NCBI RefSeq assembly: GCF_012027555.1
Contig: NZ_SNUQ01000001.1
Span: 186,001 to 250,000, forward strand
Source of the DNA: Thermococcus sp. CX2
Lineage (GTDB): Archaea; Methanobacteriota_B; Thermococci; Thermococcales; Thermococcaceae
Reading direction: 5' to 3'
Length of the DNA: 64,000 nt
Program-made: the position numbers and the translations under genes
In this document: piece by piece, positions 1-64,000 of the stretch
Layout: the number at the start of each line of letters is the position of its first letter
Position numbering within the stretch: position 1 is the stretch's first letter
Notes under the pieces: generated by a model
The model's input: the letters and a program-made list of their open reading frames with translations, nothing else
Told to the model about the DNA's origin: nothing
Database searches by the model: none

Positions 1-124
1 CCTGTCGGGAATCTCAATAAGAAAGAAGGTCGCAGAGATGGTCGCGACTGGCCTCGGAGCCGCGTTCCTGAGCTACCTCTTCGGCCGCTTGATGGAGGCC
101 CTCTTCAACGTCTCGGCGCTTTAG
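1..124 (+). CDS. VIT1/CCC1-family transporter, C-terminal end (partial)
   Basis: The window opens inside a reading frame that ends at TAG 122-124. The 40 visible residues run from a basic cytoplasmic turn (ISIRKKVAEM) into a hydrophobic helix (GLGAAFLSYLFGRL). This resembles the last membrane segment of VIT1/CCC1 (DUF125) iron or manganese transporters, where a positively charged loop precedes a Gly/Ala-rich helix. The family assignment is from memory of that pattern, because the catalytic and metal-binding parts lie outside the window. It converges with the MATE gene 31 bases downstream. Confidence 0.5.
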   Translation, partial: LSGISIRKKVAEMVATGLGAAFLSYLFGRLMEALFNVSAL

Positions 125-155
125 ACTTCCCTTCTCTTTGGATTTTCTCAGGCAA

Positions 156-1556
156 TCATACCTTCACATGCTTCCACTTTCCGCGCTTGAACACCCACCA
201 GAAGAGGGCAGCTGTAGTGAATGTCTCGAGGCTCATGGCTATCCAGGCCGCTATAACGCCGAGACCCTCAAAAGTGAATCCCGGGAATGTCCATTGGCCA
301 AGTGTAAAGCCCGGAATAGTGAAGCCAAAACCGAGCAGATATGCGGGGACTATCCTGAAGAGCAGCTTGCTCACCGCGGTTATGTACATCGGGCTCTTGG
401 TGTCTCCCGCTCCCCTCAAAGCTCCGCCAATGACGAAGAGCCAGCCGAGGGGTATCTCACTTATGCCGACAATTATCAGGTAAATCGCCGCGAGCCTGAG
501 AACCTCTCCGTAATTCGGGTCGCTGGGGCTGATGAAGGGCATGACGAGGTAGCGCGGGAAGGCTATAAGGATCACCGCCATGGTGGCCATGAAGAGGCTG
601 ACCATCTTGATGGCCTCGTAGACGGTCTTTTCGGCTTTATCTGGCCTTCCCTCGCCGAGGCTCTGGCCAACTAAAGCGGCCGTTGCCACGTTGAAGCCAA
701 AGGCCGGCATGTAGGCTATGCTCTCCACCCTAAGGCCGACCTGGTGTGCGGCCAAAGCTATGGTCCCGAAGCGCGTCACTATGCTCATGTAGAGGAAGTT
801 GTAGAAGCTGAACAGCCCGCGCTCGACCATCGTTGGAATGCCTATGCGCAATACCCTCCTGGCCATGTCGGTGTGGAAAGACCAGCTTGGCTTGAAGTGA
901 AGCACAAGCCTGCCGCTGCTGAGGAGGTAGAGGCCTATCAGGAAGGAAGTCGTTATACCAATTCCAGAGGCCCACGCCGCTCCAACTGGGCCGAGCTTTG
1001 GAAAGCCGAACTTTCCGAAGATTAGCAGGTAGTCGAAAACCGCGTTGACGATGTTCATGAGTATGCCGAGCTTCATCGGCGTTTTTGTGTCTCCGGCCCC
1101 CCTGAGGGCGGAAAAGGCTGTGAATCCGACGAACCTTATTGGGTAGAAGGCAAAGAGCACCTTTATGTACTCGTAGCCGAGCTCAATGACGTTATCGCTG
1201 GCACCCATAATCCTAAGGATATCATCGCCGAAGAACCAGCCGAAGAGCATCACGGGAATTCCGAGGAGAAAAGACAGGTAAAGACTCTGCTCTAAAGCCA
1301 AAGTCGCGTTTTCCTCGTCCTTGGCACCGACGAACCTCGCGACGAGGGCGAGGGTTCCCGTAGCAACCGCCGCCATTATCGGCATCATGAACCAGCTGAC
1401 CTGACCGCCGAGACCAACCGCGGCCAGGGCTAGCGCCCCGAGCTGGCCAACCATCATCATATCAACTAAGTTAAGGAGGGTCTGGGATATGTTGCCCATG
1501 ATGGCCGGCCAGGCAAGCTTCCATAGCCTTTGCTGATCCTCTTTGAGGTGCAGCAT
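156..1556 (-). CDS. MATE family multidrug/cation exporter
   Basis: A 466-residue integral membrane protein with about twelve hydrophobic segments. The N-terminus (LWKLAWPAIMGNISQTLLNL, then DMMMVGQLG) and the internally repeated half starting near residue 240 (RIGIPTMVERGLFSF) are typical of MATE exporters, which use a sodium or proton gradient to expel drugs or metabolites. The repeated GAGDTKTPM / GAGDTKSPM motifs near residues 153 and 383 mark the two pseudo-symmetric halves. The length is normal for the family. It is monocistronic: the next upstream gene (L37e) is separated by about 120 bases. The substrate cannot be inferred. Confidence 0.9.
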   Translation of the reverse strand: MLHLKEDQQRLWKLAWPAIMGNISQTLLNLVDMMMVGQLGALALAAVGLGGQVSWFMMPIMAAVATGTLALVARFVGAKDEENATLALEQSLYLSFLLGIPVMLFGWFFGDDILRIMGASDNVIELGYEYIKVLFAFYPIRFVGFTAFSALRGAGDTKTPMKLGILMNIVNAVFDYLLIFGKFGFPKLGPVGAAWASGIGITTSFLIGLYLLSSGRLVLHFKPSWSFHTDMARRVLRIGIPTMVERGLFSFYNFLYMSIVTRFGTIALAAHQVGLRVESIAYMPAFGFNVATAALVGQSLGEGRPDKAEKTVYEAIKMVSLFMATMAVILIAFPRYLVMPFISPSDPNYGEVLRLAAIYLIIVGISEIPLGWLFVIGGALRGAGDTKSPMYITAVSKLLFRIVPAYLLGFGFTIPGFTLGQWTFPGFTFEGLGVIAAWIAMSLETFTTAALFWWVFKRGKWKHVKV

Positions 1557-1629
1557 TAAGACGTCCCTCTAAACGGTGAGATAAGAGTGGAGCTTAAAAG
1601 GGTTGTGGTGGATACCTAATATAACGGGT

Positions 1630-1678
1630 CAAACACGCCACGAAAAGGGCCAAAAAGGAACAAACAAAGAGAAAAGGT
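1630..1678 (-). terminator. T-rich terminator after the L37e operon
   Basis: Reading the minus strand from the L37e stop, there are several T-runs within 40 bases (CCTTTTCTC, TTTGTTTG, CCTTTTTGG, CCCTTTTCG). Archaeal RNA polymerase terminates at oligo-T tracts without needing a hairpin. No stable hairpin is visible, so the call rests on base composition and position only. Confidence 0.45.
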
Positions 1679-1867
1679 TCAGAGGAGGTTCCTCTTCTTC
1701 TTCCACTTGTGGGACCAGCGGTACTTCCTCATGCGCCTGCTCCTGCCGAAGCCGCACGAGGCACAGTAGCCCTTCCTTATGTTGTATGACCTCTTGCCGC
1801 ACCTGCGGCACTTTATGTGAGTTGGAGTGTGGTTCCTCCTGCCCTTTGGTGCAGTCCCGCTTCCCAT
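1679..1867 (-). CDS. rpl37e: Large ribosomal subunit protein eL37 (L37e)
   Basis: A 62-residue, very basic protein with one zinc ribbon: CRRC near residues 19-22 and CASC near residues 35-38. The N-terminal [17 protein letters not shown] and the Arg/Lys-rich tail ending KKKRNLL are diagnostic of archaeal/eukaryotic L37e. It is a structural protein of the 50S subunit that binds 23S rRNA and is absent from bacteria. It lies 34 bases downstream of the LSm gene on the same strand, a pairing conserved in archaea, so the two are probably co-transcribed. Confidence 0.97.
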
Positions 1868-1901
1868 AGTATCACCCCACTAACTCTCGGCTCACTAAAG
1901 T

Positions 1902-2138
1902 TCACTCAACACCAACATCAACCGGGGAAATCGCCAGGACGTTGTCTCCCCTGATAACGATTTTACCGTACTTCTTAACGACCTCGCCGTCCTGAATCAT
2001 CTCGGCACCGGCGAGGACGATGTTCAGGTGAATGTCGTAACCGATGAGCTTGCCCCTGAACTCGAACCCCTTCTTCAGGATGACGAGCACGTCCTTGTCG
2101 AGGGACCTGTGGATAACATCAAGTGGTCTTTCCGCCAT
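1902..2138 (-). CDS. LSm (Sm-like) RNA-binding protein
   Basis: A 78-residue archaeal Sm-like protein that forms a heptameric ring binding U-rich RNA. Sm1 is visible as KKGFEFRGKLIGYDIHLNIVL (residues ~22-42) and Sm2 as IVIRGDNVLAI near the C-terminus, separated by the short variable loop usual in SmAP1. A GTG two codons upstream is also in frame, but GGAGGT sits 8 bases before the ATG at 2138, so ATG is the likely start. It is the first gene of the LSm-L37e unit and is transcribed divergently from glyS. Confidence 0.95.
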   Translation of the reverse strand: MAERPLDVIHRSLDKDVLVILKKGFEFRGKLIGYDIHLNIVLAGAEMIQDGEVVKKYGKIVIRGDNVLAISPVDVGVE

Positions 2139-2287
2139 TTTCACACACCTCCCAAATAATCAAAGTTCATAGCGATAACGAGGTATTCGGTTTATAACTC
2201 TTTCCCCTTGCCCATCTTAACGATTAGACGAACGACCGCCCAAAAGGTTTTTATGAAAATCCCTTACTTGACTTTCAGGTGGTGAGC

Positions 2288-3991
2288 ATGGCCGATAAGT
2301 ATGAGATTCTTCAGGACCTCATGAGGAGGAGAGGCTTCGCTTGGGGCAGCTTTGAAATCTACGGTGGTGCGAGAGGTTTTTACGATTATGGCCCACTCGG
2401 TGCGACTATCAAGAGGAAGATAGAGCAGAAGATAAGGGAGGCCTTCCAGAGGGAGGGCTTCTTCGAGCTCGAAACGCCCGACATAACCCCAGAAAAGGTT
2501 TTCATAGCAAGCGGCCACGTGGAGAAGTTCGTTGACCCACTCGTGGAGTGTAAGAAGTGCGGCGCGCGCTTCAGGGCCGACCACCTAGTTGAAGATGCTT
2601 TAGACATAGACACCGAGGGGATGAGTGCCGACCATTTGACCCAGCTTATAAGGAATCACGACATAAAATGCCCCGAGTGCGGCGGCGAGCTCAGCGACGT
2701 CTGGTACTTCAACCTCATGTTCGAGACGAAGATAGGCCCCTACGGCGACCAGAAGGGTTACCTAAGGCCAGAAACGGCCCAGGGCATCTTCGTGAACTTC
2801 AGACGCTTAAACGCTTTCGCAAGGAACAAGCTTCCCTTCGGTGTGTTCCAGATCGGGAAGGCCTACCGTAATGAGATCTCACCTAGGCAGGGAATGCTCC
2901 GCCTGAGGGAGTTCACGCAGGCTGAGGCGGAGATATTCTTCAACCCGAATGAGACTGAACATCCGCACTTCGACGAGGTCAAGGACGAGGTGCTAAGGCT
3001 CTATCCGATAGAGAACCAGCTCAAGAACCTCGGCGAGATTGAGATAACTGCAGAAGAGGCTGTAAAGAGAGGCTACATCATGAACACCTTCTTCGCCTAC
3101 TACATGGTCATGGTCAAGCGCGTTCTCCTCGACATAGGCATTCCCGAGAGTGCCATACGCTTCCGCCAGCAGCTGCCCGAGGAAAGGGCCCACTACTCCA
3201 GCGACACATGGGATGTGGAGATACACAGCGAGCGCTTCGGCTGGGTGGAGTGCGTCGGCGTAGCCTACCGTGGGGATTATGACCTCAGCAAGCACATGAA
3301 GATGAGCGGGGCAGATTTAACCGTCCTCATCCACTACGACGAGCCGAAGATAGTCAAACGCCTGATTGTCAGCCTCAACATGAAGCGCGTTGGACCGAAG
3401 CTCAAGGGCGACGCCAAGAGGATAAACGAGAAGCTCAAGGCGATGAGCCAGGAGGAGCTCGAAAAGATAGTCAAGAGCCTCAACGAGACCGGTAAAGCCA
3501 TCATAGACGGCTACGAGCTTGAGAAGGACGACTTCATAATCAAAGAAGTCGAGGAGAAGATAACGGGCGAGAAAATAGTGCCCCACGTCCTTGAGCCGAG
3601 CTTTGGAATAGACAGGCCCTTCTACCTGCTCCTCGAGAACTCCCTCGTCATAGAGGAGGACAGAACATACCTGAAGCTCAAGAAGGACATGGCGCCCATA
3701 GAAGTCGCCGTTCTGCCGCTCGTTGCGAAGGAACCTCTGAAGAGCATAGCCTACGATGTGTTCAGAAAGCTCCAGAAGGCGGGCTTCATAGCGGTGTACG
3801 ACGAGAAGGACACGATAGGAAGGCGCTACATTAGGTACGACGAGATTGGAACGCCCTACTGCGTCACGATAGACAACCAGACGCCGGAGGATGGCACGGT
3901 AACGATTAGGGACCGCGACACGAGGGAGCAGATGAGGGTGAAGATAGAGGAGCTTCCAGAAAAGCTGAGGGAGCTGATTTTCGGGGAGTGA
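2288..3991 (+). CDS. glyS: Glycyl-tRNA synthetase (class II)
   Basis: Charges tRNA-Gly with glycine. It is the eukaryote/archaea-type dimeric enzyme (567 residues from this start). Motif 1 lies in the N-terminal KYEILQDLMRRRGF...YDYGPLG region. Motif 2 is in the RNEISPRQGMLRLREF stretch near residue 195, and motif 3 is in GIDRPFYLLLENS near residue 440. A zinc-type cluster CKKCGA...CPECGG lies between motifs 1 and 2. The C-terminal ~100 residues (IEVAVLPLVAK...) form the anticodon-binding domain. GTG codons at 2279 and 2282 are in frame, but GGTGGTGAG just upstream acts as the ribosome binding site for ATG 2288. A TATA-like TTTTTAT lies near 2250. Confidence 0.97.
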   Translation: MADKYEILQDLMRRRGFAWGSFEIYGGARGFYDYGPLGATIKRKIEQKIREAFQREGFFELETPDITPEKVFIASGHVEKFVDPLVECKKCGARFRADHLVEDALDIDTEGMSADHLTQLIRNHDIKCPECGGELSDVWYFNLMFETKIGPYGDQKGYLRPETAQGIFVNFRRLNAFARNKLPFGVFQIGKAYRNEISPRQGMLRLREFTQAEAEIFFNPNETEHPHFDEVKDEVLRLYPIENQLKNLGEIEITAEEAVKRGYIMNTFFAYYMVMVKRVLLDIGIPESAIRFRQQLPEERAHYSSDTWDVEIHSERFGWVECVGVAYRGDYDLSKHMKMSGADLTVLIHYDEPKIVKRLIVSLNMKRVGPKLKGDAKRINEKLKAMSQEELEKIVKSLNETGKAIIDGYELEKDDFIIKEVEEKITGEKIVPHVLEPSFGIDRPFYLLLENSLVIEEDRTYLKLKKDMAPIEVAVLPLVAKEPLKSIAYDVFRKLQKAGFIAVYDEKDTIGRRYIRYDEIGTPYCVTIDNQTPEDGTVTIRDRDTREQMRVKIEELPEKLRELIFGE

Positions 3992-4026
3992 GCTCTTCCT
4001 TTTCTCAACCTCTTTTGGTGTCCCTC

Positions 4027-4533
4027 ATGAAAATCCACCTCATCTACCGCCGTGTCCCGAACCGCGTCCTGGAGCGGTGCGACGAGTTGATAGCAGATTT
4101 GGGCGAGGTAGTGGTTGCCAAAGCTAAGTTCGAGGGTATGCTCGCTCCTCTCAGGGTGAACGGCGTTGAGGTCATTAAGAACGGCTACACGATGGTCTAC
4201 TTCGCCTTCGTTGGTGAGAACTACGACATCCTGAAAGTCTACGACGAAAACGGTGAGTTCAAAGGTCTCTACATCGACGTTCTGGCCTACACGAAGCGCG
4301 AAGGAAACACTATAGAGATGCTCGACCTGTTTCTCGACATCTTCATCTTTCCCGGCGGCGAGGCCTTTCTTCTCGACGAGGACGAGCTTGAGATGGCCCT
4401 CAACTACGGCCTGATTGACAGGGAGACTTTCGACTTTGCATACCGCATCGCGAGGGGGATACTCGAAAAGCTTAAGCGCGGTGAGTTCCCACCGAAAATA
4501 GTCTGGGAGTACGAGCTGGAGGGTCGGGAATGA
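4027..4533 (+). CDS. DUF402 domain protein (FAU-1/SAV2567-like)
   Basis: A 168-residue protein. The core, YFAFVGENYDILKVYDENG followed by YIDVLAYTKREGNTIEMLDL and FLDIFIFPGGEAFLLDEDEL, matches DUF402. That domain binds nucleotides or RNA-like ligands in relatives such as nucleoside diphosphatases and the archaeal RNase-E-like FAU-1. FAU-1 has an additional N-terminal domain that is absent here, so this is the stand-alone form. ATG 4027 is chosen because the in-frame extension upstream overlaps the glyS stop region and has no better binding site. It is coupled to the DUF167 gene by an ATGA overlap. Confidence 0.75.
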   Translation: MKIHLIYRRVPNRVLERCDELIADLGEVVVAKAKFEGMLAPLRVNGVEVIKNGYTMVYFAFVGENYDILKVYDENGEFKGLYIDVLAYTKREGNTIEMLDLFLDIFIFPGGEAFLLDEDELEMALNYGLIDRETFDFAYRIARGILEKLKRGEFPPKIVWEYELEGRE

Positions 4534-4814
4534 AGTTCATCAGGGAAACCAAGGACGGCGTTGTAATCCTGCTTTACGTCCAGCCGAAGGCGAAGAAGAA
4601 CGAGATTGAAGGCGTTGATGAGTGGCGCGGAAGGCTGAAGGTGAAAATCAAAGCCCCACCAGTGGAAGGAAAGGCGAATAAAGAGGTAGTCAAGTTCTTC
4701 TCCAAGCTGCTTGGGGCTGAGGTCGAAATAATTCGGGGCGAAACTTCTCGTGAGAAAGACCTCCTGGTTAAGGGCCTTTCCAGCAAAGAAGTCCTTAAAA
4801 AACTTGGACTCTAA
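4530..4814 (+). CDS. DUF167 / YggU family protein
   Basis: A 94-residue protein of the UPF0235 (YggU) family. It shows the hallmark V-x-P-x-A-K-K-N pattern (YVQPKAKKNEIEGV, residues ~16-29), then LKVKIKAPPVEGKANKEV and the C-terminal IIRGETSREKDLLVKG. The family has a small alpha/beta fold and no proven reaction. The start overlaps the previous stop by 4 bases, so translation is coupled to the DUF402 gene. A T-rich stretch (CTCTTTTTCTC) about 30 bases after the stop may terminate the operon. Confidence 0.9.
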   Translation: MKFIRETKDGVVILLYVQPKAKKNEIEGVDEWRGRLKVKIKAPPVEGKANKEVVKFFSKLLGAEVEIIRGETSREKDLLVKGLSSKEVLKKLGL

Positions 4815-4918
4815 CGTCCAAGTCTGTTCTCTGCTCTTTTTCTCGTATCAGTGACGAACACCTTTTTTCGGAGCAACGCTTAAATCCATGAACCTTCCTT
4901 CACGCTTCGGTGATGATG

Positions 4919-6025
4919 ATGAAGAAGCTGACACTTGCCGAGGCGAGTGCCATACTCATAGGGACTCAAATAGGGGCGGGCGTTCTGGGCCTGCCGTACG
5001 CGCTTAAGGATGCCGGCTTTGTGGGGATAGCGATTATCGCAGCGGTTGGCGTTCTTACGCTTCTCACGGCTCTCCTCGTGCTTGAGATGGCCGTCCAGAG
5101 GGGAGGAACGCTCACCTCCCTTGCGCGCGAGACGCTCGGAAAAGCGGGCGGCTGGCTCATGCTCGCGAGCATATCCGTTCTCAGCTACGGAGCGCTGATA
5201 GCATACATAGCTGGGAGCGGCGACATTCTCTCGTCCCTGTTCGGGATCAACAAAACCATCTGTGCCGTTGCCTTCTGGCTGGTTATGAGTGCCATTGTAC
5301 TGATGGGCCTCAAGGCATCTGGAGAGGCCGAGCTGATGCTCAACTTCCTCCTGCTCGGTGCTTTGGCCCTGGCCGTTATCCTGATGCTTCCAAAAGTCAA
5401 CGTCGAGAACATGGCAACAGTCGATGTCTCGGCGGCTGTTGCTGGGATAGGCGTTGCCATCTTCGCCTACGTCAGCCACATGGTTGTGCCCGAGATGTAC
5501 AAGGGACTAGGCAGTGCCGAGGAGACCAAGAAAGCCGTCCTCATAGGCTACCTAGTGCCTATGGCCTTCTACGCTCTCTTCGTCCTCGCCTTCGTTGGTG
5601 CGCTCGGCGGGAACACCCCTCAGCTGGCCACATCGGCTCTCGAAGACTACTATGGTGGCTTAGGCAAGGTGCTCGGTCTTATCCTCCCGCTTGCGGCGAT
5701 AAGCACGAGCTACATAGGGATAGGCTTTGCCCAGATGGACAACCTCCGCGAGGCGTTTAAGCTTGACAAGAGAAGCGCGTGGCTCCTGACGGTGGTTCCA
5801 CCCCTGCTGATATACTTCGCAGGGCTGAAGAGCTTTGTAAGTGCCCTCTGGCTCGCTGGAACCTTCGGCGGCCTCCTTTACGCTGGAATCTTGCCCGTGG
5901 CTATGTATCTTAAAACGGGAAAGGTTTACCCACCGAAGTGTGTGAGGATTCCACACGGCGTTGCCTACCTTACCGGGGCGATTTTCTTCTTGGTTTTCCT
6001 ATACTCCGTGGCGTCGCTGGTCTGA
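4919..6025 (+). CDS. Amino acid permease (HAAAP/APC-type)
   Basis: About 368 residues with eleven hydrophobic segments. The first segment (LAEASAILIGTQIGAGVLGLP) carries the unwound helix typical of the hydroxy/aromatic amino acid permease branch of the APC superfamily (TyrP/Mtr/SdaC-like). FAYVSHMVVPEMYKGLGS in the middle corresponds to the second ligand-binding helix. It probably imports an amino acid with a cation, but the substrate is not readable from sequence. There is a run of GTG ATG ATG ATG codons at the start. GGTGAT at 4909-4914 fits the last ATG (4919) best. Confidence 0.82.
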   Translation: MKKLTLAEASAILIGTQIGAGVLGLPYALKDAGFVGIAIIAAVGVLTLLTALLVLEMAVQRGGTLTSLARETLGKAGGWLMLASISVLSYGALIAYIAGSGDILSSLFGINKTICAVAFWLVMSAIVLMGLKASGEAELMLNFLLLGALALAVILMLPKVNVENMATVDVSAAVAGIGVAIFAYVSHMVVPEMYKGLGSAEETKKAVLIGYLVPMAFYALFVLAFVGALGGNTPQLATSALEDYYGGLGKVLGLILPLAAISTSYIGIGFAQMDNLREAFKLDKRSAWLLTVVPPLLIYFAGLKSFVSALWLAGTFGGLLYAGILPVAMYLKTGKVYPPKCVRIPHGVAYLTGAIFFLVFLYSVASLV

Positions 6026-6112
6026 GCTTTCTTTATTTCAATTCCTTCAGTGGTTCCTAGCTGAACCTTAACAGAAGCGTTATCAGTCTGGCAAAGATGA
6101 AAAGATAAAAGC

Positions 6113-7117
6113 TCACTTCAAAATCCCGAGGCTCTGGTTCGTCTTTCTTATGCTCTCCCACTTGTCGGCCAGCTCGAACATGGCCCTTATGGCGTCGATG
6201 TTCTCAGGAACCACGTCGCTCTCCTGGTGGACAGCCTGTATGTAGAAGAGCCTGTTTCCGCGGACGCTTATGCTCTCCTTCCAGACGGCTATCTCGTAGA
6301 GGTTGTTCCACTCCCTGTGCAGGTCGCGGGCGAACTCTATGAGCTGCGCGGTGCTCTCAAAGCCCCTCTCCTTCTCGAAGAGCAGAACGCGCGTGGTGTT
6401 CTCGAAGATGTCTATGACGTCCTTTGCTTCCAGCGGCTTCTTCAGCTCGACCATTATCGAGTGGACGTGCATTATCGTCGTCGGAACGACAAAAGCAGAG
6501 GTCTCGATGTTTATCGGGATGACCGTCTGCACATCTGGCCCGTGGTGCGATGGAACGGTTACGCTGGGCTTTATAGCGTTAATTGGTCCCCTTTTGATGT
6601 CGTTCGGATCAGCCGCCCTTCTAATCATCACCGCGTAGACATAGTCGATGTACTCCTGAATGGCCGAGAGGGTCCTGGTTAGGCCCGTGGTGTTACAAGA
6701 AACGACCCTGACGTAGTCCTTGCCGAGGGCCGCCTCGTAGTTGGCCTGGGCGACGAAGGAAACCTGGGCAACGCTGGCCTTCTCGCCGCCCTGGAAGATG
6801 GCCTTAACCCCTGCCTTCTCGTAAAGAACTTTGTTCTTAGCCCCCATTCCCCCGGGGGTTGCATCTACGATAACGTCAACCTTTTCGAGCAGGTCTGTGA
6901 GCGTTCCAGCGACTTCGAAGCCCGCTTTTTCAAACCTCGGAAGGAACTCCTCGCTTGCGGCATAAACCGGAATACCAAGCTCCCTTGCCCTGTAGGCCTC
7001 AAAGTCGGGCTTCGTCTTCGTTACACCGATGAGCTCCATGTCGTCCTGCTTCATCACGGCGTAAGCGACGCGCTTTCCTATGGTTCCGTAGCCGTTAATT
7101 CCCACCTTAACCTTCAT
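6113..7117 (-). CDS. gap: Glyceraldehyde-3-phosphate dehydrogenase (phosphorylating, archaeal type II)
   Basis: 334 residues. The Rossmann motif [12 protein letters not shown] starts at residue 4, and the catalytic cysteine lies in [11 protein letters not shown] (near residue 140). Archaeal type-II GAPDH interconverts 1,3-bisphosphoglycerate and glyceraldehyde-3-phosphate with NAD(P)H. In Thermococcales, glycolytic flux uses GAPOR or GAPN, so this enzyme is thought to serve gluconeogenesis. A five-codon in-frame extension exists, but GGTGGTGGC directly precedes ATG 7117. It is transcribed divergently from the CinA-like gene. Confidence 0.97.
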
Positions 7118-7222
7118 GCCACCACCAACCATTTTATACCCATGAAATACTTAAGCGTTGCTTTCACTCCTGGTGAAAAACAACGTCGAGAAAGAAATTT
7201 TTGACATATAAATGGAAAACTT

Positions 7223-7267
7223 CCCCCGCTGGGATTATAAGGGGGACCTCAAAATATCCAGCGGTGG
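7223..7267 (+). promoter_or_regulatory. Leader hairpin covering the ribosome binding site of the CinA-like gene
   Basis: CCCCCGCTGG at 7223-7232 can pair with CCAGCGGTGG at 7258-7267, nine of ten positions. The second arm contains the start of the GGTGGTGGC binding site of ATG 7272. If the transcript starts upstream of 7223, this stem would hide the binding site. A TATA candidate (ACATATAAAT, 7203-7212) would start transcription near 7234 and remove part of the stem. An alternative at ~7190-7200 would keep it. The regulatory role is therefore uncertain. Confidence 0.3.
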
Positions 7268-7271
7268 TGGC

Positions 7272-8030
7272 ATGTTCGCCGAAATCCTGACCATAGGAGA
7301 CGAGCTCCTCACCGGGAACACCGTGGACAGCAACTCGGCCTTCATAGCCCAGAAGCTCACCGAGAGGGGCTACTGGGTGAGAAGGAAGACCACCGTTGGC
7401 GATGACGTCGAGGAGATAAAATCGGTTATCCACGAAATACTCTCAAGAAAGCCCGATGTGCTGATTATTTCTGGTGGATTGGGACCGACCCACGACGACG
7501 TTACGATACTGGCCGTCGCCGAGGCCCTCGGGAAGAAGCTAACCCTTTGTGAGTCCTGCCTTGAAAGGATTAAGGCCTTCTATGAGCGCCTTTATAAGGA
7601 AGGCTACATCGACGACCCCGAGCTAAATGAGGGAAGGAAAAAGATGGCCTACCTTCCGGAAGGGGCCGTTCCCCTGGAGAACACCGAGGGAGCCGCACCT
7701 GGGGCGTTCATAGAGCACGGGGGCGTTAAGATTTTCGTTCTCCCGGGAATGCCGCGTGAGATGAAGGCGATGCTCGAGAGGGAAGTCCTCCCAAGGCTCG
7801 GTGAGAGGAAGTTTATCCAGAGGAAGCTTCTGGCAGAGATAACCGATGAGTCGAAGCTTGCCCCGATTCTGACTGAGGCCGTAGAGCGCTTCAAGGTAAG
7901 AATACACTCCTCGCCCAAGGGCTTTGGCAAATACATTGGGGTAATAATCTTCGGCGAGGGCGAGGAGGAGATAGAGAAGGCCAAGGCCTTCATGGAGGAA
8001 AGGGGCATTCGCTTTGAAGAGGGCTGGTAG
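7272..8030 (+). CDS. CinA-like molybdopterin-binding domain protein
   Basis: 252 residues. The N-terminal ~170 residues are a MoCF/MogA-like domain: EILTIGDELLTGNTVDSNS at the start, then DVLIISGGLGPTHDDVT and VLPGMPREMKAML. These three motifs match the CinA N-terminal (COG1058) domain, which in CinA proteins is a nucleotide pyrophosphatase acting on ADP-ribose or CoA. The C-terminal nicotinamide-nucleotide amidase domain of bacterial CinA is missing, as usual in archaea. ATG 7272 has GGTGGTGG just upstream. An in-frame ATG at 7212 lacks a binding site. Confidence 0.87.
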   Translation: MFAEILTIGDELLTGNTVDSNSAFIAQKLTERGYWVRRKTTVGDDVEEIKSVIHEILSRKPDVLIISGGLGPTHDDVTILAVAEALGKKLTLCESCLERIKAFYERLYKEGYIDDPELNEGRKKMAYLPEGAVPLENTEGAAPGAFIEHGGVKIFVLPGMPREMKAMLEREVLPRLGERKFIQRKLLAEITDESKLAPILTEAVERFKVRIHSSPKGFGKYIGVIIFGEGEEEIEKAKAFMEERGIRFEEGW

Positions 8031-8114
8031 CGAAAGTGTGATAAGGATAAACGGGCAATTCCATCGGGTTCAAATCCAGCCGAAGAGGAATCAACTGTTG
8101 TCGTGGTGTGAGCC

Positions 8115-8942
8115 ATGCTTCCCCCAGAAATTCGCTCCATCCTCGAAGAGATGCGCGCCGAGCGCATAAGGGGCGCGAGCTATCTGGCTAGGAGAGGTGC
8201 AGAGGCATACATAAAGCTCGCTGAGCTTTTAAGCGGCGAAGAGCTCAGAAAAGCGCTCGAAGAGATGAGGGAAGAAATTCCAGCGGTGAACAGGACGATG
8301 GCCTCGCTTTACAACCTCAGCAGGTTCATTCCAATCACGGATAACTCCGAGCTCGTTAGGGCCAAGGCCGAGGAGTTCATAAAGCTGAGCGAAGAAGCCA
8401 GGAGGGAAATCGGCAACATAGGCAGCGAGCTGATAGATGAGAATGAGGTAATCATAACACACTCCTTCTCCTCCGCCGTGCTGGAGATTTTCAAGGCTGC
8501 CAAGAAGAAGGGCAAGCGCTTCAGGGTCATCCTGACGGAAAGCGCGCCCGACTACGAGGGACTGGCGCTGGCGAGAGAATTGGAAAGCCTAGGGATTCCC
8601 TTCGAGATCATCACTGATGCCCAGATCGGCCTCTTTGCGGGAAAGGCAACCTTAGCTTTAGTCGGGGCCGACAACGTGACGGGGGATGGGGCTGTAATCA
8701 ACAAGGCGGGGACTTATCTCTTGGCCCTCGCCTGCCACGACAATGGCGTTCCGTTCTACGTCGCGGCCGAGAGCTTCAAGCTCCATCCAGAACTGACCTC
8801 CGATGAGGTAGAAATCGTTGAAAGGAAGTTCAAGAGGAATCACCTTCTGATTCGGGGCTACCTCTTTGACATCACGCCCTGGCGCTACGTTCGCGGGATA
8901 ATAACGGAGCTGGGAATCCTGGTGCCTCCTAAGGAGCTTTAG
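8115..8942 (+). CDS. eIF2B alpha/beta/delta-like protein
   Basis: 275 residues in the eIF2B/MtnA/ribose-1,5-bisphosphate isomerase superfamily. The helical N-terminus (EIRSILEEMRAERIRGASYLARRGAEA) precedes the Rossmann-like half with ESAPDYEGLALARELESLGIP, GADNVTGDGAVINKAGTY and FYVAAESFK. These motifs are shared by eIF2B regulatory subunits and by R15P isomerase of the archaeal AMP pathway. It is shorter than characterised R15P isomerases (~320 residues), so I favour the archaeal 'IF-2B-like' paralogue of unknown ligand. It follows the CinA-like gene after 84 bases. Confidence 0.8.
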   Translation: MLPPEIRSILEEMRAERIRGASYLARRGAEAYIKLAELLSGEELRKALEEMREEIPAVNRTMASLYNLSRFIPITDNSELVRAKAEEFIKLSEEARREIGNIGSELIDENEVIITHSFSSAVLEIFKAAKKKGKRFRVILTESAPDYEGLALARELESLGIPFEIITDAQIGLFAGKATLALVGADNVTGDGAVINKAGTYLLALACHDNGVPFYVAAESFKLHPELTSDEVEIVERKFKRNHLLIRGYLFDITPWRYVRGIITELGILVPPKEL

Positions 8943-9003
8943 CTTTTTTGCCCCCCAATTTCCAGAAAAGGCAGAAAAGGATATGAAAAGGGCAGAAAGG
9001 AAA

Positions 9004-9297
9004 TCACTCCTGGTGGGCGAGCCATAGGAGCACGCCCTTGACGAACGGCCAGTTGGTGTTGATGTAGTTGCCGTAGTAGGCGTCGCTTATGGCCTTGCTT
9101 GAGCCGTAGGCAACTATCCTGCCGCTTCCGACTTCTACAGCTGCAGCGATGATTGGCTTGGAGCCCTTCTCGTAAATGATGTTTCCGCCCTTGTCCACTG
9201 AATAGGACCTCTTTGCTCATGAGAGCGGCTTTCCTGATGTGAACCATGGGAAGTAGTAGGCCATTCTGTAGGGGTTCTGCTGGATTAGGCTTGTTCA
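9004..9297 (-). pseudogene. Decayed gene, C-terminal fragment with internal stop
   Basis: On the minus strand a continuous-looking protein tail reads NPYRMAYYFPWFTSGKPLS, then a TGA (plus 9217-9219), then about 64 residues ending GVLLWLAHQE and a normal stop at 9004. The piece contains GSGRIVAYGSSKAISDAYYG, which resembles the C-terminal part of large glutaminase-like or surface-associated proteins where a 'flag' residue is followed by a short helical end. Nothing upstream extends the frame with a start or binding site, so this is probably the relic of a much larger gene. I do not recognise the parent family. It occupies most of the 448-base gap between the eIF2B-like and adenosyltransferase genes. 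Confidence 0.6.
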
Positions 9298-9390
9298 CAG
9301 TGTACGTTAAAGGGCCTTTCATCGTCTATAGTGTTCATTGATTTTCGCAAACAATAAAACCTGCCCGGGCAATATTTAGGAGGTGATTCC

Positions 9391-9906
9391 ATGTCGATAA
9401 CCACAAAGACCGGCGACAAGGGTTTAACGGGTCTTTTTACCGGGGACCGCGTTGCCAAGTACTCACCGATAATGGAAGCGAACGGCAACATTGACGAGCT
9501 GAGCAGCTTTCTGGGCGAGGCCAAACACTATGTGCCCGAAGAGATGGCAGAGATACTCGAAAAAATCCAGGTCGAGCTTTACTCGCTCATGGCCGAGATA
9601 GCAAGCAAGGGTAAGTACAAGAAGGTCGGAGAAGAGGAGGTCAAGTGGATGGAAGAGCTCATACAGAGGTACGAAGAGGAGGTTCAGCTGAAGGCTTTCG
9701 TCCTGCCGGGTTCCACGATAGCGAGCGCCAAACTCGACGTGTGCAGGGCCATAGCCAGGAGGGCTGAGAGGGCCGTTGCGCGGCTCGTTCTCGACTACGG
9801 CTTTGGAAACGACGCCCTCAAGTACCTCAACAGACTCAGCGATTTGCTCTTCATAATGGCGCGCGCGATAGAAAAGAGGGAGGGAAAGATAAAAGAGGTC
9901 AAGTAG
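9391..9906 (+). CDS. Cob(I)alamin adenosyltransferase, PduO type
   Basis: 171 residues that transfer the adenosyl group of ATP to cob(I)alamin to form coenzyme B12. The N-terminal TKTGDKGLTGLFTGDRVAK loop binds ATP, and NIDELSSFLGEAK, FVLPG, RAERAVARLV and LKYLNRLSDLLFIMAR are the conserved helices of the PduO fold. The start is an ATG preceded by AGGAGGTGAT, a near-perfect ribosome binding site. Its last 8 bases overlap the convergent MFS gene. B12 synthesis genes are not nearby, so it may serve salvage for B12-dependent enzymes. Confidence 0.95.
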   Translation: MSITTKTGDKGLTGLFTGDRVAKYSPIMEANGNIDELSSFLGEAKHYVPEEMAEILEKIQVELYSLMAEIASKGKYKKVGEEEVKWMEELIQRYEEEVQLKAFVLPGSTIASAKLDVCRAIARRAERAVARLVLDYGFGNDALKYLNRLSDLLFIMARAIEKREGKIKEVK

Positions 9907-11155
9907 CAGGCACGACAGTTGATTCTGTCCTTTCTCTTTTCCTAGTTCCTTCCAGCACTTCCCTGTATCTGACGAAGTAGTATACTGTAACGCCTGTCCA
10001 GAGTGCCCATGCCACCAGCATTATCTCCCAAGCTTCGAACCGTTCGAGGGCCCCTCCCACTATCGCCATTCCCACGGGCATCATCCCGCCAATCAGCAGG
10101 TCGAAGACTGAAAACACCCTTCCCCTAAGTTCACTCGGGATGGCCTTCTGGATCTTGGTCATTATTGGGATGTTTATGAGGGCGTTGAAGATTCCCCAGA
10201 GGACGTTCAGGGCTATGAAAATCTGGAAGAGAATCTTTGCGTCAAAGCCCACAAATGGAGAGATCAGAATTGCCTGTAGGATGGTAAGCCCCATCTGCAC
10301 GAATAGTGAGTGGAAGAGCAGTCCTTCCACCATGTTCCTGAGCTTCGCCATTATGAGGACATTGCCTAGGAGCATGCCCACCATAAATGCAGTCTCCAAG
10401 AGGCCGAACCACTGGGCGGAGAACTCCAGCTGTACTCTGTAGACGTATGGGAGCAGCACCATGAATATCGGATTGAGGAGGAAGTTTATCAGGAGGGCGT
10501 AGGAGAGTATCACCTTCAGGAACCTGCTGGAGCGAAGGAATGCAAACCCCTCTTTCATGTCCCCCAAAATTTGACCAAGGGCCCCAAGAGGCTTTTTCTC
10601 CCAGTGATACTCTATGAAGGCCTCGAAGAGTCCCGAACCGAAGAAGCTGACAGCGTTTATGAGAATGGCCAGCCTTATTCCGCCGAAGGCATAGATTATT
10701 CCGCCGAGTACAGGGCCGGCTATCCTGGCAACGACGCCAAAGGTCTGAAGGAGCGAATTAGCGCTGGCGAGCTCTTCTTCTGGGACTAAATCCGGATACA
10801 TGGCACCAGTTCCAGCCGAAAAGAAGGTTCCCATGATGCTCATTAGGACCTGAACGGCGAGAAGGCTCCTCAGGTCGAGCAGGCTAAATGCTATAACGCC
10901 AAAGAGCAGGGCCCCCCTCAGGATGTCGAACCACACCATCATGGCCTTTCTGTTGTAGCGGTCACCTATCACACCGGCTATCGGCGAGAGGATTACCCTC
11001 GGGACTATTTCGGCTATTATGAAGACGCTCATCATTGCCCCGCTGTGGGTCTGGTCAAGCACGTAGAGGGGCAGAGCGACATCCTGAACTGCCCAGCCTA
11101 GCTGAGAGATGAACCTTCCAACCGCGAAGAGCCAGAAGTTTCGGTTAAACCTCAC
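9899..11155 (-). CDS. MFS transporter (DHA3/enterobactin-exporter-like)
   Basis: 418 residues with twelve predicted membrane segments. The N-terminus (NFWLFAVGRFISQLGWAVQDVALPLYVLDQTHSGAMM), the GVIGDRYNRKAMMVWFD loop between helices 2 and 3 and the central PSELRGRVFSVFDLLIGG motif define the MFS_3 / DHA3 branch of drug or siderophore exporters. The last ~20 residues are a hydrophilic cytoplasmic tail. Its 3' end overlaps the convergent adenosyltransferase by 8 bases. The upstream DUF4097 operon ends only 44 bases away on the same strand, so read-through is possible. Confidence 0.88.
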   Translation of the reverse strand: MRFNRNFWLFAVGRFISQLGWAVQDVALPLYVLDQTHSGAMMSVFIIAEIVPRVILSPIAGVIGDRYNRKAMMVWFDILRGALLFGVIAFSLLDLRSLLAVQVLMSIMGTFFSAGTGAMYPDLVPEEELASANSLLQTFGVVARIAGPVLGGIIYAFGGIRLAILINAVSFFGSGLFEAFIEYHWEKKPLGALGQILGDMKEGFAFLRSSRFLKVILSYALLINFLLNPIFMVLLPYVYRVQLEFSAQWFGLLETAFMVGMLLGNVLIMAKLRNMVEGLLFHSLFVQMGLTILQAILISPFVGFDAKILFQIFIALNVLWGIFNALINIPIMTKIQKAIPSELRGRVFSVFDLLIGGMMPVGMAIVGGALERFEAWEIMLVAWALWTGVTVYYFVRYREVLEGTRKRERTESTVVPAT

Positions 11156-11199
11156 GCTTTCACCGCCTCTCTATGGGCTGTCCCTATTAAAAAGAAAGC

Positions 11200-11856
11200 T
11201 CAGAGAAGCTCGACGGTTATCGAGCCATTGACCGTGTGTATTTTCACCTCGTATTCACCCGTGCCTATCACGGGCTCGTCGAGGTTGACCAGGTGAACAC
11301 TCCCGTTCACGCGCTTCACGCTTATCCTAGCATCGCAGAACTCGGTGAGGTATAGCCTAACGCTTCCGTTTACAGTACTTATTTCTGCGTCTTCTTCAAG
11401 CTCTTCAATAGTTATCTCCATCCTGCCATTGACTGTGGAAGCTTTGAGCGGGCCCGCACTCGTGAAATGGGCCTTAATAGGGCCGTTAACGGAGCTTATC
11501 GTTCCAGCAATACAGTTTTTAAGTTCCATCTTTCCATTTACAACGGTGACGTTCTCGAACCCAACGCCCTCAGCTGTAATTTCCCCGTTTACCATCTTGG
11601 CAGTCACCACGGCCTTTTTCGGAATCTTCACCTCTATCTCCGCCCAGCCGTCCGAGGACTTCTGGAAAATACCCAGGACCCTCTTCCCCGTGGGCTTTTC
11701 CTTGATGACGAGCTTGCTTCCCCTCTGCTCCGCTTCCACTTCGACCTCGCCGTGGGGAGTATAGCTGACCTCCGCGTAGTCTTCATCCCAGGCTTCGAGC
11801 CTTACCTTTCCGTTCACGGCCTTGATATCGACTTCCTTAACGTTCTCGAATCTCAT
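11200..11856 (-). CDS. DUF4097-type beta-repeat protein with eight VNG repeats
   Basis: 218 residues without a signal peptide. Eight short beta repeats each contain V-N-G: KAVNGKVRL, KMVNGEITA, TVVNGKMEL, SSVNGPIKA, STVNGRMEI, STVNGSVRL, KRVNGSVHL and HTVNGSITV. This pattern is characteristic of DUF4097 (putative adhesin) beta-helix domains, often encoded beside membrane or regulator proteins. It is the last gene of the ArsR operon. Its ATG overlaps the TGA of the 41-residue ORF (TGATG), indicating translational coupling. Lack of a signal peptide suggests a cytoplasmic or membrane-associated role rather than adhesion. Confidence 0.8.
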   Translation of the reverse strand: MRFENVKEVDIKAVNGKVRLEAWDEDYAEVSYTPHGEVEVEAEQRGSKLVIKEKPTGKRVLGIFQKSSDGWAEIEVKIPKKAVVTAKMVNGEITAEGVGFENVTVVNGKMELKNCIAGTISSVNGPIKAHFTSAGPLKASTVNGRMEITIEELEEDAEISTVNGSVRLYLTEFCDARISVKRVNGSVHLVNLDEPVIGTGEYEVKIHTVNGSITVELL

Positions 11857-11981
11857 CAGAGCACCCCCTTCAAAAGGGAAGGGCTGAAATCGAAGAGCGG
11901 CCTTTCGTGGCCAGTTTTTGCATCATTTCCACTGGGGCTTTCAGCGCTGCAGTCCCTCACTATCACCACTGCTGTCTTCAT
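11856..11981 (-). CDS. Small coupled ORF, 41 residues, unknown function
   Basis: A short frame begins at ATG (plus 11979-11981), 6 bases after the stop of the 434-residue membrane protein, and ends in TGA that shares bases with the start codon of the DUF4097 gene. GGGGTGA, which overlaps the upstream stop, is a good ribosome binding site 5 bases before its ATG. The product starts MKTAVVIVRDCSAESP and is otherwise hydrophilic, with one cysteine. The tight packing (binding site, coupling at both ends, no gap) argues for real translation. I recognise no family, and it could instead act only as a coupling leader. Confidence 0.55.
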   Translation of the reverse strand: MKTAVVIVRDCSAESPSGNDAKTGHERPLFDFSPSLLKGVL

Positions 11982-11986
11982 TCCAC

Positions 11987-13291
11987 TCACCCCAGGTACT
12001 CCATCAGCTCGTCGAGAAGCTCCTTCACGCGCCTGCTCAGCCTCGCCCTGTCTATTCCAAGGCCCTCTATCAGCTCGGCGCTCTGCTCCTCGACTATCTC
12101 CTTGGCCTTCCCCATGACGAGCCTGTATGCATCTTGGCTCTCGATGGTGTGGCTCTTTCCACCGACCCTTATGCGGACTTTTCCATCCCGAGCGGAGATC
12201 ACAACGTCCTCGATGCGTATCTTCGCCCTGCCCCTGCCGACGGTTATCGAGACGTCCCCGGAACGGAGTGAAACGTGATCCCTTCCGATGGCGAGGCTTT
12301 CGCTCCCGCTCCTGTAAAGAACCCTCTCGCCCTCGACTTCTATGGAGTAGTCCTCGGTTTCAATCCTCAACCTGTTCCCAACCTTCGTGAGCTGGAATCC
12401 GTTGGTGAGCTCCCTTATGGTGAGCATCTCGCTTGGCGGCTTCTCGGGATGTCCCTCCCGGAACCTCATCGGCCCTATCTTGACCTCCTCGCCCGCCGGG
12501 GTCTCGATGACCTCTATGAAGGGCAGCTTGACGTACTCGAAGCCCTCTCCCTCGTAGACCTTGATGAAGCCGAGGTCAACCACGGTGTTCCTTTTGGAGC
12601 CCTTATACATCCTGTCCGGGTTTATCAGCTCGCTGGCCCTCTCCACGAAGGCTGGATCTGGGGAGGTCTTCTTTCCGGCGATGTTGGCAGAAGTCCAGAC
12701 CGCTACCGGTGGCAGGAGCCTTTTCCTAACAACGCCGAGAGGAGTTTCCGCTTCAACGGTGACTTCTCCCTCTATGACCCACCCGACTTTTTTCCTTCCG
12801 AACCTTATGGGGTACGCTTTACCGCTCCCGGTGAGCTTTACGTCGTCAAAATCAACGCCACCGAATTCGTAGGCGCTTTTCTCAACCTTTATATCGAGCC
12901 GCTTTTCGTCGAATTTAGCCATAAGGAGACCGGCTATTACCAACACAACTGCGTAGGCGAAGGCTGTCCCAGCATAACCGCTGAGCTCCTTGGACATGCC
13001 GAGCCACTTCCCGAAGAACAGGAATACGCTCGTCCAGAAGGCACCTTTGGCCAGGGCAAAGATTACCCCGCTCACCGTCACTCCAAACCATTTACCAACG
13101 CTCAGCAGCTCAAAGGCAAATATGAGGGTGATTACCGCGTAAACTAAGTAGTCGTTGTAGGCTTCCAGCATCAGCGGTCCCTTGAAGAGCCAGACGAGAA
13201 GCAGAACAGCCGTAAGACCCTTCAGGTACTCGGCGAGCTTAAACCTAGGACTCTCATGTGTCACCACACGATATTTCCACTCAAAACTCAT
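11987..13291 (-). CDS. Membrane protein with large soluble C-terminal domain, unknown function
   Basis: 434 residues. Residues ~22-125 contain three or four hydrophobic helices (LTAVLLLVWLF, YAVITLIFAFELL, GAFWTSVFLFFG, AYAVVLVIAGLLMA). The remaining ~300 residues are soluble, with many short beta-strand repeats near 300-390 (SIEVEGERVLYRSG, SLAIGRDHVSLRSG, SITVGRGRAKIRI, VISARDGKVRIRVGG) reminiscent of the DUF4097-like repeats encoded downstream. The C-terminus is helical. It overlaps the ArsR regulator by 4 bases (ATGA), so the two are translated together. The function is unknown. A sensor or effector controlled by the regulator is a reasonable inference. Confidence 0.75.
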   Translation of the reverse strand: MSFEWKYRVVTHESPRFKLAEYLKGLTAVLLLVWLFKGPLMLEAYNDYLVYAVITLIFAFELLSVGKWFGVTVSGVIFALAKGAFWTSVFLFFGKWLGMSKELSGYAGTAFAYAVVLVIAGLLMAKFDEKRLDIKVEKSAYEFGGVDFDDVKLTGSGKAYPIRFGRKKVGWVIEGEVTVEAETPLGVVRKRLLPPVAVWTSANIAGKKTSPDPAFVERASELINPDRMYKGSKRNTVVDLGFIKVYEGEGFEYVKLPFIEVIETPAGEEVKIGPMRFREGHPEKPPSEMLTIRELTNGFQLTKVGNRLRIETEDYSIEVEGERVLYRSGSESLAIGRDHVSLRSGDVSITVGRGRAKIRIEDVVISARDGKVRIRVGGKSHTIESQDAYRLVMGKAKEIVEEQSAELIEGLGIDRARLSRRVKELLDELMEYLG

Positions 13292-13692
13292 TCTTCCACC
13301 TCCTCCAGGGCAGTAATTATCTCAAGCAAACGCAAAAACAAACGGCCGTCAGGCGTTATCTCGTACTTGTCACCCTTTCTGACCATTCTCGTTTTGACGA
13401 GAAGTTTGAGATGATGACTTACCGTTGGGCTCTCCACGCCAAGGGCTTCCTTTATCTCCTTGAAGCCCATCGGCTTCTCGGAGAGCATCTTGAGTATCCT
13501 TATCCTGTCCGGGTTGGCGAGGGCTTTGAGCGTCCTCGCTGCCTTCTCTTCGTCAAGCTCTGGAAGGCTCTCGAGCTTCTTCCTGAGCCGGGCCTTTATC
13601 GAGAGCATCACCTCGTCGACGGGGTCAATGCTCTCTTCAAGCATCTCCAGCCTCTTTTTCAGCTCCTCGAGCTGAACCTTCAGATCCTCCAT
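13288..13692 (-). CDS. ArsR-family winged-helix transcriptional regulator
   Basis: 134 residues. The N-terminal ~45 residues form a charged coiled-coil segment (MEDLKVQLEELKKRLEMLEE...). Residues ~60-125 are an ArsR/HTH_5 winged helix: TLKALANPDRIRILKMLSEKPMGFKEIKEALG, then SPTVSHHLKLLVKTRMV (recognition helix) and KGDKYEITPDGRLFL (wing). No metal-binding cysteine motif is present. A longer in-frame start exists, but GGTGGTAGC precedes ATG 13692, and the extension would run through the promoter. It is the first gene of the operon with the membrane protein, 41-residue ORF and DUF4097 gene, and probably autoregulates through the palindrome just upstream. Confidence 0.9.
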   Translation of the reverse strand: MEDLKVQLEELKKRLEMLEESIDPVDEVMLSIKARLRKKLESLPELDEEKAARTLKALANPDRIRILKMLSEKPMGFKEIKEALGVESPTVSHHLKLLVKTRMVRKGDKYEITPDGRLFLRLLEIITALEEVEE

Positions 13693-13703
13693 GCTACCAC
13701 CAG

Positions 13704-13734
13704 GTACAGACTTTTGTAGTACAATTTTCTGTAC
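13704..13734 (-). promoter_or_regulatory. Palindromic operator candidate over the ArsR operon start site
   Basis: A 31-base dyad centred on 13719 has perfect outer arms GTACAGA (13704-13710) and TCTGTAC (13728-13734) and perfect inner arms TTGTA and TACAA around the central G. On the minus strand a TATA box (TTTTATATAC, plus 13751-13760) predicts transcription start near 13729, inside the dyad. A repressor bound here would block initiation, and the adjacent gene encodes an ArsR-type regulator. Confidence 0.6.
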
Positions 13735-13750
13735 TTGACTTGGGCAGTAG

Positions 13751-13760
13751 GTATATAAAA
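13751..13760 (-). promoter_or_regulatory. TATA box of the ArsR operon
   Basis: TTTTATATAC on the minus strand, preceded by the A-rich AAAC that could serve as a BRE. The expected start site, about 25 bases downstream, falls on the palindrome at 13704-13734 and leaves a leader of about 37 bases before ATG 13692 with its GGTGGT binding site. Confidence 0.55.
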
Positions 13761-13815
13761 GTTTATCGGTCTCTGATGCCAAAAACGTTTTAACGCTTAG
13801 ACCCCACTCTCAACC

Positions 13816-14697
13816 ATGAACATCGCCGAGATGCTCGGGCTCATCGCTTTAGGTTACGTCCTCAAGCTGATGATTAAAGACGACAAGCCCTTTGATTACC
13901 TCCGCATTCTAGTAAACGACTTCCTCTTGGCCCTTTTCATCTTCGGCAACGTCGCGAGCAAGGATTTGGCATACCTCCTCAGCATCAAGACTGTCTTCCT
14001 CTACGTTTTCCTGGTAATCGCCCTCAGCCTTGGCCTCTCCTATGCCTATGGGAGGGTTTTCCTTAAGGACAAGAAGTGGGCTGGCGCCCTGATGGTTCTA
14101 TCGGTTTATCCGAACACCGCCGCCCTGGGCTTCCCCATAGCGAGCCTCTTCCTTGACGACATAACGCCGGCCATACTCTACTCGACCACCAACTCGATGA
14201 TAGTGCTTCCCATAGTCACGTTCATAGCCGCCCACTACTCCAGCGGAGGGGCATCGATAAAGAGAAGCTTCATAAAGGCCCTCAAGTTCCCCCCGACCAT
14301 CGCTAACCTTATCGCTTTGGCCATCGTTATCGCGGGAATAAAGCTTCCTCCCTCACTCCTCGACCCGATAAAGACCATCGGATGGTGGAGCATCCCTCTG
14401 CTTGTCATATACTTCGGCTCCCGCATAAGCTTCAGCGGGTTCCAGGCCAAAAAGCTTCTCGAGGTCGGGGCGTTCAGGATAGCGGTGCCATTCCTGTTCG
14501 TGTTCCTCACCCTGCGCTTTGCGAACCAGAACATCTTCTACTCCGTCCTCGTCGAGGCTTCGATGCCTCCGGCCATAGCGGCCAACGCGATTTTGGCCCA
14601 GTACAAACTGAAGGCCGAGGAGGCGATAAGCGTTACATTCGTGCTGACGCTGGCGGTTATTGGCCTGTTCATGGTGCTCAAAATCTTTGGAGTCTGA
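13816..14697 (+). CDS. AEC family transporter (auxin efflux carrier/malate permease type)
   Basis: 293 residues and about ten membrane segments. LGLIALGYVLKLM at the N-terminus, GALMVLSVYPNTAALGFPIASLFL in the first half and EASMPPAIAANAILAQYKLKAEEAISVTFVLTLA near the C-terminus are the two pseudo-symmetric crossover regions of the AEC/Mem_trans family. These carriers move organic acids or related anions. ATG 13816 follows closely on a TATA-like CGTTTTAACG (~13786-13795), implying a very short leader. It is divergent from the ArsR operon, with which it shares a 123-base intergenic region. Confidence 0.87.
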   Translation: MNIAEMLGLIALGYVLKLMIKDDKPFDYLRILVNDFLLALFIFGNVASKDLAYLLSIKTVFLYVFLVIALSLGLSYAYGRVFLKDKKWAGALMVLSVYPNTAALGFPIASLFLDDITPAILYSTTNSMIVLPIVTFIAAHYSSGGASIKRSFIKALKFPPTIANLIALAIVIAGIKLPPSLLDPIKTIGWWSIPLLVIYFGSRISFSGFQAKKLLEVGAFRIAVPFLFVFLTLRFANQNIFYSVLVEASMPPAIAANAILAQYKLKAEEAISVTFVLTLAVIGLFMVLKIFGV

Positions 14698-14752
14698 TTC
14701 GACCTTCCGATTAGGTTTTAAGCAGACGGAGGAATATTCTGCGGTGGTTATC

Positions 14753-15772
14753 ATGGAGCGCGTGGTCGAGGTACTCAAAGAGATTCTGGAGATACCTTCC
14801 CCGACCGGCTACACCGTTGAGGTCATGGAGCACATAGGGAATCTCCTGCGTGAGAACGGAGTAAATACTTACTACACCAACAAAGGGGCCTTGATAGCGA
14901 GCAACCATCCAGAACCGGAGCTCGTGATAGCGGCTCACGTGGATACTCTCGGGGCGATGGTGAAGGGAATCCTTCCGGATGGACATCTCTCATTCACAAG
15001 AATCGGCGGTCTTCTTCTGCCCACCTTCGAGGGCGAGTACTGCACCATAATAACCCGCTCGGGCAAGCGCTATCGCGGAACGCTCCTCCTCAAGAACCCG
15101 AGCGTCCACGTGAACAGAGATGCCGGAAAGAAGGAGCGCAAGGAGGAGAACATGTACATAAGGCTCGATGCAGAGGTCGAGAAGAGAGAAGACACCGAAA
15201 AGCTCGGCATAAGGCCAGGCGATTTCATAGCCTTTGATGCAAAGTTTGAGTACGTGAACGGCTTCGTCAAGGCCCACTTCCTCGATGACAAGGCGAGCGT
15301 GGCCGTGCTGATAGACTTAATCCTTGACTTGGGAGCCGAAGCCCTTGAGAAGCTTCCGGTAGCGTTCTTCTTCTCGCCCTACGAAGAGGTCGGCCACGGC
15401 GGTTCGGCTGGCTATCCACCAACGATAAAGGAGCTGCTCGTTGTGGACATGGGCGTCGTCGGCGATGGCGTCGCTGGCAAAGAGACGGCCGTTTCAATAG
15501 CGGCCAAAGATTCAAGCGGCCCCTATGACTACGGCATGACGACGAAGCTGATAGAGCTGGCGGAGAAGCACGACATCCCCCACGTCATTGATGTCTTCCC
15601 CTACTACGGCTCTGACGGGAGCGCCGCCCTGAGGGCGGGCTGGGACGTCCGTGTGGCGCTCATAGGCCCTGGAGTTCACGCAAGCCACGGCATGGAGCGC
15701 ACTCACGTCAAGGGGCTTAATGCGACGAAAGAGTTGATCAGAGCTTATATCGAGGAGAAGTTCGGGGTTTGA
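14753..15772 (+). CDS. M42 family metallo-aminopeptidase (TET-type)
   Basis: 339 residues. Family features: IPSPTGYTVEVMEHI at residues ~14-28, the first metal histidine in VIAAHVDTLGAMV (~61-73), the bridging Asp in FLDDKASVAVLIDL (~182), the catalytic Glu pair in FSPYEEVGHGGSAG (~211-224), an Asp in VVDMG, and the final His in GPGVHASHGMERTH (~303-316). Archaeal M42 enzymes assemble into tetrahedral dodecamers (TET) that trim peptides in the cytoplasm after the proteasome. ATG 14753 has GGTGGTTATC directly upstream. It follows the AEC gene by 55 bases, with a TATA-like GGTTTTAAG in between. Confidence 0.93.
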   Translation: MERVVEVLKEILEIPSPTGYTVEVMEHIGNLLRENGVNTYYTNKGALIASNHPEPELVIAAHVDTLGAMVKGILPDGHLSFTRIGGLLLPTFEGEYCTIITRSGKRYRGTLLLKNPSVHVNRDAGKKERKEENMYIRLDAEVEKREDTEKLGIRPGDFIAFDAKFEYVNGFVKAHFLDDKASVAVLIDLILDLGAEALEKLPVAFFFSPYEEVGHGGSAGYPPTIKELLVVDMGVVGDGVAGKETAVSIAAKDSSGPYDYGMTTKLIELAEKHDIPHVIDVFPYYGSDGSAALRAGWDVRVALIGPGVHASHGMERTHVKGLNATKELIRAYIEEKFGV

Positions 15773-15917
15773 ACATCTCCTTCTTTACCCTTCTGAAAGC
15801 CGACCCACAGAAATTCCTATCAGACTCCTTCTTGCGAGAAGCTACTCATTACATCGCCATCAAAGGAGAAAAATCGAGAGGGAAGCCTCACTCTAACTTA
15901 GCCCCACACCGGGCAGA

Positions 15918-16054
15918 ACTGGCACCCTCAGGGACTACGTGGCCGTTGTGCTGACCATGCCAAGGTTCTGGAGGTGGCCGGATGGGTCCTCGACTGGCTC
16001 GACTCCCTCGAGGCCGGCATAGACGTCTACGAAAAGGAATTCTACGGGGACTGA
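15918..16054 (+). pseudogene. Degraded gene tail with a probable frameshift
   Basis: Two adjacent frames together read like one protein end. GTLRDYVAVVL in the first frame is followed, after a shift near 15950, by DHAKVLEVAGWVLDWLDSLEAG... ending in FYGD and TGA 16052-16054. No start codon or binding site precedes it, and the rest of the gap back to 15773 holds nothing recognisable. The helical, acidic sequence is plausible protein but I cannot name the family. It overlaps the convergent HAD gene end by 13 bases. Confidence 0.35.
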
Positions 16055-16719
16055 GTTTTATTTTCTCCTTTGAGCTCTTTTATCAGCCCAACCAGCTCCC
16101 AGAGGTCGCTTACGTAGTAGTCAGCACCCTCCACCTTTCCGAAGCGGGTGACGTTGACGGCCTTCATTCCCGCGCGGTGGGCAGCCAAAACGTCATGAGT
16201 GCTGTCACCAACCACTATGGCCTCCTCCGGCTTGAGGCCCAGCGCCTTGAGGGCCTTCTCCACGAGGTAGGGATTGGGCTTAACTCCATCTAGATTGGAG
16301 TAGTCCTTGCCGTAAACAACGTCGAAGTACTTCCTCAGGCCGAAGATGTCAAGGACGAACTCTGTGCACTCCTGGGAGGCGTTGCTCACCGCGGCGAGCT
16401 TCAGGCCCATCTCCTTCAGCTCTCCCAGAGCATCAACGTCAGGGAAAGGCTTTATTCTTCCCATCTCCGCCATTTTCCTGCGGTATTCCAGGTTCACCTC
16501 GTCCACGAGCTTCCAGAACTCGACGTGATCGATCCCAAAGCGCTCGACGTAGCTCCTGGGCAACTCACCGGTCACCGTTTTTCGGTAGTTTTCGTAGTCC
16601 AGCTCTATTCCCTGCCTCCTGAGCGCGGGGAGAACCCAGTTCTCGTACCATTCGCGGTGATCATAGCCCTCATAGTAGACGAGGGTCTCATCCACGTCGA
16701 AGATTAAACCCTTAAGCAT
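16042..16719 (-). CDS. HAD-superfamily hydrolase (phosphatase-like)
   Basis: 225 residues with all four HAD motifs: I, IFDVDETLVYY (Asp nucleophile near residue 8); II, AAVSNASQ (~114); III, the lysine in DGVKPNPYLVEKAL (~154); IV, AIVVGDSTHDVLAAHRAG (~178). A C1-type helical cap lies between I and II. The DxDET form and NPYLVEKAL context are usual for small-molecule phosphatases (phosphoglycolate phosphatase-like). The substrate is not readable. The start codon abuts the D box of a box C/D sRNA candidate, and GGAGG, part of that element, is the ribosome binding site. Confidence 0.92.
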   Translation of the reverse strand: MLKGLIFDVDETLVYYEGYDHREWYENWVLPALRRQGIELDYENYRKTVTGELPRSYVERFGIDHVEFWKLVDEVNLEYRRKMAEMGRIKPFPDVDALGELKEMGLKLAAVSNASQECTEFVLDIFGLRKYFDVVYGKDYSNLDGVKPNPYLVEKALKALGLKPEEAIVVGDSTHDVLAAHRAGMKAVNVTRFGKVEGADYYVSDLWELVGLIKELKGENKTQSP

Positions 16720-16792
16720 GCCTCAGCCTCCTGGACTGCTCATCACTTTACCGCGAAGCGCGGTTTCAGCCGGTTGATCCTTCTTCATCGGC
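16720..16792 (-). ncRNA. Box C/D guide sRNA candidate in the HAD gene leader (16S rRNA 5'-end guide)
   Basis: On the minus strand the order is GCC, G, box C ATGAAGA (16788-16782), a 12-base guide AGGATCAACCGG, box D' CTGA (16769-16766), a 19-base spacer forming a CCGCG/CGCGG hairpin, box C' GTGATGA (16746-16740), a 13-base second guide, box D CTGA (16726-16723) and GGC. GCC/GGC can form the terminal stem. The first guide is exactly complementary to CCGGTTGATCCT, the conserved 5' end of archaeal 16S rRNA, placing predicted 2'-O-methylation on the U of CCGGU. A TATA box (GCTTTTAA, ~16816-16823) predicts a start near 16794. Box C deviates at one base (A for U). Confidence 0.65.
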
Positions 16793-16830
16793 GAAAGGAG
16801 TTAAGGAAAAAGGGGTTAAAAGCTTAGGGC

Positions 16831-17559
16831 TCAGAAGAGCTCCTCAAGCTTGACGTCTATCTTGTCGGGGTTGAACGGAAGGACGTGCCGGGTGGTCTTG
16901 GGTGAGTAAACTTCTCCCCTCTTGACGAGCTCCATGACTTCTTCCTTGCTCGGGGCCTTCCTGATGAAGACGTAGTCTATCTCGCCCTTTGCCATGTCTT
17001 CTCTAGCATCTTCCTTGAGGCCATAGTAGATGAGCTCAATCTTGCCCTCAACGCTCATCTCGTCGAGAACCTTACTCACCTTCTTCTGCTCCTCAAGGCC
17101 ACCAGGAATGGCAAAGCTCTTCTCGCCGACGAGGGCAAATGCTATCTCGCCACTCTCGGCCTTCTCCTCGGCCTCTGGATCCTCGATGACTTCGAGACCC
17201 TCGGCCTTGAGCCTCTCGAGAACCTCTTCGAGGCTGCCCTTGAAGGCAGGATACCAGGTGTAGACCTTTACATCGTCGCTGAAGTAGTCGAGAATGACCG
17301 ACGGGGCGCGCTTGGCGCCGAGCTTCTGAAGGCCGGCCCAGCGGTGGTGGCCGTCAACGATGAGGTACATGTCCTCGCCCGGGACCTTCGCGAGGAGCAT
17401 CGGCTTCCAGAAGAGGCCGGAGCCGGTGACGCTCTCGATGAATGCCTCGAGCTCCTTCTGGACGAGCTGCTCGTGGGGCTTCATCTTGTCGAGCTCGATA
17501 AAAACGTAATCAACCTTAACCGTCGGGATGTCATACTTCGGAACCTTTTCGACTCCCAT
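16831..17559 (-). CDS. serK: ADP-dependent L-serine kinase, ParB/sulfiredoxin fold
   Basis: 242 residues. The ParB-like N-terminal domain contains VFIELDKMKPHEQLVQKELEAF and the nucleotide-binding YLIVDGHHRWAGLQKLGAKRAP motif (residues ~80-100). The length and the DGHHRW motif match the SerK family described in Thermococcus kodakarensis, which phosphorylates free L-serine to O-phosphoserine with ADP as donor, feeding cysteine synthesis. The ~120 C-terminal residues form the second, family-specific domain. GGAGGTCG lies 7 bases before ATG 17559. Longer in-frame starts have no binding site. It is divergent from DUF763. Confidence 0.87.
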   Translation of the reverse strand: MGVEKVPKYDIPTVKVDYVFIELDKMKPHEQLVQKELEAFIESVTGSGLFWKPMLLAKVPGEDMYLIVDGHHRWAGLQKLGAKRAPSVILDYFSDDVKVYTWYPAFKGSLEEVLERLKAEGLEVIEDPEAEEKAESGEIAFALVGEKSFAIPGGLEEQKKVSKVLDEMSVEGKIELIYYGLKEDAREDMAKGEIDYVFIRKAPSKEEVMELVKRGEVYSPKTTRHVLPFNPDKIDVKLEELF

Positions 17560-17729
17560 TATCGCGACCTCCTTCAGCATTAGACCTGCAGACGAAAATC
17601 GAAGTAGAAGATAAAAAGGCTTTCCTTGTTTTACTGCCAGGTTAAACCGATGATTATGCATCTCACCTGGCCCTTCCGTGAGGATTTTCCGGAACAACGG
17701 TTAAAACCTTGAGTGATGATATAACCCTG

Positions 17730-18875
17730 ATGAGGAACGTCGCTGATTTACCTCTCCACGGTGGCCACGTTCCGCCCTGGCTGGCCCAGAGGATGAGAAG
17801 GCTCACCCGCTTAGTCCTTCTTCTGGCTGTGGATGAGTACGGGACTAAAGGTCTCTTGGAGAGGCTATCCGACCCGGTGTGGTTTCAGGCCTTCAACAAC
17901 GTCATAGGCATGGACTGGGACTCCTCAGGGAGCACGACGGTAACGGCCGGGATGATAAAGGACGCCCTCTGGCGGGAGGAGCTGGGCGTTAAGGCCGCTG
18001 GTGGAAAGGGCAAGAAGAGCAGGGCAACGCCGGAGGAGCTGAAAATCATAGCCGAGATCTACGACCTCGACCCGACTCCATACGTCAGAACGTCCAGGCT
18101 AGTGGCAAAGGTCGACACCGTGGCCCTCCAGACTGGCTATCAGCTGTACCACCACGTCTTCTTCCTGGACGAAGAGGGCAACTGGGCAGTGATACAGCAG
18201 GGTATGAACGAGAGGGAAAGGCTCGCGAGGCGCTTCCACTGGTTTGACGCTGAGGTCTTTACCCTCGACCCCCACAAGGGCATAGCAGGCCTTAAACGGG
18301 AGTTTGCGCTGAACACTGTCTCGAAGGAGGCCAGGGAATACCAGAAGACGCTTCTCGATATCATCCAGGAAAAGCCAGTGAAGATAGAGCGCGAGCTTGA
18401 GAGCCTCAAGGCCATAGCGAGGGGCTACCGCCCGTTGGTTTATTACAAGCCCCGCGATGTGGATGAGAAGGCCCTTATTCAGAAGTACGAAAGCCTAGGT
18501 AGGCTGGAGCTTAACAAGAGAGCCCTTGAGTTCGCCCGCGAGCTGAGCGTGAATAACTACGAGAAGCTTCTCCTCCTGAAGGGCCTCGGCCCGAGCACGC
18601 TGAGGGCTCTATCGCTCGTTCTGGAGCTTGTTTACGATGTCCACCCGTCGTGGAAGGATCCGGTAACACACCCGCCGGATCCATTCAAGTTCACCTACGC
18701 CGTTGGGGGCAAAGACAGGGTGCCGTTCCCGGTCGAGAGGAAGACCTACGACGAGTTGATAAGCTTCTTAGAACGGCTCATCGAGAAGAACCCACAGGAG
18801 AAGGCCCTCGTCCGGAACGTGACGAAGATAACGAAGAACTGGAAGTTCCCAGAGGAAGAGAAGAGGGCGACATAA
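17730..18875 (+). CDS. DUF763 domain protein with helix-hairpin-helix
   Basis: 381 residues. The conserved opening VADLPLHGGHVPPWLAQRM is the DUF763 signature, followed by WFQAFNNVIGMDWDSSGSTT, VALQTGYQLYHHVFFLD and NWAVIQQGMNERERLARRFHW. Near residue 285, LLLLKGLGPSTLRALSLV reads as a helix-hairpin-helix, suggesting nucleic-acid contact. No reaction is established for the family. A TTG at 17709 is in frame, but the TATA box CGGTTAAAACC (17697-17707) places the transcript start at about 17728, so a nearly leaderless ATG 17730 is more likely. Confidence 0.82.
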   Translation: MRNVADLPLHGGHVPPWLAQRMRRLTRLVLLLAVDEYGTKGLLERLSDPVWFQAFNNVIGMDWDSSGSTTVTAGMIKDALWREELGVKAAGGKGKKSRATPEELKIIAEIYDLDPTPYVRTSRLVAKVDTVALQTGYQLYHHVFFLDEEGNWAVIQQGMNERERLARRFHWFDAEVFTLDPHKGIAGLKREFALNTVSKEAREYQKTLLDIIQEKPVKIERELESLKAIARGYRPLVYYKPRDVDEKALIQKYESLGRLELNKRALEFARELSVNNYEKLLLLKGLGPSTLRALSLVLELVYDVHPSWKDPVTHPPDPFKFTYAVGGKDRVPFPVERKTYDELISFLERLIEKNPQEKALVRNVTKITKNWKFPEEEKRAT

Positions 18876-18939
18876 TAGTAGTGTGTCAAAATCAAAAATG
18901 TTAAATCTTTATGTTTTAAAATTTTTATTGGTGACTACT

Positions 18940-19563
18940 ATGATGTGGTACACACATGCAGTTTTTGGAGCATTATTCTATTTGGTATTTGCATTTGTAG
19001 GAAAGATTCTTGGAGTCATGGAATTTAATGAAGTGTTCGTAGCAGTGGCTGCATTTGGAGCACTTTTTCCTGACATTGATCACCCAAAATCGTATATTTC
19101 AACGAAATTACCAATAGGGAATGTAGTTTCGAGATATGTTGAACATAGGGGAGCTATGCATACAATTGAAGCGGGAGTAGTTGTTTCTTTGATAGTCGGG
19201 GGGATTTTAGGGTACATTGTCGAAAATTACGTCGCAATTCTTTGGTTCTTTGTGGGGTATATGTCTCACCTTTTTGCAGATAGTTTAACAGTATCGGGCA
19301 TAACTTGGTCTAAGTTTAAAGGTAAGCCCCATGTAAGATGGAAAGTCAGAACTGGAACGATCTCTGAAGGATTCGTTTTTCTCCCTACTCTTTTTATTGT
19401 AATAATCCTGTTCTTTTATCTATCTAATCCTGAAGTAAAAAACGACCTCTTGGGCTTAATCATTGCTACATCAATCTTAACCTATGCGTTAAGCGCCAAA
19501 AAAGCAAAACGGCTTTTCAGGAATCAAACAGTAGTGGCAAAGAGGTCAAAGAAAAGGAGATGA
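18940..19563 (+). CDS. YdjM/LexA-type metal-dependent membrane hydrolase (DUF457-like), A+T-rich
   Basis: 207 residues and about five membrane helices. Conserved metal-ligand-like motifs are present: THAVFGALFYLVF at the N-terminus, LFPDIDHPKS (~45-54), YVEHRGAMHTIEAG (~67-80) and VGYMSHLFADSLTVSG (~107-122). These match membrane-bound YdjM-type hydrolases, whose substrate is unknown. GGTGACTACT precedes ATG 18940. Codon use is strikingly A+T-rich (TTT, ATT, AAA) compared with its G+C-rich neighbours, and it lies next to a tRNA gene and a large palindrome. Lateral acquisition is likely. Confidence 0.82.
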   Translation: MMWYTHAVFGALFYLVFAFVGKILGVMEFNEVFVAVAAFGALFPDIDHPKSYISTKLPIGNVVSRYVEHRGAMHTIEAGVVVSLIVGGILGYIVENYVAILWFFVGYMSHLFADSLTVSGITWSKFKGKPHVRWKVRTGTISEGFVFLPTLFIVIILFFYLSNPEVKNDLLGLIIATSILTYALSAKKAKRLFRNQTVVAKRSKKRR

Positions 19564-19680
19564 TCTCTTGAAGGATCCTATTTTTGATTGGTTTGTATTT
19601 ACTTTTTGTTCAAAGAAAGGGTTAAATATTTAAATTTCGAACTTTGTGTGTAAGCGAGTGCACAGCAAAATCCAATGAGT
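19564..19680. other. A+T-rich non-coding stretch beside the palindrome
   Basis: No gene, RNA or conserved motif is recognisable in this A+T-rich sequence. It contains a TATA-like run (GGTTAAATATTTAAATTTCG, near 19620-19639) that could be a promoter reading into the palindrome region. Together with the palindrome and hairpin it fills the gap between the hydrolase gene and tRNA-Val. Confidence 0.4.
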
Positions 19681-19817
19681 TAAAGGGGATTTCAGTTTAA
19701 CAGGAGCCTTTGATTTTAAGTCCCTGTTCTTCCTGACGCCCAACGGGCGTCATACTATGAGGGACTCCTTGAGAATTAGCTTGTTTTGGATGAAATCCAA
19801 CGCAAAACGCCCCTTTA
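19681..19817. repeat. Nested imperfect palindrome, MITE-like element or structured RNA
   Basis: Three perfect arm pairs share one centre near 19743: TGACGCCC/GGGCGTCA (19734-19741, 19745-19752), AGTCCCT/AGGGACT (19719-19725, 19760-19766) and GGATTTCA/TGAAATCC (19687-19694, 19791-19798). Weaker pairing (AACAGGAGC against GCTTGTT) lies between the last two. TAAAGGGG (19681-19688) and CCCCTTTA (19810-19817) flank the whole. The result is a roughly 110-base foldback. No ORF spans it. This fits a non-autonomous transposable element remnant better than a simple terminator. Confidence 0.6.
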
Positions 19818-19872
19818 CAATAATGCACCATCAGAAAATCAGCAATGTTAGAAGCAGTCAAACTCTTTCCGC

Positions 19873-19897
19873 CAGCGCTTTGCGAAGCAAAGGGCTG
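19873..19897. repeat. Perfect short hairpin 3' of tRNA-Val
   Basis: CTTTGC-GAA-GCAAAG (19878-19892) with outer CAGC/GCTG arms (19873-19876, 19894-19897). It begins 4 bases beyond the encoded CCA of tRNA-Val on the minus strand. It could be a tRNA trailer structure, or the end hairpin of the same mobile remnant as the large palindrome. Confidence 0.45.
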
Positions 19898-19900
19898 TTA

Positions 19901-19977
19901 TGGTGGGCCCGCGGGGATTCGAACCCCGGACCTCCACCTTGTAAGGGTGGCGTCATAACCATCTAGACCACGGGCCC
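19901..19977 (-). tRNA. tRNA-Val (anticodon UAC)
   Basis: Read on the minus strand, the acceptor stem GGGCCCG pairs with CGGGCCC, followed by A and an encoded CCA (plus 19901-19903). The anticodon stem-loop is CCACC-CTTACAA-GGTGG, giving anticodon TAC (valine, GUA codons). The T arm is CGGGG-TTCGAAT-CCCCG, and the D arm contains AGATGGTTA. There is no intron. The A+T-rich island with the palindrome lies directly at its 3' end, the side where archaeal integrative elements usually insert. Confidence 0.96.
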
Positions 19978-20020
19978 GCCCAGAGTAAGGAAAAGGGGGA
20001 AGGTTATAAAATTTTCGAAG

Positions 20021-21763
20021 CTACTTCTCAACTCCCCTCCTGACCTTCACGGCCAGACCGCTCTGGAAGAGCTTGAGCTCCCTTCCGTTCAGCAGTGTCT
20101 GCCCTGTTGCCAGGAGCTCATCGTTTTTGTTCACAACCAGAACTTCGTCATAGGGCCTTATGTTCTCGTCGGCATCAATCACGAACTTCGCGAAGACGTT
20201 CTTGCCCTTCCTTGCAAATGGCTCGGCATCCTCGCTGACGACAACCCTCATCCTCGGAAACGGCAGGATTTCATGAAGCCTCTTCGCCCCCTCAATACCG
20301 AGCGTTAAAAGCCCATCCTCGGCCCTGAAGGTTGCGAGGTGCTTGCCCTTTGCCTTTATCTGCCTTGGCATCCCCGTCTTTCTCGACAGCTCGACGAAGG
20401 CGTCCTTAAAGGCCTCCCCAGCACCCTCTCCGAACTGGTACTCGGCTACGGCCATAACGTAGTTCCTGACCTCACTCTTCCCTGGTTTCTCTATCGTAAA
20501 GTCCTCCTCGCCCTCGCTCTGAGCGAAGGGGTAGCTGAGGCTTAAATACTTGGGAATCTCCCCGAATATCGGATGGTTGATTGTTTCAGGGAACTTCGCC
20601 TTAACGCGCTCTGCCCTTGCTTTGGCCCTCTGGACTATCGGCCACTTCAAAGATTCTTCGCTCACCTTGAAGAAGGCGCTTGCCTTGGTTATCGGCTCGT
20701 TCTGCTCTAAGTAATCTTGGTATTCGAGCAGTCTCCTGTAGGCCGCGTAGAGCTTCGGGTGTGAGCGGGCGCGCTCATCAACTAACCTCCAGAGTTCGCC
20801 CTCCTTGATGGCCTGCTTCACGCGGTTGAGCTCCTCCCGGATTACCCAGAGGTTGTGCAAAGCCAGAAGCCTCGTGCGCTCTTCCTTCGGCATCTCGCGG
20901 AGCTCCTGGGGGGTGTAGCGGGAACAGACGGGGCATGAGCACGGGAAGTACTCAAGCTCGCTCAGGTGCTTCGTCCCCTCAGGCGTTAGATAGCGGTCGT
21001 CCTTGGCGTAGAGGGCGTAGCTGGCAGAGTCGAAGAGGTCTATCCCCATAGCCACAGCTAAGGCGAATATCATCGGGTGGCCAGCGCCGAAGAGATGGAC
21101 CGGCCTGTCGGGCCTCAGCCCCTGCTTGGAGGCTATGACAACATCAACCAGATCCTTGTAGCGGTAGCTCTCCATCAGCGGCACGACGGCGCCGATGGGA
21201 TGAATCTCGAAGTTCATCTCGCTGAGCTTTTGGGCGGCATATGTTCTCAGGTCCGGATACGTTGAGCCCTGAACCGCTGCGTTCATCGCTATCCCCTTTA
21301 TCTCCTCGGCCTCCTTCGCGCGCTCAAGGGTTATCCTGAGGTCTTCCTCTGCCTTCTCCCTCGGTGCGTCTGGCGGCGTAGGGATGTCAAGGAAAGTCCC
21401 GATGTCGACGCCAATCTTCTCCTGGAACTCGACTATTTCCCTGTTGGTAACGTCAACGCCGCCGTAGCGCATGAGCTGGAAGGAGCCGGAGTCGACCTCG
21501 ATAATGCCGTCGTAGTCGAGGAGCCTGTGGATGCCAACCTCGAGGGCCCTCTCTCTTAGCTCTGGCGTCTTGTAGATTATGTAGGAGTTGGTGATTATCA
21601 TGCCGAAGCCCATCTCCTTCAGTTCCTTCGGCGTCACTATGAGCTGCTTCGGGTTGATGACTGGCATTATGGCAGGCGTTTCTATCTTCTTCCCGTTAAC
21701 TTCAAGCTTTCCAATCCTACCAGCGGCGTCTCTCGCCTTTACCTCAAACTTAAACTCGACCAT
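20021..21763 (-). CDS. tgtA: Archaeal tRNA-guanine transglycosylase (preQ0 insertion, archaeosine pathway)
   Basis: 580 residues. The enzyme exchanges guanine-15 of tRNA for preQ0, the first tRNA-bound step to archaeosine. The catalytic TIM barrel includes the nucleophilic Asp in IIEVDSGSFQLMRYG (~residue 90) and AVQGSTYPDLR. Zinc ligands are in CSCPVCSRYTPQEL with a downstream LLALHNLW (~275-310). The C-terminal ~80 residues (MRVVVSEDAEPFARKGKNVFAKFV...) form the PUA domain that contacts tRNA. GAGGTG lies 9 bases before ATG 21763, and a 5-codon upstream extension is less likely. Confidence 0.96.
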   Translation of the reverse strand: MVEFKFEVKARDAAGRIGKLEVNGKKIETPAIMPVINPKQLIVTPKELKEMGFGMIITNSYIIYKTPELRERALEVGIHRLLDYDGIIEVDSGSFQLMRYGGVDVTNREIVEFQEKIGVDIGTFLDIPTPPDAPREKAEEDLRITLERAKEAEEIKGIAMNAAVQGSTYPDLRTYAAQKLSEMNFEIHPIGAVVPLMESYRYKDLVDVVIASKQGLRPDRPVHLFGAGHPMIFALAVAMGIDLFDSASYALYAKDDRYLTPEGTKHLSELEYFPCSCPVCSRYTPQELREMPKEERTRLLALHNLWVIREELNRVKQAIKEGELWRLVDERARSHPKLYAAYRRLLEYQDYLEQNEPITKASAFFKVSEESLKWPIVQRAKARAERVKAKFPETINHPIFGEIPKYLSLSYPFAQSEGEEDFTIEKPGKSEVRNYVMAVAEYQFGEGAGEAFKDAFVELSRKTGMPRQIKAKGKHLATFRAEDGLLTLGIEGAKRLHEILPFPRMRVVVSEDAEPFARKGKNVFAKFVIDADENIRPYDEVLVVNKNDELLATGQTLLNGRELKLFQSGLAVKVRRGVEK

Positions 21764-21804
21764 CTCGCAACACCTCAAGAACCTTCGGCGGTCGGTTTAA
21801 AAGC

Positions 21805-22722
21805 CTAAGCTAAGAGGCCGACGAGCAGGTATGCCAGCCCACCCGCAGCCAGAGGACCGAGAATCCACCCCCGGACTATTCCAAGGAGAACCCTGACGTT
21901 TACATGCTCGCCCTTGTAAGCACTAAGCCCGCTTATGGCGCCTATTATCGCCTGGCCAGAGCTGACTGGAAGGCCCAGCAGGTTAGCGGCGCTGACCGCT
22001 AAAGAAGCCCCTAACTGCGATGAGAAGGCTGAAGTTGGCCCCAGAGGAGAGAGGTTCCTTCCAACCGTCATCATGACCTCATAGCTGAAGGTCAGCGCTC
22101 CAATGGCAAGCATGAGGGCAAGGACGACCTTGAACGGCCCATCAAAGCCCAAGCTGTCTAGTATACCTGCCACGTTGGAGAGCTCGTTTGCACCGAGGTT
22201 GAAAGCTGAGAAAGAAGCCGCCGTGAATATCAGCCACCTCTGGGTCAGCTCCAAGTTTCTGAGGCACTTTATTCTCTTCAACACCGGGGAGTAGAGACGA
22301 TAGACGATTATGGCCGCAAGGGCCGCCAGGATGGGGGAGAGAACCCATGCAAGGGCTATCCTCCCAAGCGTTCCCCAGTCCACAGACAGGCCAAGCGCAA
22401 GGGAGGCACCGGTTAAAGCTCCGATGAGAGACTGAGTGGTTGAGATGGGCTTTCCCCAGAGGCTTGCAATTGTAACCGCCACCGCCGCGCTGAAGAGCAC
22501 TAAACCGAGCGTCGGGACTTCCATACCTTCGGCTAACCCGCTCACCGTTCCTGAAACGCCCGAACCGCCGAGGAGGACACCCAAAGTCGTAAATATCCCG
22601 ATGAGCAGCACGGCCCGCTTGAATCCGATAACTCCAGACCCAACGGCGGTTCCAACGGCCTTTGCACTGTCGTTCGCGCCTATCGCCCAGGCCATGAAGA
22701 GGGCGGCGGTTATGAGGATCAT
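21805..22722 (-). CDS. Inorganic phosphate transporter, PiT family
   Basis: About 305 residues with nine or ten hydrophobic segments. Both PiT signatures are visible: MAWAIGANDSAKAVGTAVGSGVI at the N-terminus and NLGANELSNVAGILDSLGF near residue 175, each with GAN(D/E) phosphate-binding residues. WGKPISTTQSLIGALTGA and GLPVSSGQAIIGAISGL are the paired re-entrant motifs. It imports phosphate with H+ or Na+. At ~305 residues it is shorter than many PiT proteins, lacking the long central loop. The start at ATG 22722 follows GTGATG. Three GTCTAT repeats lie just upstream, near its promoter. Confidence 0.92.
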   Translation of the reverse strand: MILITAALFMAWAIGANDSAKAVGTAVGSGVIGFKRAVLLIGIFTTLGVLLGGSGVSGTVSGLAEGMEVPTLGLVLFSAAVAVTIASLWGKPISTTQSLIGALTGASLALGLSVDWGTLGRIALAWVLSPILAALAAIIVYRLYSPVLKRIKCLRNLELTQRWLIFTAASFSAFNLGANELSNVAGILDSLGFDGPFKVVLALMLAIGALTFSYEVMMTVGRNLSPLGPTSAFSSQLGASLAVSAANLLGLPVSSGQAIIGAISGLSAYKGEHVNVRVLLGIVRGWILGPLAAGGLAYLLVGLLA

Positions 22723-22731
22723 GGTCATCAC

Positions 22732-22765
22732 GTCTATTTAGTCTATTGGCTAACACATAGTCTAT
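22732..22765 (-). repeat. Triplicated ATAGAC(TA) repeat in the phosphate permease leader/promoter
   Basis: On the plus strand GTCTAT occurs at 22732, 22741 and 22760, the last two as TAGTCTAT. On the minus strand these are ATAGAC/ATAGACTA direct repeats between the TATA-like ACTATATAG and the start codon. Short direct repeats at this position may bind a regulator. No regulator gene is adjacent. Confidence 0.35.
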
Positions 22766-22830
22766 ATAGTTTATGTAGCACAGGGATGGGCATTTAAAGG
22801 TTTCGTCCAAAAGAGACAGGGAAAAGGGAG

Positions 22831-23877
22831 TCAAAGCCTGCCCAGGAGTAGCCTAACGTAGCCGTAAACGTGGAGCGTGAGGTAGAACAGCGCCCAGAAC
22901 CACACGATGAAGGGAAACAGGAGCGCGTTTAGGAGTGAGCCCCCTTCAACGACCGTTGGCACGAGCATCGTGATAACCTCAAAGCCGTACCAGAGGAGGA
23001 AGAGCTCCCAGCGACCGAGGGCAAGCAGCAGCGGTGGGACCAGAATGTCAAGCAACGCAACGAAGTCGCCGAGGAGCAGAAAAGCCCAGTCCTTGGTGAA
23101 GCCGCCGCCGAGGTTCTTCAGGTCGCCGAGGAACCAGCGCTTCCTCTGGCGCCAGAGTTTGGAGAGAGTCTTAGGCATCTCCGTATAAACCCTGGCCCTT
23201 GGGGCGTAGACGACCTTTCCGAGCTTTTTGATGGCTTTGGTAGTCGCGTAGTCCTCGACTATGTCCTCAACAAAGCCGCCAATTCTCTCGAGGGCTTCCC
23301 TTCTGAAGGCCGCTATGGGCCCGGGGGCGAGGCTTAAATCCTCGAGCTCTTTAGCGCGTCGGAACATGGCTATTCTCAGGTGCTCAATATCTTGAGCCCT
23401 CTCGAGGAAGGACGAGCCCATAACCCGTACCTGGCCGCCTACGCCGACGATCTCGTCAGAGTAGAAGCGCCTCACCAGCTCCTTCAGGGCGTTTTCATCA
23501 AGCTCGCTGTCTGCATCTGTGGTGACTATTATCTCCCCACTGGCTTTTGAGAGACCGAAGTTCAATGCTCTGGCCTTTCCGCTGTGTTCGTTTCTGTAAA
23601 CCCTGAGCCTCGGATCTTTGACGGAATTGGCTACCTCAAAGGTGTTGTCCTCGCTTCCATCATCGACAACTATGACCTCGAAGTCTGGGTAGTCCTGCCC
23701 GAGGGCGGCTTTGATGGACCTCAAAACGCGCTCTCCCTCGTTGTAGGCGGGTATGAGGAGGCTCACCTTCGGCGTCCATTCTTTAGTTCTGTAATTACGG
23801 AAAAGGCTAATTATGTAATTGAGGAAGAAGTAGCCGTCCCAGAGGAATATCACCGCGAGGACCAACTCAAGGAGCAT
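22831..23877 (-). CDS. Membrane-anchored family 2 glycosyltransferase
   Basis: 348 residues. One N-terminal membrane helix (LELVLAVIFLWDGYFFLNYI) precedes a GT-A domain with SLLIPAYNEGERVLRSI (nucleotide-sugar binding), VIVVDDGSEDNT, the DXD-like TTDADSELDENAL, EDIVEDYATTKAI (catalytic Asp) and RQRKRWFLGDL (QxxRW-type motif). Three C-terminal helices follow. This is the layout of processive polysaccharide synthases (cellulose/hyaluronan/poly-GlcNAc synthase-like), but no partner polysaccharide genes are nearby. The product is therefore unknown. Confidence 0.9.
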   Translation of the reverse strand: MLLELVLAVIFLWDGYFFLNYIISLFRNYRTKEWTPKVSLLIPAYNEGERVLRSIKAALGQDYPDFEVIVVDDGSEDNTFEVANSVKDPRLRVYRNEHSGKARALNFGLSKASGEIIVTTDADSELDENALKELVRRFYSDEIVGVGGQVRVMGSSFLERAQDIEHLRIAMFRRAKELEDLSLAPGPIAAFRREALERIGGFVEDIVEDYATTKAIKKLGKVVYAPRARVYTEMPKTLSKLWRQRKRWFLGDLKNLGGGFTKDWAFLLLGDFVALLDILVPPLLLALGRWELFLLWYGFEVITMLVPTVVEGGSLLNALLFPFIVWFWALFYLTLHVYGYVRLLLGRL

Positions 23878-23906
23878 GGCCTAAAATCGAAGCGAGGCCT
23901 TAAAAC

Positions 23907-24182
23907 TCAATCGCCCTTCCCGAGCCTGTACCTCACCACGTATCTCCCGTGCTCGAACTCATCCTCCTCAGCCGCGATGATCTCTACGGGCTCGATGTTG
24001 AGGCCAAATTCCATCGCCTCCCACTTTATGTCGTCAAAATAGTCGTGGAGCCCGCAGGTGGCGCAGAATGAACCTTCAAACTCTATGATTATCTCGTCAT
24101 CTTTTCTCTCGACTATCCTTGCCTGGGCCTCGCTGCCGTGGAGCCTGTTGAACTCCTCAAGAACCTTTTTGAGCACTTCCAT
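23907..24182 (-). CDS. Small conserved protein with CATC motif, unknown function
   Basis: 91 residues from ATG 24182, which has GGGTGAGAAG upstream. The N-terminal helix MEVLKKVLEEFNRLHG precedes beta-strand VERKDDEIIIEFEGSFCATCGLHDYFDDI and a C-terminal strand region. A glycine-flanked CxxC after a strand recalls NifU C-terminal / MIP18-like domains that hold or transfer Fe-S clusters, but the overall match is weak. The in-frame extension to 24386 runs antisense into the helicase gene and is rejected. The ORF ends 29 bases from the glycosyltransferase start on the same strand. Confidence 0.65.
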   Translation of the reverse strand: MEVLKKVLEEFNRLHGSEAQARIVERKDDEIIIEFEGSFCATCGLHDYFDDIKWEAMEFGLNIEPVEIIAAEEDEFEHGRYVVRYRLGKGD

Positions 24183-24273
24183 CTTCTCACCCAACTGGGG
24201 TTCATCATAAGCACTTAAAAAGTTTGTTAAGCCAACCGAATAGTTTAAAAATCCAAAAGCAAATGGTCGACCG

Positions 24274-26877
24274 ATGAGTGGGGAGAGGATAAGATACGCC
24301 GAGAGAGAATACGCGGACGAGGAGATATTCAAGATACTGAGCGAGCCGGTTAGGGAGTGGTTCAAGAGAAAGTTCGGCACCTTCACCCCGCCCCAGCGCT
24401 ATGCGGTCATAGAGATACACAAGGGTGAGAACGTTCTCATATCCTCCCCGACGGGCTCAGGAAAGACTCTCTCCGCTTTTCTCGCTGCCATAAACGAGCT
24501 CATCCTCCTCGCCAAGGAAGGAAAGCTGGAGGACAAAATCTACGTCCTCTACGTTTCACCCCTCCGTGCGCTGAACAACGACATAAAGCGGAACCTTGAG
24601 GGGCCTCTCGCGGAGATAAAGGAAGTGGCAAAAGAGCTTGGCTACGAGCTGCCGGAGATAAGGGTCGGCATAAGGACGAGCGACACCTCAAGCTACGAGA
24701 AGAGCAAGATGGTGAGGAAGCCGCCCCACATACTCATAACCACTCCAGAAAGCCTCGCCATAGCGCTCAACGCGCCGAAGTTCCGCGAGAGGCTGAGAAC
24801 TGTAAAGTACCTCATCATCGATGAGGTTCACGCCTTGGCCGAGAACAAGCGCGGTTCTCACCTGGCGTTGAGCATCGAGCGCCTGGCAAATCTCGCCGAT
24901 AGTGAATTCGTCAGGATAGGCTTGAGCGCTACAATTCACCCCCTCGAGGAAGTCGCCAAGTTCGTTTTCGGCTTCGACGATGAGGGCAAACCGAGGCCGG
25001 GCCTAATAGTTGACGTCAGCTTCGCCAAAGAGACCAGAATATGGGTCGAGAGCGTCGTCGAGGATTTGATTTACACGGACGCTGGAACCCTGAGCGACGC
25101 CCTCTACAAACGCCTCGCCGAGCTGATAAGGGAACATAGAACGACGCTAATCTTCACCAACACGAGGAGCGGTGCCGAGAGGGTGGCCTTCAACCTGAAG
25201 AAGCGCTATCCGGAGTTTGAAGGGCTGATCGAAGCTCATCACTCAAGCCTTTCGCGAGAGGTTCGTCTGGACGTCGAGGAGAAGCTAAAGAGGGGTGAGC
25301 TGAAGGCTGTTGTCACTTCGACAAGTTTAGAGCTCGGCATTGACATCGGTACAATAGATTTGGTTGTCCTCATCGGTTCGCCAAAGAGCGTCAATAGAGC
25401 ATTGCAGAGGATTGGAAGGGCCGGCCACAGGCTTCACGATGTGAGCAAAGGCGTCATTTTGGCCCTCGACAGGGACGATTTGGTTGAGGTTACCGTTTTG
25501 GCGCACAACGCGAGGAATAGAAGACTCGACAGGGTCAGAATCCCGAAGAATCCGCTCGACGTTCTGGTTCAGCACCTCCTTGGAATGGCGCTGAATCAGG
25601 TCTGGGAGGTTGATGAGGCTTACAAACTCGTGAAGAGGGCTTATCCCTTCCACGATTTGCCCTTCAACGATTTTATGAGCGTTCTGAAGTATCTGGCGGG
25701 AGAATACGCTGGCCTTGAGGAGAAGAAAGTCTACGCAAAGATATGGCTTGAGGACGGTAAGTTCGGAAGGCGCGGTAAGATGACAAGGGCTATCTACTAT
25801 ATGAACGTCGGCACCATTCCAGACGAGGCCAAAATCCGCGTTTACACGATGGACAAGAAGCTGATAGGAACGGTAGAGGAGGAGTTCGCCGAGAGACTCA
25901 TGCAGGGGGACATCTTCGTATTGGCTGGAAGGACTTACGAGTTCATCAAGAGCAGGGGCAACAAGATCTACGTTATCCCGCGCGAGGGCGCGAGGCCAAC
26001 GATACCGGCGTGGTTCTCGGAGATGCTCCCGCTGAGCTTTGACCTTGCCCTGGATGTCCAGAGATTTAGGAGGGAAGTCAAGAACCTTCTAGACAAGGGG
26101 AACGCAAAGTCCCTTCTTATGAAGAAGTACGGCATAGATGAAAGAGCCGCGAGAGCAATTTTAGCCTACTTCCGTGAGCAGGCACGCTATTCGGTGATTC
26201 CGGACGACGGCACGGTTCTCGTTGAGGAGGTCCTTGGCGAGAAGAGGAACCGCTATTTCTTCCACACGCTCATCGGGAGGAGGGCAAACGACGCTCTAAG
26301 CAGGGCCTTTGCCTATCTCGTGAGCAAGTGGAAGGGCTGTAACGTCGGGATAGCGATAAACGACAACGGCTTTGTCCTTCTCCTGCCAGCAGACAAAAGA
26401 CTGAGCGAGGAGGATATTAAAGCCCTCTTCGAGATTGAAGACTTGAGGGAGACGCTGAGGAAAGCCCTCGACAACACGGAGCTGTTGAAGAGGAGGTTTA
26501 GACACGTTGCCAATCGCGGACTGCTCATTTTAAGGCGCTACATCGGGAGGAGCAAGAGGCTCGGCAGGCAGCAGGTCATGGCCGTTGCGCTCCTCAAGGT
26601 GCTCAAGGAGAACTATCCAGACTTTCCCCTTCTTAAAGAGGTGTATCGCGAGATAATGGAGGACAAGATGGATGTGGAAAGTGCCGAACTCTTCCTGAGC
26701 TGGGTTCGGGAGGGCAAAGTTAAGGTCGTAATCGAACACAACGAGCTGCCAAGCCCCTTCGCCTTCAACCTGGAGGCTATCGGCTCGAGCGACGTCGTTT
26801 TGATGGAAGACAGAAGGGAGCTCATCAAGCAGCTGCACAGGAGAATAATGGCAATGATAGAAGGGGCCTCAGGGTAG
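24274..26877 (+). CDS. Lhr-type ATP-dependent helicase (aLhr2)
   Basis: 867 residues. The superfamily-2 helicase core has ISSPTGSGKTLSAFLA (Walker A, ~residue 58), YLIIDEVHALAE (DEVH, ~180), GLSATIHP (motif III, ~220), TLIFTNTRSGAERVAF (motif IV) and RALQRIGRAGHR (motif VI, ~375). A winged helix and the ~450-residue Lhr core C-terminal region follow. The length matches archaeal aLhr2. Archaeal Lhr enzymes unwind RNA:DNA and DNA duplexes and are implicated in repair and RNA metabolism. A TATA box (AGTTTAAAAAT, ~24242) lies close to ATG 24274, implying a short or absent leader. Confidence 0.93.
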   Translation: MSGERIRYAEREYADEEIFKILSEPVREWFKRKFGTFTPPQRYAVIEIHKGENVLISSPTGSGKTLSAFLAAINELILLAKEGKLEDKIYVLYVSPLRALNNDIKRNLEGPLAEIKEVAKELGYELPEIRVGIRTSDTSSYEKSKMVRKPPHILITTPESLAIALNAPKFRERLRTVKYLIIDEVHALAENKRGSHLALSIERLANLADSEFVRIGLSATIHPLEEVAKFVFGFDDEGKPRPGLIVDVSFAKETRIWVESVVEDLIYTDAGTLSDALYKRLAELIREHRTTLIFTNTRSGAERVAFNLKKRYPEFEGLIEAHHSSLSREVRLDVEEKLKRGELKAVVTSTSLELGIDIGTIDLVVLIGSPKSVNRALQRIGRAGHRLHDVSKGVILALDRDDLVEVTVLAHNARNRRLDRVRIPKNPLDVLVQHLLGMALNQVWEVDEAYKLVKRAYPFHDLPFNDFMSVLKYLAGEYAGLEEKKVYAKIWLEDGKFGRRGKMTRAIYYMNVGTIPDEAKIRVYTMDKKLIGTVEEEFAERLMQGDIFVLAGRTYEFIKSRGNKIYVIPREGARPTIPAWFSEMLPLSFDLALDVQRFRREVKNLLDKGNAKSLLMKKYGIDERAARAILAYFREQARYSVIPDDGTVLVEEVLGEKRNRYFFHTLIGRRANDALSRAFAYLVSKWKGCNVGIAINDNGFVLLLPADKRLSEEDIKALFEIEDLRETLRKALDNTELLKRRFRHVANRGLLILRRYIGRSKRLGRQQVMAVALLKVLKENYPDFPLLKEVYREIMEDKMDVESAELFLSWVREGKVKVVIEHNELPSPFAFNLEAIGSSDVVLMEDRRELIKQLHRRIMAMIEGASG

Positions 26878-27573
26878 GGAAATCACGCGGTCGTGGAAGA
26901 CCACCATCCCGTGGTCTGTGATTTCGTACGGCCTCATACTTCCGTCAAAGCCGCTTCCCCTGAATTTAGTTATCCTGATGCCCATGGAGAGATTCCCGTG
27001 AATATCGAACATCTTGAGCTCAATCACTCCGCTCACAAGGTACTCCTCGACGTCGGTTTGTTGAAGTTCTGAGGTCAGCAGGACGGTAGCTTTCATCCTG
27101 GACATGGTTTTAATAAAGGTCAGGAAAGCGCGCCTGTATTCGAGTTCCTTCGTCGTTGTGAGCTTGACCATCGTGATGGGATCAATGATTATTCTGCTGT
27201 AGTACTTGAAGCGGAACTGTTCCTTTATGGCTGCTATCATCTTTTCTATGCCATCGGCAAATGATTCAAAGAAACTGTCTACGAGAACATATCTATCCGC
27301 GGTGGGGGTGGCGTCGATTAGTGTAAACCTCGGATTGTTCAGGTCAAAGCCCAGCCTTGCCATATCCACCCTGAGGTTGTCGGCCGGCTCCTCAAGGGTC
27401 ACGTAGAGCACGTTCTCACCGTTGGCTACGCCTGCCATGGCAAAGTGCATCGCAAGCGTTGTCTTTCCAGTTCCTGGGGCTCCCTTGACTAGGTATGTTC
27501 TACCAGGAATGAGACCCCCATTTAGCATTGCATCGAGCCCGGGAATACCAGTTGATATCCGCGTGTTCTCCAT
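26869..27573 (-). CDS. KaiC-like RecA-superfamily ATPase (single domain)
   Basis: 234 residues, a single KaiC/RadA-type domain. GIPGLDAMLNGGLIPGRTYLVKGAPGTGKTTLAMHF (Walker A, ~residue 33) is followed by the catalytic Glu pair in VLYVTLEEPADNLRVDM, and Walker B lies in YYSRIIIDPITMVKL (~130). The C-terminal MGIRITKFRGSGFDGSMRPYEITDHGMVV is the KaiC family end. Such stand-alone KaiC proteins are abundant in Thermococcales and have been tied to signal transduction or gene regulation; the role here is unknown. It overlaps the convergent helicase end by 9 bases. A perfect inverted repeat lies upstream of its promoter. Confidence 0.88.
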   Translation of the reverse strand: MENTRISTGIPGLDAMLNGGLIPGRTYLVKGAPGTGKTTLAMHFAMAGVANGENVLYVTLEEPADNLRVDMARLGFDLNNPRFTLIDATPTADRYVLVDSFFESFADGIEKMIAAIKEQFRFKYYSRIIIDPITMVKLTTTKELEYRRAFLTFIKTMSRMKATVLLTSELQQTDVEEYLVSGVIELKMFDIHGNLSMGIRITKFRGSGFDGSMRPYEITDHGMVVFHDRVISLP

Positions 27574-27640
27574 GTCTCGCTCCCTAATCTAACTCTCCCC
27601 AAAGGAATATAAGAACCTTTCGAGCTTCGGCAAATCTCAA

Positions 27641-27664
27641 GATACTTACATCTTGATAAGTATC
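27641..27664 (-). promoter_or_regulatory. Inverted repeat upstream of the KaiC-like gene promoter
   Basis: GATACTTA (27641-27648) and TAAGTATC (27657-27664) form a perfect 8-base inverted repeat with an 8-base spacer. GATACTT occurs again at 27692. The predicted TATA box (TTCTTATATTCC on minus, ~27603-27614) is about 30 bases further downstream, so the dyad is in an activator-like position for the KaiC gene. Confidence 0.4.
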
Positions 27665-27753
27665 CCATAGTTAGGAGAAAATTCATCATCAGATACTTCG
27701 GCCGAGAAACTTAACTTGGCACCACTCAGCTCGATGATGAAAAAAGAAGAAGT

Positions 27754-29604
27754 CTAAATCCCTAGTACCTTAATCACGAACGCCAGCAGGTCAGTCAATT
27801 CTCTCGCCCTCGTCTCTGGCGAAGCTCCCATGTGGCCGCTCTTGGTCTCGACGCGCAGATAAACGGGCGCTCCGACTTCTTTGAGCTTCATGAAGAACTT
27901 GAGCGCGTGCGCTGGATGAACCCTGTCATCATATAAGCCCGTGTAAAGGAGTGTCGGCGGATATTTCTGCTCTTTAACGTTATGGTAGGGCGAGTATTTG
28001 AGCAGGAACTCCCTGTCCTTCGGATCGTCGGGGTTGCCGTACTCAGGGACCCAAACGCTGCCGATGTAGAGCTTGTGGAAGCGACGCATGTCAATGACGG
28101 GATAGCCTATCAGCGCCGCGTCCATGACGTCCGGCCGCTGGACGAGCGTCGCTGAGACGAGCAGCCCGCCATTGCTCCTGCCCCATGCGGCCACTTTGTA
28201 ACCTTCGGCCTTGAGCTTGCCGAGAACGGCTATGAAGTCGTCGAAGACGTTCTGCTTGTTCTCCCTCATTCCGGCGCGGTGCCACTCCTCACCGTACTCG
28301 CTGCCGCCCCTCAGATTTGCCATGGCGAAGGTTCCACCCCTTCTTATGAAAGGTATCACCTGCGGGAAGAACCTCGGGGTCAGGGAAATGTTGAAGCCGC
28401 CGTAGCCGAAGACCCATACTCTCTTTTCGTCCTTCTCACCCTTGACGATGAAGTAGTGAACCTTTGTGCCGTCCTTAGAGGTTGCAAAGTCCTCCTCCAC
28501 CTTAAAGCTTCCCTTAACCTTTACCTCATCGAGGAGCTCAAGCCTTCCATCGAAGCGGTAGAGCCTGTAGGGAACGGTGAAGCTCTCGTACCTGAGCAGG
28601 ACCTGCTTCCCGTCTGAATCGGCCGGGTAGACGCTTCCCGGGAGGTCGAAGGTTATCTCCTCTAAAAGCTCCCCATCGAGCGAATATACCTCAAGCCTGT
28701 GGCTTGCATGGACCAGCCTTCCCGTGAGAATCCTGTTGCTGACTATGACTGCCCACTCAATTGGGAACTCGCCTTCGGGGATTACCTCCTCAATTTCGCC
28801 GTCTCTGATTGCGATGACCTTTCCGAGGCCCTTCCCCTCGCGCGTGAGGACGTAGAGCGTTCCATCCACCACGTCAATAGGCTCCGCAGGAACCTCCGCG
28901 GAGTAAACCCTCTCCCACTTCTCCGGCTCGTCTATGGGGCCGAGGTAGATTTCGGCTTTGTTCCAGCCGAAGGTTACGGTGAGCATGGCGAACTTCCTCT
29001 CGGTGCTCTTTTTCAGGCTCATGAAGTAGCCCGAGCCAAGGCCTTCCCCGAAGACCATGCGCTCCCCGCTGGAGTCCCTGAAAAAGAGCCTCACTGCTGG
29101 CGGGTTCATCCCATCAGGCGTTTTCTCCTTCCTGTAAAAGCGCGAGAAGTAGTAGCCTTCGTCGATAAAGGCTATGTTCCACACCGACGGCTTAATCTCC
29201 TCGATGAGCTCCCCGCTCTCGAGATCGATTATCCTTGTTATCCCCTCGTCCGCCCCTCCAATGGAGAAGCTGTAGGCGAGCCTCTTTCCTTCGCTATCTG
29301 CCGTGAAGCCCTGCAAAAGCACTTCATCGCCGAGCTCTTCTTCAAGCTTTTTGGAATCGACTATCACATCACCGTCAAGCCACCTAATGACCTGCCTTCC
29401 GGCCTCGTTGATCATTACGAGCGTGCCCCGTTCGGTCAGCTTTGCCATTCTAACGATGGGCAGAAAGTAGAGCTCCTTGACCTCCGGGAAAAGCTCGTCG
29501 CTGAGTTCGCCGATGAACTCCCTAAAGCGTTTGTTCTCCTCTTCAACCAGCTTGAGAACACGCTCGTCCTGGAGGTTCTCCATCCAGACGTAGGGGTCCT
29601 CCAT
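27754..29604 (-). CDS. Prolyl oligopeptidase (serine peptidase S9A)
   Basis: 616 residues, the usual length for the archaeal enzyme. The N-terminal part (EDPYVWMENLQDERVLKLVEEEN) and the long beta-propeller precede a C-terminal alpha/beta-hydrolase domain. The catalytic triad is Ser in AAWGRSNGGLLVSA (~475), Asp in YTGLYDDRVHPAHAL (~560) and His in KSGHMGASPETRA (~595). It cleaves after proline in short peptides in the cytoplasm. GGTGATTTTC precedes ATG 29604, and a GTG three codons upstream is disfavoured. It is transcribed alone. Confidence 0.95.
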   Translation of the reverse strand: MEDPYVWMENLQDERVLKLVEEENKRFREFIGELSDELFPEVKELYFLPIVRMAKLTERGTLVMINEAGRQVIRWLDGDVIVDSKKLEEELGDEVLLQGFTADSEGKRLAYSFSIGGADEGITRIIDLESGELIEEIKPSVWNIAFIDEGYYFSRFYRKEKTPDGMNPPAVRLFFRDSSGERMVFGEGLGSGYFMSLKKSTERKFAMLTVTFGWNKAEIYLGPIDEPEKWERVYSAEVPAEPIDVVDGTLYVLTREGKGLGKVIAIRDGEIEEVIPEGEFPIEWAVIVSNRILTGRLVHASHRLEVYSLDGELLEEITFDLPGSVYPADSDGKQVLLRYESFTVPYRLYRFDGRLELLDEVKVKGSFKVEEDFATSKDGTKVHYFIVKGEKDEKRVWVFGYGGFNISLTPRFFPQVIPFIRRGGTFAMANLRGGSEYGEEWHRAGMRENKQNVFDDFIAVLGKLKAEGYKVAAWGRSNGGLLVSATLVQRPDVMDAALIGYPVIDMRRFHKLYIGSVWVPEYGNPDDPKDREFLLKYSPYHNVKEQKYPPTLLYTGLYDDRVHPAHALKFFMKLKEVGAPVYLRVETKSGHMGASPETRARELTDLLAFVIKVLGI

Positions 29605-29685
29605 GAAAATCACCGCTTTAACGTTATGAGAGAGACAATAAAAAGATTCCGTGGTGTTAAGTTGGGGGAGCTTAAAAGAGAAAGT

Positions 29686-30276
29686 TCAAGGCTTAACTGC
29701 CGCTTTCCAGCCACCCTCTTTTTCAACCACCCCAATCGCCAGCACGGGATGAGAGAACTCCAGCCTTAAGACTTTCTCAGCCAGTTCTTCGGCATTCGAA
29801 AAGCTCAGCTCCAGCTCTTCAATGCCATCGACGTTGTACGTCGCGGTAAAGAAGGCCTTCCCTTCCTCCAGCTTAATGGCTTTAACCCAGAGCTCTTCTC
29901 TGCCAACGAAGCCGAGCCAGCCCCTAGCTTTCCCGCACTCCACTATGGCAGCTATCCTCGGTGTGCTGTAGTCATCACGCTCGTAGTCGAGGGCGTCGAG
30001 GACATGGATCAACGCTTTTCTCGGGCTTTCCTCTTCGAGAGCCTGGGCTATAAAGACCGTCTGCAGTCCGTTGCTCACGACCGCGTAGTTTTCGAGCAGC
30101 TTCACAACGGGATAGCTCACGTAGGGGTTGTCAGTTTTAGTCTGGTTGGCTATGTAAATTTCGTTTCCCCGAATAACCGCCCTCCTGTTCGGGAAGGAGC
30201 GGGAGTTCAGGCGGTAGAAGGCGAAGGGCCTCCCGTTGTTTAGGCCCACGCCGAGCATTCTCCCGACGTATCTCAA
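29686..30276 (-). CDS. purO: Archaeal IMP cyclohydrolase
   Basis: 196 residues. PurO closes the ring of FAICAR to IMP, the final step of de novo purine synthesis, and replaces the PurH cyclohydrolase domain in archaea. The Ntn-hydrolase-like N-terminus YVGRMLGVGLNNGRPFAFYRLNSRSFPNR, with following IYIANQTKTDNPYVSYP and ALDYERDDYSTPRIAAIV, matches the family. Its start overlaps the purP stop by 4 bases. It is the last gene of thiC-purC-purP-purO, with 81 bases to the next gene. Confidence 0.95.
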   Translation of the reverse strand: MRYVGRMLGVGLNNGRPFAFYRLNSRSFPNRRAVIRGNEIYIANQTKTDNPYVSYPVVKLLENYAVVSNGLQTVFIAQALEEESPRKALIHVLDALDYERDDYSTPRIAAIVECGKARGWLGFVGREELWVKAIKLEEGKAFFTATYNVDGIEELELSFSNAEELAEKVLRLEFSHPVLAIGVVEKEGGWKAAVKP

Positions 30277-31205
30277 GTTACCACCTCCTTGAGGCGGTCC
30301 TCCTCGAGGGCGAGCTTAATCTCGCGCGCTATCCTCTCGCCCATGAGCATCGGCCTCTCCCAATAGAGGGCCGAGTACCAGTGTTTGGCATTGCTGCCGC
30401 CGTCTATGCGCGAGGCGAAGCCTATGCAGCGGAATTCACCATCGTAGGCGAAGTGGAGAGCGAAGGGACCTATGATGCCGGGAGGTTCAAGCTCTTCCAT
30501 GGCCTTGACGAAAGCCAATCCGTAATCGTAGAGCATTGGAATGAGCGACTCCCTCAGCGCTACGGCCTTGTTTCCCGCTATGGTGTAGGGGAGGGTCCTG
30601 AAGGGCCGCCTCTTGTTTGCGTCCGCGATGACCAGGCGCTCATCAACGCCAAAGAGCTCCAAACGGTTTAAAATCGGCGAATAGAAGAAGTGGACGTAGA
30701 GGTAAACGCCGTCTGTGAAGCGTTCAATCCTGTAGGGTTCGCTCAGGCCTTTGATCTTCTCCTCCAGTTCATAGCCGTAAGCCAAGAAGTGCCCGCTTCC
30801 GCCCCTCGGTCCCTCAAGGCGGACAAAGTAAAGCTCGTCTGGCTTAGCCTCTTCGGGCTCGATGACTTCAACCATCGGAATGCCGGCCTTTTTAAGGGCC
30901 CTATCCTGGAGCTCAAAGCTGGTTTCCCACTTGAGGAAACGCTTGTTGCCGAAGAACTTAGTGTTTGCTTCCTCGATGGCCTCTATGCCAAGGTAGGCCA
31001 CGAAAGAGCCGTGGGGTACGACGATGCCGTCATCACCGAGTACTTCCCTCATGTTTTCCGTTACGACGATTTCATCGACGAGCGGGATGGAGGAGTAGAA
31101 GGCCTTTCTATTCGATTTGACGTAGAGCCTCGTTCTGAAGCCCTCTTTCTTTGCCCCCATGAGTATCTGAAGGGAGGAATGGGAAGCTATGGTGGAGATT
31201 ATCAT
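30273..31205 (-). CDS. purP: FAICAR synthetase (formate-dependent), PurP
   Basis: 310 residues, an ATP-grasp-fold ligase that formylates AICAR with formate and ATP. It replaces the folate-dependent PurH transformylase of bacteria. The N-terminus (IISTIASHSSLQILMGAKKEGFRTRLYVK), VVPHGSFVAYLG, FVRLEGPRGGSGHF, FSPILNRLELFGVDERLVIADANKR and PPGIIGPFALHF are family motifs. At about 310 residues it is slightly shorter than typical PurP (~340-360), so it may be one of the paralogue types known in Thermococcales. It has 4-base overlaps with purC and purO. Confidence 0.93.
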   Translation of the reverse strand: MIISTIASHSSLQILMGAKKEGFRTRLYVKSNRKAFYSSIPLVDEIVVTENMREVLGDDGIVVPHGSFVAYLGIEAIEEANTKFFGNKRFLKWETSFELQDRALKKAGIPMVEVIEPEEAKPDELYFVRLEGPRGGSGHFLAYGYELEEKIKGLSEPYRIERFTDGVYLYVHFFYSPILNRLELFGVDERLVIADANKRRPFRTLPYTIAGNKAVALRESLIPMLYDYGLAFVKAMEELEPPGIIGPFALHFAYDGEFRCIGFASRIDGGSNAKHWYSALYWERPMLMGERIAREIKLALEEDRLKEVVT

Positions 31206-31861
31206 TCTACCACCTCCAGGAGCTCTTCCTGGCTCAAAAGCCTTCCACCCTTCATAACGCGCATCGTGTCGCCGCTGAGCTCGTCTATCACCAGAAGCTC
31301 TCCATTCAGCCTGCCGAACTCCAGCTTGAAGTCTATTAGCTCAAGCCCCTTTGCGGAGAAGAACTCCGCCAGGATTTCGGCGACCCTTTTCGTTACCTCC
31401 TTCATCTCCTCCAGCTCCCCTTCGCTCGCTATACCGAGCCGCAATATTGCTTCTTCGGTTATGAGAGGGTCGCCGAGCGAGTCGTCCTTGAGGGTGAACT
31501 CGACTATTCCCAGCTCTTGGAGGGACTCCACCCATCCGCTGTATCTCCTGAGGAAGCTTCCGTAAGCCTTGAAGCGGTATATAGTCTCCAGCGGAATCCT
31601 CTCTGCCTTCAGAAAGCGCGCCCTTCTCTCGTCAATCCGCTCGACGAAGTGTGTCCTTATCCCGTTCCTTTCCAGCAGGCTGAAGAAGAACTCCGTCTGC
31701 TTGAGAACTGCACTCCCCTTGCCCGGTCTCTCGCCTATCACCTCGTTGCCACCCGTGTCCTCTCTGCCGTCTTCGCCCAGCAGGGAGTCCTTGAAGTAAA
31801 AGACTAGATAAGGGCCATCCTCGTAAACGTCCTTCGTCTTACCGCGGTAGATGAGCCTCAC
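31202..31861 (-). CDS. purC: SAICAR synthetase
   Basis: 219 residues. PurC condenses CAIR with aspartate using ATP. Conserved blocks are YRGKTKDVYEDG (nucleotide loop), NEVIGERPGKGSAVLKQTEFFFSLL, PLETIYRFKAYGSFLRRYSG, LKDDSLGDPLIT, LIDFKLEFGRLNGELLVIDELSGDTMRV (metal and substrate binding). The length is normal for archaea. Its ATG overlaps the thiC stop (ATGA) and its stop overlaps purP, so it is translated as part of thiC-purC-purP-purO. Confidence 0.96.
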   Translation of the reverse strand: MRLIYRGKTKDVYEDGPYLVFYFKDSLLGEDGREDTGGNEVIGERPGKGSAVLKQTEFFFSLLERNGIRTHFVERIDERRARFLKAERIPLETIYRFKAYGSFLRRYSGWVESLQELGIVEFTLKDDSLGDPLITEEAILRLGIASEGELEEMKEVTKRVAEILAEFFSAKGLELIDFKLEFGRLNGELLVIDELSGDTMRVMKGGRLLSQEELLEVVE

Positions 31862-33147
31862 TCGGCCTCACCCGTCCTCAGCATGTCGTTGATGAGCTTT
31901 ATCGCGCATAAATCGCCGCACATAGAGCATGCCTCGGTCTTTGTCGGTCTCTCCTTCCTTATCTCGACGAACATCTCCTTGTCCTCGCTGAGCTCGAACT
32001 GCTTCGCCCAGTTCAGCCTTCCCCTCGCGAGGCTCATGAGGTAATCCTTCTTAAAATCGGCCTCGAAGCGCGTTAGATTGACGGCGTGGGCGGCTATCCT
32101 GGCGGCTATAACCCCCTCCCTCACGTGCTCGACAGTCGGGAGGCCAAGGTGCTCCGCTGGGGTGACGTAGCAGAGGAAGTCAGCCCCGTTTAGAGCGGCT
32201 ATTGCTCCGCCTATGGCCGCCGTGATGTGGTCGTAGCCTGGGAAGACGTCGGTAACTATCGGACCCAACACATAGAAAGGAGCGTTATCCGTGGCGATCT
32301 TGGCCAGCTTCACCTGGGCTGCTATCTGGTCTATCGGAACGTGGCCGGGCCCTTCAACCATGGTCTGAACTCCTGCCTCTCTGGCTCTCCTAACGAGCCT
32401 TCCGAGGGTGTAAAGCTCGGCTATTTGCAGTTCATCGCCAGCATCGGGCAGTCCACCAGGCCTCAACCCGTCGCCGAGGCTTAGGACGACATCGTACTCC
32501 CTGGCGAGCTCAAGGAGGTAGTCATAGTTCTTGTAGAAGGGGTTCTCCTCGCCCCAGTGAAGTATCCACGCTGCCAGAAACGTTCCGCCGCGGGAGACCA
32601 TGCCGACAATCCTCTTGGTTCTCTTCATCTTCTCGACGACCTCTTTTGTAACTCCAACGTGTATCGTCGTGTAGTCAACGCCGTCCCTGAAGTGCTTCTC
32701 CACAGCCTTCCACATGTCGTCCTCGGTCATCTCGATGATGGCCTTTCCTTTAGCCAGCATCTCCTCGGCGGCCTGGTAGATGGGAACGGTGCCAATGGGA
32801 ACGTCCACAGCCTTCATTATGCGCTTTCTTATTTCATCGAGGTCGCCGCCAGTTGAGAGATCCATTATGGTATCGGCGCCATATTTGACCGCGATCTTGG
32901 CCTTCTCTATCTCAGCTTCGACGTCTACTATGTCGCGCGAGGTGCCTATGTTGGCGTTGACCTTGACGCGGACGACTTCACCAACTGCAACGGGCTTGAC
33001 CCAATCGTGCCTCACGTTGCGGAATATGACGGTGTGGCCTTTGGCGACGCTTCTCCTCAGCTTTTCAGCACTTATCCCCTCGCGCTCCGCTATGAACTTC
33101 ATTTCCTCCGTAACTACTCCGCGCCTGGCTTCTTCAAGCTGGGTCAT
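31858..33147 (-). CDS. thiC: Phosphomethylpyrimidine synthase (HMP-P synthase)
   Basis: 429 residues. ThiC is a radical-SAM enzyme that rearranges the purine intermediate AIR into HMP-phosphate for thiamine. TTIHVGVTK, MVEGPGHVPIDQ and GYDHITAAIGGAIAA are hallmark blocks, and the C-terminal CSMCGDLCAIK holds the Cx2Cx4C [4Fe-4S] cluster of the family. GGTGGTGGCA precedes ATG 33147, and an upstream in-frame start lies in the promoter. It is the first gene of an operon with purC, purP and purO, divergent from thi4. Confidence 0.96.
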   Translation of the reverse strand: MTQLEEARRGVVTEEMKFIAEREGISAEKLRRSVAKGHTVIFRNVRHDWVKPVAVGEVVRVKVNANIGTSRDIVDVEAEIEKAKIAVKYGADTIMDLSTGGDLDEIRKRIMKAVDVPIGTVPIYQAAEEMLAKGKAIIEMTEDDMWKAVEKHFRDGVDYTTIHVGVTKEVVEKMKRTKRIVGMVSRGGTFLAAWILHWGEENPFYKNYDYLLELAREYDVVLSLGDGLRPGGLPDAGDELQIAELYTLGRLVRRAREAGVQTMVEGPGHVPIDQIAAQVKLAKIATDNAPFYVLGPIVTDVFPGYDHITAAIGGAIAALNGADFLCYVTPAEHLGLPTVEHVREGVIAARIAAHAVNLTRFEADFKKDYLMSLARGRLNWAKQFELSEDKEMFVEIRKERPTKTEACSMCGDLCAIKLINDMLRTGEAE

Positions 33148-33182
33148 TGCCACCACCGTGTATAACAAAGTTTTTAAATTTC

Positions 33183-33195
33183 AAAACTCAGTTTT
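33183..33195. promoter_or_regulatory. Palindrome in the divergent thiC/thi4 control region
   Basis: AAAACT-C-AGTTTT (33183-33195) is a perfect dyad. It lies in the 80-base region between the thiC and thi4 start codons, overlapping or abutting the shared A+T-rich core (TTTTTAAATTTCAAAAC, 33171-33187) that supplies TATA-like sequences to both strands. A second perfect palindrome AGCTTATAAGCT lies at 33202-33213. A regulator here could control both thiamine branches. Confidence 0.4.
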
Positions 33196-33227
33196 CACCG
33201 CAGCTTATAAGCTTTGGGGTGGTCAGA

Positions 33228-33986
33228 ATGCTGAAGGACGTCGAGATAAGTGGGGCGATAATCGAGGCCTACATGAAAGACCTGCTCGACAACCTCACGC
33301 TTGATGTTGCCATCATCGGTGCTGGCCCATCGGGCATGGTTGCAGCTTACTATCTCGCCAAGGGCGGAGCAAAGGTGGCAATCTTCGAGAAGAAGCTCAG
33401 CGTGGGCGGTGGAATCTGGGGCGGCGCGATGGGCTTCAACAGGATCGTCGTGGAGGAGAGCGCCAGGGAGATACTCGATGAGTTTGGGATAGATTACGGG
33501 GAGTTCAGACCGGGTCTTTACGTAGCCGACGCGATTGAAGTTGCCACGACGATAGCCAGCAGGACGGTGAAGGCCGGGGTAAAGATATTCAACATGGTTG
33601 AGGTCGAGGACTTAGTAGTTAAAAACGACCGCGTGGCCGGGGTGGTCATAAACTGGACGCCGGTGAAGATGACGGGCCTCCACGTGGATCCCCTAACGGT
33701 GGAGGCAAGGTTCGTGATTGATTCAACGGGCCATGGAGCTCAGGTAACTCAGCACCTGCTGAAGAGAGGGCTGATAGAGAAGCTCCCCGGGGAGGGCCCC
33801 ATGTGGGCCGAGATGGGTGAGAGGCTCACGGTGGAGCATACCGGGGAGGTCTTCCCGGGACTGTACGTCACGGGCATGGCGGCAAACGCAGTTGCCGGTG
33901 CCCCGAGGATGGGGCCAATATTCGGCGGCATGTTCCTGAGCGGGAGAAAAGCAGCCATTGAAATCCTCGAGAAGCTCAAGGTGTGA
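33228..33986 (+). CDS. thi4: Sulfide-dependent adenosine diphosphate thiazole synthase
   Basis: 252 residues. The FAD/NAD-binding N-terminus DVAIIGAGPSGMVAAYYLAKGGAKVAIFEKKLSVGGGIWGGAM makes thiazole from NAD and glycine. At the position of the sulfur-donor cysteine of yeast Thi4, this protein reads MTGLHVDPLTVEAR, with His. Archaeal enzymes with this substitution use free sulfide catalytically instead of sacrificing their own Cys. The C-terminal GMAANAVAGAPRMGPIFGGMFLSG is the typical family end. GGGGTGGTCAG precedes ATG 33228. It starts the thi4-thiDN unit. Confidence 0.95.
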   Translation: MLKDVEISGAIIEAYMKDLLDNLTLDVAIIGAGPSGMVAAYYLAKGGAKVAIFEKKLSVGGGIWGGAMGFNRIVVEESAREILDEFGIDYGEFRPGLYVADAIEVATTIASRTVKAGVKIFNMVEVEDLVVKNDRVAGVVINWTPVKMTGLHVDPLTVEARFVIDSTGHGAQVTQHLLKRGLIEKLPGEGPMWAEMGERLTVEHTGEVFPGLYVTGMAANAVAGAPRMGPIFGGMFLSGRKAAIEILEKLKV

Positions 33987-33989
33987 GCC

Positions 33990-35300
33990 ATGGCCGTCTT
34001 GATAATAGCGGGCCTCGACACCGGCGGCGGGGCTGGAATAGCAGCCGACATAAAGACCGTCTCAGCCCTCGGTCTCCATCCCCTCCCTATCCTTTCTGCG
34101 GTAACCTACCAGAACCCCGATGGGGTCAGAGGCTACCACGTCCTTCCTCCAGAGCTCATCCGCGGGGAGATAAGGGCCGTCAAGGATTTCTTCGAGATTG
34201 AGGCGGTAAAAATAGGCATGCTCGGCAACGGGGAGGCTGTAAAAATAGTCGCCGAGGAAACGGAGGGCCTTCTGAGGGTTCTTGACCCGGTTTTGACTTC
34301 CTCCACCGATCATCCCCTGATAGATGTGGAAGGCATCGAGACGCTAAAGGACCTCTTGATTCCAGGTTCAATAGTCACACCGAACGTTCCAGAGGCCGAG
34401 AAGCTTACGGGGATGAAGGTTTCAAGCGTTGAGGACATGAAGAAGGCCGCCAGGATTCTCGTTGAGGAGTTCGGAGCCAAGGCGGCCGTCGTTAAGGGGG
34501 GACACCTCGACTACACCGACGTCCTCTACTGGAATGGAGAGTTCTACGAGTTCCGAGGTGAAATGATTGAAGGCTTCACCCACGGAACGGGCTGCGCATT
34601 TTCCTCGGCTTTGGCTTCCCTCCTCGCCAAGGGGATGGAGCTTCCAGAGGCCGTGGAGGAGGCAAAGCGCTTCGTTGAAACTGCGATAAGGTTCTCTTCC
34701 AGAGAGGGCAAGTGCATCAACCCCCTTGCACCGCTTGAAATCGACGTCGAGCGCTGGAGGGCCTATTCGGGGCTCAAAAATGCAGTGAAAAGACTCGTGG
34801 AGATGGGTGAGCTTTTGAATCCCTTCGTTCCGGAGGTTGGGACGAACTTCGCCTACGCCACTCCCCAAGGCGAGGTCTTCGCGGTGAAGGGCAGGATAGT
34901 GCGCTACGGAAAAACGATTAAACCAGTTGGACCGGTCGAGCTAAACGCGTCGGACCACCTAAAACGAGCCCTCCTCAAGTTCCGTGAGTTTTACCCCGAG
35001 GTAAGGGCCGTTATCAACCTCCGCTATTCAAGGGAGCTCATCGAGAGGGCAGAAAAGCTGGGCCTCACGGTTTCCTTCTACGACAGGCGCGAGGAGCCAG
35101 AGGACGTTAAGACCAGGGAGGGCGGAACGATTCCATGGGGCATAGAGACGGCGATAAGGAGGGTCAGGGAGAGGCCCGACGTCATATACCACCTTGGTGA
35201 CTGGGGCAAGGAGCCAATGGTCCTTATATTTGGAGAGAATCCTTTGGAGGTTATTGAAAAAGTCAAGGAACTCTTGGACGTTCCAAGAGGGCAATCCTAA
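33990..35300 (+). CDS. thiDN: Bifunctional HMP/HMP-P kinase and thiamine-phosphate synthase (ThiD-ThiN fusion)
   Basis: 436 residues. The N-terminal ~260 residues are a ribokinase-like ThiD: GLDTGGGAGIAADIKTVSALG, KIGMLGNGEA, VLDPVLTSSTDHPL, IVTPNVPEAEKLTGM and GFTHGTGCAFSSALAS (anion hole and catalytic Asp region). The C-terminal ~170 residues (VPEVGTNFAYATPQGEVFAVKGRIVR...REGGTIPWGIETA...VIYHLGDWGKEPMVLIFG) are ThiN, the archaeal thiamine-phosphate synthase that replaces ThiE. One protein thus makes HMP-PP and couples it to the thiazole. It starts 3 bases after the thi4 stop. Confidence 0.96.
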   Translation: MAVLIIAGLDTGGGAGIAADIKTVSALGLHPLPILSAVTYQNPDGVRGYHVLPPELIRGEIRAVKDFFEIEAVKIGMLGNGEAVKIVAEETEGLLRVLDPVLTSSTDHPLIDVEGIETLKDLLIPGSIVTPNVPEAEKLTGMKVSSVEDMKKAARILVEEFGAKAAVVKGGHLDYTDVLYWNGEFYEFRGEMIEGFTHGTGCAFSSALASLLAKGMELPEAVEEAKRFVETAIRFSSREGKCINPLAPLEIDVERWRAYSGLKNAVKRLVEMGELLNPFVPEVGTNFAYATPQGEVFAVKGRIVRYGKTIKPVGPVELNASDHLKRALLKFREFYPEVRAVINLRYSRELIERAEKLGLTVSFYDRREEPEDVKTREGGTIPWGIETAIRRVRERPDVIYHLGDWGKEPMVLIFGENPLEVIEKVKELLDVPRGQS

Positions 35301-35734
35301 AGTGTTCCAGTGTGATCCCCTTGACCGGCTCAGGCCTATGGTACAATGGTCGATAGAGACATCTCGAACGTGTCTTCCCCCTTATTTTTCTCGCTGTCTA
35401 TATGGCTTTATCAATCAGATCAGTCCTCTCAAGGGCCAAATAGCTTTCGGGCCCTCCTTATGAATCCCATAAATGTTTGCTTTCTCTCAACGGGCTTCAA
35501 AGTGAGCTCCTATCTTGGTGTCTCCACACAGACGTAATAGATCTTCCGTTAACAACTGCGGAGAAGTTAAATAACTTAAAGTTATAATTGTTTAAAATCG
35601 TCTAAACGGAAAATAAGGACTCACGAAGTCCCTAAAGTTTTGTTAAAGACTGCTGAATTATGCAACTACAATCACAACCCATACAGCAAGAGTTTTAAAT
35701 TACGAACACTAACTTTCTAAGTGGTGGCATTTAC
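35301..35734. other. 434-base A+T-rich intergenic region
   Basis: No ORF, tRNA or guide-RNA pattern was found on either strand. There is a small hairpin GGACT-CACGA-AGTCC near 35619-35633. A promoter candidate (GAGTTTTAAATTACG, ~35687-35701) sits at the right distance for the DUF835 gene at 35735. The first ~220 bases are not notable in composition and could be an unrecognised gene relic. Confidence 0.5.
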
Positions 35735-36571
35735 ATGGGTATAATCCAAATACTCCTAAGTGCCGAATTTAATGAAACTGTCACCTTGATAATCAACATA
35801 GCCACGGTGGCCTTGGCAGTCAAATTCAGAAAGTCCTTCCGGAGCACGTATCCCGGCGTAGGAAAGTTCTACGATGCACTTCTCCTTGCCACAATTGTAT
35901 GGTTTATCGCAGAATGCTTCTACGCCCCAGGCTATTTCTCTGACTATTTCAGCGAAGAGTTCATAGAAAAATCTGAATTGATAGCCGATAACATATGGAT
36001 AGTGTTTCAGCTGCTGTTTTTCTATGCCTTTGCGTCGCTGTTTGGAGCACTTATAAACAACTATCGGGTGGAGGTCGTTAAAGAGGTTCCAAAAGGCGGT
36101 GAGAACGAATCGGCGTTAATGTTATCCCCTGGCACACACATAGTTTTCCCAGGAAAGGCGAAAGGGTTTTTCCTGAGCCTCCTGAAGAAATATCCTGGCC
36201 TGGTGATTTCAAGAACACCCCCAGAGGAAATCAAGAGGAGACTCGGGCTTGAGCGGACGCCCGTCATATGGATCACGAGAGTGGATGGAAAATCGCACGT
36301 CTTCCCCACCCGTCTTGAGTACTTGGGACATCTGGTGGTCGAGTTCTTCAAGGAAAACGAAACACCCAAGGTCGTTCTGATAGACTGCCTAGAGTATCTC
36401 GTTATCGAGAACGGCTTTCAGCAGGTTTTCAAGTTTCTTTTAAATCTCAAAGACCATGCCCTGATAACCAATTCGATTATTCTCCTGGCAACGTCCCAAG
36501 AAGTCTGGAGAAACAATGAGTGGACACTTCTCACAAGGGAGTTTCCCGTGGTGGATCGCGATAATCATTGA
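35735..36571 (+). CDS. Membrane protein with C-terminal DUF835 domain
   Basis: 278 residues. The first ~110 residues have several hydrophobic helices (FNETVTLIINIATVALAV, LLLATIVWFIAECFYAPG, IWIVFQLLFFYAFASLFGALI). The C-terminal ~160 residues carry DUF835 motifs: VISRTPPEEIKRRLGLERTPVIWITRV, YLGHLVVEFFKE, KVVLIDCLEYLVIENGFQQVFKFLL and LLATSQEVW. DUF835 is an archaeal RecA-like/KaiC-related fold lacking a P-loop, commonly attached to membrane or sensor domains in Thermococcales, and of unknown function. GTGGTGGCA lies upstream of ATG 35735. It is monocistronic. Confidence 0.85.
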   Translation: MGIIQILLSAEFNETVTLIINIATVALAVKFRKSFRSTYPGVGKFYDALLLATIVWFIAECFYAPGYFSDYFSEEFIEKSELIADNIWIVFQLLFFYAFASLFGALINNYRVEVVKEVPKGGENESALMLSPGTHIVFPGKAKGFFLSLLKKYPGLVISRTPPEEIKRRLGLERTPVIWITRVDGKSHVFPTRLEYLGHLVVEFFKENETPKVVLIDCLEYLVIENGFQQVFKFLLNLKDHALITNSIILLATSQEVWRNNEWTLLTREFPVVDRDNH

Positions 36572-36668
36572 GAAAAACAAGTGCACAGGTACTTAGAGGC
36601 CTGGATTCCTTGTCAAAAGGGAGAACAGTTATTAATTTCACCCGTTCAATTATCAGTGGTGATGTCCG

Positions 36669-38570
36669 ATGATTCTTCGGGGCAGGGTAATTGGCAGCGA
36701 AATCCCGCGCTTCAAACACCGGTGGTTTGGGATTCTTGAGGTCGAGACCGAGAAGGGAAGGCTCAAGCTCTACATGACGGGCAACGCCGCCCAGTGGTTC
36801 CTGAGCGGTGATGAGGTAGAGATTCACCTCAAGAAAGAGCCGGAGGAAGAAATCCTCGACTTCGACGACTACGAGCTCTACAAATTTTATTCGGGTGATA
36901 AGGTCAAGGTCTGGCCGCTGTGGGAAAAGACGTTCGAGGCAAAGCGCTTTTCTCCCCTGACTGGAGAGCTCCTCTACACCTACAGGATACGCGCGAGAGA
37001 GGCAAAATACGAGAGCGACTTCGAGGCTATAGCCGAGCTGGAGCAGTACCACTACGCCAGCCAGAAGGAGAAGGTGGCCTTATGGCGCTGTGAAAACGGC
37101 CACATCTTCGAGGCCAACACGAAGGAGAGCTGCCCAGTCTGCGGGAGCGACAATGTTCACATCCTCGAAATCAAGGGCTCAACCCCAGCGTCGCGCTTCT
37201 TGATTCTCGAGCTGGAGAACAGGGAGGAGTACGAGCCGAGGATTCTAGCATACGTCCGCATTGATCCGCCCATTCCGCTGATGCACAGGCGTTTGCCGAA
37301 CGGCGAGGTGGAAAGGAACATTCGCGAAAAGGTCTTTCCAGAGGACTGGTTTAAGCCCGCTTTCTGGCCCGAGAGAATAATGAGGGAGCTATACGAGGAG
37401 CTGAAGAGGAAGCACACCAGGAGAGTAGCCCGCTCCATGCTCTGGGAGGAGGCAAAGTGGAGGGCCCTGAGGGAGACGAACACAGCTGGAGCAAGGATAG
37501 CGCGCGTCGTTGTTCACCCAGACTACCGCTCCGACGGATTGGGCCAATTAAGCGTCAAGGCAGCACTGGAGTGGATTGCCGAGAGAAGAATCCCCGAGAT
37601 GAGAAAGAGGAAACACATAGTCGAGACCATAGCTCAAATGGCCCGCTACAACCCATTCTTCGAGAAGGTCGGCTTTAAGTTCCTCTGGGAGACCGCGAGC
37701 GGGAGACCGGTTCTCTTTTACCCGCTCAGCGATGAGGCTAAGGAATACATAGAGCGCTTTTTGAGGGAAGACCCCTACGCCCCGAAGGACGGCCGCTTAT
37801 GGAGGCCAAGCTACGGAAGAGTCGAGCCGCTAAGCGGGCCGATAGTCTTTAAGAACGTCAGCAAGGTCTTTGAGAGCGAGCTTGACGTTAAGGGACTGCC
37901 CGAAGAAATTCAGGAGCTTTTAAAGGCCTTCGGCGTCAGGCACCGCGTAATTCAAAGGCCCGTTTTGAGAAACCTGGACTTTGAACTCAAGCCCGGCGAG
38001 CTTGTGGCCATAGTCGGGGCGAGCGGAGCAGGAAAAACCACCCTGCTGAGGCTCATCCTCGGCGCGGCGAGGGGATACTGGGAGGAAAAATACAGGCCGA
38101 CAGTTGGAGAGATAGGGGTGCCCGACAACGTCAAGGTCTCCGTGCTGATTCCAGGTGAGTTCGAGCCAGAATTTGGCTCAGAGAGCATATTGGAGCACGT
38201 TTACAGGAAAATCAGAGATTTAAATGCGGCCGTCGAAATTCTCAACCGGGCCGGACTGAGCGATGCAGTGCTTTACAGGGCCCGCTTTGGTGAGCTCTCG
38301 ACCGGCCAGAAGGAGAGGGCAAAGATAGCGTCGCTCTTAGCCGAGAAGCCCAACCTGCTGTTAATAGACGAGTTCGCGGCCCATCTCGACACGCTCACGG
38401 CTATGCGCGTGGCCAAGAAGGTGGCCGAGATAATCCGCGAGGCTGGCATTACAGCGCTGATAATCACCCACAGACCGGAGGTTCTCAAGGCCCTTGACCC
38501 AGATAAAGTCCTCTTCGTGGGCTACGGAACAGCCAGGATAGAGGAAAAGACTAAAGAAGGACGCACATGA
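36669..38570 (+). CDS. COG2401-type GNAT-like domain fused to an ABC ATPase
   Basis: 633 residues. Residues ~1-130 form an OB-like or novel domain. A zinc ribbon follows (CENGHIFEANTKESCPVCGS, ~142-161). Residues ~260-350 are acetyltransferase-like, with the acyl-CoA loop as VVHPDYRSDGLGQLSVKAALEW (RxxGxG). Residues ~390-630 are an ABC ATPase: GASGAGKTTLLRLILG (Walker A), FGELSTGQKERAKIASLL (signature), LLLIDEFAAHL (Walker B, Asp-Glu) and ITHRPEVL (H-loop). There are no membrane segments, so it is not a transporter subunit by itself. The architecture matches COG2401, which has no proven function. The gene overlaps the convergent CPBP gene by 20 bases. Confidence 0.85.
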   Translation: MILRGRVIGSEIPRFKHRWFGILEVETEKGRLKLYMTGNAAQWFLSGDEVEIHLKKEPEEEILDFDDYELYKFYSGDKVKVWPLWEKTFEAKRFSPLTGELLYTYRIRAREAKYESDFEAIAELEQYHYASQKEKVALWRCENGHIFEANTKESCPVCGSDNVHILEIKGSTPASRFLILELENREEYEPRILAYVRIDPPIPLMHRRLPNGEVERNIREKVFPEDWFKPAFWPERIMRELYEELKRKHTRRVARSMLWEEAKWRALRETNTAGARIARVVVHPDYRSDGLGQLSVKAALEWIAERRIPEMRKRKHIVETIAQMARYNPFFEKVGFKFLWETASGRPVLFYPLSDEAKEYIERFLREDPYAPKDGRLWRPSYGRVEPLSGPIVFKNVSKVFESELDVKGLPEEIQELLKAFGVRHRVIQRPVLRNLDFELKPGELVAIVGASGAGKTTLLRLILGAARGYWEEKYRPTVGEIGVPDNVKVSVLIPGEFEPEFGSESILEHVYRKIRDLNAAVEILNRAGLSDAVLYRARFGELSTGQKERAKIASLLAEKPNLLLIDEFAAHLDTLTAMRVAKKVAEIIREAGITALIITHRPEVLKALDPDKVLFVGYGTARIEEKTKEGRT

Positions 38571-39153
38571 CGTCGAAGAGGGCCGAGCCAAGCCAGTGAA
38601 GGAAGAAGCTCGGGAGAAAGCTCCCGCCCTTCAAATCCATTTTTGCGAATATTATCCCTGCGAAGAAGGCGTAGGGGACTTCAATGCCGGGCTTTCCAAT
38701 GTGGACGAGAGTGTAAGGAATGTCCTGGGCCAGAATCGCAAGCCACTCGTTCTTCCTCGCCAGTGGGAAGAGCAGAACTCCGCGATAGAATGCCTCGTGG
38801 GCGAACATTACAGCTCCAACCGCCAGCTCCTTGATGAGGAAATCCACCCAGCCCGAATAGGAAAAGACGGGATAGTAGCTCTTCATCGAGGGAACCGTCG
38901 TCCCGTAGAGGCTTATGGGGATTGAAAGGAGAAAAAGAACCGCGAACCACTTGTAACCTTCTTTTTTCCCAAATTGGAAGCCGAGCTCTCGGGGTTTGAA
39001 CCCGAGGAAGTACGCGGCAGCTAAAGGCAGAACGACGTAAAAGAACAAGTCGTAGGCCGCCCATTCGAAAACGTTATCTCCCCTGTGCCAGGCTAAGGGA
39101 ATGAACGCAAGCGAGACTGCGTAGAGAAGCCAGGCGTTCCGCTTGAGTCTCAT
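38551..39153 (-). CDS. CPBP-family membrane protein (CAAX protease/Abi-like) with altered motif 1
   Basis: 200 residues and about six helices. Motif 1, usually EExxxR, reads VMFAHEAFYRGVLLF, with His in place of the first Glu and the second Glu and Arg retained. Motif 2 reads IPYTLVHIG (His) and motif 3 FFLHWLGSALFD (His). The CPBP fold acts as a glutamic-type intramembrane protease in studied members. Loss of the first Glu may abolish or alter activity, so I would not call it an active protease without test. Its 3' end overlaps the COG2401 gene by 20 bases. Confidence 0.8.
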   Translation of the reverse strand: MRLKRNAWLLYAVSLAFIPLAWHRGDNVFEWAAYDLFFYVVLPLAAAYFLGFKPRELGFQFGKKEGYKWFAVLFLLSIPISLYGTTVPSMKSYYPVFSYSGWVDFLIKELAVGAVMFAHEAFYRGVLLFPLARKNEWLAILAQDIPYTLVHIGKPGIEVPYAFFAGIIFAKMDLKGGSFLPSFFLHWLGSALFDVMCVLL

Positions 39154-39190
39154 GGAGAAAAGTTAGGGAGAGAGAATAAAAGCTTTGGCC

Positions 39191-40237
39191 TCACTCGGAG
39201 ACCTCTTCTTTCTTCTCATCGGTACCCTCAACCGATTCCTCGGTCTTCTTCTTGGTGGTCTTCCTCTTCCTGGTCGAGGTGCTCCTCTTCCTCGTGGTCT
39301 TGGACTTCTTGGTGCTCTTCTTTGGCTTCTTCTCGGCCTGCTCTTCTTCTGTGGTCTCTGGCTCCTCCCTGACCTCCTCCTCAGCCTCGGGAGTCTCTTC
39401 CTTCTTCTCCTCGCTTTCCTCGGCCTTCACTTCCTCAGCTTCGGTGGTCTCTTCAGCAGGCTTCTCCTCCTCGGCCTTCTCGATGAGCGGCTCGCTGACC
39501 TCTTCCTCGAGCTCGATAACCTCCTCCCCGGGCGGTTTGAGGAGCTCCTCAACGTTAGGCTTGAACTCGACCTGCTCGTAGCCTATGAACTTGAGGTCGC
39601 TCTCGAGGAGTATCTCGCCAAGAACGAGGGTGTTCTTGTCTATCTCAACGTTGCTGAAGTCGACCTTAACGTCCTTCTCGCCAACTTCGATGATGACCTT
39701 ATCGGCCTCAACCATTGGGAGCCTAAGCTCAATGAGGGCCTTAACCTTCTCGATTGGGTCTTCGATCTTCTCGACAACCTCGACCTCGTAGACGAGGTGC
39801 TTGCCGGCGAACGGATGGTTGAAGTCAACCCTGACACGGCCGCTCGAGACACTTATGACCCTACCCTTGAGCTTCCTGCCGCTCTCGGTCTCAATCTCAA
39901 CCTCCAAACCGGGGAACGGGTAGAGACCCTGCCTCCTGAACTGACCGAGGGTGAAGGTCTTTATGAGCTTGGGGTCGCGCCTGCCGAAGCCCTTCTCGGG
40001 CGGGAGGATTATCTCGTACTTCTTCCCGACTTCAAGCCCTTCGAGCTGCTCGTCAAGACCCTTGAGAACGTGACCGGCGCCGATGGCTATCGGAACCGGG
40101 CCGTAGATACCCTTCTCGGAGTAGATTCCTGCCTCCTTGGCGACCTCCTCGTAGGTAGTGTCGAATATCTCTCCGGTCTCCTTAACCTTCCCGGTGTAGT
40201 GGAGCCTTATGACGTCTCCCTTCTGAACCTTGACCAT
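39191..40237 (-). CDS. Long-form FKBP-type peptidyl-prolyl isomerase with acidic/basic tail
   Basis: 348 residues. The N-terminal FKBP domain (VKVQKGDVIRLHYTGKVKETGEIFDTTYEE) has an inserted flap and the IAIGAGHVLKGLDEQLEGLEVGKKYEIILPPEKGFG core typical of archaeal SlyD-like FKBPs with chaperone activity. Residues ~150-235 form a further domain. The last ~110 residues are low complexity, first Glu-rich (EEEVSEPLIEKAEEEKPAEE) and then Lys/Arg/Thr/Ser-rich (KKSTKKSKTTRKRSTSTRKR). Such a charged tail is longer than in most archaeal FKBPs and may bind nucleic acid. GGAGGT precedes ATG 40237. Confidence 0.93.
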   Translation of the reverse strand: MVKVQKGDVIRLHYTGKVKETGEIFDTTYEEVAKEAGIYSEKGIYGPVPIAIGAGHVLKGLDEQLEGLEVGKKYEIILPPEKGFGRRDPKLIKTFTLGQFRRQGLYPFPGLEVEIETESGRKLKGRVISVSSGRVRVDFNHPFAGKHLVYEVEVVEKIEDPIEKVKALIELRLPMVEADKVIIEVGEKDVKVDFSNVEIDKNTLVLGEILLESDLKFIGYEQVEFKPNVEELLKPPGEEVIELEEEVSEPLIEKAEEEKPAEETTEAEEVKAEESEEKKEETPEAEEEVREEPETTEEEQAEKKPKKSTKKSKTTRKRSTSTRKRKTTKKKTEESVEGTDEKKEEVSE

Positions 40238-40353
40238 GAGCATTACCTCCTTTTCGTGCTCCTACCCCGATTAAGGGAGTTGGTTTTTAAGCTTTCCCAC
40301 CGGGCGATAACCTAATAAAACGCCCCGGCAAAGTTCACCCGGTGGTGAGAAAG

Positions 40354-41784
40354 ATGGCCATTAGAGTGTACAACACCCTGACGAAGCAGAAGGAGGAGTT
40401 CAAGCCCCTGAGGGAAGGGGAGGTCAGGATGTACGTCTGCGGTCCAACGGTTTACGATTATACTCATCTGGGCCACGCAAGGACGTACGTGGCTTTTGAC
40501 GTCATTAGACGCTATCTCGAGCACAAGGGCTACACGGTTCTGATGGTCATGAACTTCACAGACATAGATGACAAGATAATCAAGCGCGCCAACGAGACCG
40601 GCGAAGACCCGAAGGAGCTCGCCGAGAAGTTCCTGCGCTACTTCCTTGAGGATATGAAAGCTCTAAAGGTTAAGCCGGCCGACATCTATCCGCGCGTTAC
40701 GGAGCACATTCAGGACATTATAGACTTCGTGAAGAAGCTCCAGGAAAAGGGCTACGCCTACGAGGGGAGCGATGGGGTCTACTTCGAGGTCAGGAAGTTC
40801 AAGGACTATGGTAAGCTGAGCGGAATAAAGCTTGAAGAGCTGGTTAAGGGAGCAAGGGTCGAGCCCGGCGAAGGTAAGAAGAACCCCGAGGACTTCGCCC
40901 TCTGGAAGAAGGCCAAGCCCGGAGAGCCTAAGTGGGACAGCCCATGGGGCGAGGGAAGGCCAGGCTGGCACATCGAGTGCTCCACGATGAGCACGAAGTA
41001 CCTCGGTGAGAGCTTCGACATCCACGGGGGCGGAAACGACCTTATCTTCCCGCACCACGAGAATGAAATCGCCCAGAGCGAGGCCTGCACAGGTCATGAG
41101 TGGGTCAAGTACTGGCTGCACACGGGCTTCGTTATGGTCAGCGGCGAAAAGATGAGCAAGAGCCTGGGCAACTTTGTAACGATTAGGGAGCTCCTCGAGA
41201 AGTACTCGCCCGAGGTCATCCGCTTCTTCGTCCTCCAGAAGCACTACCGCTCGCCACTGGACTACACAGAGGAGGGCATCCAGCATGCCAAGAACAACCT
41301 TGAGAGGCTCTACAACACGCTGGAGAACATTAGGATTGCCCTAGAGAGGGCGGAGATTTCCTTCAGGTGGGGCAGCGAAGAGTTCGAGCTCTACGAGACC
41401 ATCAGGGAAGCGAGGAAGAAGTTCTACAATGCGATGGACGATGACTTTAACACGGCCGAAGCCATGAAACCAATCTTTGAAGTCTCAAATGCCGTGAACA
41501 GATACCTCACCAAAGTGGAGAATCCGAAGGAGAGCGTCCTCAGGAAGGCCATGGAGTTCTTCAGGATGGTAAGCGAGATATTCGGCATTTTTGAAGACTA
41601 CTTCAAGGAGGAGAAGGCAGGGAACGAGGAGGCACTGATAGAACTCCTCATAGAGGTCAGGGCCGAACTTAGAAAACAGCGCAACTTTGCTTTAGCCGAT
41701 AAAATCAGAGACGAGCTTAAAGCGCTGGGCATACAGCTCGAGGACACCCCCCAGGGGACGATTTGGAAGAGGATTAACGTTTGA
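40354..41784 (+). CDS. cysS: Cysteinyl-tRNA synthetase
   Basis: 476 residues, a class-I enzyme. The HIGH motif is THLGHARTYV, and KMSKS is GEKMSKSLGN near residue 270. Zinc ligands include the Cys in MYVCGPTVYD, the Cys/His cluster near GWHIECSTMS, and FPHHENEIAQSEA. The C-terminal helical anticodon-binding part ends EDTPQGTIWKRI. GGTGGTGAGAAAG precedes ATG 40354, which is preferred over the in-frame GTG at 40342. Together with SerK, the window thus holds both cysteine synthesis and charging genes, though they are unlinked. Confidence 0.97.
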   Translation: MAIRVYNTLTKQKEEFKPLREGEVRMYVCGPTVYDYTHLGHARTYVAFDVIRRYLEHKGYTVLMVMNFTDIDDKIIKRANETGEDPKELAEKFLRYFLEDMKALKVKPADIYPRVTEHIQDIIDFVKKLQEKGYAYEGSDGVYFEVRKFKDYGKLSGIKLEELVKGARVEPGEGKKNPEDFALWKKAKPGEPKWDSPWGEGRPGWHIECSTMSTKYLGESFDIHGGGNDLIFPHHENEIAQSEACTGHEWVKYWLHTGFVMVSGEKMSKSLGNFVTIRELLEKYSPEVIRFFVLQKHYRSPLDYTEEGIQHAKNNLERLYNTLENIRIALERAEISFRWGSEEFELYETIREARKKFYNAMDDDFNTAEAMKPIFEVSNAVNRYLTKVENPKESVLRKAMEFFRMVSEIFGIFEDYFKEEKAGNEEALIELLIEVRAELRKQRNFALADKIRDELKALGIQLEDTPQGTIWKRINV

Positions 41785-41874
41785 TTTTCTTCAATTCTTT
41801 TGCCACTTTTCCGTCAAACGGCAGAGCGTAAGGCTTAAATATTACATTACCTTCCCTCCCGTAAGGGAAATCCA

Positions 41875-42522
41875 ATGAAGAAGTTTCCGGCTTATCTTGC
41901 TTCTTGGGACGATATAGAGAAGTGGGCGAAGGAAGGCGCATGGAAGGTTCTCGAAGAGGAGTGGAGGCCGGACGTTATAGTCGGCCTCGCGAGAGGCGGC
42001 TGGATTGCCGCTCGTTTGTACTGCGACTACCTCGGCGTCAAGGACCTCGTCAGCCTCAAGGTGGAGCACTGGGGGGTTACGGCCACTCCGGATGGCAAGG
42101 CCAGGCTCAAGTACGGCAGCAACTACGACATGAGCGGAAAGAAGGTTCTCATCGTGGACGATATCAGCGACACCGGTGAGAGCCTGACGCTGGCCAAGAA
42201 CTACGTGGAGAGCCAGAAACCAGCGGAGGTCAGGGTCGCCACGCTCCTCACCATAAAGGGCTCCCGCTTCAACCCAGACTACTATGGAGAAGAAATCGAT
42301 TGGGCCTGGATAGTCTTCCCCTGGAACTTCGTGGAGGACATGATAAACCTCGTTAACAACCTCTTCGAGGAGAAGGAAGCGCTGACCACCGACGAAATCG
42401 TCGAGCTCTTCAGGGAGCTCCACGGCATTGACGTCCCGAAGGGCAAGCTCGAAGAGGCACTCCGCATGGCTGAGCGCAGGAAGGTTTTTAAGTTCCGCGA
42501 GGGAGCCTGGCGCAAAGCCTGA
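41875..42522 (+). CDS. Phosphoribosyltransferase-like protein with C-terminal helical domain
   Basis: 215 residues. The type-I PRTase fold shows DVIVGLARGGWIAARLYCDYL and the PRPP loop KKVLIVDDISDTGESLTLAKNYV (~100-122), followed by VATLLTIKGSRFNPDYY. The sequence is close to archaeal hypoxanthine/xanthine-type PRTase-like proteins. The last ~60 residues (EALTTDEIVELFRELHGIDVPKGKLEEALRMAE) are helical, winged-helix-like. Purine salvage is plausible, but the base specificity is not clear. A TATA box (AGGCTTAAATATT, ~41830-41842) precedes ATG 41875. Confidence 0.82.
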   Translation: MKKFPAYLASWDDIEKWAKEGAWKVLEEEWRPDVIVGLARGGWIAARLYCDYLGVKDLVSLKVEHWGVTATPDGKARLKYGSNYDMSGKKVLIVDDISDTGESLTLAKNYVESQKPAEVRVATLLTIKGSRFNPDYYGEEIDWAWIVFPWNFVEDMINLVNNLFEEKEALTTDEIVELFRELHGIDVPKGKLEEALRMAERRKVFKFREGAWRKA

Positions 42523-42534
42523 GGAAGTGGTAAC

Positions 42535-42858
42535 TTGGACAGGAAAAAAACCGTCGAGGAAATCAGGAACCACAGCGTCTACGCCAGGGAAATCTACGAC
42601 ATGCACAGCGAGAGCATCAACAAGGCAATAGATAACTACGAGCAGCTCAAGGAAGACTACTTGAACGATCATTCGCGGGCAAGAATAGTCCGCATAGTCA
42701 TTAACGAGGACAACGGCCTTCCCTTAGCTCTGGAGTTCAACAGGAAGGACGACAGCTTCAAGGGATTCACCATAGCCATCGGCAAGCCCCACATCAGAAG
42801 CGGAGACAATGGCGGGAAAAAGAGGGAAGAAAAGACTCCTCAAGAGGCTTCCAGCTGA
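42535..42858 (+). CDS. Hypothetical protein
   Basis: 107 residues starting at TTG 42535. The alternative ATG at 42601 would lose 22 residues. GTGGTAAC before the TTG is a moderate binding site, and the frame begins 12 bases after the PRTase stop. The sequence is charged and partly helical at the N-terminus (VEEIRNHSVYAREIYDMHSESINKAIDNYEQL), then a predicted beta segment (RIVRIVINEDNGLPLALEFNRKDDSFKGFTIAIGK). No known domain was recognised. It is probably part of the same transcript as the PRTase. The tail overlaps the decayed gene on the other strand by 19 bases. Confidence 0.6.
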   Translation: MDRKKTVEEIRNHSVYAREIYDMHSESINKAIDNYEQLKEDYLNDHSRARIVRIVINEDNGLPLALEFNRKDDSFKGFTIAIGKPHIRSGDNGGKKREEKTPQEASS

Positions 42859-43190
42859 ACGTAGAACCCCATCTCTATCTCTTTTCCATTGAGTACTTCG
42901 TAGCTGCTGAGGTAGTAGGTTGGATTCTTGTAGAGCCTCGTGCCGTAGCGGTCTGCTCCGGCTATCCATACGATGTAGCTCTCAGGGTTGAGCGGGTTCC
43001 TGATGGCCATTATCACCGATGCGTTGAGGTAGTTGGCGTTCCAGCCCTCAAGGACCGGATATGCATCGTTCTCCTGGAGTATGAAGGAGGCAATCTCCAG
43101 TCCCAGTGCTCCGACCTTTCCAAAACCCACTCGTCCCCGTGTTTCTCCGAGTCGGAAAAGGGCACACCCTGCCCATCAGAGCATCTTCGG
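42840..43190 (-). pseudogene. Decayed gene, probable secreted/surface protein fragment
   Basis: The minus strand has an open segment of ~95 residues beginning GFGKVGALGLEIASFILQEN and containing NASVIMAIRNPLNPESYIVWIAGADRYGTRLYKNPTYYLSSYE, ending VQLEAS. It starts at a GTG without a binding site. Just upstream, another frame (GQGVPFSDSEKHGDEWVLE) and a stop at the -1 frame suggest a frameshifted ancestor. The NPxNPxSYIVWIAGADRYGT pattern resembles tails of Thermococcales secreted proteins. I cannot name the parent. It overlaps the upstream hypothetical ORF. The rest of the gap to 43308 is the promoter of the next gene. Confidence 0.55.
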
Positions 43191-43265
43191 GGTCGCTCAT
43201 TGGCGATTGAGAGTGTTGGCAAAGAAGTTCGGGCACAGCGCACTGGACAGGTTGCCCCTGAAGAA

Positions 43266-43280
43266 AGCTTTAAAGCTGGG
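43266..43280 (+). promoter_or_regulatory. TATA box of the metal-binding protein gene
   Basis: AGCTTTAAAGCT (43267-43278) is a perfect palindrome containing a TATA-like TTTAAA. It lies about 30 bases before ATG 43309, whose binding site is GGGTGACC. Transcription would start near 43297. Confidence 0.4.
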
Positions 43281-43308
43281 GGCCTTAGGTCTTTTAGGGT
43301 GACCGAAA

Positions 43309-44292
43309 ATGAAGGCGAGAGCGATACTGATGGCCTTCCTTCTGCTCAGCGCGTTCATTCCATTCACGAGTGCAGCCGAGGAAAAGCCCCTTGTGGTGAC
43401 GAGCATAGCGCCGCTGGCGGCGATAATTCAGGACGCCTTTGGCGATTCCGTGAGGGTGGAGTACATAATCCCCCTCGGGGCAGACCCGCACGAGTACCAA
43501 CTGACAGCTAGTCAGATAGAACTCCTCCAGAGGGCGGACGTAATCGTGACAACCGGCGGTCATTTGCCAGTTGAGAAAAAGATAGCCGAGCTGAAGGCCG
43601 AAGGGACAATAACCGGCGAGGCTCTCTTCATAGACGATTACAAGGCCAATGGCTTTCGCTATCTAAAAGAGCATTGGTACAACGAGAAGGACAACCCCCA
43701 TGGGATATGGCTTGACCCCTACAATGCCCTAGCGATTGCCCAGGCGACAGAAAAAGCCCTGGAAAAAGCCGATCCCCACAACGCCGAGCTTTACAGGAAG
43801 GGCTTTGAAGGCTTCAATGAGAGAGTCACAACCATCGTAGAATCCTACAGGGCCATCGTGACGGAAAACCTCACCGCAGTCATCCAGATGCCCTCCAACC
43901 AGTACGCCATAGAGTGGCTTGGAATAACGGCGGTAGCCTCGATAAAGCCGGAGGAGGAAGTTCCAGCCTTGGGTGTCGATGAGCTAGTTGGGAAGGCCGC
44001 CGAGGCAGACCTAATCGTCTACGGCCACGAGAGCCCGGAGCAGTTAACAGACGCAGCCAAGGAGTTGGCCTCGAAGAGCGGAAAGCCTCTGGCAGGGATA
44101 ACCGTCTTCTGGAAGGACAGGCCCTATACGGAGGTGCTCATAGAGAACAGCGCCGCCGTCGTGAAGGCCCTCGAAGAGACACCCCAAGAAGACGTTCCAG
44201 CAACTAAGACGGACATTACCCAGTACGTTTTCATCTCCCTCATCGTCGGACTCGTCCTCGGAACGGCCCTGGGGGTCATCCTTAAGAAGTAG
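43309..44292 (+). CDS. Metal ABC transporter substrate-binding protein (ZnuA/TroA type), membrane-anchored
   Basis: 327 residues. A signal peptide (MKARAILMAFLLLSAFIPFTSAA) precedes a cluster A-I metal-binding domain: VVTSIAPLAAIIQDAFGD, PLGADPHEYQLTASQ (His ligand), IWLDPYNALAIA and LIVYGHESPEQL. A C-terminal membrane segment (YVFISLIVGLVLGTALGVIL) plus KK anchors the protein, a common archaeal arrangement. It likely binds Zn2+ or Mn2+. No permease or ATPase lies next to it in the window, so its partners must be elsewhere. The His-rich loop of some ZnuA proteins is absent. Confidence 0.9.
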   Translation: MKARAILMAFLLLSAFIPFTSAAEEKPLVVTSIAPLAAIIQDAFGDSVRVEYIIPLGADPHEYQLTASQIELLQRADVIVTTGGHLPVEKKIAELKAEGTITGEALFIDDYKANGFRYLKEHWYNEKDNPHGIWLDPYNALAIAQATEKALEKADPHNAELYRKGFEGFNERVTTIVESYRAIVTENLTAVIQMPSNQYAIEWLGITAVASIKPEEEVPALGVDELVGKAAEADLIVYGHESPEQLTDAAKELASKSGKPLAGITVFWKDRPYTEVLIENSAAVVKALEETPQEDVPATKTDITQYVFISLIVGLVLGTALGVILKK

Positions 44293-44338
44293 CTTTCTTT
44301 TTACACCATCAAAAAGCTAAAGAAAAAAGCAGGGGGAA

Positions 44339-45229
44339 TCACTCCCTCTTGTAGGGCCTGCCGTCCCACTTCGGCGGCCTGACCTTTCCGATGACTCCTG
44401 CAACTATTATCAGAGTCATCACATAGGGCAGCATCTGGACGAACTGCCACGGAACCACTTGGCTCGACTGGACCCATATGGCTACCGTGTCAAAGAATCC
44501 GAAGAGGAATCCTCCGAGGAGCGCCACTAGTGGGTTCCATCCGCTGAAGACCATATTGGCGAGGGCAATGAAACCCCTACCTGCGGCCACGTTCTTCGTA
44601 ACCGCTCCCACCCAGTCTATGCTGATGTAAACGCCGGCCAGTCCAGCTAGAGCGCTTCCGTAAACGGCGGCCCAGAAGCGGTATTTCTCGACGCTCAGGC
44701 CTATTGCGTCTGCCGCCTCTGGGTTTTCACCCATAGCCCTTATCCTCAATCCGAGCGGCGTCTTGAAGAGCACCCAGTAGGTGGCGAAGGTTATGAGGAG
44801 GGTCACTATTATCATCGGGCTCAAGTCGCCGTAGGGGGTGTTCCAGTGTGGCACCCTAACGGCTACCTGGTGCTGTCCGGCCGTTCCCCAGTAGGCCATT
44901 ATACCGAAGGGCACCAGACCCATGGCGAGGAGGTTTATGCCTATACCTGGGATGATGTGGTCGCCCTTTAGGTAAACCGTGATGACGCCATGGAGCATTC
45001 CAAGGAGGGCCCCAACGAACATTCCCCCAAGAAGGCCGACGACCCAGTTCCCGCTTGCCTCCGCTATTATCGAGCCGAAAAAGGCGCTTATCATAATGAT
45101 TCCTTCGTAGCCGATGTTGACTATTCCAGCGCGCTCGCTGACGACGGCACCTACGCTCGTGAGGACTATGGGCACCATGGCCATGAGCGAGGTTACAAGG
45201 ATGGGGATTATTGATGACTCAAGGCTCAT
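44339..45229 (-). CDS. BMP-type ABC importer, permease 2 (YufQ-like)
   Basis: 296 residues, about eight to ten helices. The block VGAVVSERAGIVNIGYEGIIMISAFFGSI at the N-terminus and IRAMGENPEAADAIGLSVEKYRFWAAVYGSALAGLAG in the middle are the BPD_transp_2 (branched-chain/sugar/nucleoside) permease motifs. Paired with a BMP binding protein and a two-domain ATPase, it belongs to the YufOPQ/NupABCD-like nucleoside importer class. Its start overlaps permease 1 by 4 bases. Confidence 0.9.
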   Translation of the reverse strand: MSLESSIIPILVTSLMAMVPIVLTSVGAVVSERAGIVNIGYEGIIMISAFFGSIIAEASGNWVVGLLGGMFVGALLGMLHGVITVYLKGDHIIPGIGINLLAMGLVPFGIMAYWGTAGQHQVAVRVPHWNTPYGDLSPMIIVTLLITFATYWVLFKTPLGLRIRAMGENPEAADAIGLSVEKYRFWAAVYGSALAGLAGVYISIDWVGAVTKNVAAGRGFIALANMVFSGWNPLVALLGGFLFGFFDTVAIWVQSSQVVPWQFVQMLPYVMTLIIVAGVIGKVRPPKWDGRPYKRE

Positions 45230-46260
45230 TTCTTCCCCCTCCCCACCATTTTGAATATGTCAAGCAGGCCCGGTATGGCCACGGCTATGACAATTATACC
45301 CTGGATGACGTAGACTATCTCGAGGGGAACCCTTGCTCCTATCTGCATCATGGTCGTTCCAGCGCGGAGCATGCCGAAGAATATCGCCGCAAAGATAATG
45401 CCTAGTGGGTGGTTCCTGCCGACGAGGGCGACGCCTATTCCATCGAAACCATAGCCGTAGATGTTGGCCATTCCCTGGCTTATGGCATAAGTTGGAGGCC
45501 TTCCCATGATCTCAACAGCCCCAGCGAGGCCGCTCGCAAATCCACCTATGACGAATGACCAGATGATGGCCTTCTTCGGATTTATACCGCCGTACTCAGC
45601 TCCCTTCGGGTTCATACCGCTGGCCCTCATGCCGAAACCCAGCTCCGTGTGCCAGAGGATGTAGTAGGCGATGATGGAAGCGATGATGGCAAGTATTATG
45701 CCTATTGAGAGGTTTGACTCTCCGATGAGCGGGAGCCTCGCGCTTTCAGGGACGAGAATGGTCTTGTTGGGGTCGCTGGGGTTGGCGTATGGGCCCGTAA
45801 CGAGGTACAGCACACCGTACCAGGCAATCCAGTTGAGCATGATGGTCGAGATGACCTCATGCACTCCCCTGTAGACCTTGAGGAACGCTGCTGGCAATCC
45901 CCAGAGCGCTCCAACGAGCATGCCCATGAGGAGCCCGAAGAAGACGTTGCCGTAGATGTTGGTGAAGATTATCGCCGCTATCGCACCGAAGTAGACCGAA
46001 CCCTCTGCACCGATGTTGAAGATTCCCGTCCTGGCGCTTATGGCGAAGGTCAGGGCGGTGAGCATTATTGGGGTGGCATAGCTAAGGGTTGATGCTATTC
46101 CTGATATGGAGCCGAGCGAACCTTTGAATAGCCAGTAGTATGCTTCGTAGGGGCTGTAACCGAAGGCAGCTAGGATTATCGCGCCTATGAAGAATCCGAT
46201 GAACACCGCGAGGAGGCTTTCCGCAAGGGGTCTCAGAAAGCCCTTTATAGTTTCATTCAC
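45226..46260 (-). CDS. BMP-type ABC importer, permease 1 (YufP-like)
   Basis: 344 residues with about nine or ten helices. TFAISARTGIFNIGAEGSVYFGAIAAIIF and GMRASGMNPKGAEYGGINPKKAIIWSFVIGGFASGLAGAVE are the paired permease motifs, with the coupling-helix EAA-like region between. It starts 8 bases inside the end of the ATPase gene, so translation is coupled. It partners the ATPase, permease 2 and BMP protein. Confidence 0.9.
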   Translation of the reverse strand: MNETIKGFLRPLAESLLAVFIGFFIGAIILAAFGYSPYEAYYWLFKGSLGSISGIASTLSYATPIMLTALTFAISARTGIFNIGAEGSVYFGAIAAIIFTNIYGNVFFGLLMGMLVGALWGLPAAFLKVYRGVHEVISTIMLNWIAWYGVLYLVTGPYANPSDPNKTILVPESARLPLIGESNLSIGIILAIIASIIAYYILWHTELGFGMRASGMNPKGAEYGGINPKKAIIWSFVIGGFASGLAGAVEIMGRPPTYAISQGMANIYGYGFDGIGVALVGRNHPLGIIFAAIFFGMLRAGTTMMQIGARVPLEIVYVIQGIIVIAVAIPGLLDIFKMVGRGKK

Positions 46261-47779
46261 GCTTTATCCCTCCCATCATCATTCCTATCTCTTCCTCGGT
46301 GACTTCTTCAGGCTTCACGATGCCCATGAACTCTCCCTCGTATATGACCGCCATCCTGTCGCTCAGCTGGGTCACCTCATCGAGGTCGGCCGAAACGAGC
46401 AGGACGGCCTTGTTCTCGTTCCTAAGCTTGACAAGGTAGTTCCTGATGTATTCGGTGGAGGCCACATCGACACCCCTCGTCGGCTGGGAGGCGACTATAA
46501 GAACGGGCTCCTTGCTGACCTCCCTCGCAACTATGAGCTTCTGCTGGTTTCCACCGCTGAGGCTCTTCGCAGGGGCACTTATGCCCGGAACGACGATGTC
46601 GAACTGCTCCACAAGTCTTTTCGCGTGCTCCCTGACGGCACCCCACCTAATTCTGTCGAACGGCCCCTTGAACTCCTTTCTCCACTGGAGGCCAAGGATG
46701 GTATTTTCGGCAACGCTCATATCCACGATGAGGCCCATGTTTATTCTATCCTCGGGGATGTGGGCCAGTCCCAAGTCATACAGTTCTCTTGGCGATCTTC
46801 CGGTTATGTCCTTGCCGTTTAGAATTACCTTACCCTTCTCTATCTTTCTTAATCCGGTTATTGCCTCGATAAGTTCGGTCTGGCCGTTGCCCTCAACACC
46901 GGCTATACCGAATATTTCGCCGGCGCGAACCTCGAAGGAGAGACCCTTGACGGCGTCCTCACCTCTGTCGCCCTTAACCCAGAGGTTCTCAACCCTAAGA
47001 ATAGGCGCTCCCGGCTCTTTGGGGGGCTTCTCCACCCTGAGAACGACCTCCCTTCCAACCATCATCTTGGCGAGTATCTGGGGCGTTGCGTCCTTGGTGT
47101 CTATGGTTCCTATGAGCTCGCCCTTCCTGAGGACGGTAACGCGGTCAGTTATCTCGATGACCTCCTTGAGCTTGTGGCTGATGAAGATTATCGTCTTGCC
47201 CTGGCTCTTCAGCAGGTTGAGAACCCTGAACAGCTCTTTGACCTCTATCGGCGTTAGAACAGCCGTCGGCTCATCGAGGATGAGTATATCGACGTCGCGG
47301 AAGAGCATCTTGAGAATTTCAATCCTCTGCTGAACGCCAACGGGAAGCTTCTCAACGGGGACATCGAGCGGGACCTGAAAGTTCAGTTCGTCCATGAGCT
47401 TCTGGAGCTTCTCGGTGGCCTTCTCCACGTCTATCTTTGAGAACAGACTGTGGCCCTCCATTCCCAGGATTATGTTCTCGAGGGCATTAAACACCTCAAC
47501 GAGAGTGAAGTGTTGATGGACTATACCGATACCCTTCTCGAGGGCATCGGCGGGACTCTTGAAGTGAACCTCCTCACCGTTTATGTAGATTTTACCCTCT
47601 GTGGGCTTTATCATTCCGGAGAGGATTTTCATTAGGGTCGTTTTTCCAGCTCCATTCTCACCCAACAGACCATGAATCTCGCCTTTTTTGACGGAAAAGT
47701 CAACGCCCTTAAGAGCTTTCGTACCGTCGGAGTACACCTTCACAATGTTTTTCATCTGGATCAGAGGCACTTCTTCCAT
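46253..47779 (-). CDS. BMP-type ABC importer, two-domain ATPase (YufO-like)
   Basis: 508 residues, two fused ABC domains. The first has GLLGENGAGKTTLMKILSG (Walker A), LPVGVQQRIEILKML (signature) and ILILDEPTAVLTP (Walker B). The second has GIAGVEGNGQTELIEAITG, where the usual GKST/T is replaced by GNGQT, SLSGGNQQKLIVARE (signature) and LIVASQPTRGVDV (Gln where the catalytic Glu normally lies). The degenerate second site is typical of this sugar/nucleoside ATPase family. GGGGGTGTT precedes ATG 47779. Confidence 0.94.
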   Translation of the reverse strand: MEEVPLIQMKNIVKVYSDGTKALKGVDFSVKKGEIHGLLGENGAGKTTLMKILSGMIKPTEGKIYINGEEVHFKSPADALEKGIGIVHQHFTLVEVFNALENIILGMEGHSLFSKIDVEKATEKLQKLMDELNFQVPLDVPVEKLPVGVQQRIEILKMLFRDVDILILDEPTAVLTPIEVKELFRVLNLLKSQGKTIIFISHKLKEVIEITDRVTVLRKGELIGTIDTKDATPQILAKMMVGREVVLRVEKPPKEPGAPILRVENLWVKGDRGEDAVKGLSFEVRAGEIFGIAGVEGNGQTELIEAITGLRKIEKGKVILNGKDITGRSPRELYDLGLAHIPEDRINMGLIVDMSVAENTILGLQWRKEFKGPFDRIRWGAVREHAKRLVEQFDIVVPGISAPAKSLSGGNQQKLIVAREVSKEPVLIVASQPTRGVDVASTEYIRNYLVKLRNENKAVLLVSADLDEVTQLSDRMAVIYEGEFMGIVKPEEVTEEEIGMMMGGIKRE

Positions 47780-47824
47780 TGCAACACCCCCTACAAAGAG
47801 AAACGAAAAAGAAGAAAAAGGTTC

Positions 47825-49061
47825 TCAGCCGGTCATCTCAGTCCAGTCGTTGGCGTTCCTTACCTTTTCAATACCATCCTTATCCATTGGTGCTGGGACA
47901 GTTATTTCACCGTTGATGATCTTCTGCTTGAGCTTCCTCGATGGCATCCCAGACCCAGTCGGGAACCTGCTTCCTGGTCTCCTCAAGCTTGGCGAAGAGC
48001 TGGTCCTCGCTGTCGAATCCAAGCTCCTGGAGCTTCTGCTTCTTGGTCTCCTCTGGGAGAGAGTCGAACATCTCCTTGACGTCGTCGATGGTGCTTATTC
48101 CAACACCGCTCTCCTTGAGGCCGAGCTCGACGACACCGCCCTTGAAGGTGCCCTCGACAGCTGCCTTAACCGCGGTGTAGACACCGACGTCAACGCGCTT
48201 CATCATGCTCGCTATGATGACGCCTGGCTTAATCCAGTCCTGGGCAGAGTCAACACCGATTGCAAACGGTGGACCCATGTCCTTGCCCTGGGCCCTAAGG
48301 GCCTCCTCGACGGCATCGAAGACACCGACACCGGTTCCACCGGCGACCTGGTAGATGACCCAAGCGCCCTGCTGGAGCTGGGCCTGGGCGGCAGCCTTAC
48401 CCTTGGCGGCGTCGGTGAAGGTTCCGGTGTACTGGTAGATGACATCAACCTTCTTGTTGGTGCCCATCTTCTGGTTGTAGTAGTCGACACCCCAGGAGAC
48501 ACCGAAGCGGTAGCCGGCCTCGAACTTGTAGAGAACTGGTATCTCCATACCGAGAACAATGCCGACCTTGTCCTTACCGTCGTTGGCGGCTATCATTCCA
48601 GCCAAAGCTCCAGCAAGCGCTGAACCCTCGTTCTCCTTGAAGAGGATCATCATGACGTTGTCTGGCATCTCTGGGTCGTAGCCGTCGATGATGGCGAACT
48701 TCTGGTCTGGGTACTTGGCGGCGACCTGCTTAACAGCATCGGTCATCATGAAACCAACAGCGATAATTATCTCGTAGTCGCCCTGCTGGGCAAGGGTCTC
48801 AAGGTTCTGGAGGTAGTCGGTCTCCTTGGCGCTCTGAACCTCAACCAGCTCCAGGTTGAAGTCCTTGGCGGCCTTGGAGGCGCCGAGGTAGGCCATGTCG
48901 TTGAAGCTCAGGTCACCCCTGCCACCAACGTCATAGACGATGGCTATCTTGCCCTCATACTGAGGAGTGCTGGTTGTCTCTCCTTCACCGCTGATACAGC
49001 CGCTGGCTACGACGCTAATAGCCAGGAGGCCGATTAAAAACAGACTTAACCACTTCCTCAT
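47825..49061 (-). CDS. BMP-family nucleoside-binding lipoprotein, frameshifted near the C-terminus
   Basis: A lipoprotein signal with lipobox (AISVVASGC, ~13-21) and Thr-rich linker precedes the BMP fold: GKIAIVYDVGGRGDLSFNDMAYLGA, DYEIIIAVGFMMTDAVKQ, FAIIDGYDPEMPDNV and GIVLGMEIPVLYKFEAGYRFGV. The main frame ends at 47907 as DWVWDAIEEAQAEDHQR. Another frame on the same strand reads KQKIINGEITVPAPMDKDGI...WTEMTG with stop at 47825, the expected end of the family. Removing one base within GAAGCTC (plus 47930-47936) joins them as AIEELKQKIINGEI. This is a real 1-base insertion or a sequence error. Confidence 0.85.
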
Positions 49062-49073
49062 ACTAACACCCCT

Positions 49074-49096
49074 GGAGTTTTCACAGTTATAACTCC
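49074..49096 (-). promoter_or_regulatory. Inverted repeat at the BMP operon start site
   Basis: GGAGTT (49074-49079) and AACTCC (49091-49096) form a perfect 6-base inverted repeat with an 11-base spacer. The TATA box on the minus strand (TATATATCCC, plus 49101-49110) predicts a start near 49080, inside the dyad. A repressor bound here could control the importer operon. Confidence 0.4.
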
Positions 49097-49177
49097 GCGC
49101 GGGATATATACTTTGCGGTCAAGAGAATGCCGAAAACTTGGGAAAAAATTTTAACTGATTGGTAAAAGTTTTTTGTG

Positions 49178-49633
49178 ATGCCTATGCTGAAGGAAATAGC
49201 TGAACTGGACTCGGGAGTGGTTTTAATAACCGGTGATGCTAAGAGACTTGCGAGAATATACCTCAATGCATGGAGTCGCAGGGGAAAGACCATACTCGTC
49301 GAGTACCTACCATTTCAGATCGATGGGGAAGTGTACATCGGCTCGCCCTACGAGGGGACAAGCTTCGATGCTTACCTTATAGTAAACCCGCTCTCACGCT
49401 CAAAGGCAGAGCGCGAAAAGCTCCACCGCTGGCTTGCTGAGAACAGAGATAAACTTATCCTGCTCTACGAAGGTAAATACGTGAAGGACTCCATAACGCG
49501 CTATGCGATTAGGGAACTCATTGATTATTTAATCGCTTACAAGCGCGAGACAGTTGGCTTTGAGAGGATAGACGTGATGCGCTTTGAGGACGGAAAAGTC
49601 GTGGAGAGCAGGACCTACGTCAGGAGGCGCTGA
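49178..49633 (+). CDS. Hypothetical protein, probably cytoplasmic
   Basis: About 151 residues, alpha/beta. It opens MLKEIAELDSGVVLITGDAKRLARIYLNAWSRRGKTILVEYLPF, which looks like a Rossmann or P-loop-derived first strand and helix but lacks a GKT/S. AYLIVNPLSRSKAEREKLHRWLAENRDKLILLYEG follows, suggesting a NTPase-like fold without the P-loop, comparable to the RecA-like DUF835/DUF257 proteins of the order. A TATA box (AAAAATTTTAACTG, ~49146-49159) puts the transcript start at about 49177, so ATG 49178 is leaderless. ATG 49184 is an alternative. Confidence 0.6.
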   Translation: MPMLKEIAELDSGVVLITGDAKRLARIYLNAWSRRGKTILVEYLPFQIDGEVYIGSPYEGTSFDAYLIVNPLSRSKAEREKLHRWLAENRDKLILLYEGKYVKDSITRYAIRELIDYLIAYKRETVGFERIDVMRFEDGKVVESRTYVRRR

Positions 49634-49662
49634 TTTATAAACCCTCCCGCCGAATCATCAAC

Positions 49663-49720
49663 GCCCGATGACGAGCGGTTTCGGGTCTGAGGTGTGATGA
49701 CACCAGCTATCGCCGAGGGC
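49663..49720 (+). ncRNA. Box C/D guide sRNA candidate (dual 23S rRNA guide)
   Basis: Order: stem GCCC (49663-49666), box C ATGACGA (49668-49674), guide GCGGTTTCGGGT, box D' CTGA (49687-49690), 3-base spacer, box C' GTGATGA (49694-49700), guide CACCAGCTATCG, box D CCGA (49713-49716), stem GGGC (49717-49720). C and D both differ from consensus at exactly the paired U-U position, becoming C-C, a compensatory-looking change. The guides are complementary to ACCCGAAAC and CGATAGCTGGT, which match conserved 23S rRNA domain II from memory. A TATA box (TTTATAAACC, 49634-49643) predicts a start near 49662. Confidence 0.72.
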
Positions 49721-49772
49721 ATTTTCATAATAATTATATACGCTTGACCCCCTTGCTCATCCGGTGGTGAAG

Positions 49773-50678
49773 ATGTTCAGGAAGCTGAAGGAGAAGTTAG
49801 GCTCATTCGTCGAGAAGGTGTCTCAAACCGAGATAAAGGAGAAAGACGTCGAAAACGCCCTCTGGGACTTGGAACTCGAGCTTCTCGAGGCCGACGTCGC
49901 CCTCGAGACCGTCGAGGCGCTCAAGGAGAAGATAAAGGAAAGGCTTGTTGGCCAGAAGGTCAAGATAGGTACCAACAAGAAGGAGCTCGTCGAAAACGCC
50001 GTCAGAGAGTCAGTCCTGGAGATTCTCACCCCTCCCAAAAGGATAGACCTGCTCGGGATGATCCGCTCCAAGGAGGAGAAGCCCTTCATCATAGCCTTCG
50101 TCGGCTTCAACGGCTCTGGAAAGACAACCACCATAGCGAAGCTCGCCCACTGGCTCAAGAAGAACGGCTTAAGCGTTGTCATCGCTGCCAGCGACACCTT
50201 CAGGGCCGGGGCCATAGAGCAGGTTGAGGAGCACGCCAAAAGGGTCGGCGTCAAAGTCATTAAGCATGACTATGGAGCGGACCCCGCGGCAGTTGCCTAT
50301 GATGCAATACAGCACGCGAAGGCGAGGGGCGTTGATGTGGTTCTCATAGACACTGCCGGAAGAAACGAGCTTAACAGGAACCTGATGGACGAAATGAAGA
50401 AAATCGTCCGCGTTTCAAAACCTGACTTGGTCATCTTCGTCGGTGACAGCCTCGCTGGAAATGCCGTGGTAGAGCAGGCAAAGCAGTTCAATGAGGCGGT
50501 GAGGATAGACGGCGTCATACTCACAAAGCTCGACGCAGACGCTCGTGGCGGAGCCGCGCTCAGCATAAGCCATGCCATAGGCGCACCGATACTCTTCGTG
50601 GGAGTTGGCCAAGGCTACGAGGATCTTAAGCCCTTCAATGAGAAGTGGTTCGTGGAGAGGATTTTCGGGGAGGCCTAA
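49773..50678 (+). CDS. ftsY: Signal recognition particle receptor FtsY
   Basis: 301 residues from ATG 49773, which follows GGTGGTGAAG. The N domain (helical, to ~residue 90) precedes the G domain with G1 [22 protein letters not shown], the SRP-GTPase [10 protein letters not shown] (~130), G3 [20 protein letters not shown] (DTAGR, ~185) and G4 [17 protein letters not shown] (TKLD, ~250). FtsY receives ribosome-nascent chains from SRP at the membrane. The acidic A domain is absent, as in most archaea. Its promoter (TTATATACG, ~49736-49744) starts just after the sRNA candidate. Confidence 0.97.
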
Positions 50679-50709
50679 GACTCCCATCCTTTTTCTCAGT
50701 GTTTCCATG

Positions 50710-51207
50710 TTAGACTACCACAGCGACACCCATGCGGATTAAAGCCCACAGCATGAACGCCACCACGACCGAGGTTAGTACAAGGAAGGCGATGCCAGCC
50801 TTGTTGTCCCGGTAGTAGTCTCCCATACTCCAAGCAACTGCCAAAGGGAAAAAGAACGACACGATGAGCATCAGAGTGAATGAGGACAACGAAGGGACAC
50901 CAACTATCGCAGGCAGGGTCGTGATGAGTAAAGCCGAGAACGCGGTAACCATGGCGGCGGCTTTGAAGTGCTCAACCCTTCTCCATTGCCAGAGAAGCAG
51001 AAGGAGCAGGGCGGGTGTTAAAGCCAGAGCTGGAAGGATGAAGTTGGGTTTGTAGTAGAAGTTGCAGGCGGGAGGCATCAGAGACCAGCAGTGGGCACCT
51101 ATGTAGTAGTCCCTGGGAAGCCAGAACAGAGAAATCTCACCAAAAAACACAATGGTGAGGGCAGGAAGGTAAACTGAGATCAGCTTGGAGGGGCCGTTCT
51201 TTGTCAT
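50710..51207 (-). CDS. Membrane protein, unknown function
   Basis: 165 residues with about five hydrophobic segments: LISVYLPALTIVFFGEISLFWL, FILPALALTPALLLLLLW, AAAMVTAFSALLITTLPAIVG, FTLMLIVSFFFPLAVAW and AFLVLTSVVVAFMLWALI. A short Cys-containing loop (AHCWSLMPPACNFYY) lies between the first two, perhaps outside the cell and able to form a disulfide. No family was recognised. GTGGTGTTT precedes ATG 51207. It lies between ftsY (convergent) and surE, with no evident operon. Confidence 0.65.
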   Translation of the reverse strand: MTKNGPSKLISVYLPALTIVFFGEISLFWLPRDYYIGAHCWSLMPPACNFYYKPNFILPALALTPALLLLLLWQWRRVEHFKAAAMVTAFSALLITTLPAIVGVPSLSSFTLMLIVSFFFPLAVAWSMGDYYRDNKAGIAFLVLTSVVVAFMLWALIRMGVAVVV

Positions 51208-51266
51208 AAACACCACTGCAACACATCCTGTTCTCAGGGGGACGACAAATCATTTGCACCATTCGA

Positions 51267-52049
51267 TTATAAGCCGGATTTCAGCAGCCTCTCCACCTCT
51301 TTTAAATCCACACTTGCCGTCATGTCTATGTTTATCGGCGTCACGCTGACCTTCCTCTCCACTTTTAGGGTGTAAGCATCCGTCCCGGGCTCGAACTTCT
51401 CGCACTTTCTGCCGACTATCCAGTAGTAAGGATGCCCCCTCGGGTCGATGCGCTCCTCAATGGTTGGCCGGTACCTCCTCCTCGCGAGCCTCGTCACCTT
51501 TATCTCCGTCTCTGGGGTGGCGTCGTTCGGGACGTTCACGTTGAGCATGTCAACGCCCTCTGGAAGGCCCTTCTCAAGGACTGCCCTGGCTATTCTCCTC
51601 AGGAAGTGCGACGCAACTGAGAAGTCTATCCCCTCGCCCTCGCTGAGGGCCTTTCCCCAGTCGACCTCGAGGCTTATCGCTATGCTGGGAATCCCGTGGG
51701 TGGCGGTTTCTATGGCAGCAGAAGCCGTTCCGGAGACTGTTATCTCTGTGCTCAGGTTCTCGCCGAGGTTGATACCGCTTATCGCTAGGTCGAAGTGGGT
51801 GAACCTTGCGAGAGCAAAGATGACGCAATCAACGGGCATACCGTCTAGGCCGTAGGCAACCTTTGCCCCAGGCACGTTCACCAGCTTTGCCCTCAGCGGC
51901 CTGTGGAGGGTCATGGCCCTTCCGCTGGCGCTCCTCTGGAAGAGGGGAGCAACGACGTAGACTTCTCCAATGTCTCTGACTGCCTCGACTGCGGCCAGGA
52001 GGCCCTTCGAATATATCCCATCATCGTTCGTTATGAGTATCCTCGGCAT
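51267..52049 (-). CDS. surE: 5'/3'-nucleotidase SurE
   Basis: 260 residues. SurE removes phosphates from 5'- and 3'-nucleotides and polyphosphate in survival and nucleotide turnover. The N-terminal ILITNDDGIYSKGLLAAV supplies metal Asp8/Asp9-type ligands. SASGRAMTLHRPL supplies the Ser, and LAISGINLGENLSTEITVSGTASAA the Asn/Gly-rich motif. DMLNVNVPNDATPETEIKVTRLARRRY and the C-terminal swapping arm (FEPGTDAYTLKVERKVSVTPINIDMT) are as expected. It is divergent from the archaeosine radical-SAM gene, with about 60 bases between the start codons. Confidence 0.96.
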   Translation of the reverse strand: MPRILITNDDGIYSKGLLAAVEAVRDIGEVYVVAPLFQRSASGRAMTLHRPLRAKLVNVPGAKVAYGLDGMPVDCVIFALARFTHFDLAISGINLGENLSTEITVSGTASAAIETATHGIPSIAISLEVDWGKALSEGEGIDFSVASHFLRRIARAVLEKGLPEGVDMLNVNVPNDATPETEIKVTRLARRRYRPTIEERIDPRGHPYYWIVGRKCEKFEPGTDAYTLKVERKVSVTPINIDMTASVDLKEVERLLKSGL

Positions 52050-52108
52050 GCTATGGACTAAGGCCTCACCTTTAAAAACCCTAACTTCGAGCGGAGTTAG
52101 GTGAGAGC

Positions 52109-53083
52109 ATGACCTACTGGACGAGCGAGGACAACGTGGCCGGAAAGCCTGGAACGGCGCTTTTCATAATCCTTCCCACGATAGGCTGTTACAGGTTTAG
52201 GATCAACCAGGCCTGCTACATGTGCGCATATCCAACTGCGGCACCCAAGGTCAGGTGGAGCCAGGAGGCTATAGTCGACTACGTGAGGGAAGCGCTGAAG
52301 ACGATAGAAGGCAAAAAGGGGCCCTTTGCGGTAAGAATGTTCACCTCTGGCTCGTTCCTCGACAACGGAGAGCTGAAGCCCGAGACAAGGAGGAGAATCT
52401 TCGAGCTTCTGGCCCAGATGGAGAACGTTGAGGAGATAGTTATCGAAAGCAGGAGCGAGCTTGTCCGCTACGACGCGGTTAAAGAGCTCGTCGACATAGT
52501 CCCCGACAAGCACTTCGAGGTAGCGATGGGCCTTGAAACGGCAAACGACGATATCGCCGATGTGAGCATAAACAAGGGCAACACCTTCGATGACTTCGTG
52601 AGGGCAGCGGAGATAACCCACGAGGCTGGCGCCAAGGTCAAGACCTACCTCCTGCTCAAGCCGATATTCCTGAGCGAGCGCGATGGGATTGAGGACGTGA
52701 AGGAGAGCATTATTCGGGCGGAGCCCTACACGGACACCTTTTCGATAAACATCACCGACATCCAGAAAGGCACGCTCTACGAGAGGCTCTGGGAGAAGAG
52801 TGAATACCGCCCGCCGTGGCTCTGGAGTGCCGTGGAGGTTCTTCTGTGGGCAAAGAGGCGTTTCCCCAACAAGAGAATCCTCAGCGACCCTGTAGGAGCG
52901 GGCTCCAAGAGAGGCCCCCACAACTGCCTGACCGACCATGACCGAAAAATTGGCAGGGCGATAAAGAAGTTCTCGGCAACGCAGGACATCAGCCACCTCG
53001 AGAAGCTTGAACCTGTGTGCAGGGAGGGGTGGAAATACATAGTTGAGGAAGGACTCCTCGACTGGCAGCTCCTCACGTGGTGA
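52109..53083 (+). CDS. Archaeosine radical SAM enzyme RaSEA (Elp3-like)
   Basis: 324 residues. The radical-SAM cluster has the uncommon spacing GCYRFRINQACYMCAYP, Cx8Cx2C near residues 30-41, rather than Cx3Cx2C. MFTSGSFLDNGEL, VIESRSELVRYDAVKEL, VAMGLETANDDIADVSINKGNTF and TYLLLKPIFLSERDGIEDV are the barrel motifs of COG1244. In T. kodakarensis this family (RaSEA) works with ArcS to turn preQ0-lysine in tRNA-15 into archaeosine. It complements TgtA, encoded 30 kb upstream in this window; ArcS is not in the window. ATG 52109 follows AGGTGAGAGC. Confidence 0.87.
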   Translation: MTYWTSEDNVAGKPGTALFIILPTIGCYRFRINQACYMCAYPTAAPKVRWSQEAIVDYVREALKTIEGKKGPFAVRMFTSGSFLDNGELKPETRRRIFELLAQMENVEEIVIESRSELVRYDAVKELVDIVPDKHFEVAMGLETANDDIADVSINKGNTFDDFVRAAEITHEAGAKVKTYLLLKPIFLSERDGIEDVKESIIRAEPYTDTFSINITDIQKGTLYERLWEKSEYRPPWLWSAVEVLLWAKRRFPNKRILSDPVGAGSKRGPHNCLTDHDRKIGRAIKKFSATQDISHLEKLEPVCREGWKYIVEEGLLDWQLLTW

Positions 53084-53180
53084 AGAGATTTCGTTTTTGA
53101 AATTCGTTTCACGCCTTCTTTTCGCCTGCCTTTTAACATCCACCGGGCTTCTTTGATGTTCAGAAATGCACATCCACGAA

Positions 53181-53206
53181 AGCTTTAAATGTTTACATAC
53201 GTAAAC
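53181..53206 (+). promoter_or_regulatory. korDABC promoter with inverted repeat
   Basis: CGAAAGCTTTAAATG (~53177-53191) is a good BRE/TATA for a start near 53210. GTTTAC (53191-53196) and GTAAAC (53201-53206) form a perfect 6-base inverted repeat with 4-base spacer directly between TATA box and start site. This could be an operator for the 2-oxoacid oxidoreductase operon. Confidence 0.45.
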
Positions 53207-53233
53207 GGATTTAGCAAATCGCAGGTGATAATT

Positions 53234-53491
53234 ATGGCGGATGTCGAAATTAGCCGGGATAACTACCTCGTGATCGGGAAGACCGATGCCGTGGAAATCG
53301 ATGTCGATACTTTTCTGTGCAAGGGTTGTGGGATCTGTGTTGAAATGTGCCCGAGAAAGGTCTTTGAGTGGAGTAAGGAATTGAGCGAAAAGGGCGTGCA
53401 CTATCCCGTTCCGGCCGCGGCTGACAAATGTGTCAGATGCAAGCTCTGCGAGCTGCTCTGTCCCGACTTCGCCATATCAGTAAGGTGGTGA
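53234..53491 (+). CDS. korD: 2-oxoglutarate:ferredoxin oxidoreductase delta subunit
   Basis: 85 residues. Two [4Fe-4S] ferredoxin motifs: CKGCGICVEMCP (~30-41) and CVRCKLCELLCP (~66-77). The delta subunit passes electrons from the thiamine-diphosphate site to ferredoxin. AGGTGATAATT precedes ATG 53234; an upstream in-frame start (53189) overlaps the TATA box. It is the first gene of korDABC and is followed after 3 bases by korA. It is the only delta subunit in the seven-gene cluster. Confidence 0.94.
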   Translation: MADVEISRDNYLVIGKTDAVEIDVDTFLCKGCGICVEMCPRKVFEWSKELSEKGVHYPVPAAADKCVRCKLCELLCPDFAISVRW

Positions 53492-53494
53492 CTC

Positions 53495-54685
53495 ATGATA
53501 ATCCGCGGCGATGAGCCTGAGCAAATCAGGCTCCTGAGAAAGCTTTACAAAAAAGGCAACTATTTTATGCAGGGCAATGAGGCTGTCGCTTACGGCGCCC
53601 TCTTTGCCGGCTGTCGCTTCTACGCAGGCTATCCAATCACGCCTTCGAGTGAGATAGCCGAAACGATGGCGAAGGAACTGCCGAAACTGGGGGGATACTA
53701 CCTCCAGATGGAGGACGAGATAGCGAGCATTGCCGCCATGGTCGGCGCCTCATGGACTGGATTCAAAGTGATGACCGCCACAGCCGGTCCCGGATTCAGC
53801 CTCATGCAGGAAAACCTCGGCTATGCCGTGATGACCGAAACTCCGCTCGTTCTTGTCGATGTCCAGAGGAGCGGTCCATCAACTGGCCAGGCCACCAAAG
53901 GCGCTCAGGGGGACTTTTTCCAGGCTCGCTGGGGAACCCACGGCGACCATCCCATAATAGCCGTCTCACCGACGAGTGTTGAAGATTCATTCTGGGAGAC
54001 GGTCAGGGCCTTCAACATAGCTGAGAAGCTAAGGACACCGGTCGTGGTTCTCTTCGATGGTATTATTGCCCACGCGAGGGAGCGGATAAGGATTCCCGAT
54101 CCGGAAGAGGTCGAAGTGACCTACCGCAAGCTCCCGGCCAATGAGGAGGAAGCAAAGCTCCCCTTCGGAGACCCGCACGGCGACGGTGTCCCACCCATGC
54201 CCCTCTTCGGCCACGGCTACTTCACCCACGTTACGGGTTCAACCCACAAGGAGAACGGCCTCAGAGATGTTTACACCCCGGAAGTTCACGATAGACTCGT
54301 GAGAAGAATTCACCGGAAAATAGAGCAGAATAAGCACGTTTATGAGAAGTACGAGGAGTACTTTACGGATGATGCCGAGATACTCGTCGTCAGCTGGGGC
54401 GTTACCGCGAGGCCCTCGCTCGGAGCGGTTCTCAAGGCCAGAGAAGAAGGAATAAAGGTCGGCCTCTTCGTGCCGAAGACGGTTCACCCGTTCCCGGGAG
54501 AGCGCGTGAGAGAACTTTCCAAGAAGGTCCGTGCAATACTCGTTCCAGAGATGAACCTCGGACAGCTCATTCTCGAAGTCCAGCGCTTCGTCAACGACGA
54601 CGTTCTCCTCAAGGGCGTGAACAAGATCGGCGGCGTTCCATTAACCGTTGAGGAAATCCTGCGCGAGATAAGGGGTGTTGCCTGA
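53495..54685 (+). CDS. korA: 2-oxoglutarate:ferredoxin oxidoreductase alpha subunit
   Basis: 396 residues. The alpha subunit carries the pyrimidine-type TPP domain: FMQGNEAVAYGALFAGCRFYAGYPITPSSEIAE near the N-terminus, ATAGPGFSLMQENLGYAVMTETPLVLVDVQRSGPSTGQATKGAQGD in the middle and EMNLGQLILEVQRF at the end. The enzyme oxidises 2-oxoglutarate with CoA to succinyl-CoA and reduced ferredoxin, used in glutamate catabolism in Thermococcales. Its stop overlaps the korB start (TGATG). Confidence 0.94.
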   Translation: MIIRGDEPEQIRLLRKLYKKGNYFMQGNEAVAYGALFAGCRFYAGYPITPSSEIAETMAKELPKLGGYYLQMEDEIASIAAMVGASWTGFKVMTATAGPGFSLMQENLGYAVMTETPLVLVDVQRSGPSTGQATKGAQGDFFQARWGTHGDHPIIAVSPTSVEDSFWETVRAFNIAEKLRTPVVVLFDGIIAHARERIRIPDPEEVEVTYRKLPANEEEAKLPFGDPHGDGVPPMPLFGHGYFTHVTGSTHKENGLRDVYTPEVHDRLVRRIHRKIEQNKHVYEKYEEYFTDDAEILVVSWGVTARPSLGAVLKAREEGIKVGLFVPKTVHPFPGERVRELSKKVRAILVPEMNLGQLILEVQRFVNDDVLLKGVNKIGGVPLTVEEILREIRGVA

Positions 54686-55539
54686 TGGCGAAGGAGATTT
54701 ATTCCACGTATCCGATGGTTAAATACCTCCGCAAGGAGGCGCTTCCCACAGCATTGTGCCCCGGCTGCGGTGGTGGAACGGTTCTCAACGCTTTTGCCAA
54801 TGCCGTTGACCAGCTCAAGATAGACCCCAGGGATTTGGTGGTTGTGAGCGGTATCGGCTGCTCCGCGTGGATAGCCTCGCCCTACTTCTTGGCCGACACG
54901 CTTCACACCACCCACGGAAGGGCCATAGCCTTCGCAACTGGCGTTAAGGTCGGCCTGCCGGACAAGAAGGTCGTCGTCATAAGCGGCGACGGTGATCTAG
55001 CCAGTATAGGCGGAAACCACCTCATCCATGCCGCGAGGAGGAATATCGACATAACGGTCATCCTCGTGAACAACTTCATCTACGGAATGACCGGCGGCCA
55101 AGTTGCCCCGACGACGCCCTTTGGAGCGAGAACTACCACTTCCCCATACAGAAACATAGAGCACCCGCTCCAGATTTCCGAGACGGTGGCGGCGGCTGGA
55201 GCGAGCTATGTGGCAAGGTGGACAACCGCCCACGTTTACCAGCTCATCGAGAGCATCAAGAAGGCCCTGACCGTGAAGGGCTTCTCCCTCGTGGAGGTCA
55301 TCTCCCAGTGCCCAGTCCAGTTCGGAAGAAGGAACAGGATGAAGGAACCGGCCGAGATGCTCCGCTGGTTCCTCAAGGACTCTGTGCCGATAAGTAAGGC
55401 CAGGAACATGTCGCCAGAGGAGCTTGAGGGCAAGTTCGTCATCGGGGAGCTCGTGAACCGGGAGAGACCAGAGTTCACGGAGGAGCTGAACAAGCTGATT
55501 GATGAGGTCCAGGAACATTTCGGCCTTAGGGAGGAGTGA
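54685..55539 (+). CDS. korB: 2-oxoglutarate:ferredoxin oxidoreductase beta subunit
   Basis: 284 residues, the TPP-binding beta subunit. LCPGCGGGTVLNAFANAV supplies CxxC, SGIGCSAWIASPYFLADTLHTTHGRAIAFATG the substrate region, and VISGDGDLASIGGNHLIHAARRNIDITVILVNNFIYGMTGGQ the GDGx...NN TPP/Mg motif. Residues TTPFGARTTTSP and CPVQFGRRNRMK are typical of KGOR. The start overlaps korA, and korC follows after 5 bases. Confidence 0.94.
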   Translation: MAKEIYSTYPMVKYLRKEALPTALCPGCGGGTVLNAFANAVDQLKIDPRDLVVVSGIGCSAWIASPYFLADTLHTTHGRAIAFATGVKVGLPDKKVVVISGDGDLASIGGNHLIHAARRNIDITVILVNNFIYGMTGGQVAPTTPFGARTTTSPYRNIEHPLQISETVAAAGASYVARWTTAHVYQLIESIKKALTVKGFSLVEVISQCPVQFGRRNRMKEPAEMLRWFLKDSVPISKARNMSPEELEGKFVIGELVNRERPEFTEELNKLIDEVQEHFGLREE

Positions 55540-55544
55540 GAGCC

Positions 55545-56057
55545 ATGCAGATTCGTTTCGCTGGTATAGGTGGCCAGGGAGTGGTCCTGGCCGGCGTCAT
55601 CCTCGGCGAGGCCGCGGCGATTGAGGGGCTTAACGTTTTGCAGACCCAGGACTACAGCTCCGCAAGCAGAGGCGGCCACAGTATAGCGGATGTCATAGTC
55701 TCGAAGGAGCCGATTTACGACCTGGTGGTCACCAAGGCGGATGTTTTGGTAGCTTTGCACCAGCTCGGCTACGACACCGTTAAGGACGAACTGAAGGAAG
55801 ACGGCCTGCTGATAATCGACACTGACCTTGTGAAGCCCGATGGGGAGTACATAGGCGCGCCCTTCACCCGCCTGGCGGAGGAAAATACCGGGCTGGCTTT
55901 GACGGTCAATATGGTGGCCTTGGGTTATCTGGTTGCCAAGACGGGAGTGGTTAAGACGGAGAGCGTTGAAGAAGCCATTAGAAGGCGCGTTCCTAGGGGA
56001 ACCGAGGAGATAAACCTCAAGGCCTTCAATGTTGGTTATGAGGAGGGATTGAAATGA
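55545..56057 (+). CDS. korC: 2-oxoglutarate:ferredoxin oxidoreductase gamma subunit
   Basis: 170 residues with IRFAGIGGQGVVLAGVILGEAAAIEGLNVLQTQDYSSASRGGHSIADVIVS, the gamma-subunit CoA/interaction motif. ATG 55545 has GGAGGAGTGAGAG upstream; a GTG three codons earlier is also in frame. Its stop overlaps the start of the second alpha subunit gene by 4 bases (ATGA), so the two complexes are on one transcript. Confidence 0.93.
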   Translation: MQIRFAGIGGQGVVLAGVILGEAAAIEGLNVLQTQDYSSASRGGHSIADVIVSKEPIYDLVVTKADVLVALHQLGYDTVKDELKEDGLLIIDTDLVKPDGEYIGAPFTRLAEENTGLALTVNMVALGYLVAKTGVVKTESVEEAIRRRVPRGTEEINLKAFNVGYEEGLK

Positions 56058-57202
56058 GATACCCCTTCCCCGTTGGCAAGAGCGACTTCATCCAGGGTGA
56101 TGAAGCCATAGCAAGGGCGGCCATCTTGGCGGGCTGCCGCTTTTACGCTGGCTACCCGATAACTCCCGCGAGCGAGATTTTCGAGGCGATGGCATTATAC
56201 ATGCCCCTCGTTGACGGCGTTTCCATACAGATGGAGGACGAGCTGGCTAGCATGGCGGCAATAATAGGGGCCTCATGGGCCGGTGCCAAGGCCATGACGG
56301 CGACTTCTGGTCCGGGATTCAGCCTCATGCAGGAGAACCTGGGATACGCGATCATGACTGAAACTCCAGTGGTTGTTGTCGACGTCCAGAGGGGAGGGCC
56401 AAGCACGGGTCAGCCGACGTTAGCTGCACAGGGGGACATAATGCAGGCCATATGGGGCACCCACGGCGACCACAGCCTTATCGTTCTCAGTCCATCGACG
56501 GTTCAAGAAGCATTCGACATGACAATAAGGGCATTCAACCTTGCCGAGAAGTACCGCACGCCCGTCGTCCTTCTCACCGACGCCGAGATTGCCCACATGC
56601 GTGAGAGGGTTTACATTCCCCTCCCCGAGGAGATTGAGATCGTTGAGAGAAAGCTTCCCGCCAACGAGGAGGAGGCCAAGTATCCCTTCGGTGACATTCA
56701 CGGCGATGGCATTCCACCGATGCCGATATTCGGAAAGGGCTACCGCACCTACGTTACGGGCCTGACCCACGACGAGCGTGGAAGGCCGAAGACAGTTGAT
56801 GCTGAGGTGCACGAGAGGCTCATCAAGAGGATCGTTGAAAAGCTCGAGAGAAACAAGGCCGACATCGTTTCCTACGAGACCTTTGGCATGGAAGACGCCG
56901 AGATAGCAATAGTGTCCACCGGGATAGTCGCCCGTTCCGCGATTAGGGCCGTCAAGATACTGCGCGAGAGGGGTATCAAAGCCGGCATGCTCAAGCTCAA
57001 CACGATATGGCCCTTCGACTTCGACATGATTGAAGAACTCGCCGAGAGGGTCGAGAAGATATACGTGCCGGAGATGAACCTTGGACAGCTTTACCACCTC
57101 GTCAGGGAAGGTGCCAACGGGAAAGCCGAGGTCAAGCTCATAAGCAAGATAGGCGGCGAGGTTCACACGCCGATGGAGATAGTTGAGAGGGTGGTGAGCT
57201 GA
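56054..57202 (+). CDS. Second 2-oxoacid:ferredoxin oxidoreductase, alpha subunit
   Basis: 382 residues, clearly paralogous to KorA upstream: FIQGDEAIARAAILAGCRFYAGYPITPASEIFEAMA, SGPGFSLMQENLGYAIMTETPVVVVDVQRGGPSTGQPTLAAQGD and EMNLGQLYHLVREG. It lies directly downstream of korC with a 4-base overlap. The P. furiosus genome has a comparable second set next to KGOR whose substrate is unsettled, so I leave it as a general 2-oxoacid (XOR-type) enzyme. Confidence 0.9.
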   Translation: MRYPFPVGKSDFIQGDEAIARAAILAGCRFYAGYPITPASEIFEAMALYMPLVDGVSIQMEDELASMAAIIGASWAGAKAMTATSGPGFSLMQENLGYAIMTETPVVVVDVQRGGPSTGQPTLAAQGDIMQAIWGTHGDHSLIVLSPSTVQEAFDMTIRAFNLAEKYRTPVVLLTDAEIAHMRERVYIPLPEEIEIVERKLPANEEEAKYPFGDIHGDGIPPMPIFGKGYRTYVTGLTHDERGRPKTVDAEVHERLIKRIVEKLERNKADIVSYETFGMEDAEIAIVSTGIVARSAIRAVKILRERGIKAGMLKLNTIWPFDFDMIEELAERVEKIYVPEMNLGQLYHLVREGANGKAEVKLISKIGGEVHTPMEIVERVVS

Positions 57203-58048
57203 ATGTACCTTAAGTCCGCTTACGAGATTCGCGATAAATACCTGCGCAAGGACATGCTGCCGACCATCTTCTGCCCGGGCTGTGGAATAGGCTCGGCTTT
57301 ACAGTACACGCTCAGGGCCATAGACGACCTCGGCCTCAACCCCGACGAGATAGTCTGGGTGAGCGGCATAGGCTGTTCTTCGCGTGTTCCTGGCTTTGTC
57401 AACTTCGACGGCCTGCACACGACCCACGGAAGGGCCTTAGCCTTTGCCACAGGTATAAAGCTCGCAAATCCCGACCTCAAGATAATTGCATTCATGGGAG
57501 ACGGCGATGCGGCGGCTATCGGAGGAAACCACTTCATCCACGCCATAAGGAGAAACCTCGACATCACCGTGATACTAATCAACAACTTCACCTACGGGAT
57601 GACCGGCGGTCAAGTGGCTCCAACTGCTCTGAAGGGCCTCCGCGGAACCACCGCGCCATACGGTCAGTTTGAGAACCCCTTTGATATAGCAGATCTTGCC
57701 GTTTCAGCCGGTGCCAACTACGTGGCCAGGTGGAGCGTCTTCAACTACCTCCAGGGAATCAACAGCATCAAGAAGGCACTCCAGAAGGAGGGCTTCACCT
57801 TAGTGGAGTTCCTCTCACCGTGTCCGATAAGCTTCGGAAGGAGGAACAGGATGAAGACGGCCCCAGAATTGCTCAGGTGGTACCAGAGGATAACCGTGCC
57901 GATAAGCAAGGCCAAGAACATGTCACCAGAGGAGCTTGAAGGCAAGATAGTCATCGGCGAGTTCGTGGACAGGGATAGGCCCGGTCTGATTAGGGAGTAC
58001 GAGGAGTACAAGAAGAGGGCCAAGAGAATGATGGGGTGGGAAGAATGA
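57203..58048 (+). CDS. Second 2-oxoacid:ferredoxin oxidoreductase, beta subunit
   Basis: 281 residues, paralogous to KorB: FCPGCGIGSALQYTLRAI, SGIGCSSRVPGFVNFDGLHTTHGRALAFATG, MGDGDAAAIGGNHFIHAIRRNLDITVILINNFTYGMTGGQ and CPISFGRRNRMK. Differences at the substrate region (SRVPGFVNFDG versus SAWIASPYFLAD) suggest a different 2-oxoacid. It begins one base after the alpha subunit stop and overlaps the next gene. Confidence 0.9.
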   Translation: MYLKSAYEIRDKYLRKDMLPTIFCPGCGIGSALQYTLRAIDDLGLNPDEIVWVSGIGCSSRVPGFVNFDGLHTTHGRALAFATGIKLANPDLKIIAFMGDGDAAAIGGNHFIHAIRRNLDITVILINNFTYGMTGGQVAPTALKGLRGTTAPYGQFENPFDIADLAVSAGANYVARWSVFNYLQGINSIKKALQKEGFTLVEFLSPCPISFGRRNRMKTAPELLRWYQRITVPISKAKNMSPEELEGKIVIGEFVDRDRPGLIREYEEYKKRAKRMMGWEE

Positions 58049-58605
58049 GGACAGAAGTCCTTTTCAGCGGGTTTGGAGGTCAGGGTGTCATATTGGCCAG
58101 CGTCATCCTTGGAAGAGCCGCGGCCGTTTACGGGAACCTCTACGCGGTGCAGACCCAGGCATATGGACCGGAGTCAAGGGGGGGCGCGAGCAAAGCTGAG
58201 GTAGTCATAAGCGACGAGCCGATTGATTACCCAAAGACGCTTCACCCCGATTACGCGGTCTTCTTCTCCCAGGAGGCCTACAACAAGTACCTGAAAACCG
58301 TTAAGGAGGGTGCCGTTGTAATAGTCGAGAGCGAGCTCGTGCCGCACAGAGATGAAGAGTTCGAGAAAAAGCTGAAGGTTTACGCCTACCCACTGACTAA
58401 GATAGCCGAAGAAACTACCGGTCTCAGCCTTACCATGAACATTCTCACCCTTGGCCTGCTGGTCGCTTTGACCGACGTCGTGAGCAGGGAGGCTATAGAA
58501 AAGGCCGTTCTCGATGCGGTTCCGAAGGGCACGGAGGAAATCAACCTCAAAGCACTCCATAGAGGCTTCGAGCTCGGCGAGAAGGCTAAAAAAGGCGAGC
58601 TTTGA
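58045..58605 (+). CDS. Second 2-oxoacid:ferredoxin oxidoreductase, gamma subunit
   Basis: 186 residues, paralogous to Kor[56 protein letters not shown] 58045 overlaps the beta stop (ATGA). This is the seventh and last gene. No second delta subunit follows, so the complex must share KorD or use another ferredoxin-like partner. T-rich sequence (GTCTTTTCTCCCCCATTTTCCC) just after the stop may terminate the operon. Confidence 0.9.
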
Positions 58606-58666
58606 GCCCGTCTTTTCTCCCCCATTTTCCCAAAAATCTTATCAATCCGGCCGGAGAGTGGAGTCT

Positions 58667-59137
58667 ATGCTGGTAAACGAGAGTAAAAGAAAGGTCTGGC
58701 ACGGGAAGGTAGAGCTAGCAGATACGTTCTTCAAGCGGTTTAAGGGGTTGATGCTGGTTAGAAACGTCAATTACGCCCTTGTCTTCGTCCTGCCCGCTGA
58801 AACCAGGGTAAACGCTTCAATTCATATGTTCTTCATGCTGAGCGACATCGACGTAATCTGGCTCGACTCTTCTCGTCGGGTGGTGGATTTCAAGACAGCC
58901 AGAAAGTGGCGAGTCTATGCTCCCAAAAAGGCCGCCAAGTACATAATCGAGGGCCCAGTGGGGATGATAAAGACCCTGGAGATTGAGGAAGGCGACTTGA
59001 TAAGCTGGAGCCCGAGTGAGGAGAAAGAAAAAGCGATTCCAGTCAAAATTTCCCTGCCGGAAAAGCTCTCCTTCGAGAGTTCAAACGGTGTGGCGATGGC
59101 GGAGAGCGTTAGTAAACTAAAAACCAAAAAGGCCTAA
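58667..59137 (+). CDS. DUF192 family protein
   Basis: 156 residues. [59 protein letters not shown] matches DUF192: the RFKGLM region and the buried IHMFFM strand are its signatures. There is no signal peptide here, unlike some bacterial members. The function is unknown; a metal or small-molecule binding role has been suggested for homologues. TATA-like AATCTTATCAATC (~58635) lies 27 bases before ATG 58667, implying a leaderless transcript. It overlaps the convergent PTPS gene by 4 bases. Confidence 0.85.
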
Positions 59138-59481
59138 AACTCGAGCTCCACTCCATTCTCCTCTCCTTCCCATAGGACTATCCTCTGGAGCCTGACACCC
59201 TCGGGGAGCTTCTTTTTAACCTCTTCCGCTATCCAGAGGGCGACGTTCTCAGTCGTCGGGTTCTCAAAGAGGGCGTTGAGGTTCCTGTGGTCGAGCCTCT
59301 CGATAATTTCATTGACTATTCTTCTCAGCTCAAGAAAGTCCATAACGTAGCCCTCTCTGAGTTCCCCCTCAACAGCAACCTCAAGCCAGAAGGTGTGGCC
59401 GTGTATCTCCTCGGGCTTTCCATCTATGATAACGGCATGGGCCGCCTCAAATTTGAAACGCTCGACGATGCGGGACTTCAT
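59134..59481 (-). CDS. 6-pyruvoyltetrahydropterin synthase/QueD-type (PTPS), Cys-less variant
   Basis: 115 residues. Zinc histidines are in FKFEAAHAV (His ~13) and [13 protein letters not shown] (His pair ~27-29); [23 protein letters not shown] and [15 protein letters not shown] are conserved. Classical QueD/PTPS has a catalytic Cys four residues before HGH; here that position is Pro, followed by Glu-Glu. Loss of Cys with Glu nearby recalls PTPS-III-like proteins that make 6-hydroxymethyl-dihydropterin instead of carboxy-tetrahydropterin. It may serve pterin synthesis rather than archaeosine. GGGTGAGCAAA precedes ATG 59481, and a longer start is disfavoured. Confidence 0.85.
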
Positions 59482-59659
59482 TTTGCTCACCCTGACTTTC
59501 TTACCATCCGGAACCCAAATTAGCGCCAACGCCCTAAAACCTTTGGGATCGATTTATGTATAACTCAACATATTTTTGGCCTTTAAAAATAACCCACCGT
59601 AATGCTTAAAACCCGCAGGTCTTATAAGGAGCTAAAACGACGGTGTGGCGGTGGTTAAA

Positions 59660-61861
59660 ATGGTCAGGTACATGGTGACTTCCGCTCTTCCCTACGCCAA
59701 CGGGCCGATTCATGCTGGACACCTTGCTGGAGCGTATCTGCCTGCGGACATATTCGTCCGCTATCTGAGGCTCAAGGGGGAGGAAGTGATTTTCATCAGC
59801 GGAACCGATGAACACGGGACACCAATAACCTTCCGAGCGCTCAAAGAGGGGAGAAGCCCGAGGGAGATAGTCGACTACTACCACGAGCACATCAAAACGA
59901 CCTTTGAGAGGGCCAAGATAAGCTTCGACTACTTTGGCAGAACTGAACTGCCGGTCCACTACCGCATAAGCCAGGAGTTCTTCCTGAAGGCCCTCGAAAA
60001 CGGCCACCTCGTTAAAAAGGTGAGCAAGCAGGCCTACTGTGAGCACGACAAGATGTTTCTCCCAGACAGGTACGTCATAGGCACGTGCCCCTACTGCGGT
60101 GCCGAGAACCAGAGGGGAGACCAGTGTGAGGTCTGCGGCCACCCGCTCACGCCGGAAGAGCTCATAAACCCGCGCTGCAACATCTGTGGCAATCCAATAA
60201 CCTTCAAGGACTCTGCCCACTACTATATCAAGATGCAGGACTTCGCAGAAAAGCTGAAGGAGTGGGTCCAAAGCCAGGAGCACTGGAAGCCGAACGTCAG
60301 AAACACCGTCCTTGGCTGGATTGACGAGGGGCTTGAGGAGAGGGCCATAACAAGGGACTTGAACTGGGGCATTCCAGTGCCGCTCGACGACGAGGACGTC
60401 AAGGGCAAGGTTCTCTACGTCTGGTTTGAAGCGCCGATAGGGTACATCAGCATAACCGTCGAGCACCTCAAGAGGGAAGGCAAAGAGGATGAGTGGAAGA
60501 AGTTCTGGCTCAACCTTGACGGACAAACAAAGGTCATCCACTTCATCGGCAAGGACAACATACCCTTCCACGCGATATTCTGGCCGGCTTTCCTGATGGC
60601 CTACGGCAAGTACCAGGACGGAGAGACCGAGGCCGAGTGGCTCCTTCCGTACGACATCCCCGCCAACGAGTACCTCAACCTGGAAGGCAAGAAGTTCTCA
60701 ACGAGCAGGAACTGGGCCATCTGGGTGCACGAGTTCCTCGACGCCTTCCCGGCTGACTACCTCCGCTATTACCTCACCGCCATAATGCCCGAGACGAGGG
60801 ACAGCGACTTCAGCTTCGCCGACTTCAAGACAAAGATTAACGAGGAGCTGGTGAACAACCTCGGAAACTTCGTGCACAGGGCTTTGACCTTCGTCAACCG
60901 CTACTTCGACGGCGTCGTTCCCGAAAGGGGCGAGCTTGATGATCTGGACAGGCAGGCCTTCGAGGAGATTGAAGCTACCTTCAGAGAAACCGGTGAGCTG
61001 ATAAGTCAGTACCGCTTCAAAGATGCTCTCAGGCGCGTAATGGAGCTGGCAATCTTCGGCAACCGCTACTTCGACTACCAGAAGCCATGGAAGACTGCCA
61101 AGGAAGACCGCGAGAGGACGGCAACGACCGTAAACGTCTCCCTCCAGATCGTCAAGACCCTTGGAATACTCCTGGAGCCGTTCCTTCCGGATGCGAGCGA
61201 GAAGATATGGCACCTGCTCAACCTCGAGGAGACCAAGCGCTGGGAGTTCACCGAGATTCCAGCTGGCCACAGGGTTAGGAGGGCCGAGATTCTCTTCAGG
61301 AAGGTCACCGACGAGGACATAATATTCTTCATCGTGAACTACGTAGCCAGGGGCAACCCTGAGAGCGCAAGGCTGCTCCTCGACAAGTACTACAGGACGG
61401 ACGATGTAGTTAAGGTTGCCCTCGAGAGGTTCGGTGAGAAGCGTAGAGATGAGGCCATGGCAATCCTTAAGAGCATATACGGCGAGAGGCTTGAGAAAAA
61501 GGCCAAAAAGGAGAAGAAAAAGGAGGGTGGAAAAGTGGAGTACGTCAAGTTCGAGGACTTCATGAAGCTCGACTTGAGGGTTGGGAAGATTATTGAGGTA
61601 CAGGACCACCCGAACGCCGACAAGCTCTACGTGGTAAAGGTTGACCTCGGTGACGAGGTCAGGCAGCTCGTCGCTGGACTCAAGAAGTACTACAGCAAGG
61701 ACAACCTCCTCAACCGCTACGTCGTCATCATAGCCAACCTTGAGCCCAAGAAGCTCAGAGGAATAGAGAGCCAGGGAATGCTGCTGGCAGCGGACGACGG
61801 CGAGAACGTTGCACTGCTCATGCCAGACAAGGAGATAAAGCTGGGAGCAAGGATAAGGTGA
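59660..61861 (+). CDS. metG: Methionyl-tRNA synthetase with C-terminal tRNA-binding domain
   Basis: 733 residues, class I. The HIGH motif is PIHAGHLAG. The connective peptide holds two zinc knuckles: CPYCGAENQRGDQCEVCG and CNICGNPI with partner Cys upstream. KMSKS reads GKKFSTSRNWAIW. The anticodon domain spans ~370-560. The last ~110 residues (VEYVKFEDFMKLDLRVGKIIEVQDHPNADKLYVVKV...) are the EMAP/Arc1-like OB-fold. The Lys-rich linker (KKAKKEKKKEGGK) separates them. GGTGGTTAAA precedes ATG 59660. It converges with the membrane HTH gene 7 bases downstream. Confidence 0.97.
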   Translation: MVRYMVTSALPYANGPIHAGHLAGAYLPADIFVRYLRLKGEEVIFISGTDEHGTPITFRALKEGRSPREIVDYYHEHIKTTFERAKISFDYFGRTELPVHYRISQEFFLKALENGHLVKKVSKQAYCEHDKMFLPDRYVIGTCPYCGAENQRGDQCEVCGHPLTPEELINPRCNICGNPITFKDSAHYYIKMQDFAEKLKEWVQSQEHWKPNVRNTVLGWIDEGLEERAITRDLNWGIPVPLDDEDVKGKVLYVWFEAPIGYISITVEHLKREGKEDEWKKFWLNLDGQTKVIHFIGKDNIPFHAIFWPAFLMAYGKYQDGETEAEWLLPYDIPANEYLNLEGKKFSTSRNWAIWVHEFLDAFPADYLRYYLTAIMPETRDSDFSFADFKTKINEELVNNLGNFVHRALTFVNRYFDGVVPERGELDDLDRQAFEEIEATFRETGELISQYRFKDALRRVMELAIFGNRYFDYQKPWKTAKEDRERTATTVNVSLQIVKTLGILLEPFLPDASEKIWHLLNLEETKRWEFTEIPAGHRVRRAEILFRKVTDEDIIFFIVNYVARGNPESARLLLDKYYRTDDVVKVALERFGEKRRDEAMAILKSIYGERLEKKAKKEKKKEGGKVEYVKFEDFMKLDLRVGKIIEVQDHPNADKLYVVKVDLGDEVRQLVAGLKKYYSKDNLLNRYVVIIANLEPKKLRGIESQGMLLAADDGENVALLMPDKEIKLGARIR

Positions 61862-61868
61862 GGGGAGC

Positions 61869-62717
61869 TCAGAGCCTGAGCTCCACCCAGTTTTCCTTTC
61901 TGCCTTTTATGACCTTCACCAGCCCCTTCCGCTCCAGGCGCTTGAACATCCTCCAGGCAGTAGTTTTGGGAAGTCCGATGGCCTCCCGCACCTCCGCCTG
62001 ACTCGCTCTGCCGCCTTTGTCGAAGATGTAGAGCAGGGCCCTTTTTTCCTCATCGTTTAGCTCGAGTCCCTCAAGCTTCTTCTCGAACTCCTCGCGCGTG
62101 AGCTTAGGTCTTCCCATTCCCCCGCTGCCTCTCCTTCTGAGGAGGTATGCGGCTATACCTCCAACCGCGGCGACACCAACGAAGAGAGCAATGGGGAGGT
62201 AGTTCGGCGAGTTCTCCTCGGAAGTTCCAGTGTACTGGAGGGTGTAGGAGACGCTCTGGTTTCCTGGAGGCATAGTTATGGAGTTGCCCGCTATCTCGAG
62301 GGGAATGTCGCTCAGGTCAACCACTATGGCGTTCTCTGGGATAACCACGGTGAAAGGGCTCTCAGACGAAACCTTGAGCGTCCAGACAATGCCATCCTTG
62401 GATGTTAAGTCGGGAGTATAATAGGAGACCCTGACGACCTGGGCATCCTCTGAGTAAATCAAAAGGCTGCCGTTATCTAGCCGGAAGTTCAGGGGGTTCC
62501 CGTTCTCATCCTCTACAAAGAGGTTCTCATAATGCTCTCCGAGGAGGGAAACCTCAATTTGAGAGGCGTAATCAGCGGGGAGGAGCTCGTATTCAACCTT
62601 AACGTAGCCGTCCTCGTAGACGGTCAGAACCAGAGACGAGACGGTATACTCTCCACTAACCACCGGAACGAGAATGAGAGCCGTTATCATGAATATCACG
62701 AGCGACTTCCTCTCCAT
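61869..62717 (-). CDS. Membrane-anchored protein with C-terminal winged helix
   Basis: 282 residues. A signal-like N-terminus (LVIFMITALILVPVVSG) precedes ~155 residues of extracellular beta-rich sequence (YTVSSLVLTVYEDGYVKVEYELLPADY...). A membrane segment (YLPIALFVGVAAVGGIAAYLL, ~172-192) followed by RRRGSGG precedes a cytoplasmic winged helix: LNDEEKRALLYIFDKGGRASQAEVREAIGLPKTTAWRMFKRLERKGLVKVI. The topology allows an outside signal to act on DNA directly. It lies 36 bases downstream of the secreted coiled-coil gene on the same strand, suggesting they work together. Confidence 0.85.
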   Translation of the reverse strand: MERKSLVIFMITALILVPVVSGEYTVSSLVLTVYEDGYVKVEYELLPADYASQIEVSLLGEHYENLFVEDENGNPLNFRLDNGSLLIYSEDAQVVRVSYYTPDLTSKDGIVWTLKVSSESPFTVVIPENAIVVDLSDIPLEIAGNSITMPPGNQSVSYTLQYTGTSEENSPNYLPIALFVGVAAVGGIAAYLLRRRGSGGMGRPKLTREEFEKKLEGLELNDEEKRALLYIFDKGGRASQAEVREAIGLPKTTAWRMFKRLERKGLVKVIKGRKENWVELRL

Positions 62718-62753
62718 TTAAGCATCCCTCCAAATCAAATGAAAAGGGAAAGG

Positions 62754-63956
62754 TCATGCATGGGCAAGGATGAACTCGTCGACCCTGTGGAGCATGTCCA
62801 GGGCTATTGCGAAATGAGCCTTGGCCTGGAGCGGCTTTCTGTCCTTAAGGAGTTCAACGCCTATCCTGAGCTCCTGCACGGCGGTCTTTAGCTGGATCTC
62901 CGCGCGGGTGGTGTCTACGCCCTCCCTCTTGAGCTCGGCCAGTGCCTTGGCGTCCTTCCCAATCCTGTCGTTCATTTCCCTGAGGAAGGCCCTGATGTCG
63001 TTAAGCCTCTCCTCAAGCTCCCTTTCGTAGACCTTCATCCTGATGAACTCAATGGCTTTTTGGAATTCCCTGATGGTCTCCCTGTTTTCGTCCATTACTT
63101 TGAGGGCCTCCCCCCACTTGCCCTCGTCGGCAAGGGCCTTCACTTCGTCGTACACGGCAAGGAAAGCGTTGAGTCTCTCCTGGAGTTCAGCGGTGTCGTA
63201 GCCGTTCTCCTGGGCCTTCTCGATTGCCTGCTGGGCGATTTCTATTCCCTTCTCGCCCTTGATGAGGAACTCCTGGACTATCTTATCCGCGTTTGCATAG
63301 GCGAGCTCCTCGCGAACCTTCCCCAGCTCCTCGTCGAGTAGGACCTTCTTCTCTAGGGCAACCTCGTAGTCTGCCTTGGCCTTCTCTATGTCCCCAGCCT
63401 TCAGGTCATCGAGGACGAGCTTGTAAGCGGCTTTGGCCTCGTTGTAAAGCTGAATTATGTTGCTCACGTCTATTCCCTGGTTCTGGGCGAACCTGATAGT
63501 CTTCTCGACCATCTGGAAGTATTCCATCATCCTCTCAGCCTCGATCCTGATGCGCTCCCTGAGATCCTGAACCCTATCTGCCGCTTCCTGAAGCCCTGAG
63601 AGGGCGAGCTTGTAGTAGTGCATCGCCGTCAGGCTGTCCAGGATTGAGTTGTAGTAGCCCCCGGCCTCATATTCGCTGATAGCCCTGTCCTTATATTCCT
63701 CTGCGGTTTCGTAGTTAGTCAGTATGCTGGAATTCTCGGGCAGCTTGTCCTTAATAGGTTCTATCCTATCCTCAGCAAACTTACTCAGCCTCTGCAGCTG
63801 GTTGATGAGCTGCTCCGCTATCACCATCTCCCTGGTGCTGTTGTCCAGAAGGGTTGCATCGCTTGCAGTGGCGTTGTCTTCGGCCATGCTCAGTGGAACG
63901 ACGCTTCCAAGCAACAGCAGGACGAGGGCAAGTGCCCCCCACTTCGTGCCTGCCAT
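62754..63956 (-). CDS. Secreted/periplasmic-like coiled-coil protein, unknown function
   Basis: 400 residues. A clear signal peptide (TKWGALALVLLLLGSVVPLSMA, ~3-24) is followed by a short Thr/Asn/Asp stretch and then nearly continuous amphipathic helices (TPR-like spacing in YEAGGYYNSILDSLTAMHYYKLALSGLQEAAD, YNEAKAAYKLVLDDLKAGDIEKAKADYEVALEKK). No membrane anchor or enzyme motif was seen. It could be a surface or cell-envelope scaffold, perhaps sensed by the membrane winged-helix protein encoded next. GGTGATGCCC precedes ATG 63956; the in-frame ATG at 63962 is less favoured. Confidence 0.75.
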   Translation of the reverse strand: MAGTKWGALALVLLLLGSVVPLSMAEDNATASDATLLDNSTREMVIAEQLINQLQRLSKFAEDRIEPIKDKLPENSSILTNYETAEEYKDRAISEYEAGGYYNSILDSLTAMHYYKLALSGLQEAADRVQDLRERIRIEAERMMEYFQMVEKTIRFAQNQGIDVSNIIQLYNEAKAAYKLVLDDLKAGDIEKAKADYEVALEKKVLLDEELGKVREELAYANADKIVQEFLIKGEKGIEIAQQAIEKAQENGYDTAELQERLNAFLAVYDEVKALADEGKWGEALKVMDENRETIREFQKAIEFIRMKVYERELEERLNDIRAFLREMNDRIGKDAKALAELKREGVDTTRAEIQLKTAVQELRIGVELLKDRKPLQAKAHFAIALDMLHRVDEFILAHA

Positions 63957-64000
63957 GGGCATCACCGTTCATACCTACTGGCTCAACCTATTTGAGGAAT

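Follow-up and report, generated by a model that had tools for sequence, protein, structure and literature searches.

A diverged sR14-type box C/D sRNA abuts the start codon of a HAD hydrolase gene in Thermococcus sp. CX2 and very probably contains its ribosome-binding site

Introduction

Box C/D sRNAs that overlap the 5' end of an ORF form a known minority class in archaea. In the account of Tripp et al. (2017) given in PMC7994747, 7 % of genes in six archaea showed an overlap of this type; the start codon comes immediately after the D box, and in a reporter the gene that follows was expressed less. In Thermococcus kodakarensis, 11 potential snoRNAs have been located in 5' UTRs (PMC4247193), and the circularised sRNA sR15/Tko-sR16 is abundant (1.6 million reads), the circular reads depending on the RNA ligase TK1545 (PMC9014305). 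A k-turn in an mRNA 5' UTR is also known from L7Ae, which represses its own mRNA through its leader (PMC5539422).

The locus described here lies in a 64 kb window, namely the whole stretch of Thermococcus sp. CX2 DNA that was analysed (64 000 nt), and its features are listed in Table 1. A C/D sRNA touches the start of a same-strand downstream ORF, and the start codon again follows the D box directly, as in the overlaps described in PMC7994747. The comparison of sR14-HAD loci differs from what that account gives in that it separates the constraint on the guide from the constraint on the ribosome-binding site. The HAD leader shares a k-turn with the L7Ae leader but is a complete four-box guide sRNA, and regulation through it is speculative. 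A sequence-only reading of this DNA had considered the overlap of sRNA and leader to be unexplained by either feature alone. The overlap is real, with 0 nt between the GGC of the terminal stem and the HAD AUG both in the window and in all 23 sRNAs scored. However, it is less strange than that reading suggested, given the class already described (PMC7994747, PMC4247193). The sR14-HAD leader is an unusually well-documented case of a known kind of overlap and no new system.

Architecture of the sRNA

Read on the minus strand from 16792 to 16720, the order is GCC-G-AUGAAGA-AGGAUCAACCGG-CUGA-(19 nt)-GUGAUGA-GCAGUCCAGGAGG-CUGA-GGC, and the HAD AUG follows. The C, D', C' and D boxes thus stand in order and with short spacing, as in archaeal box C/D sRNAs, and all four boxes and the GCC/GGC stem are present where the sequence-only reading had placed them. 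Its assignment of the RNA to the C/D guide sRNAs also holds. A four-box descriptor matched twice in the window, at this sRNA and at the annotated sR28, and had no match in 40 dinucleotide shuffles; the family is also conserved (see below).

Table 1. Features of the sRNA-HAD locus and of sR28 in the window
Feature	Position	Strand	Remarks
HAD-IA family hydrolase, 225 aa	16042..16719	-	ATG at 16719; N-terminus as in orthologues
Box C/D sRNA, sR14 (RF01145) orthologue	16720..16792	-	also the entire predicted HAD 5' leader; identified from boxes by eye, RF01145 score and sequence model
Terminal stem	GCC 16792-16790, GGC 16722-16720	-	by eye
C box AUGAAGA	16782..16788	-	A, not U, at position 5
D' guide AGGAUCAACCGG	16770..16781	-	12/12 pairing with 16S nt 4-15
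D' box CUGA	16766..16769	-	
Hairpin ACCGCG-CUU-CGCGGU	16750..16764	-	within the D'-C' spacer
C' box GUGAUGA	16740..16746	-	
D guide GCAGUCCAGGAGG	16727..16739	-	
AGGAGG, very probable HAD ribosome-binding site	16727..16732	-	7 nt before AUG; complementary to 16S 3' end CCTCCT
D box CUGA	16723..16726	-	its UGA forms an in-frame stop, two codons 5' of the HAD AUG
TATA-like TTTTAA	16816..16821	-	centre ~26 nt before the sRNA 5' end
serK, ADP-dependent L-serine kinase	16831..17559	-	upstream neighbour, synteny anchor
sR28 (Rfam)	49664-49718	+	58.3 bits; C box AUGACGA, D box CCGA, TATA-like box upstream

Two details depart from the usual form. The C box is non-canonical, and the D'-C' spacer has 19 nt rather than the usual 3, with a 15 nt GC hairpin inserted that the sequence-only reading had passed over. 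Similar spacer hairpins are found in five further genomes (G075, G076, G079, G080 and G093), and the insert might convert what is usually a k-loop into a k-turn capped by a stem. Predicted folding of the leader is weak at 85 °C.

Across 73 sRNAs, the C-box base at position 5 co-varies with the D-box base at position 2, which lies opposite it in the k-turn (3b/3n). The pairs are C/C (30), U/U (25), C/U (7), A/U (6) and others (5), counts that are not corrected for relatedness; the window sRNA has A/U (16784 and 16725). For the inner pair of boxes, CCGA occurs as D' with GUGACGA as C' in the T. kodakarensis group. The sR28 gene sits ~50 nt before the probable start, near 49770, of a gene that was named ftsY by eye.

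Identity and distribution

At the Rfam cut-offs, only a tRNA and sR28 were found in the window. When the settings were relaxed, sR14 (RF01145) was the best family at the sRNA locus, at 24.5 bits against a gathering threshold of 38. Orthologues of the window copy score 41-62 bits, including 61.8 for P. abyssi, 59.3 for P. horikoshii and 52.7 for both T. kodakarensis and genus g14, and the P. yayanosii orthologue is also above the cut-off. These four species names are those that we take the relatives' genomes to carry.

The T. kodakarensis orthologue (start site 316202) is identical in sequence to the published circular sR15/Tko-sR16, and the agreement in coordinates confirms the naming of that genome. 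It is expressed in that species and, like the window copy, adjoins serK. It differs from the window copy in having the D guide ATCGGTCTTG and in not lying upstream of HAD; the gene after it resembles the DUF835 gene found in other species. Because orthologues lie above the cut-off and the T. kodakarensis copy combines serK synteny with a published RNA, and as the D' guide is held in common, the window copy is a diverged sR14 orthologue, and not a threshold-passing member of the Rfam family. It shares the C/D architecture and the D' guide to the start of 16S rRNA with sR14, but has another D guide, the A in the C box, the hairpin insert and the abutted HAD start codon. The published Tko-sR01 at TK0058, which is also a HAD gene, was considered as a counterpart and ruled out by coordinates, the orthologue being at 316 kb.

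A sequence model of the family, built from 19 relatives, matched 79 of 94 Thermococcaceae genomes and all six genera, a tally that takes in a few matches from a second guide family (L131, L136-L139). Conservation of the boxes in relatives with HAD had been proposed as a check on the sequence-only reading, and the claim came through it. The second family is a distinct C/D family found in several Thermococcus genomes, with a guide ending ...TTAACCGG and the D guide GCTGGACCCGTG. Two genomes (G024 and G073) have two copies (L087, L090), a standard copy that lies apart from the HAD start and, before HAD, a diverged copy with the guide GGATCAACCCA or GAATCAACCCA. On contigs labelled Desulfurococcales, Thermogladius, Staphylothermus or Thermoprotei (L035, L043, L046-L049, L053 and L056), the same guide to the 16S start precedes CTGA, and the rest of the sRNA is without clear homology.

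Guides and their predicted targets

The complementarity of the first guide to the start of 16S rRNA, as claimed from the sequence, was recovered in full. The D' guide forms 12 of 12 Watson-Crick pairs, its best rRNA match by far, and none of 60 shuffled guides equalled it. The 16S residue U8 is opposite the fifth base from D', in agreement with the N+5 rule of archaeal box C/D sRNAs, and the motif GGATYAACC is nearly invariant across the family. From this complementarity, we infer that the guide would direct 2'-O-methylation of U8. The P. abyssi sRNA carries the same D' guide, and a study of the P. abyssi 30S subunit (3.2 Å structure and mass spectrometry) lists Am373, Cm1376 and ac4Cm250 and has no entry for a methylated U close to the start of 16S rRNA, so U8 methylation stays a prediction.

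The D guide is lineage-specific. Its forms include ATCGGYCTTG, which pairs with 16S nt 448-460, GTCCGCATCAC in Pyrococcus and CAGTCCAGGAGG in the window copy, and exact CCTGGACTG matches are present in the genome. No significant target for CAGTCCAGGAGG was found among the organism's own 16S, 23S and tRNAs, where the best matches of the D guide were no better than those of shuffled guides. The candidates tRNA-Asn (8 bp) and 16S 1416 (8 bp, one G-U) were judged to be chance matches, as shuffles match as well.

The HAD gene and its neighbourhood

The HAD start codon is secure because the protein shares its first residue with orthologues whose leaders are unrelated. A TATA-like element is found at the same spacing of about -26 in most relatives, and this spacing suggests that the sRNA and the HAD mRNA probably use one promoter and share a transcript. 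In most Thermococcus genomes examined, serK is upstream of the sRNA. Downstream arrangements vary: HAD is at distance 0, or 8-45 nt from the sRNA (g13, g14, g15, G031, G089 and G023), or, in some genomes, a DUF835 gene with its own TATA-like box (the assignment was tested for one example) comes after the sRNA and is followed by HAD or by no HAD. In genus g14 (L114, L116, L118-L120 and L127), the D box runs into GAGGTG, a possible HAD ribosome-binding site, and the HAD start is a TTG ~10 nt past the model match.

On a MetG tree, direct abutment of sRNA and HAD comes out as the basal state of the genus and is widespread in it, and HAD has moved away from the sRNA repeatedly. A recent fusion of sRNA and HAD by deletion of a DUF835 gene is not favoured, as the abutting state is basal on this tree. 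In g13, g14, g15 and G031, too, HAD comes after the sRNA, indicating an old neighbourhood. The sRNA persists without an adjoining HAD in many genomes, including those of Pyrococcus. T. kodakarensis has both, apart, and one complete genome (G019) has kept HAD while no sRNA was detected in it. Neither the sRNA nor HAD therefore needs the other, and the coupling is not essential.

Guide core and ribosome-binding site

The 23 HAD-abutting sRNAs scored were compared with those of 10 genomes that have the CAGTCCAGGA core and HAD elsewhere (one genome, G030, was added by hand). The D guide ends in GGAGG in all 23 abutting sRNAs. Positions -1 and -2 are thus both G in 23 of 23, compared with only 3 of the 10 uncoupled genomes; the last two bases are TA, AA, AT or GA in the other 7 (Fisher p = 3e-5, a value that overstates independence because the genomes are related and relatedness was not corrected for). 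The core CAGTCCAGGA (positions -3 to -12) does not vary among the 10 uncoupled genomes and hardly varies among the coupled ones. The terminal changes fall on about five branches of the MetG tree, a rough tally, since the genomes are related and the locus may have recombined. The serK and MetG trees disagree, the serK tree being poorly resolved, and the sRNA/HAD locus may recombine.

As the core is fixed while the terminal GG varies with HAD, the guide core and the ribosome-binding site constrain one RNA separately. On the simplest reading, the core is kept for the sRNA and the final GG for HAD translation. GGAGG, which the sequence-only reading had taken for the HAD ribosome-binding site, very probably is one.

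Proposed mechanism and alternatives

We consider it likely that one promoter produces one sRNA-HAD transcript with two exclusive fates, as guide RNP or as HAD mRNA. Transcription from a promoter just downstream of serK would yield an RNA in which the first ~73 nt are the sR14 guide RNA and the rest is HAD coding sequence. Some transcripts would bind L7Ae, Nop5 and fibrillarin and be trimmed to the sRNA, the D' guide of which would then act on 16S U8. Others would be translated, with the GGAGG that ends the D guide as the ribosome-binding site. On any one molecule, the two fates would be mutually exclusive. The three uncoupled genomes that still have GGAGG count against this explanation.

That competition between guide and mRNA regulates HAD is speculative. 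In its strongest form, this would be a selected off-switch: L7Ae binding to the k-turn, or assembly of the full sR14 RNP on the nascent leader, would repress HAD under an excess of C/D core proteins, their supply dividing the molecules between rRNA modification and HAD mRNA. The position of the ribosome-binding site inside an RNP-forming unit with the AUG directly after it, the L7Ae precedent (PMC5539422) and the age of the neighbourhood are all in favour. However, in the older lineages (g13, g14, g15 and G031) the ribosome-binding site is after the sRNA or at its edge, HAD has relocated repeatedly and is present in G019 without a detectable sRNA, and there is no known reason to tie a HAD hydrolase to rRNA modification. 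We regard such a switch as unlikely. The earlier suggestion that HAD expression is coupled to L7Ae or to rRNA-modification supply found no evidence in its favour, given the repeated uncoupling, the separated parts in T. kodakarensis and the HAD-only G019.

More doubtful still is that GGAGG is merely guide and HAD is translated in some other way, for example leaderless after cleavage exactly before the AUG. The terminal stem does stop exactly at the AUG, ~14 % of T. kodakarensis mRNAs are leaderless, and GGAGG retained in three uncoupled genomes would fit; against this, variation of the terminal GG is confined to genomes in which HAD is uncoupled, with the core of the guide fixed. That the leader is only a cis-acting k-turn and no functional guide sRNA, as suggested for some of the T. 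kodakarensis 5' UTR snoRNA predictions (PMC4247193), is highly improbable, as many genomes keep the sRNA without HAD, the T. kodakarensis RNA is abundant and yields circular reads, and the D' guide shows both conservation and an exact match to 16S rRNA.

The shared transcript with two fates is thus the reading we prefer. The locus amounts to a natural comparative experiment: across close Thermococcus genomes, one guide RNA is either joined to a gene or free of it, and it is mainly the two bases completing the probable ribosome-binding site that respond to attachment of the gene. The sharing of one archaeal transcript between a guide RNP and translation thereby becomes testable.
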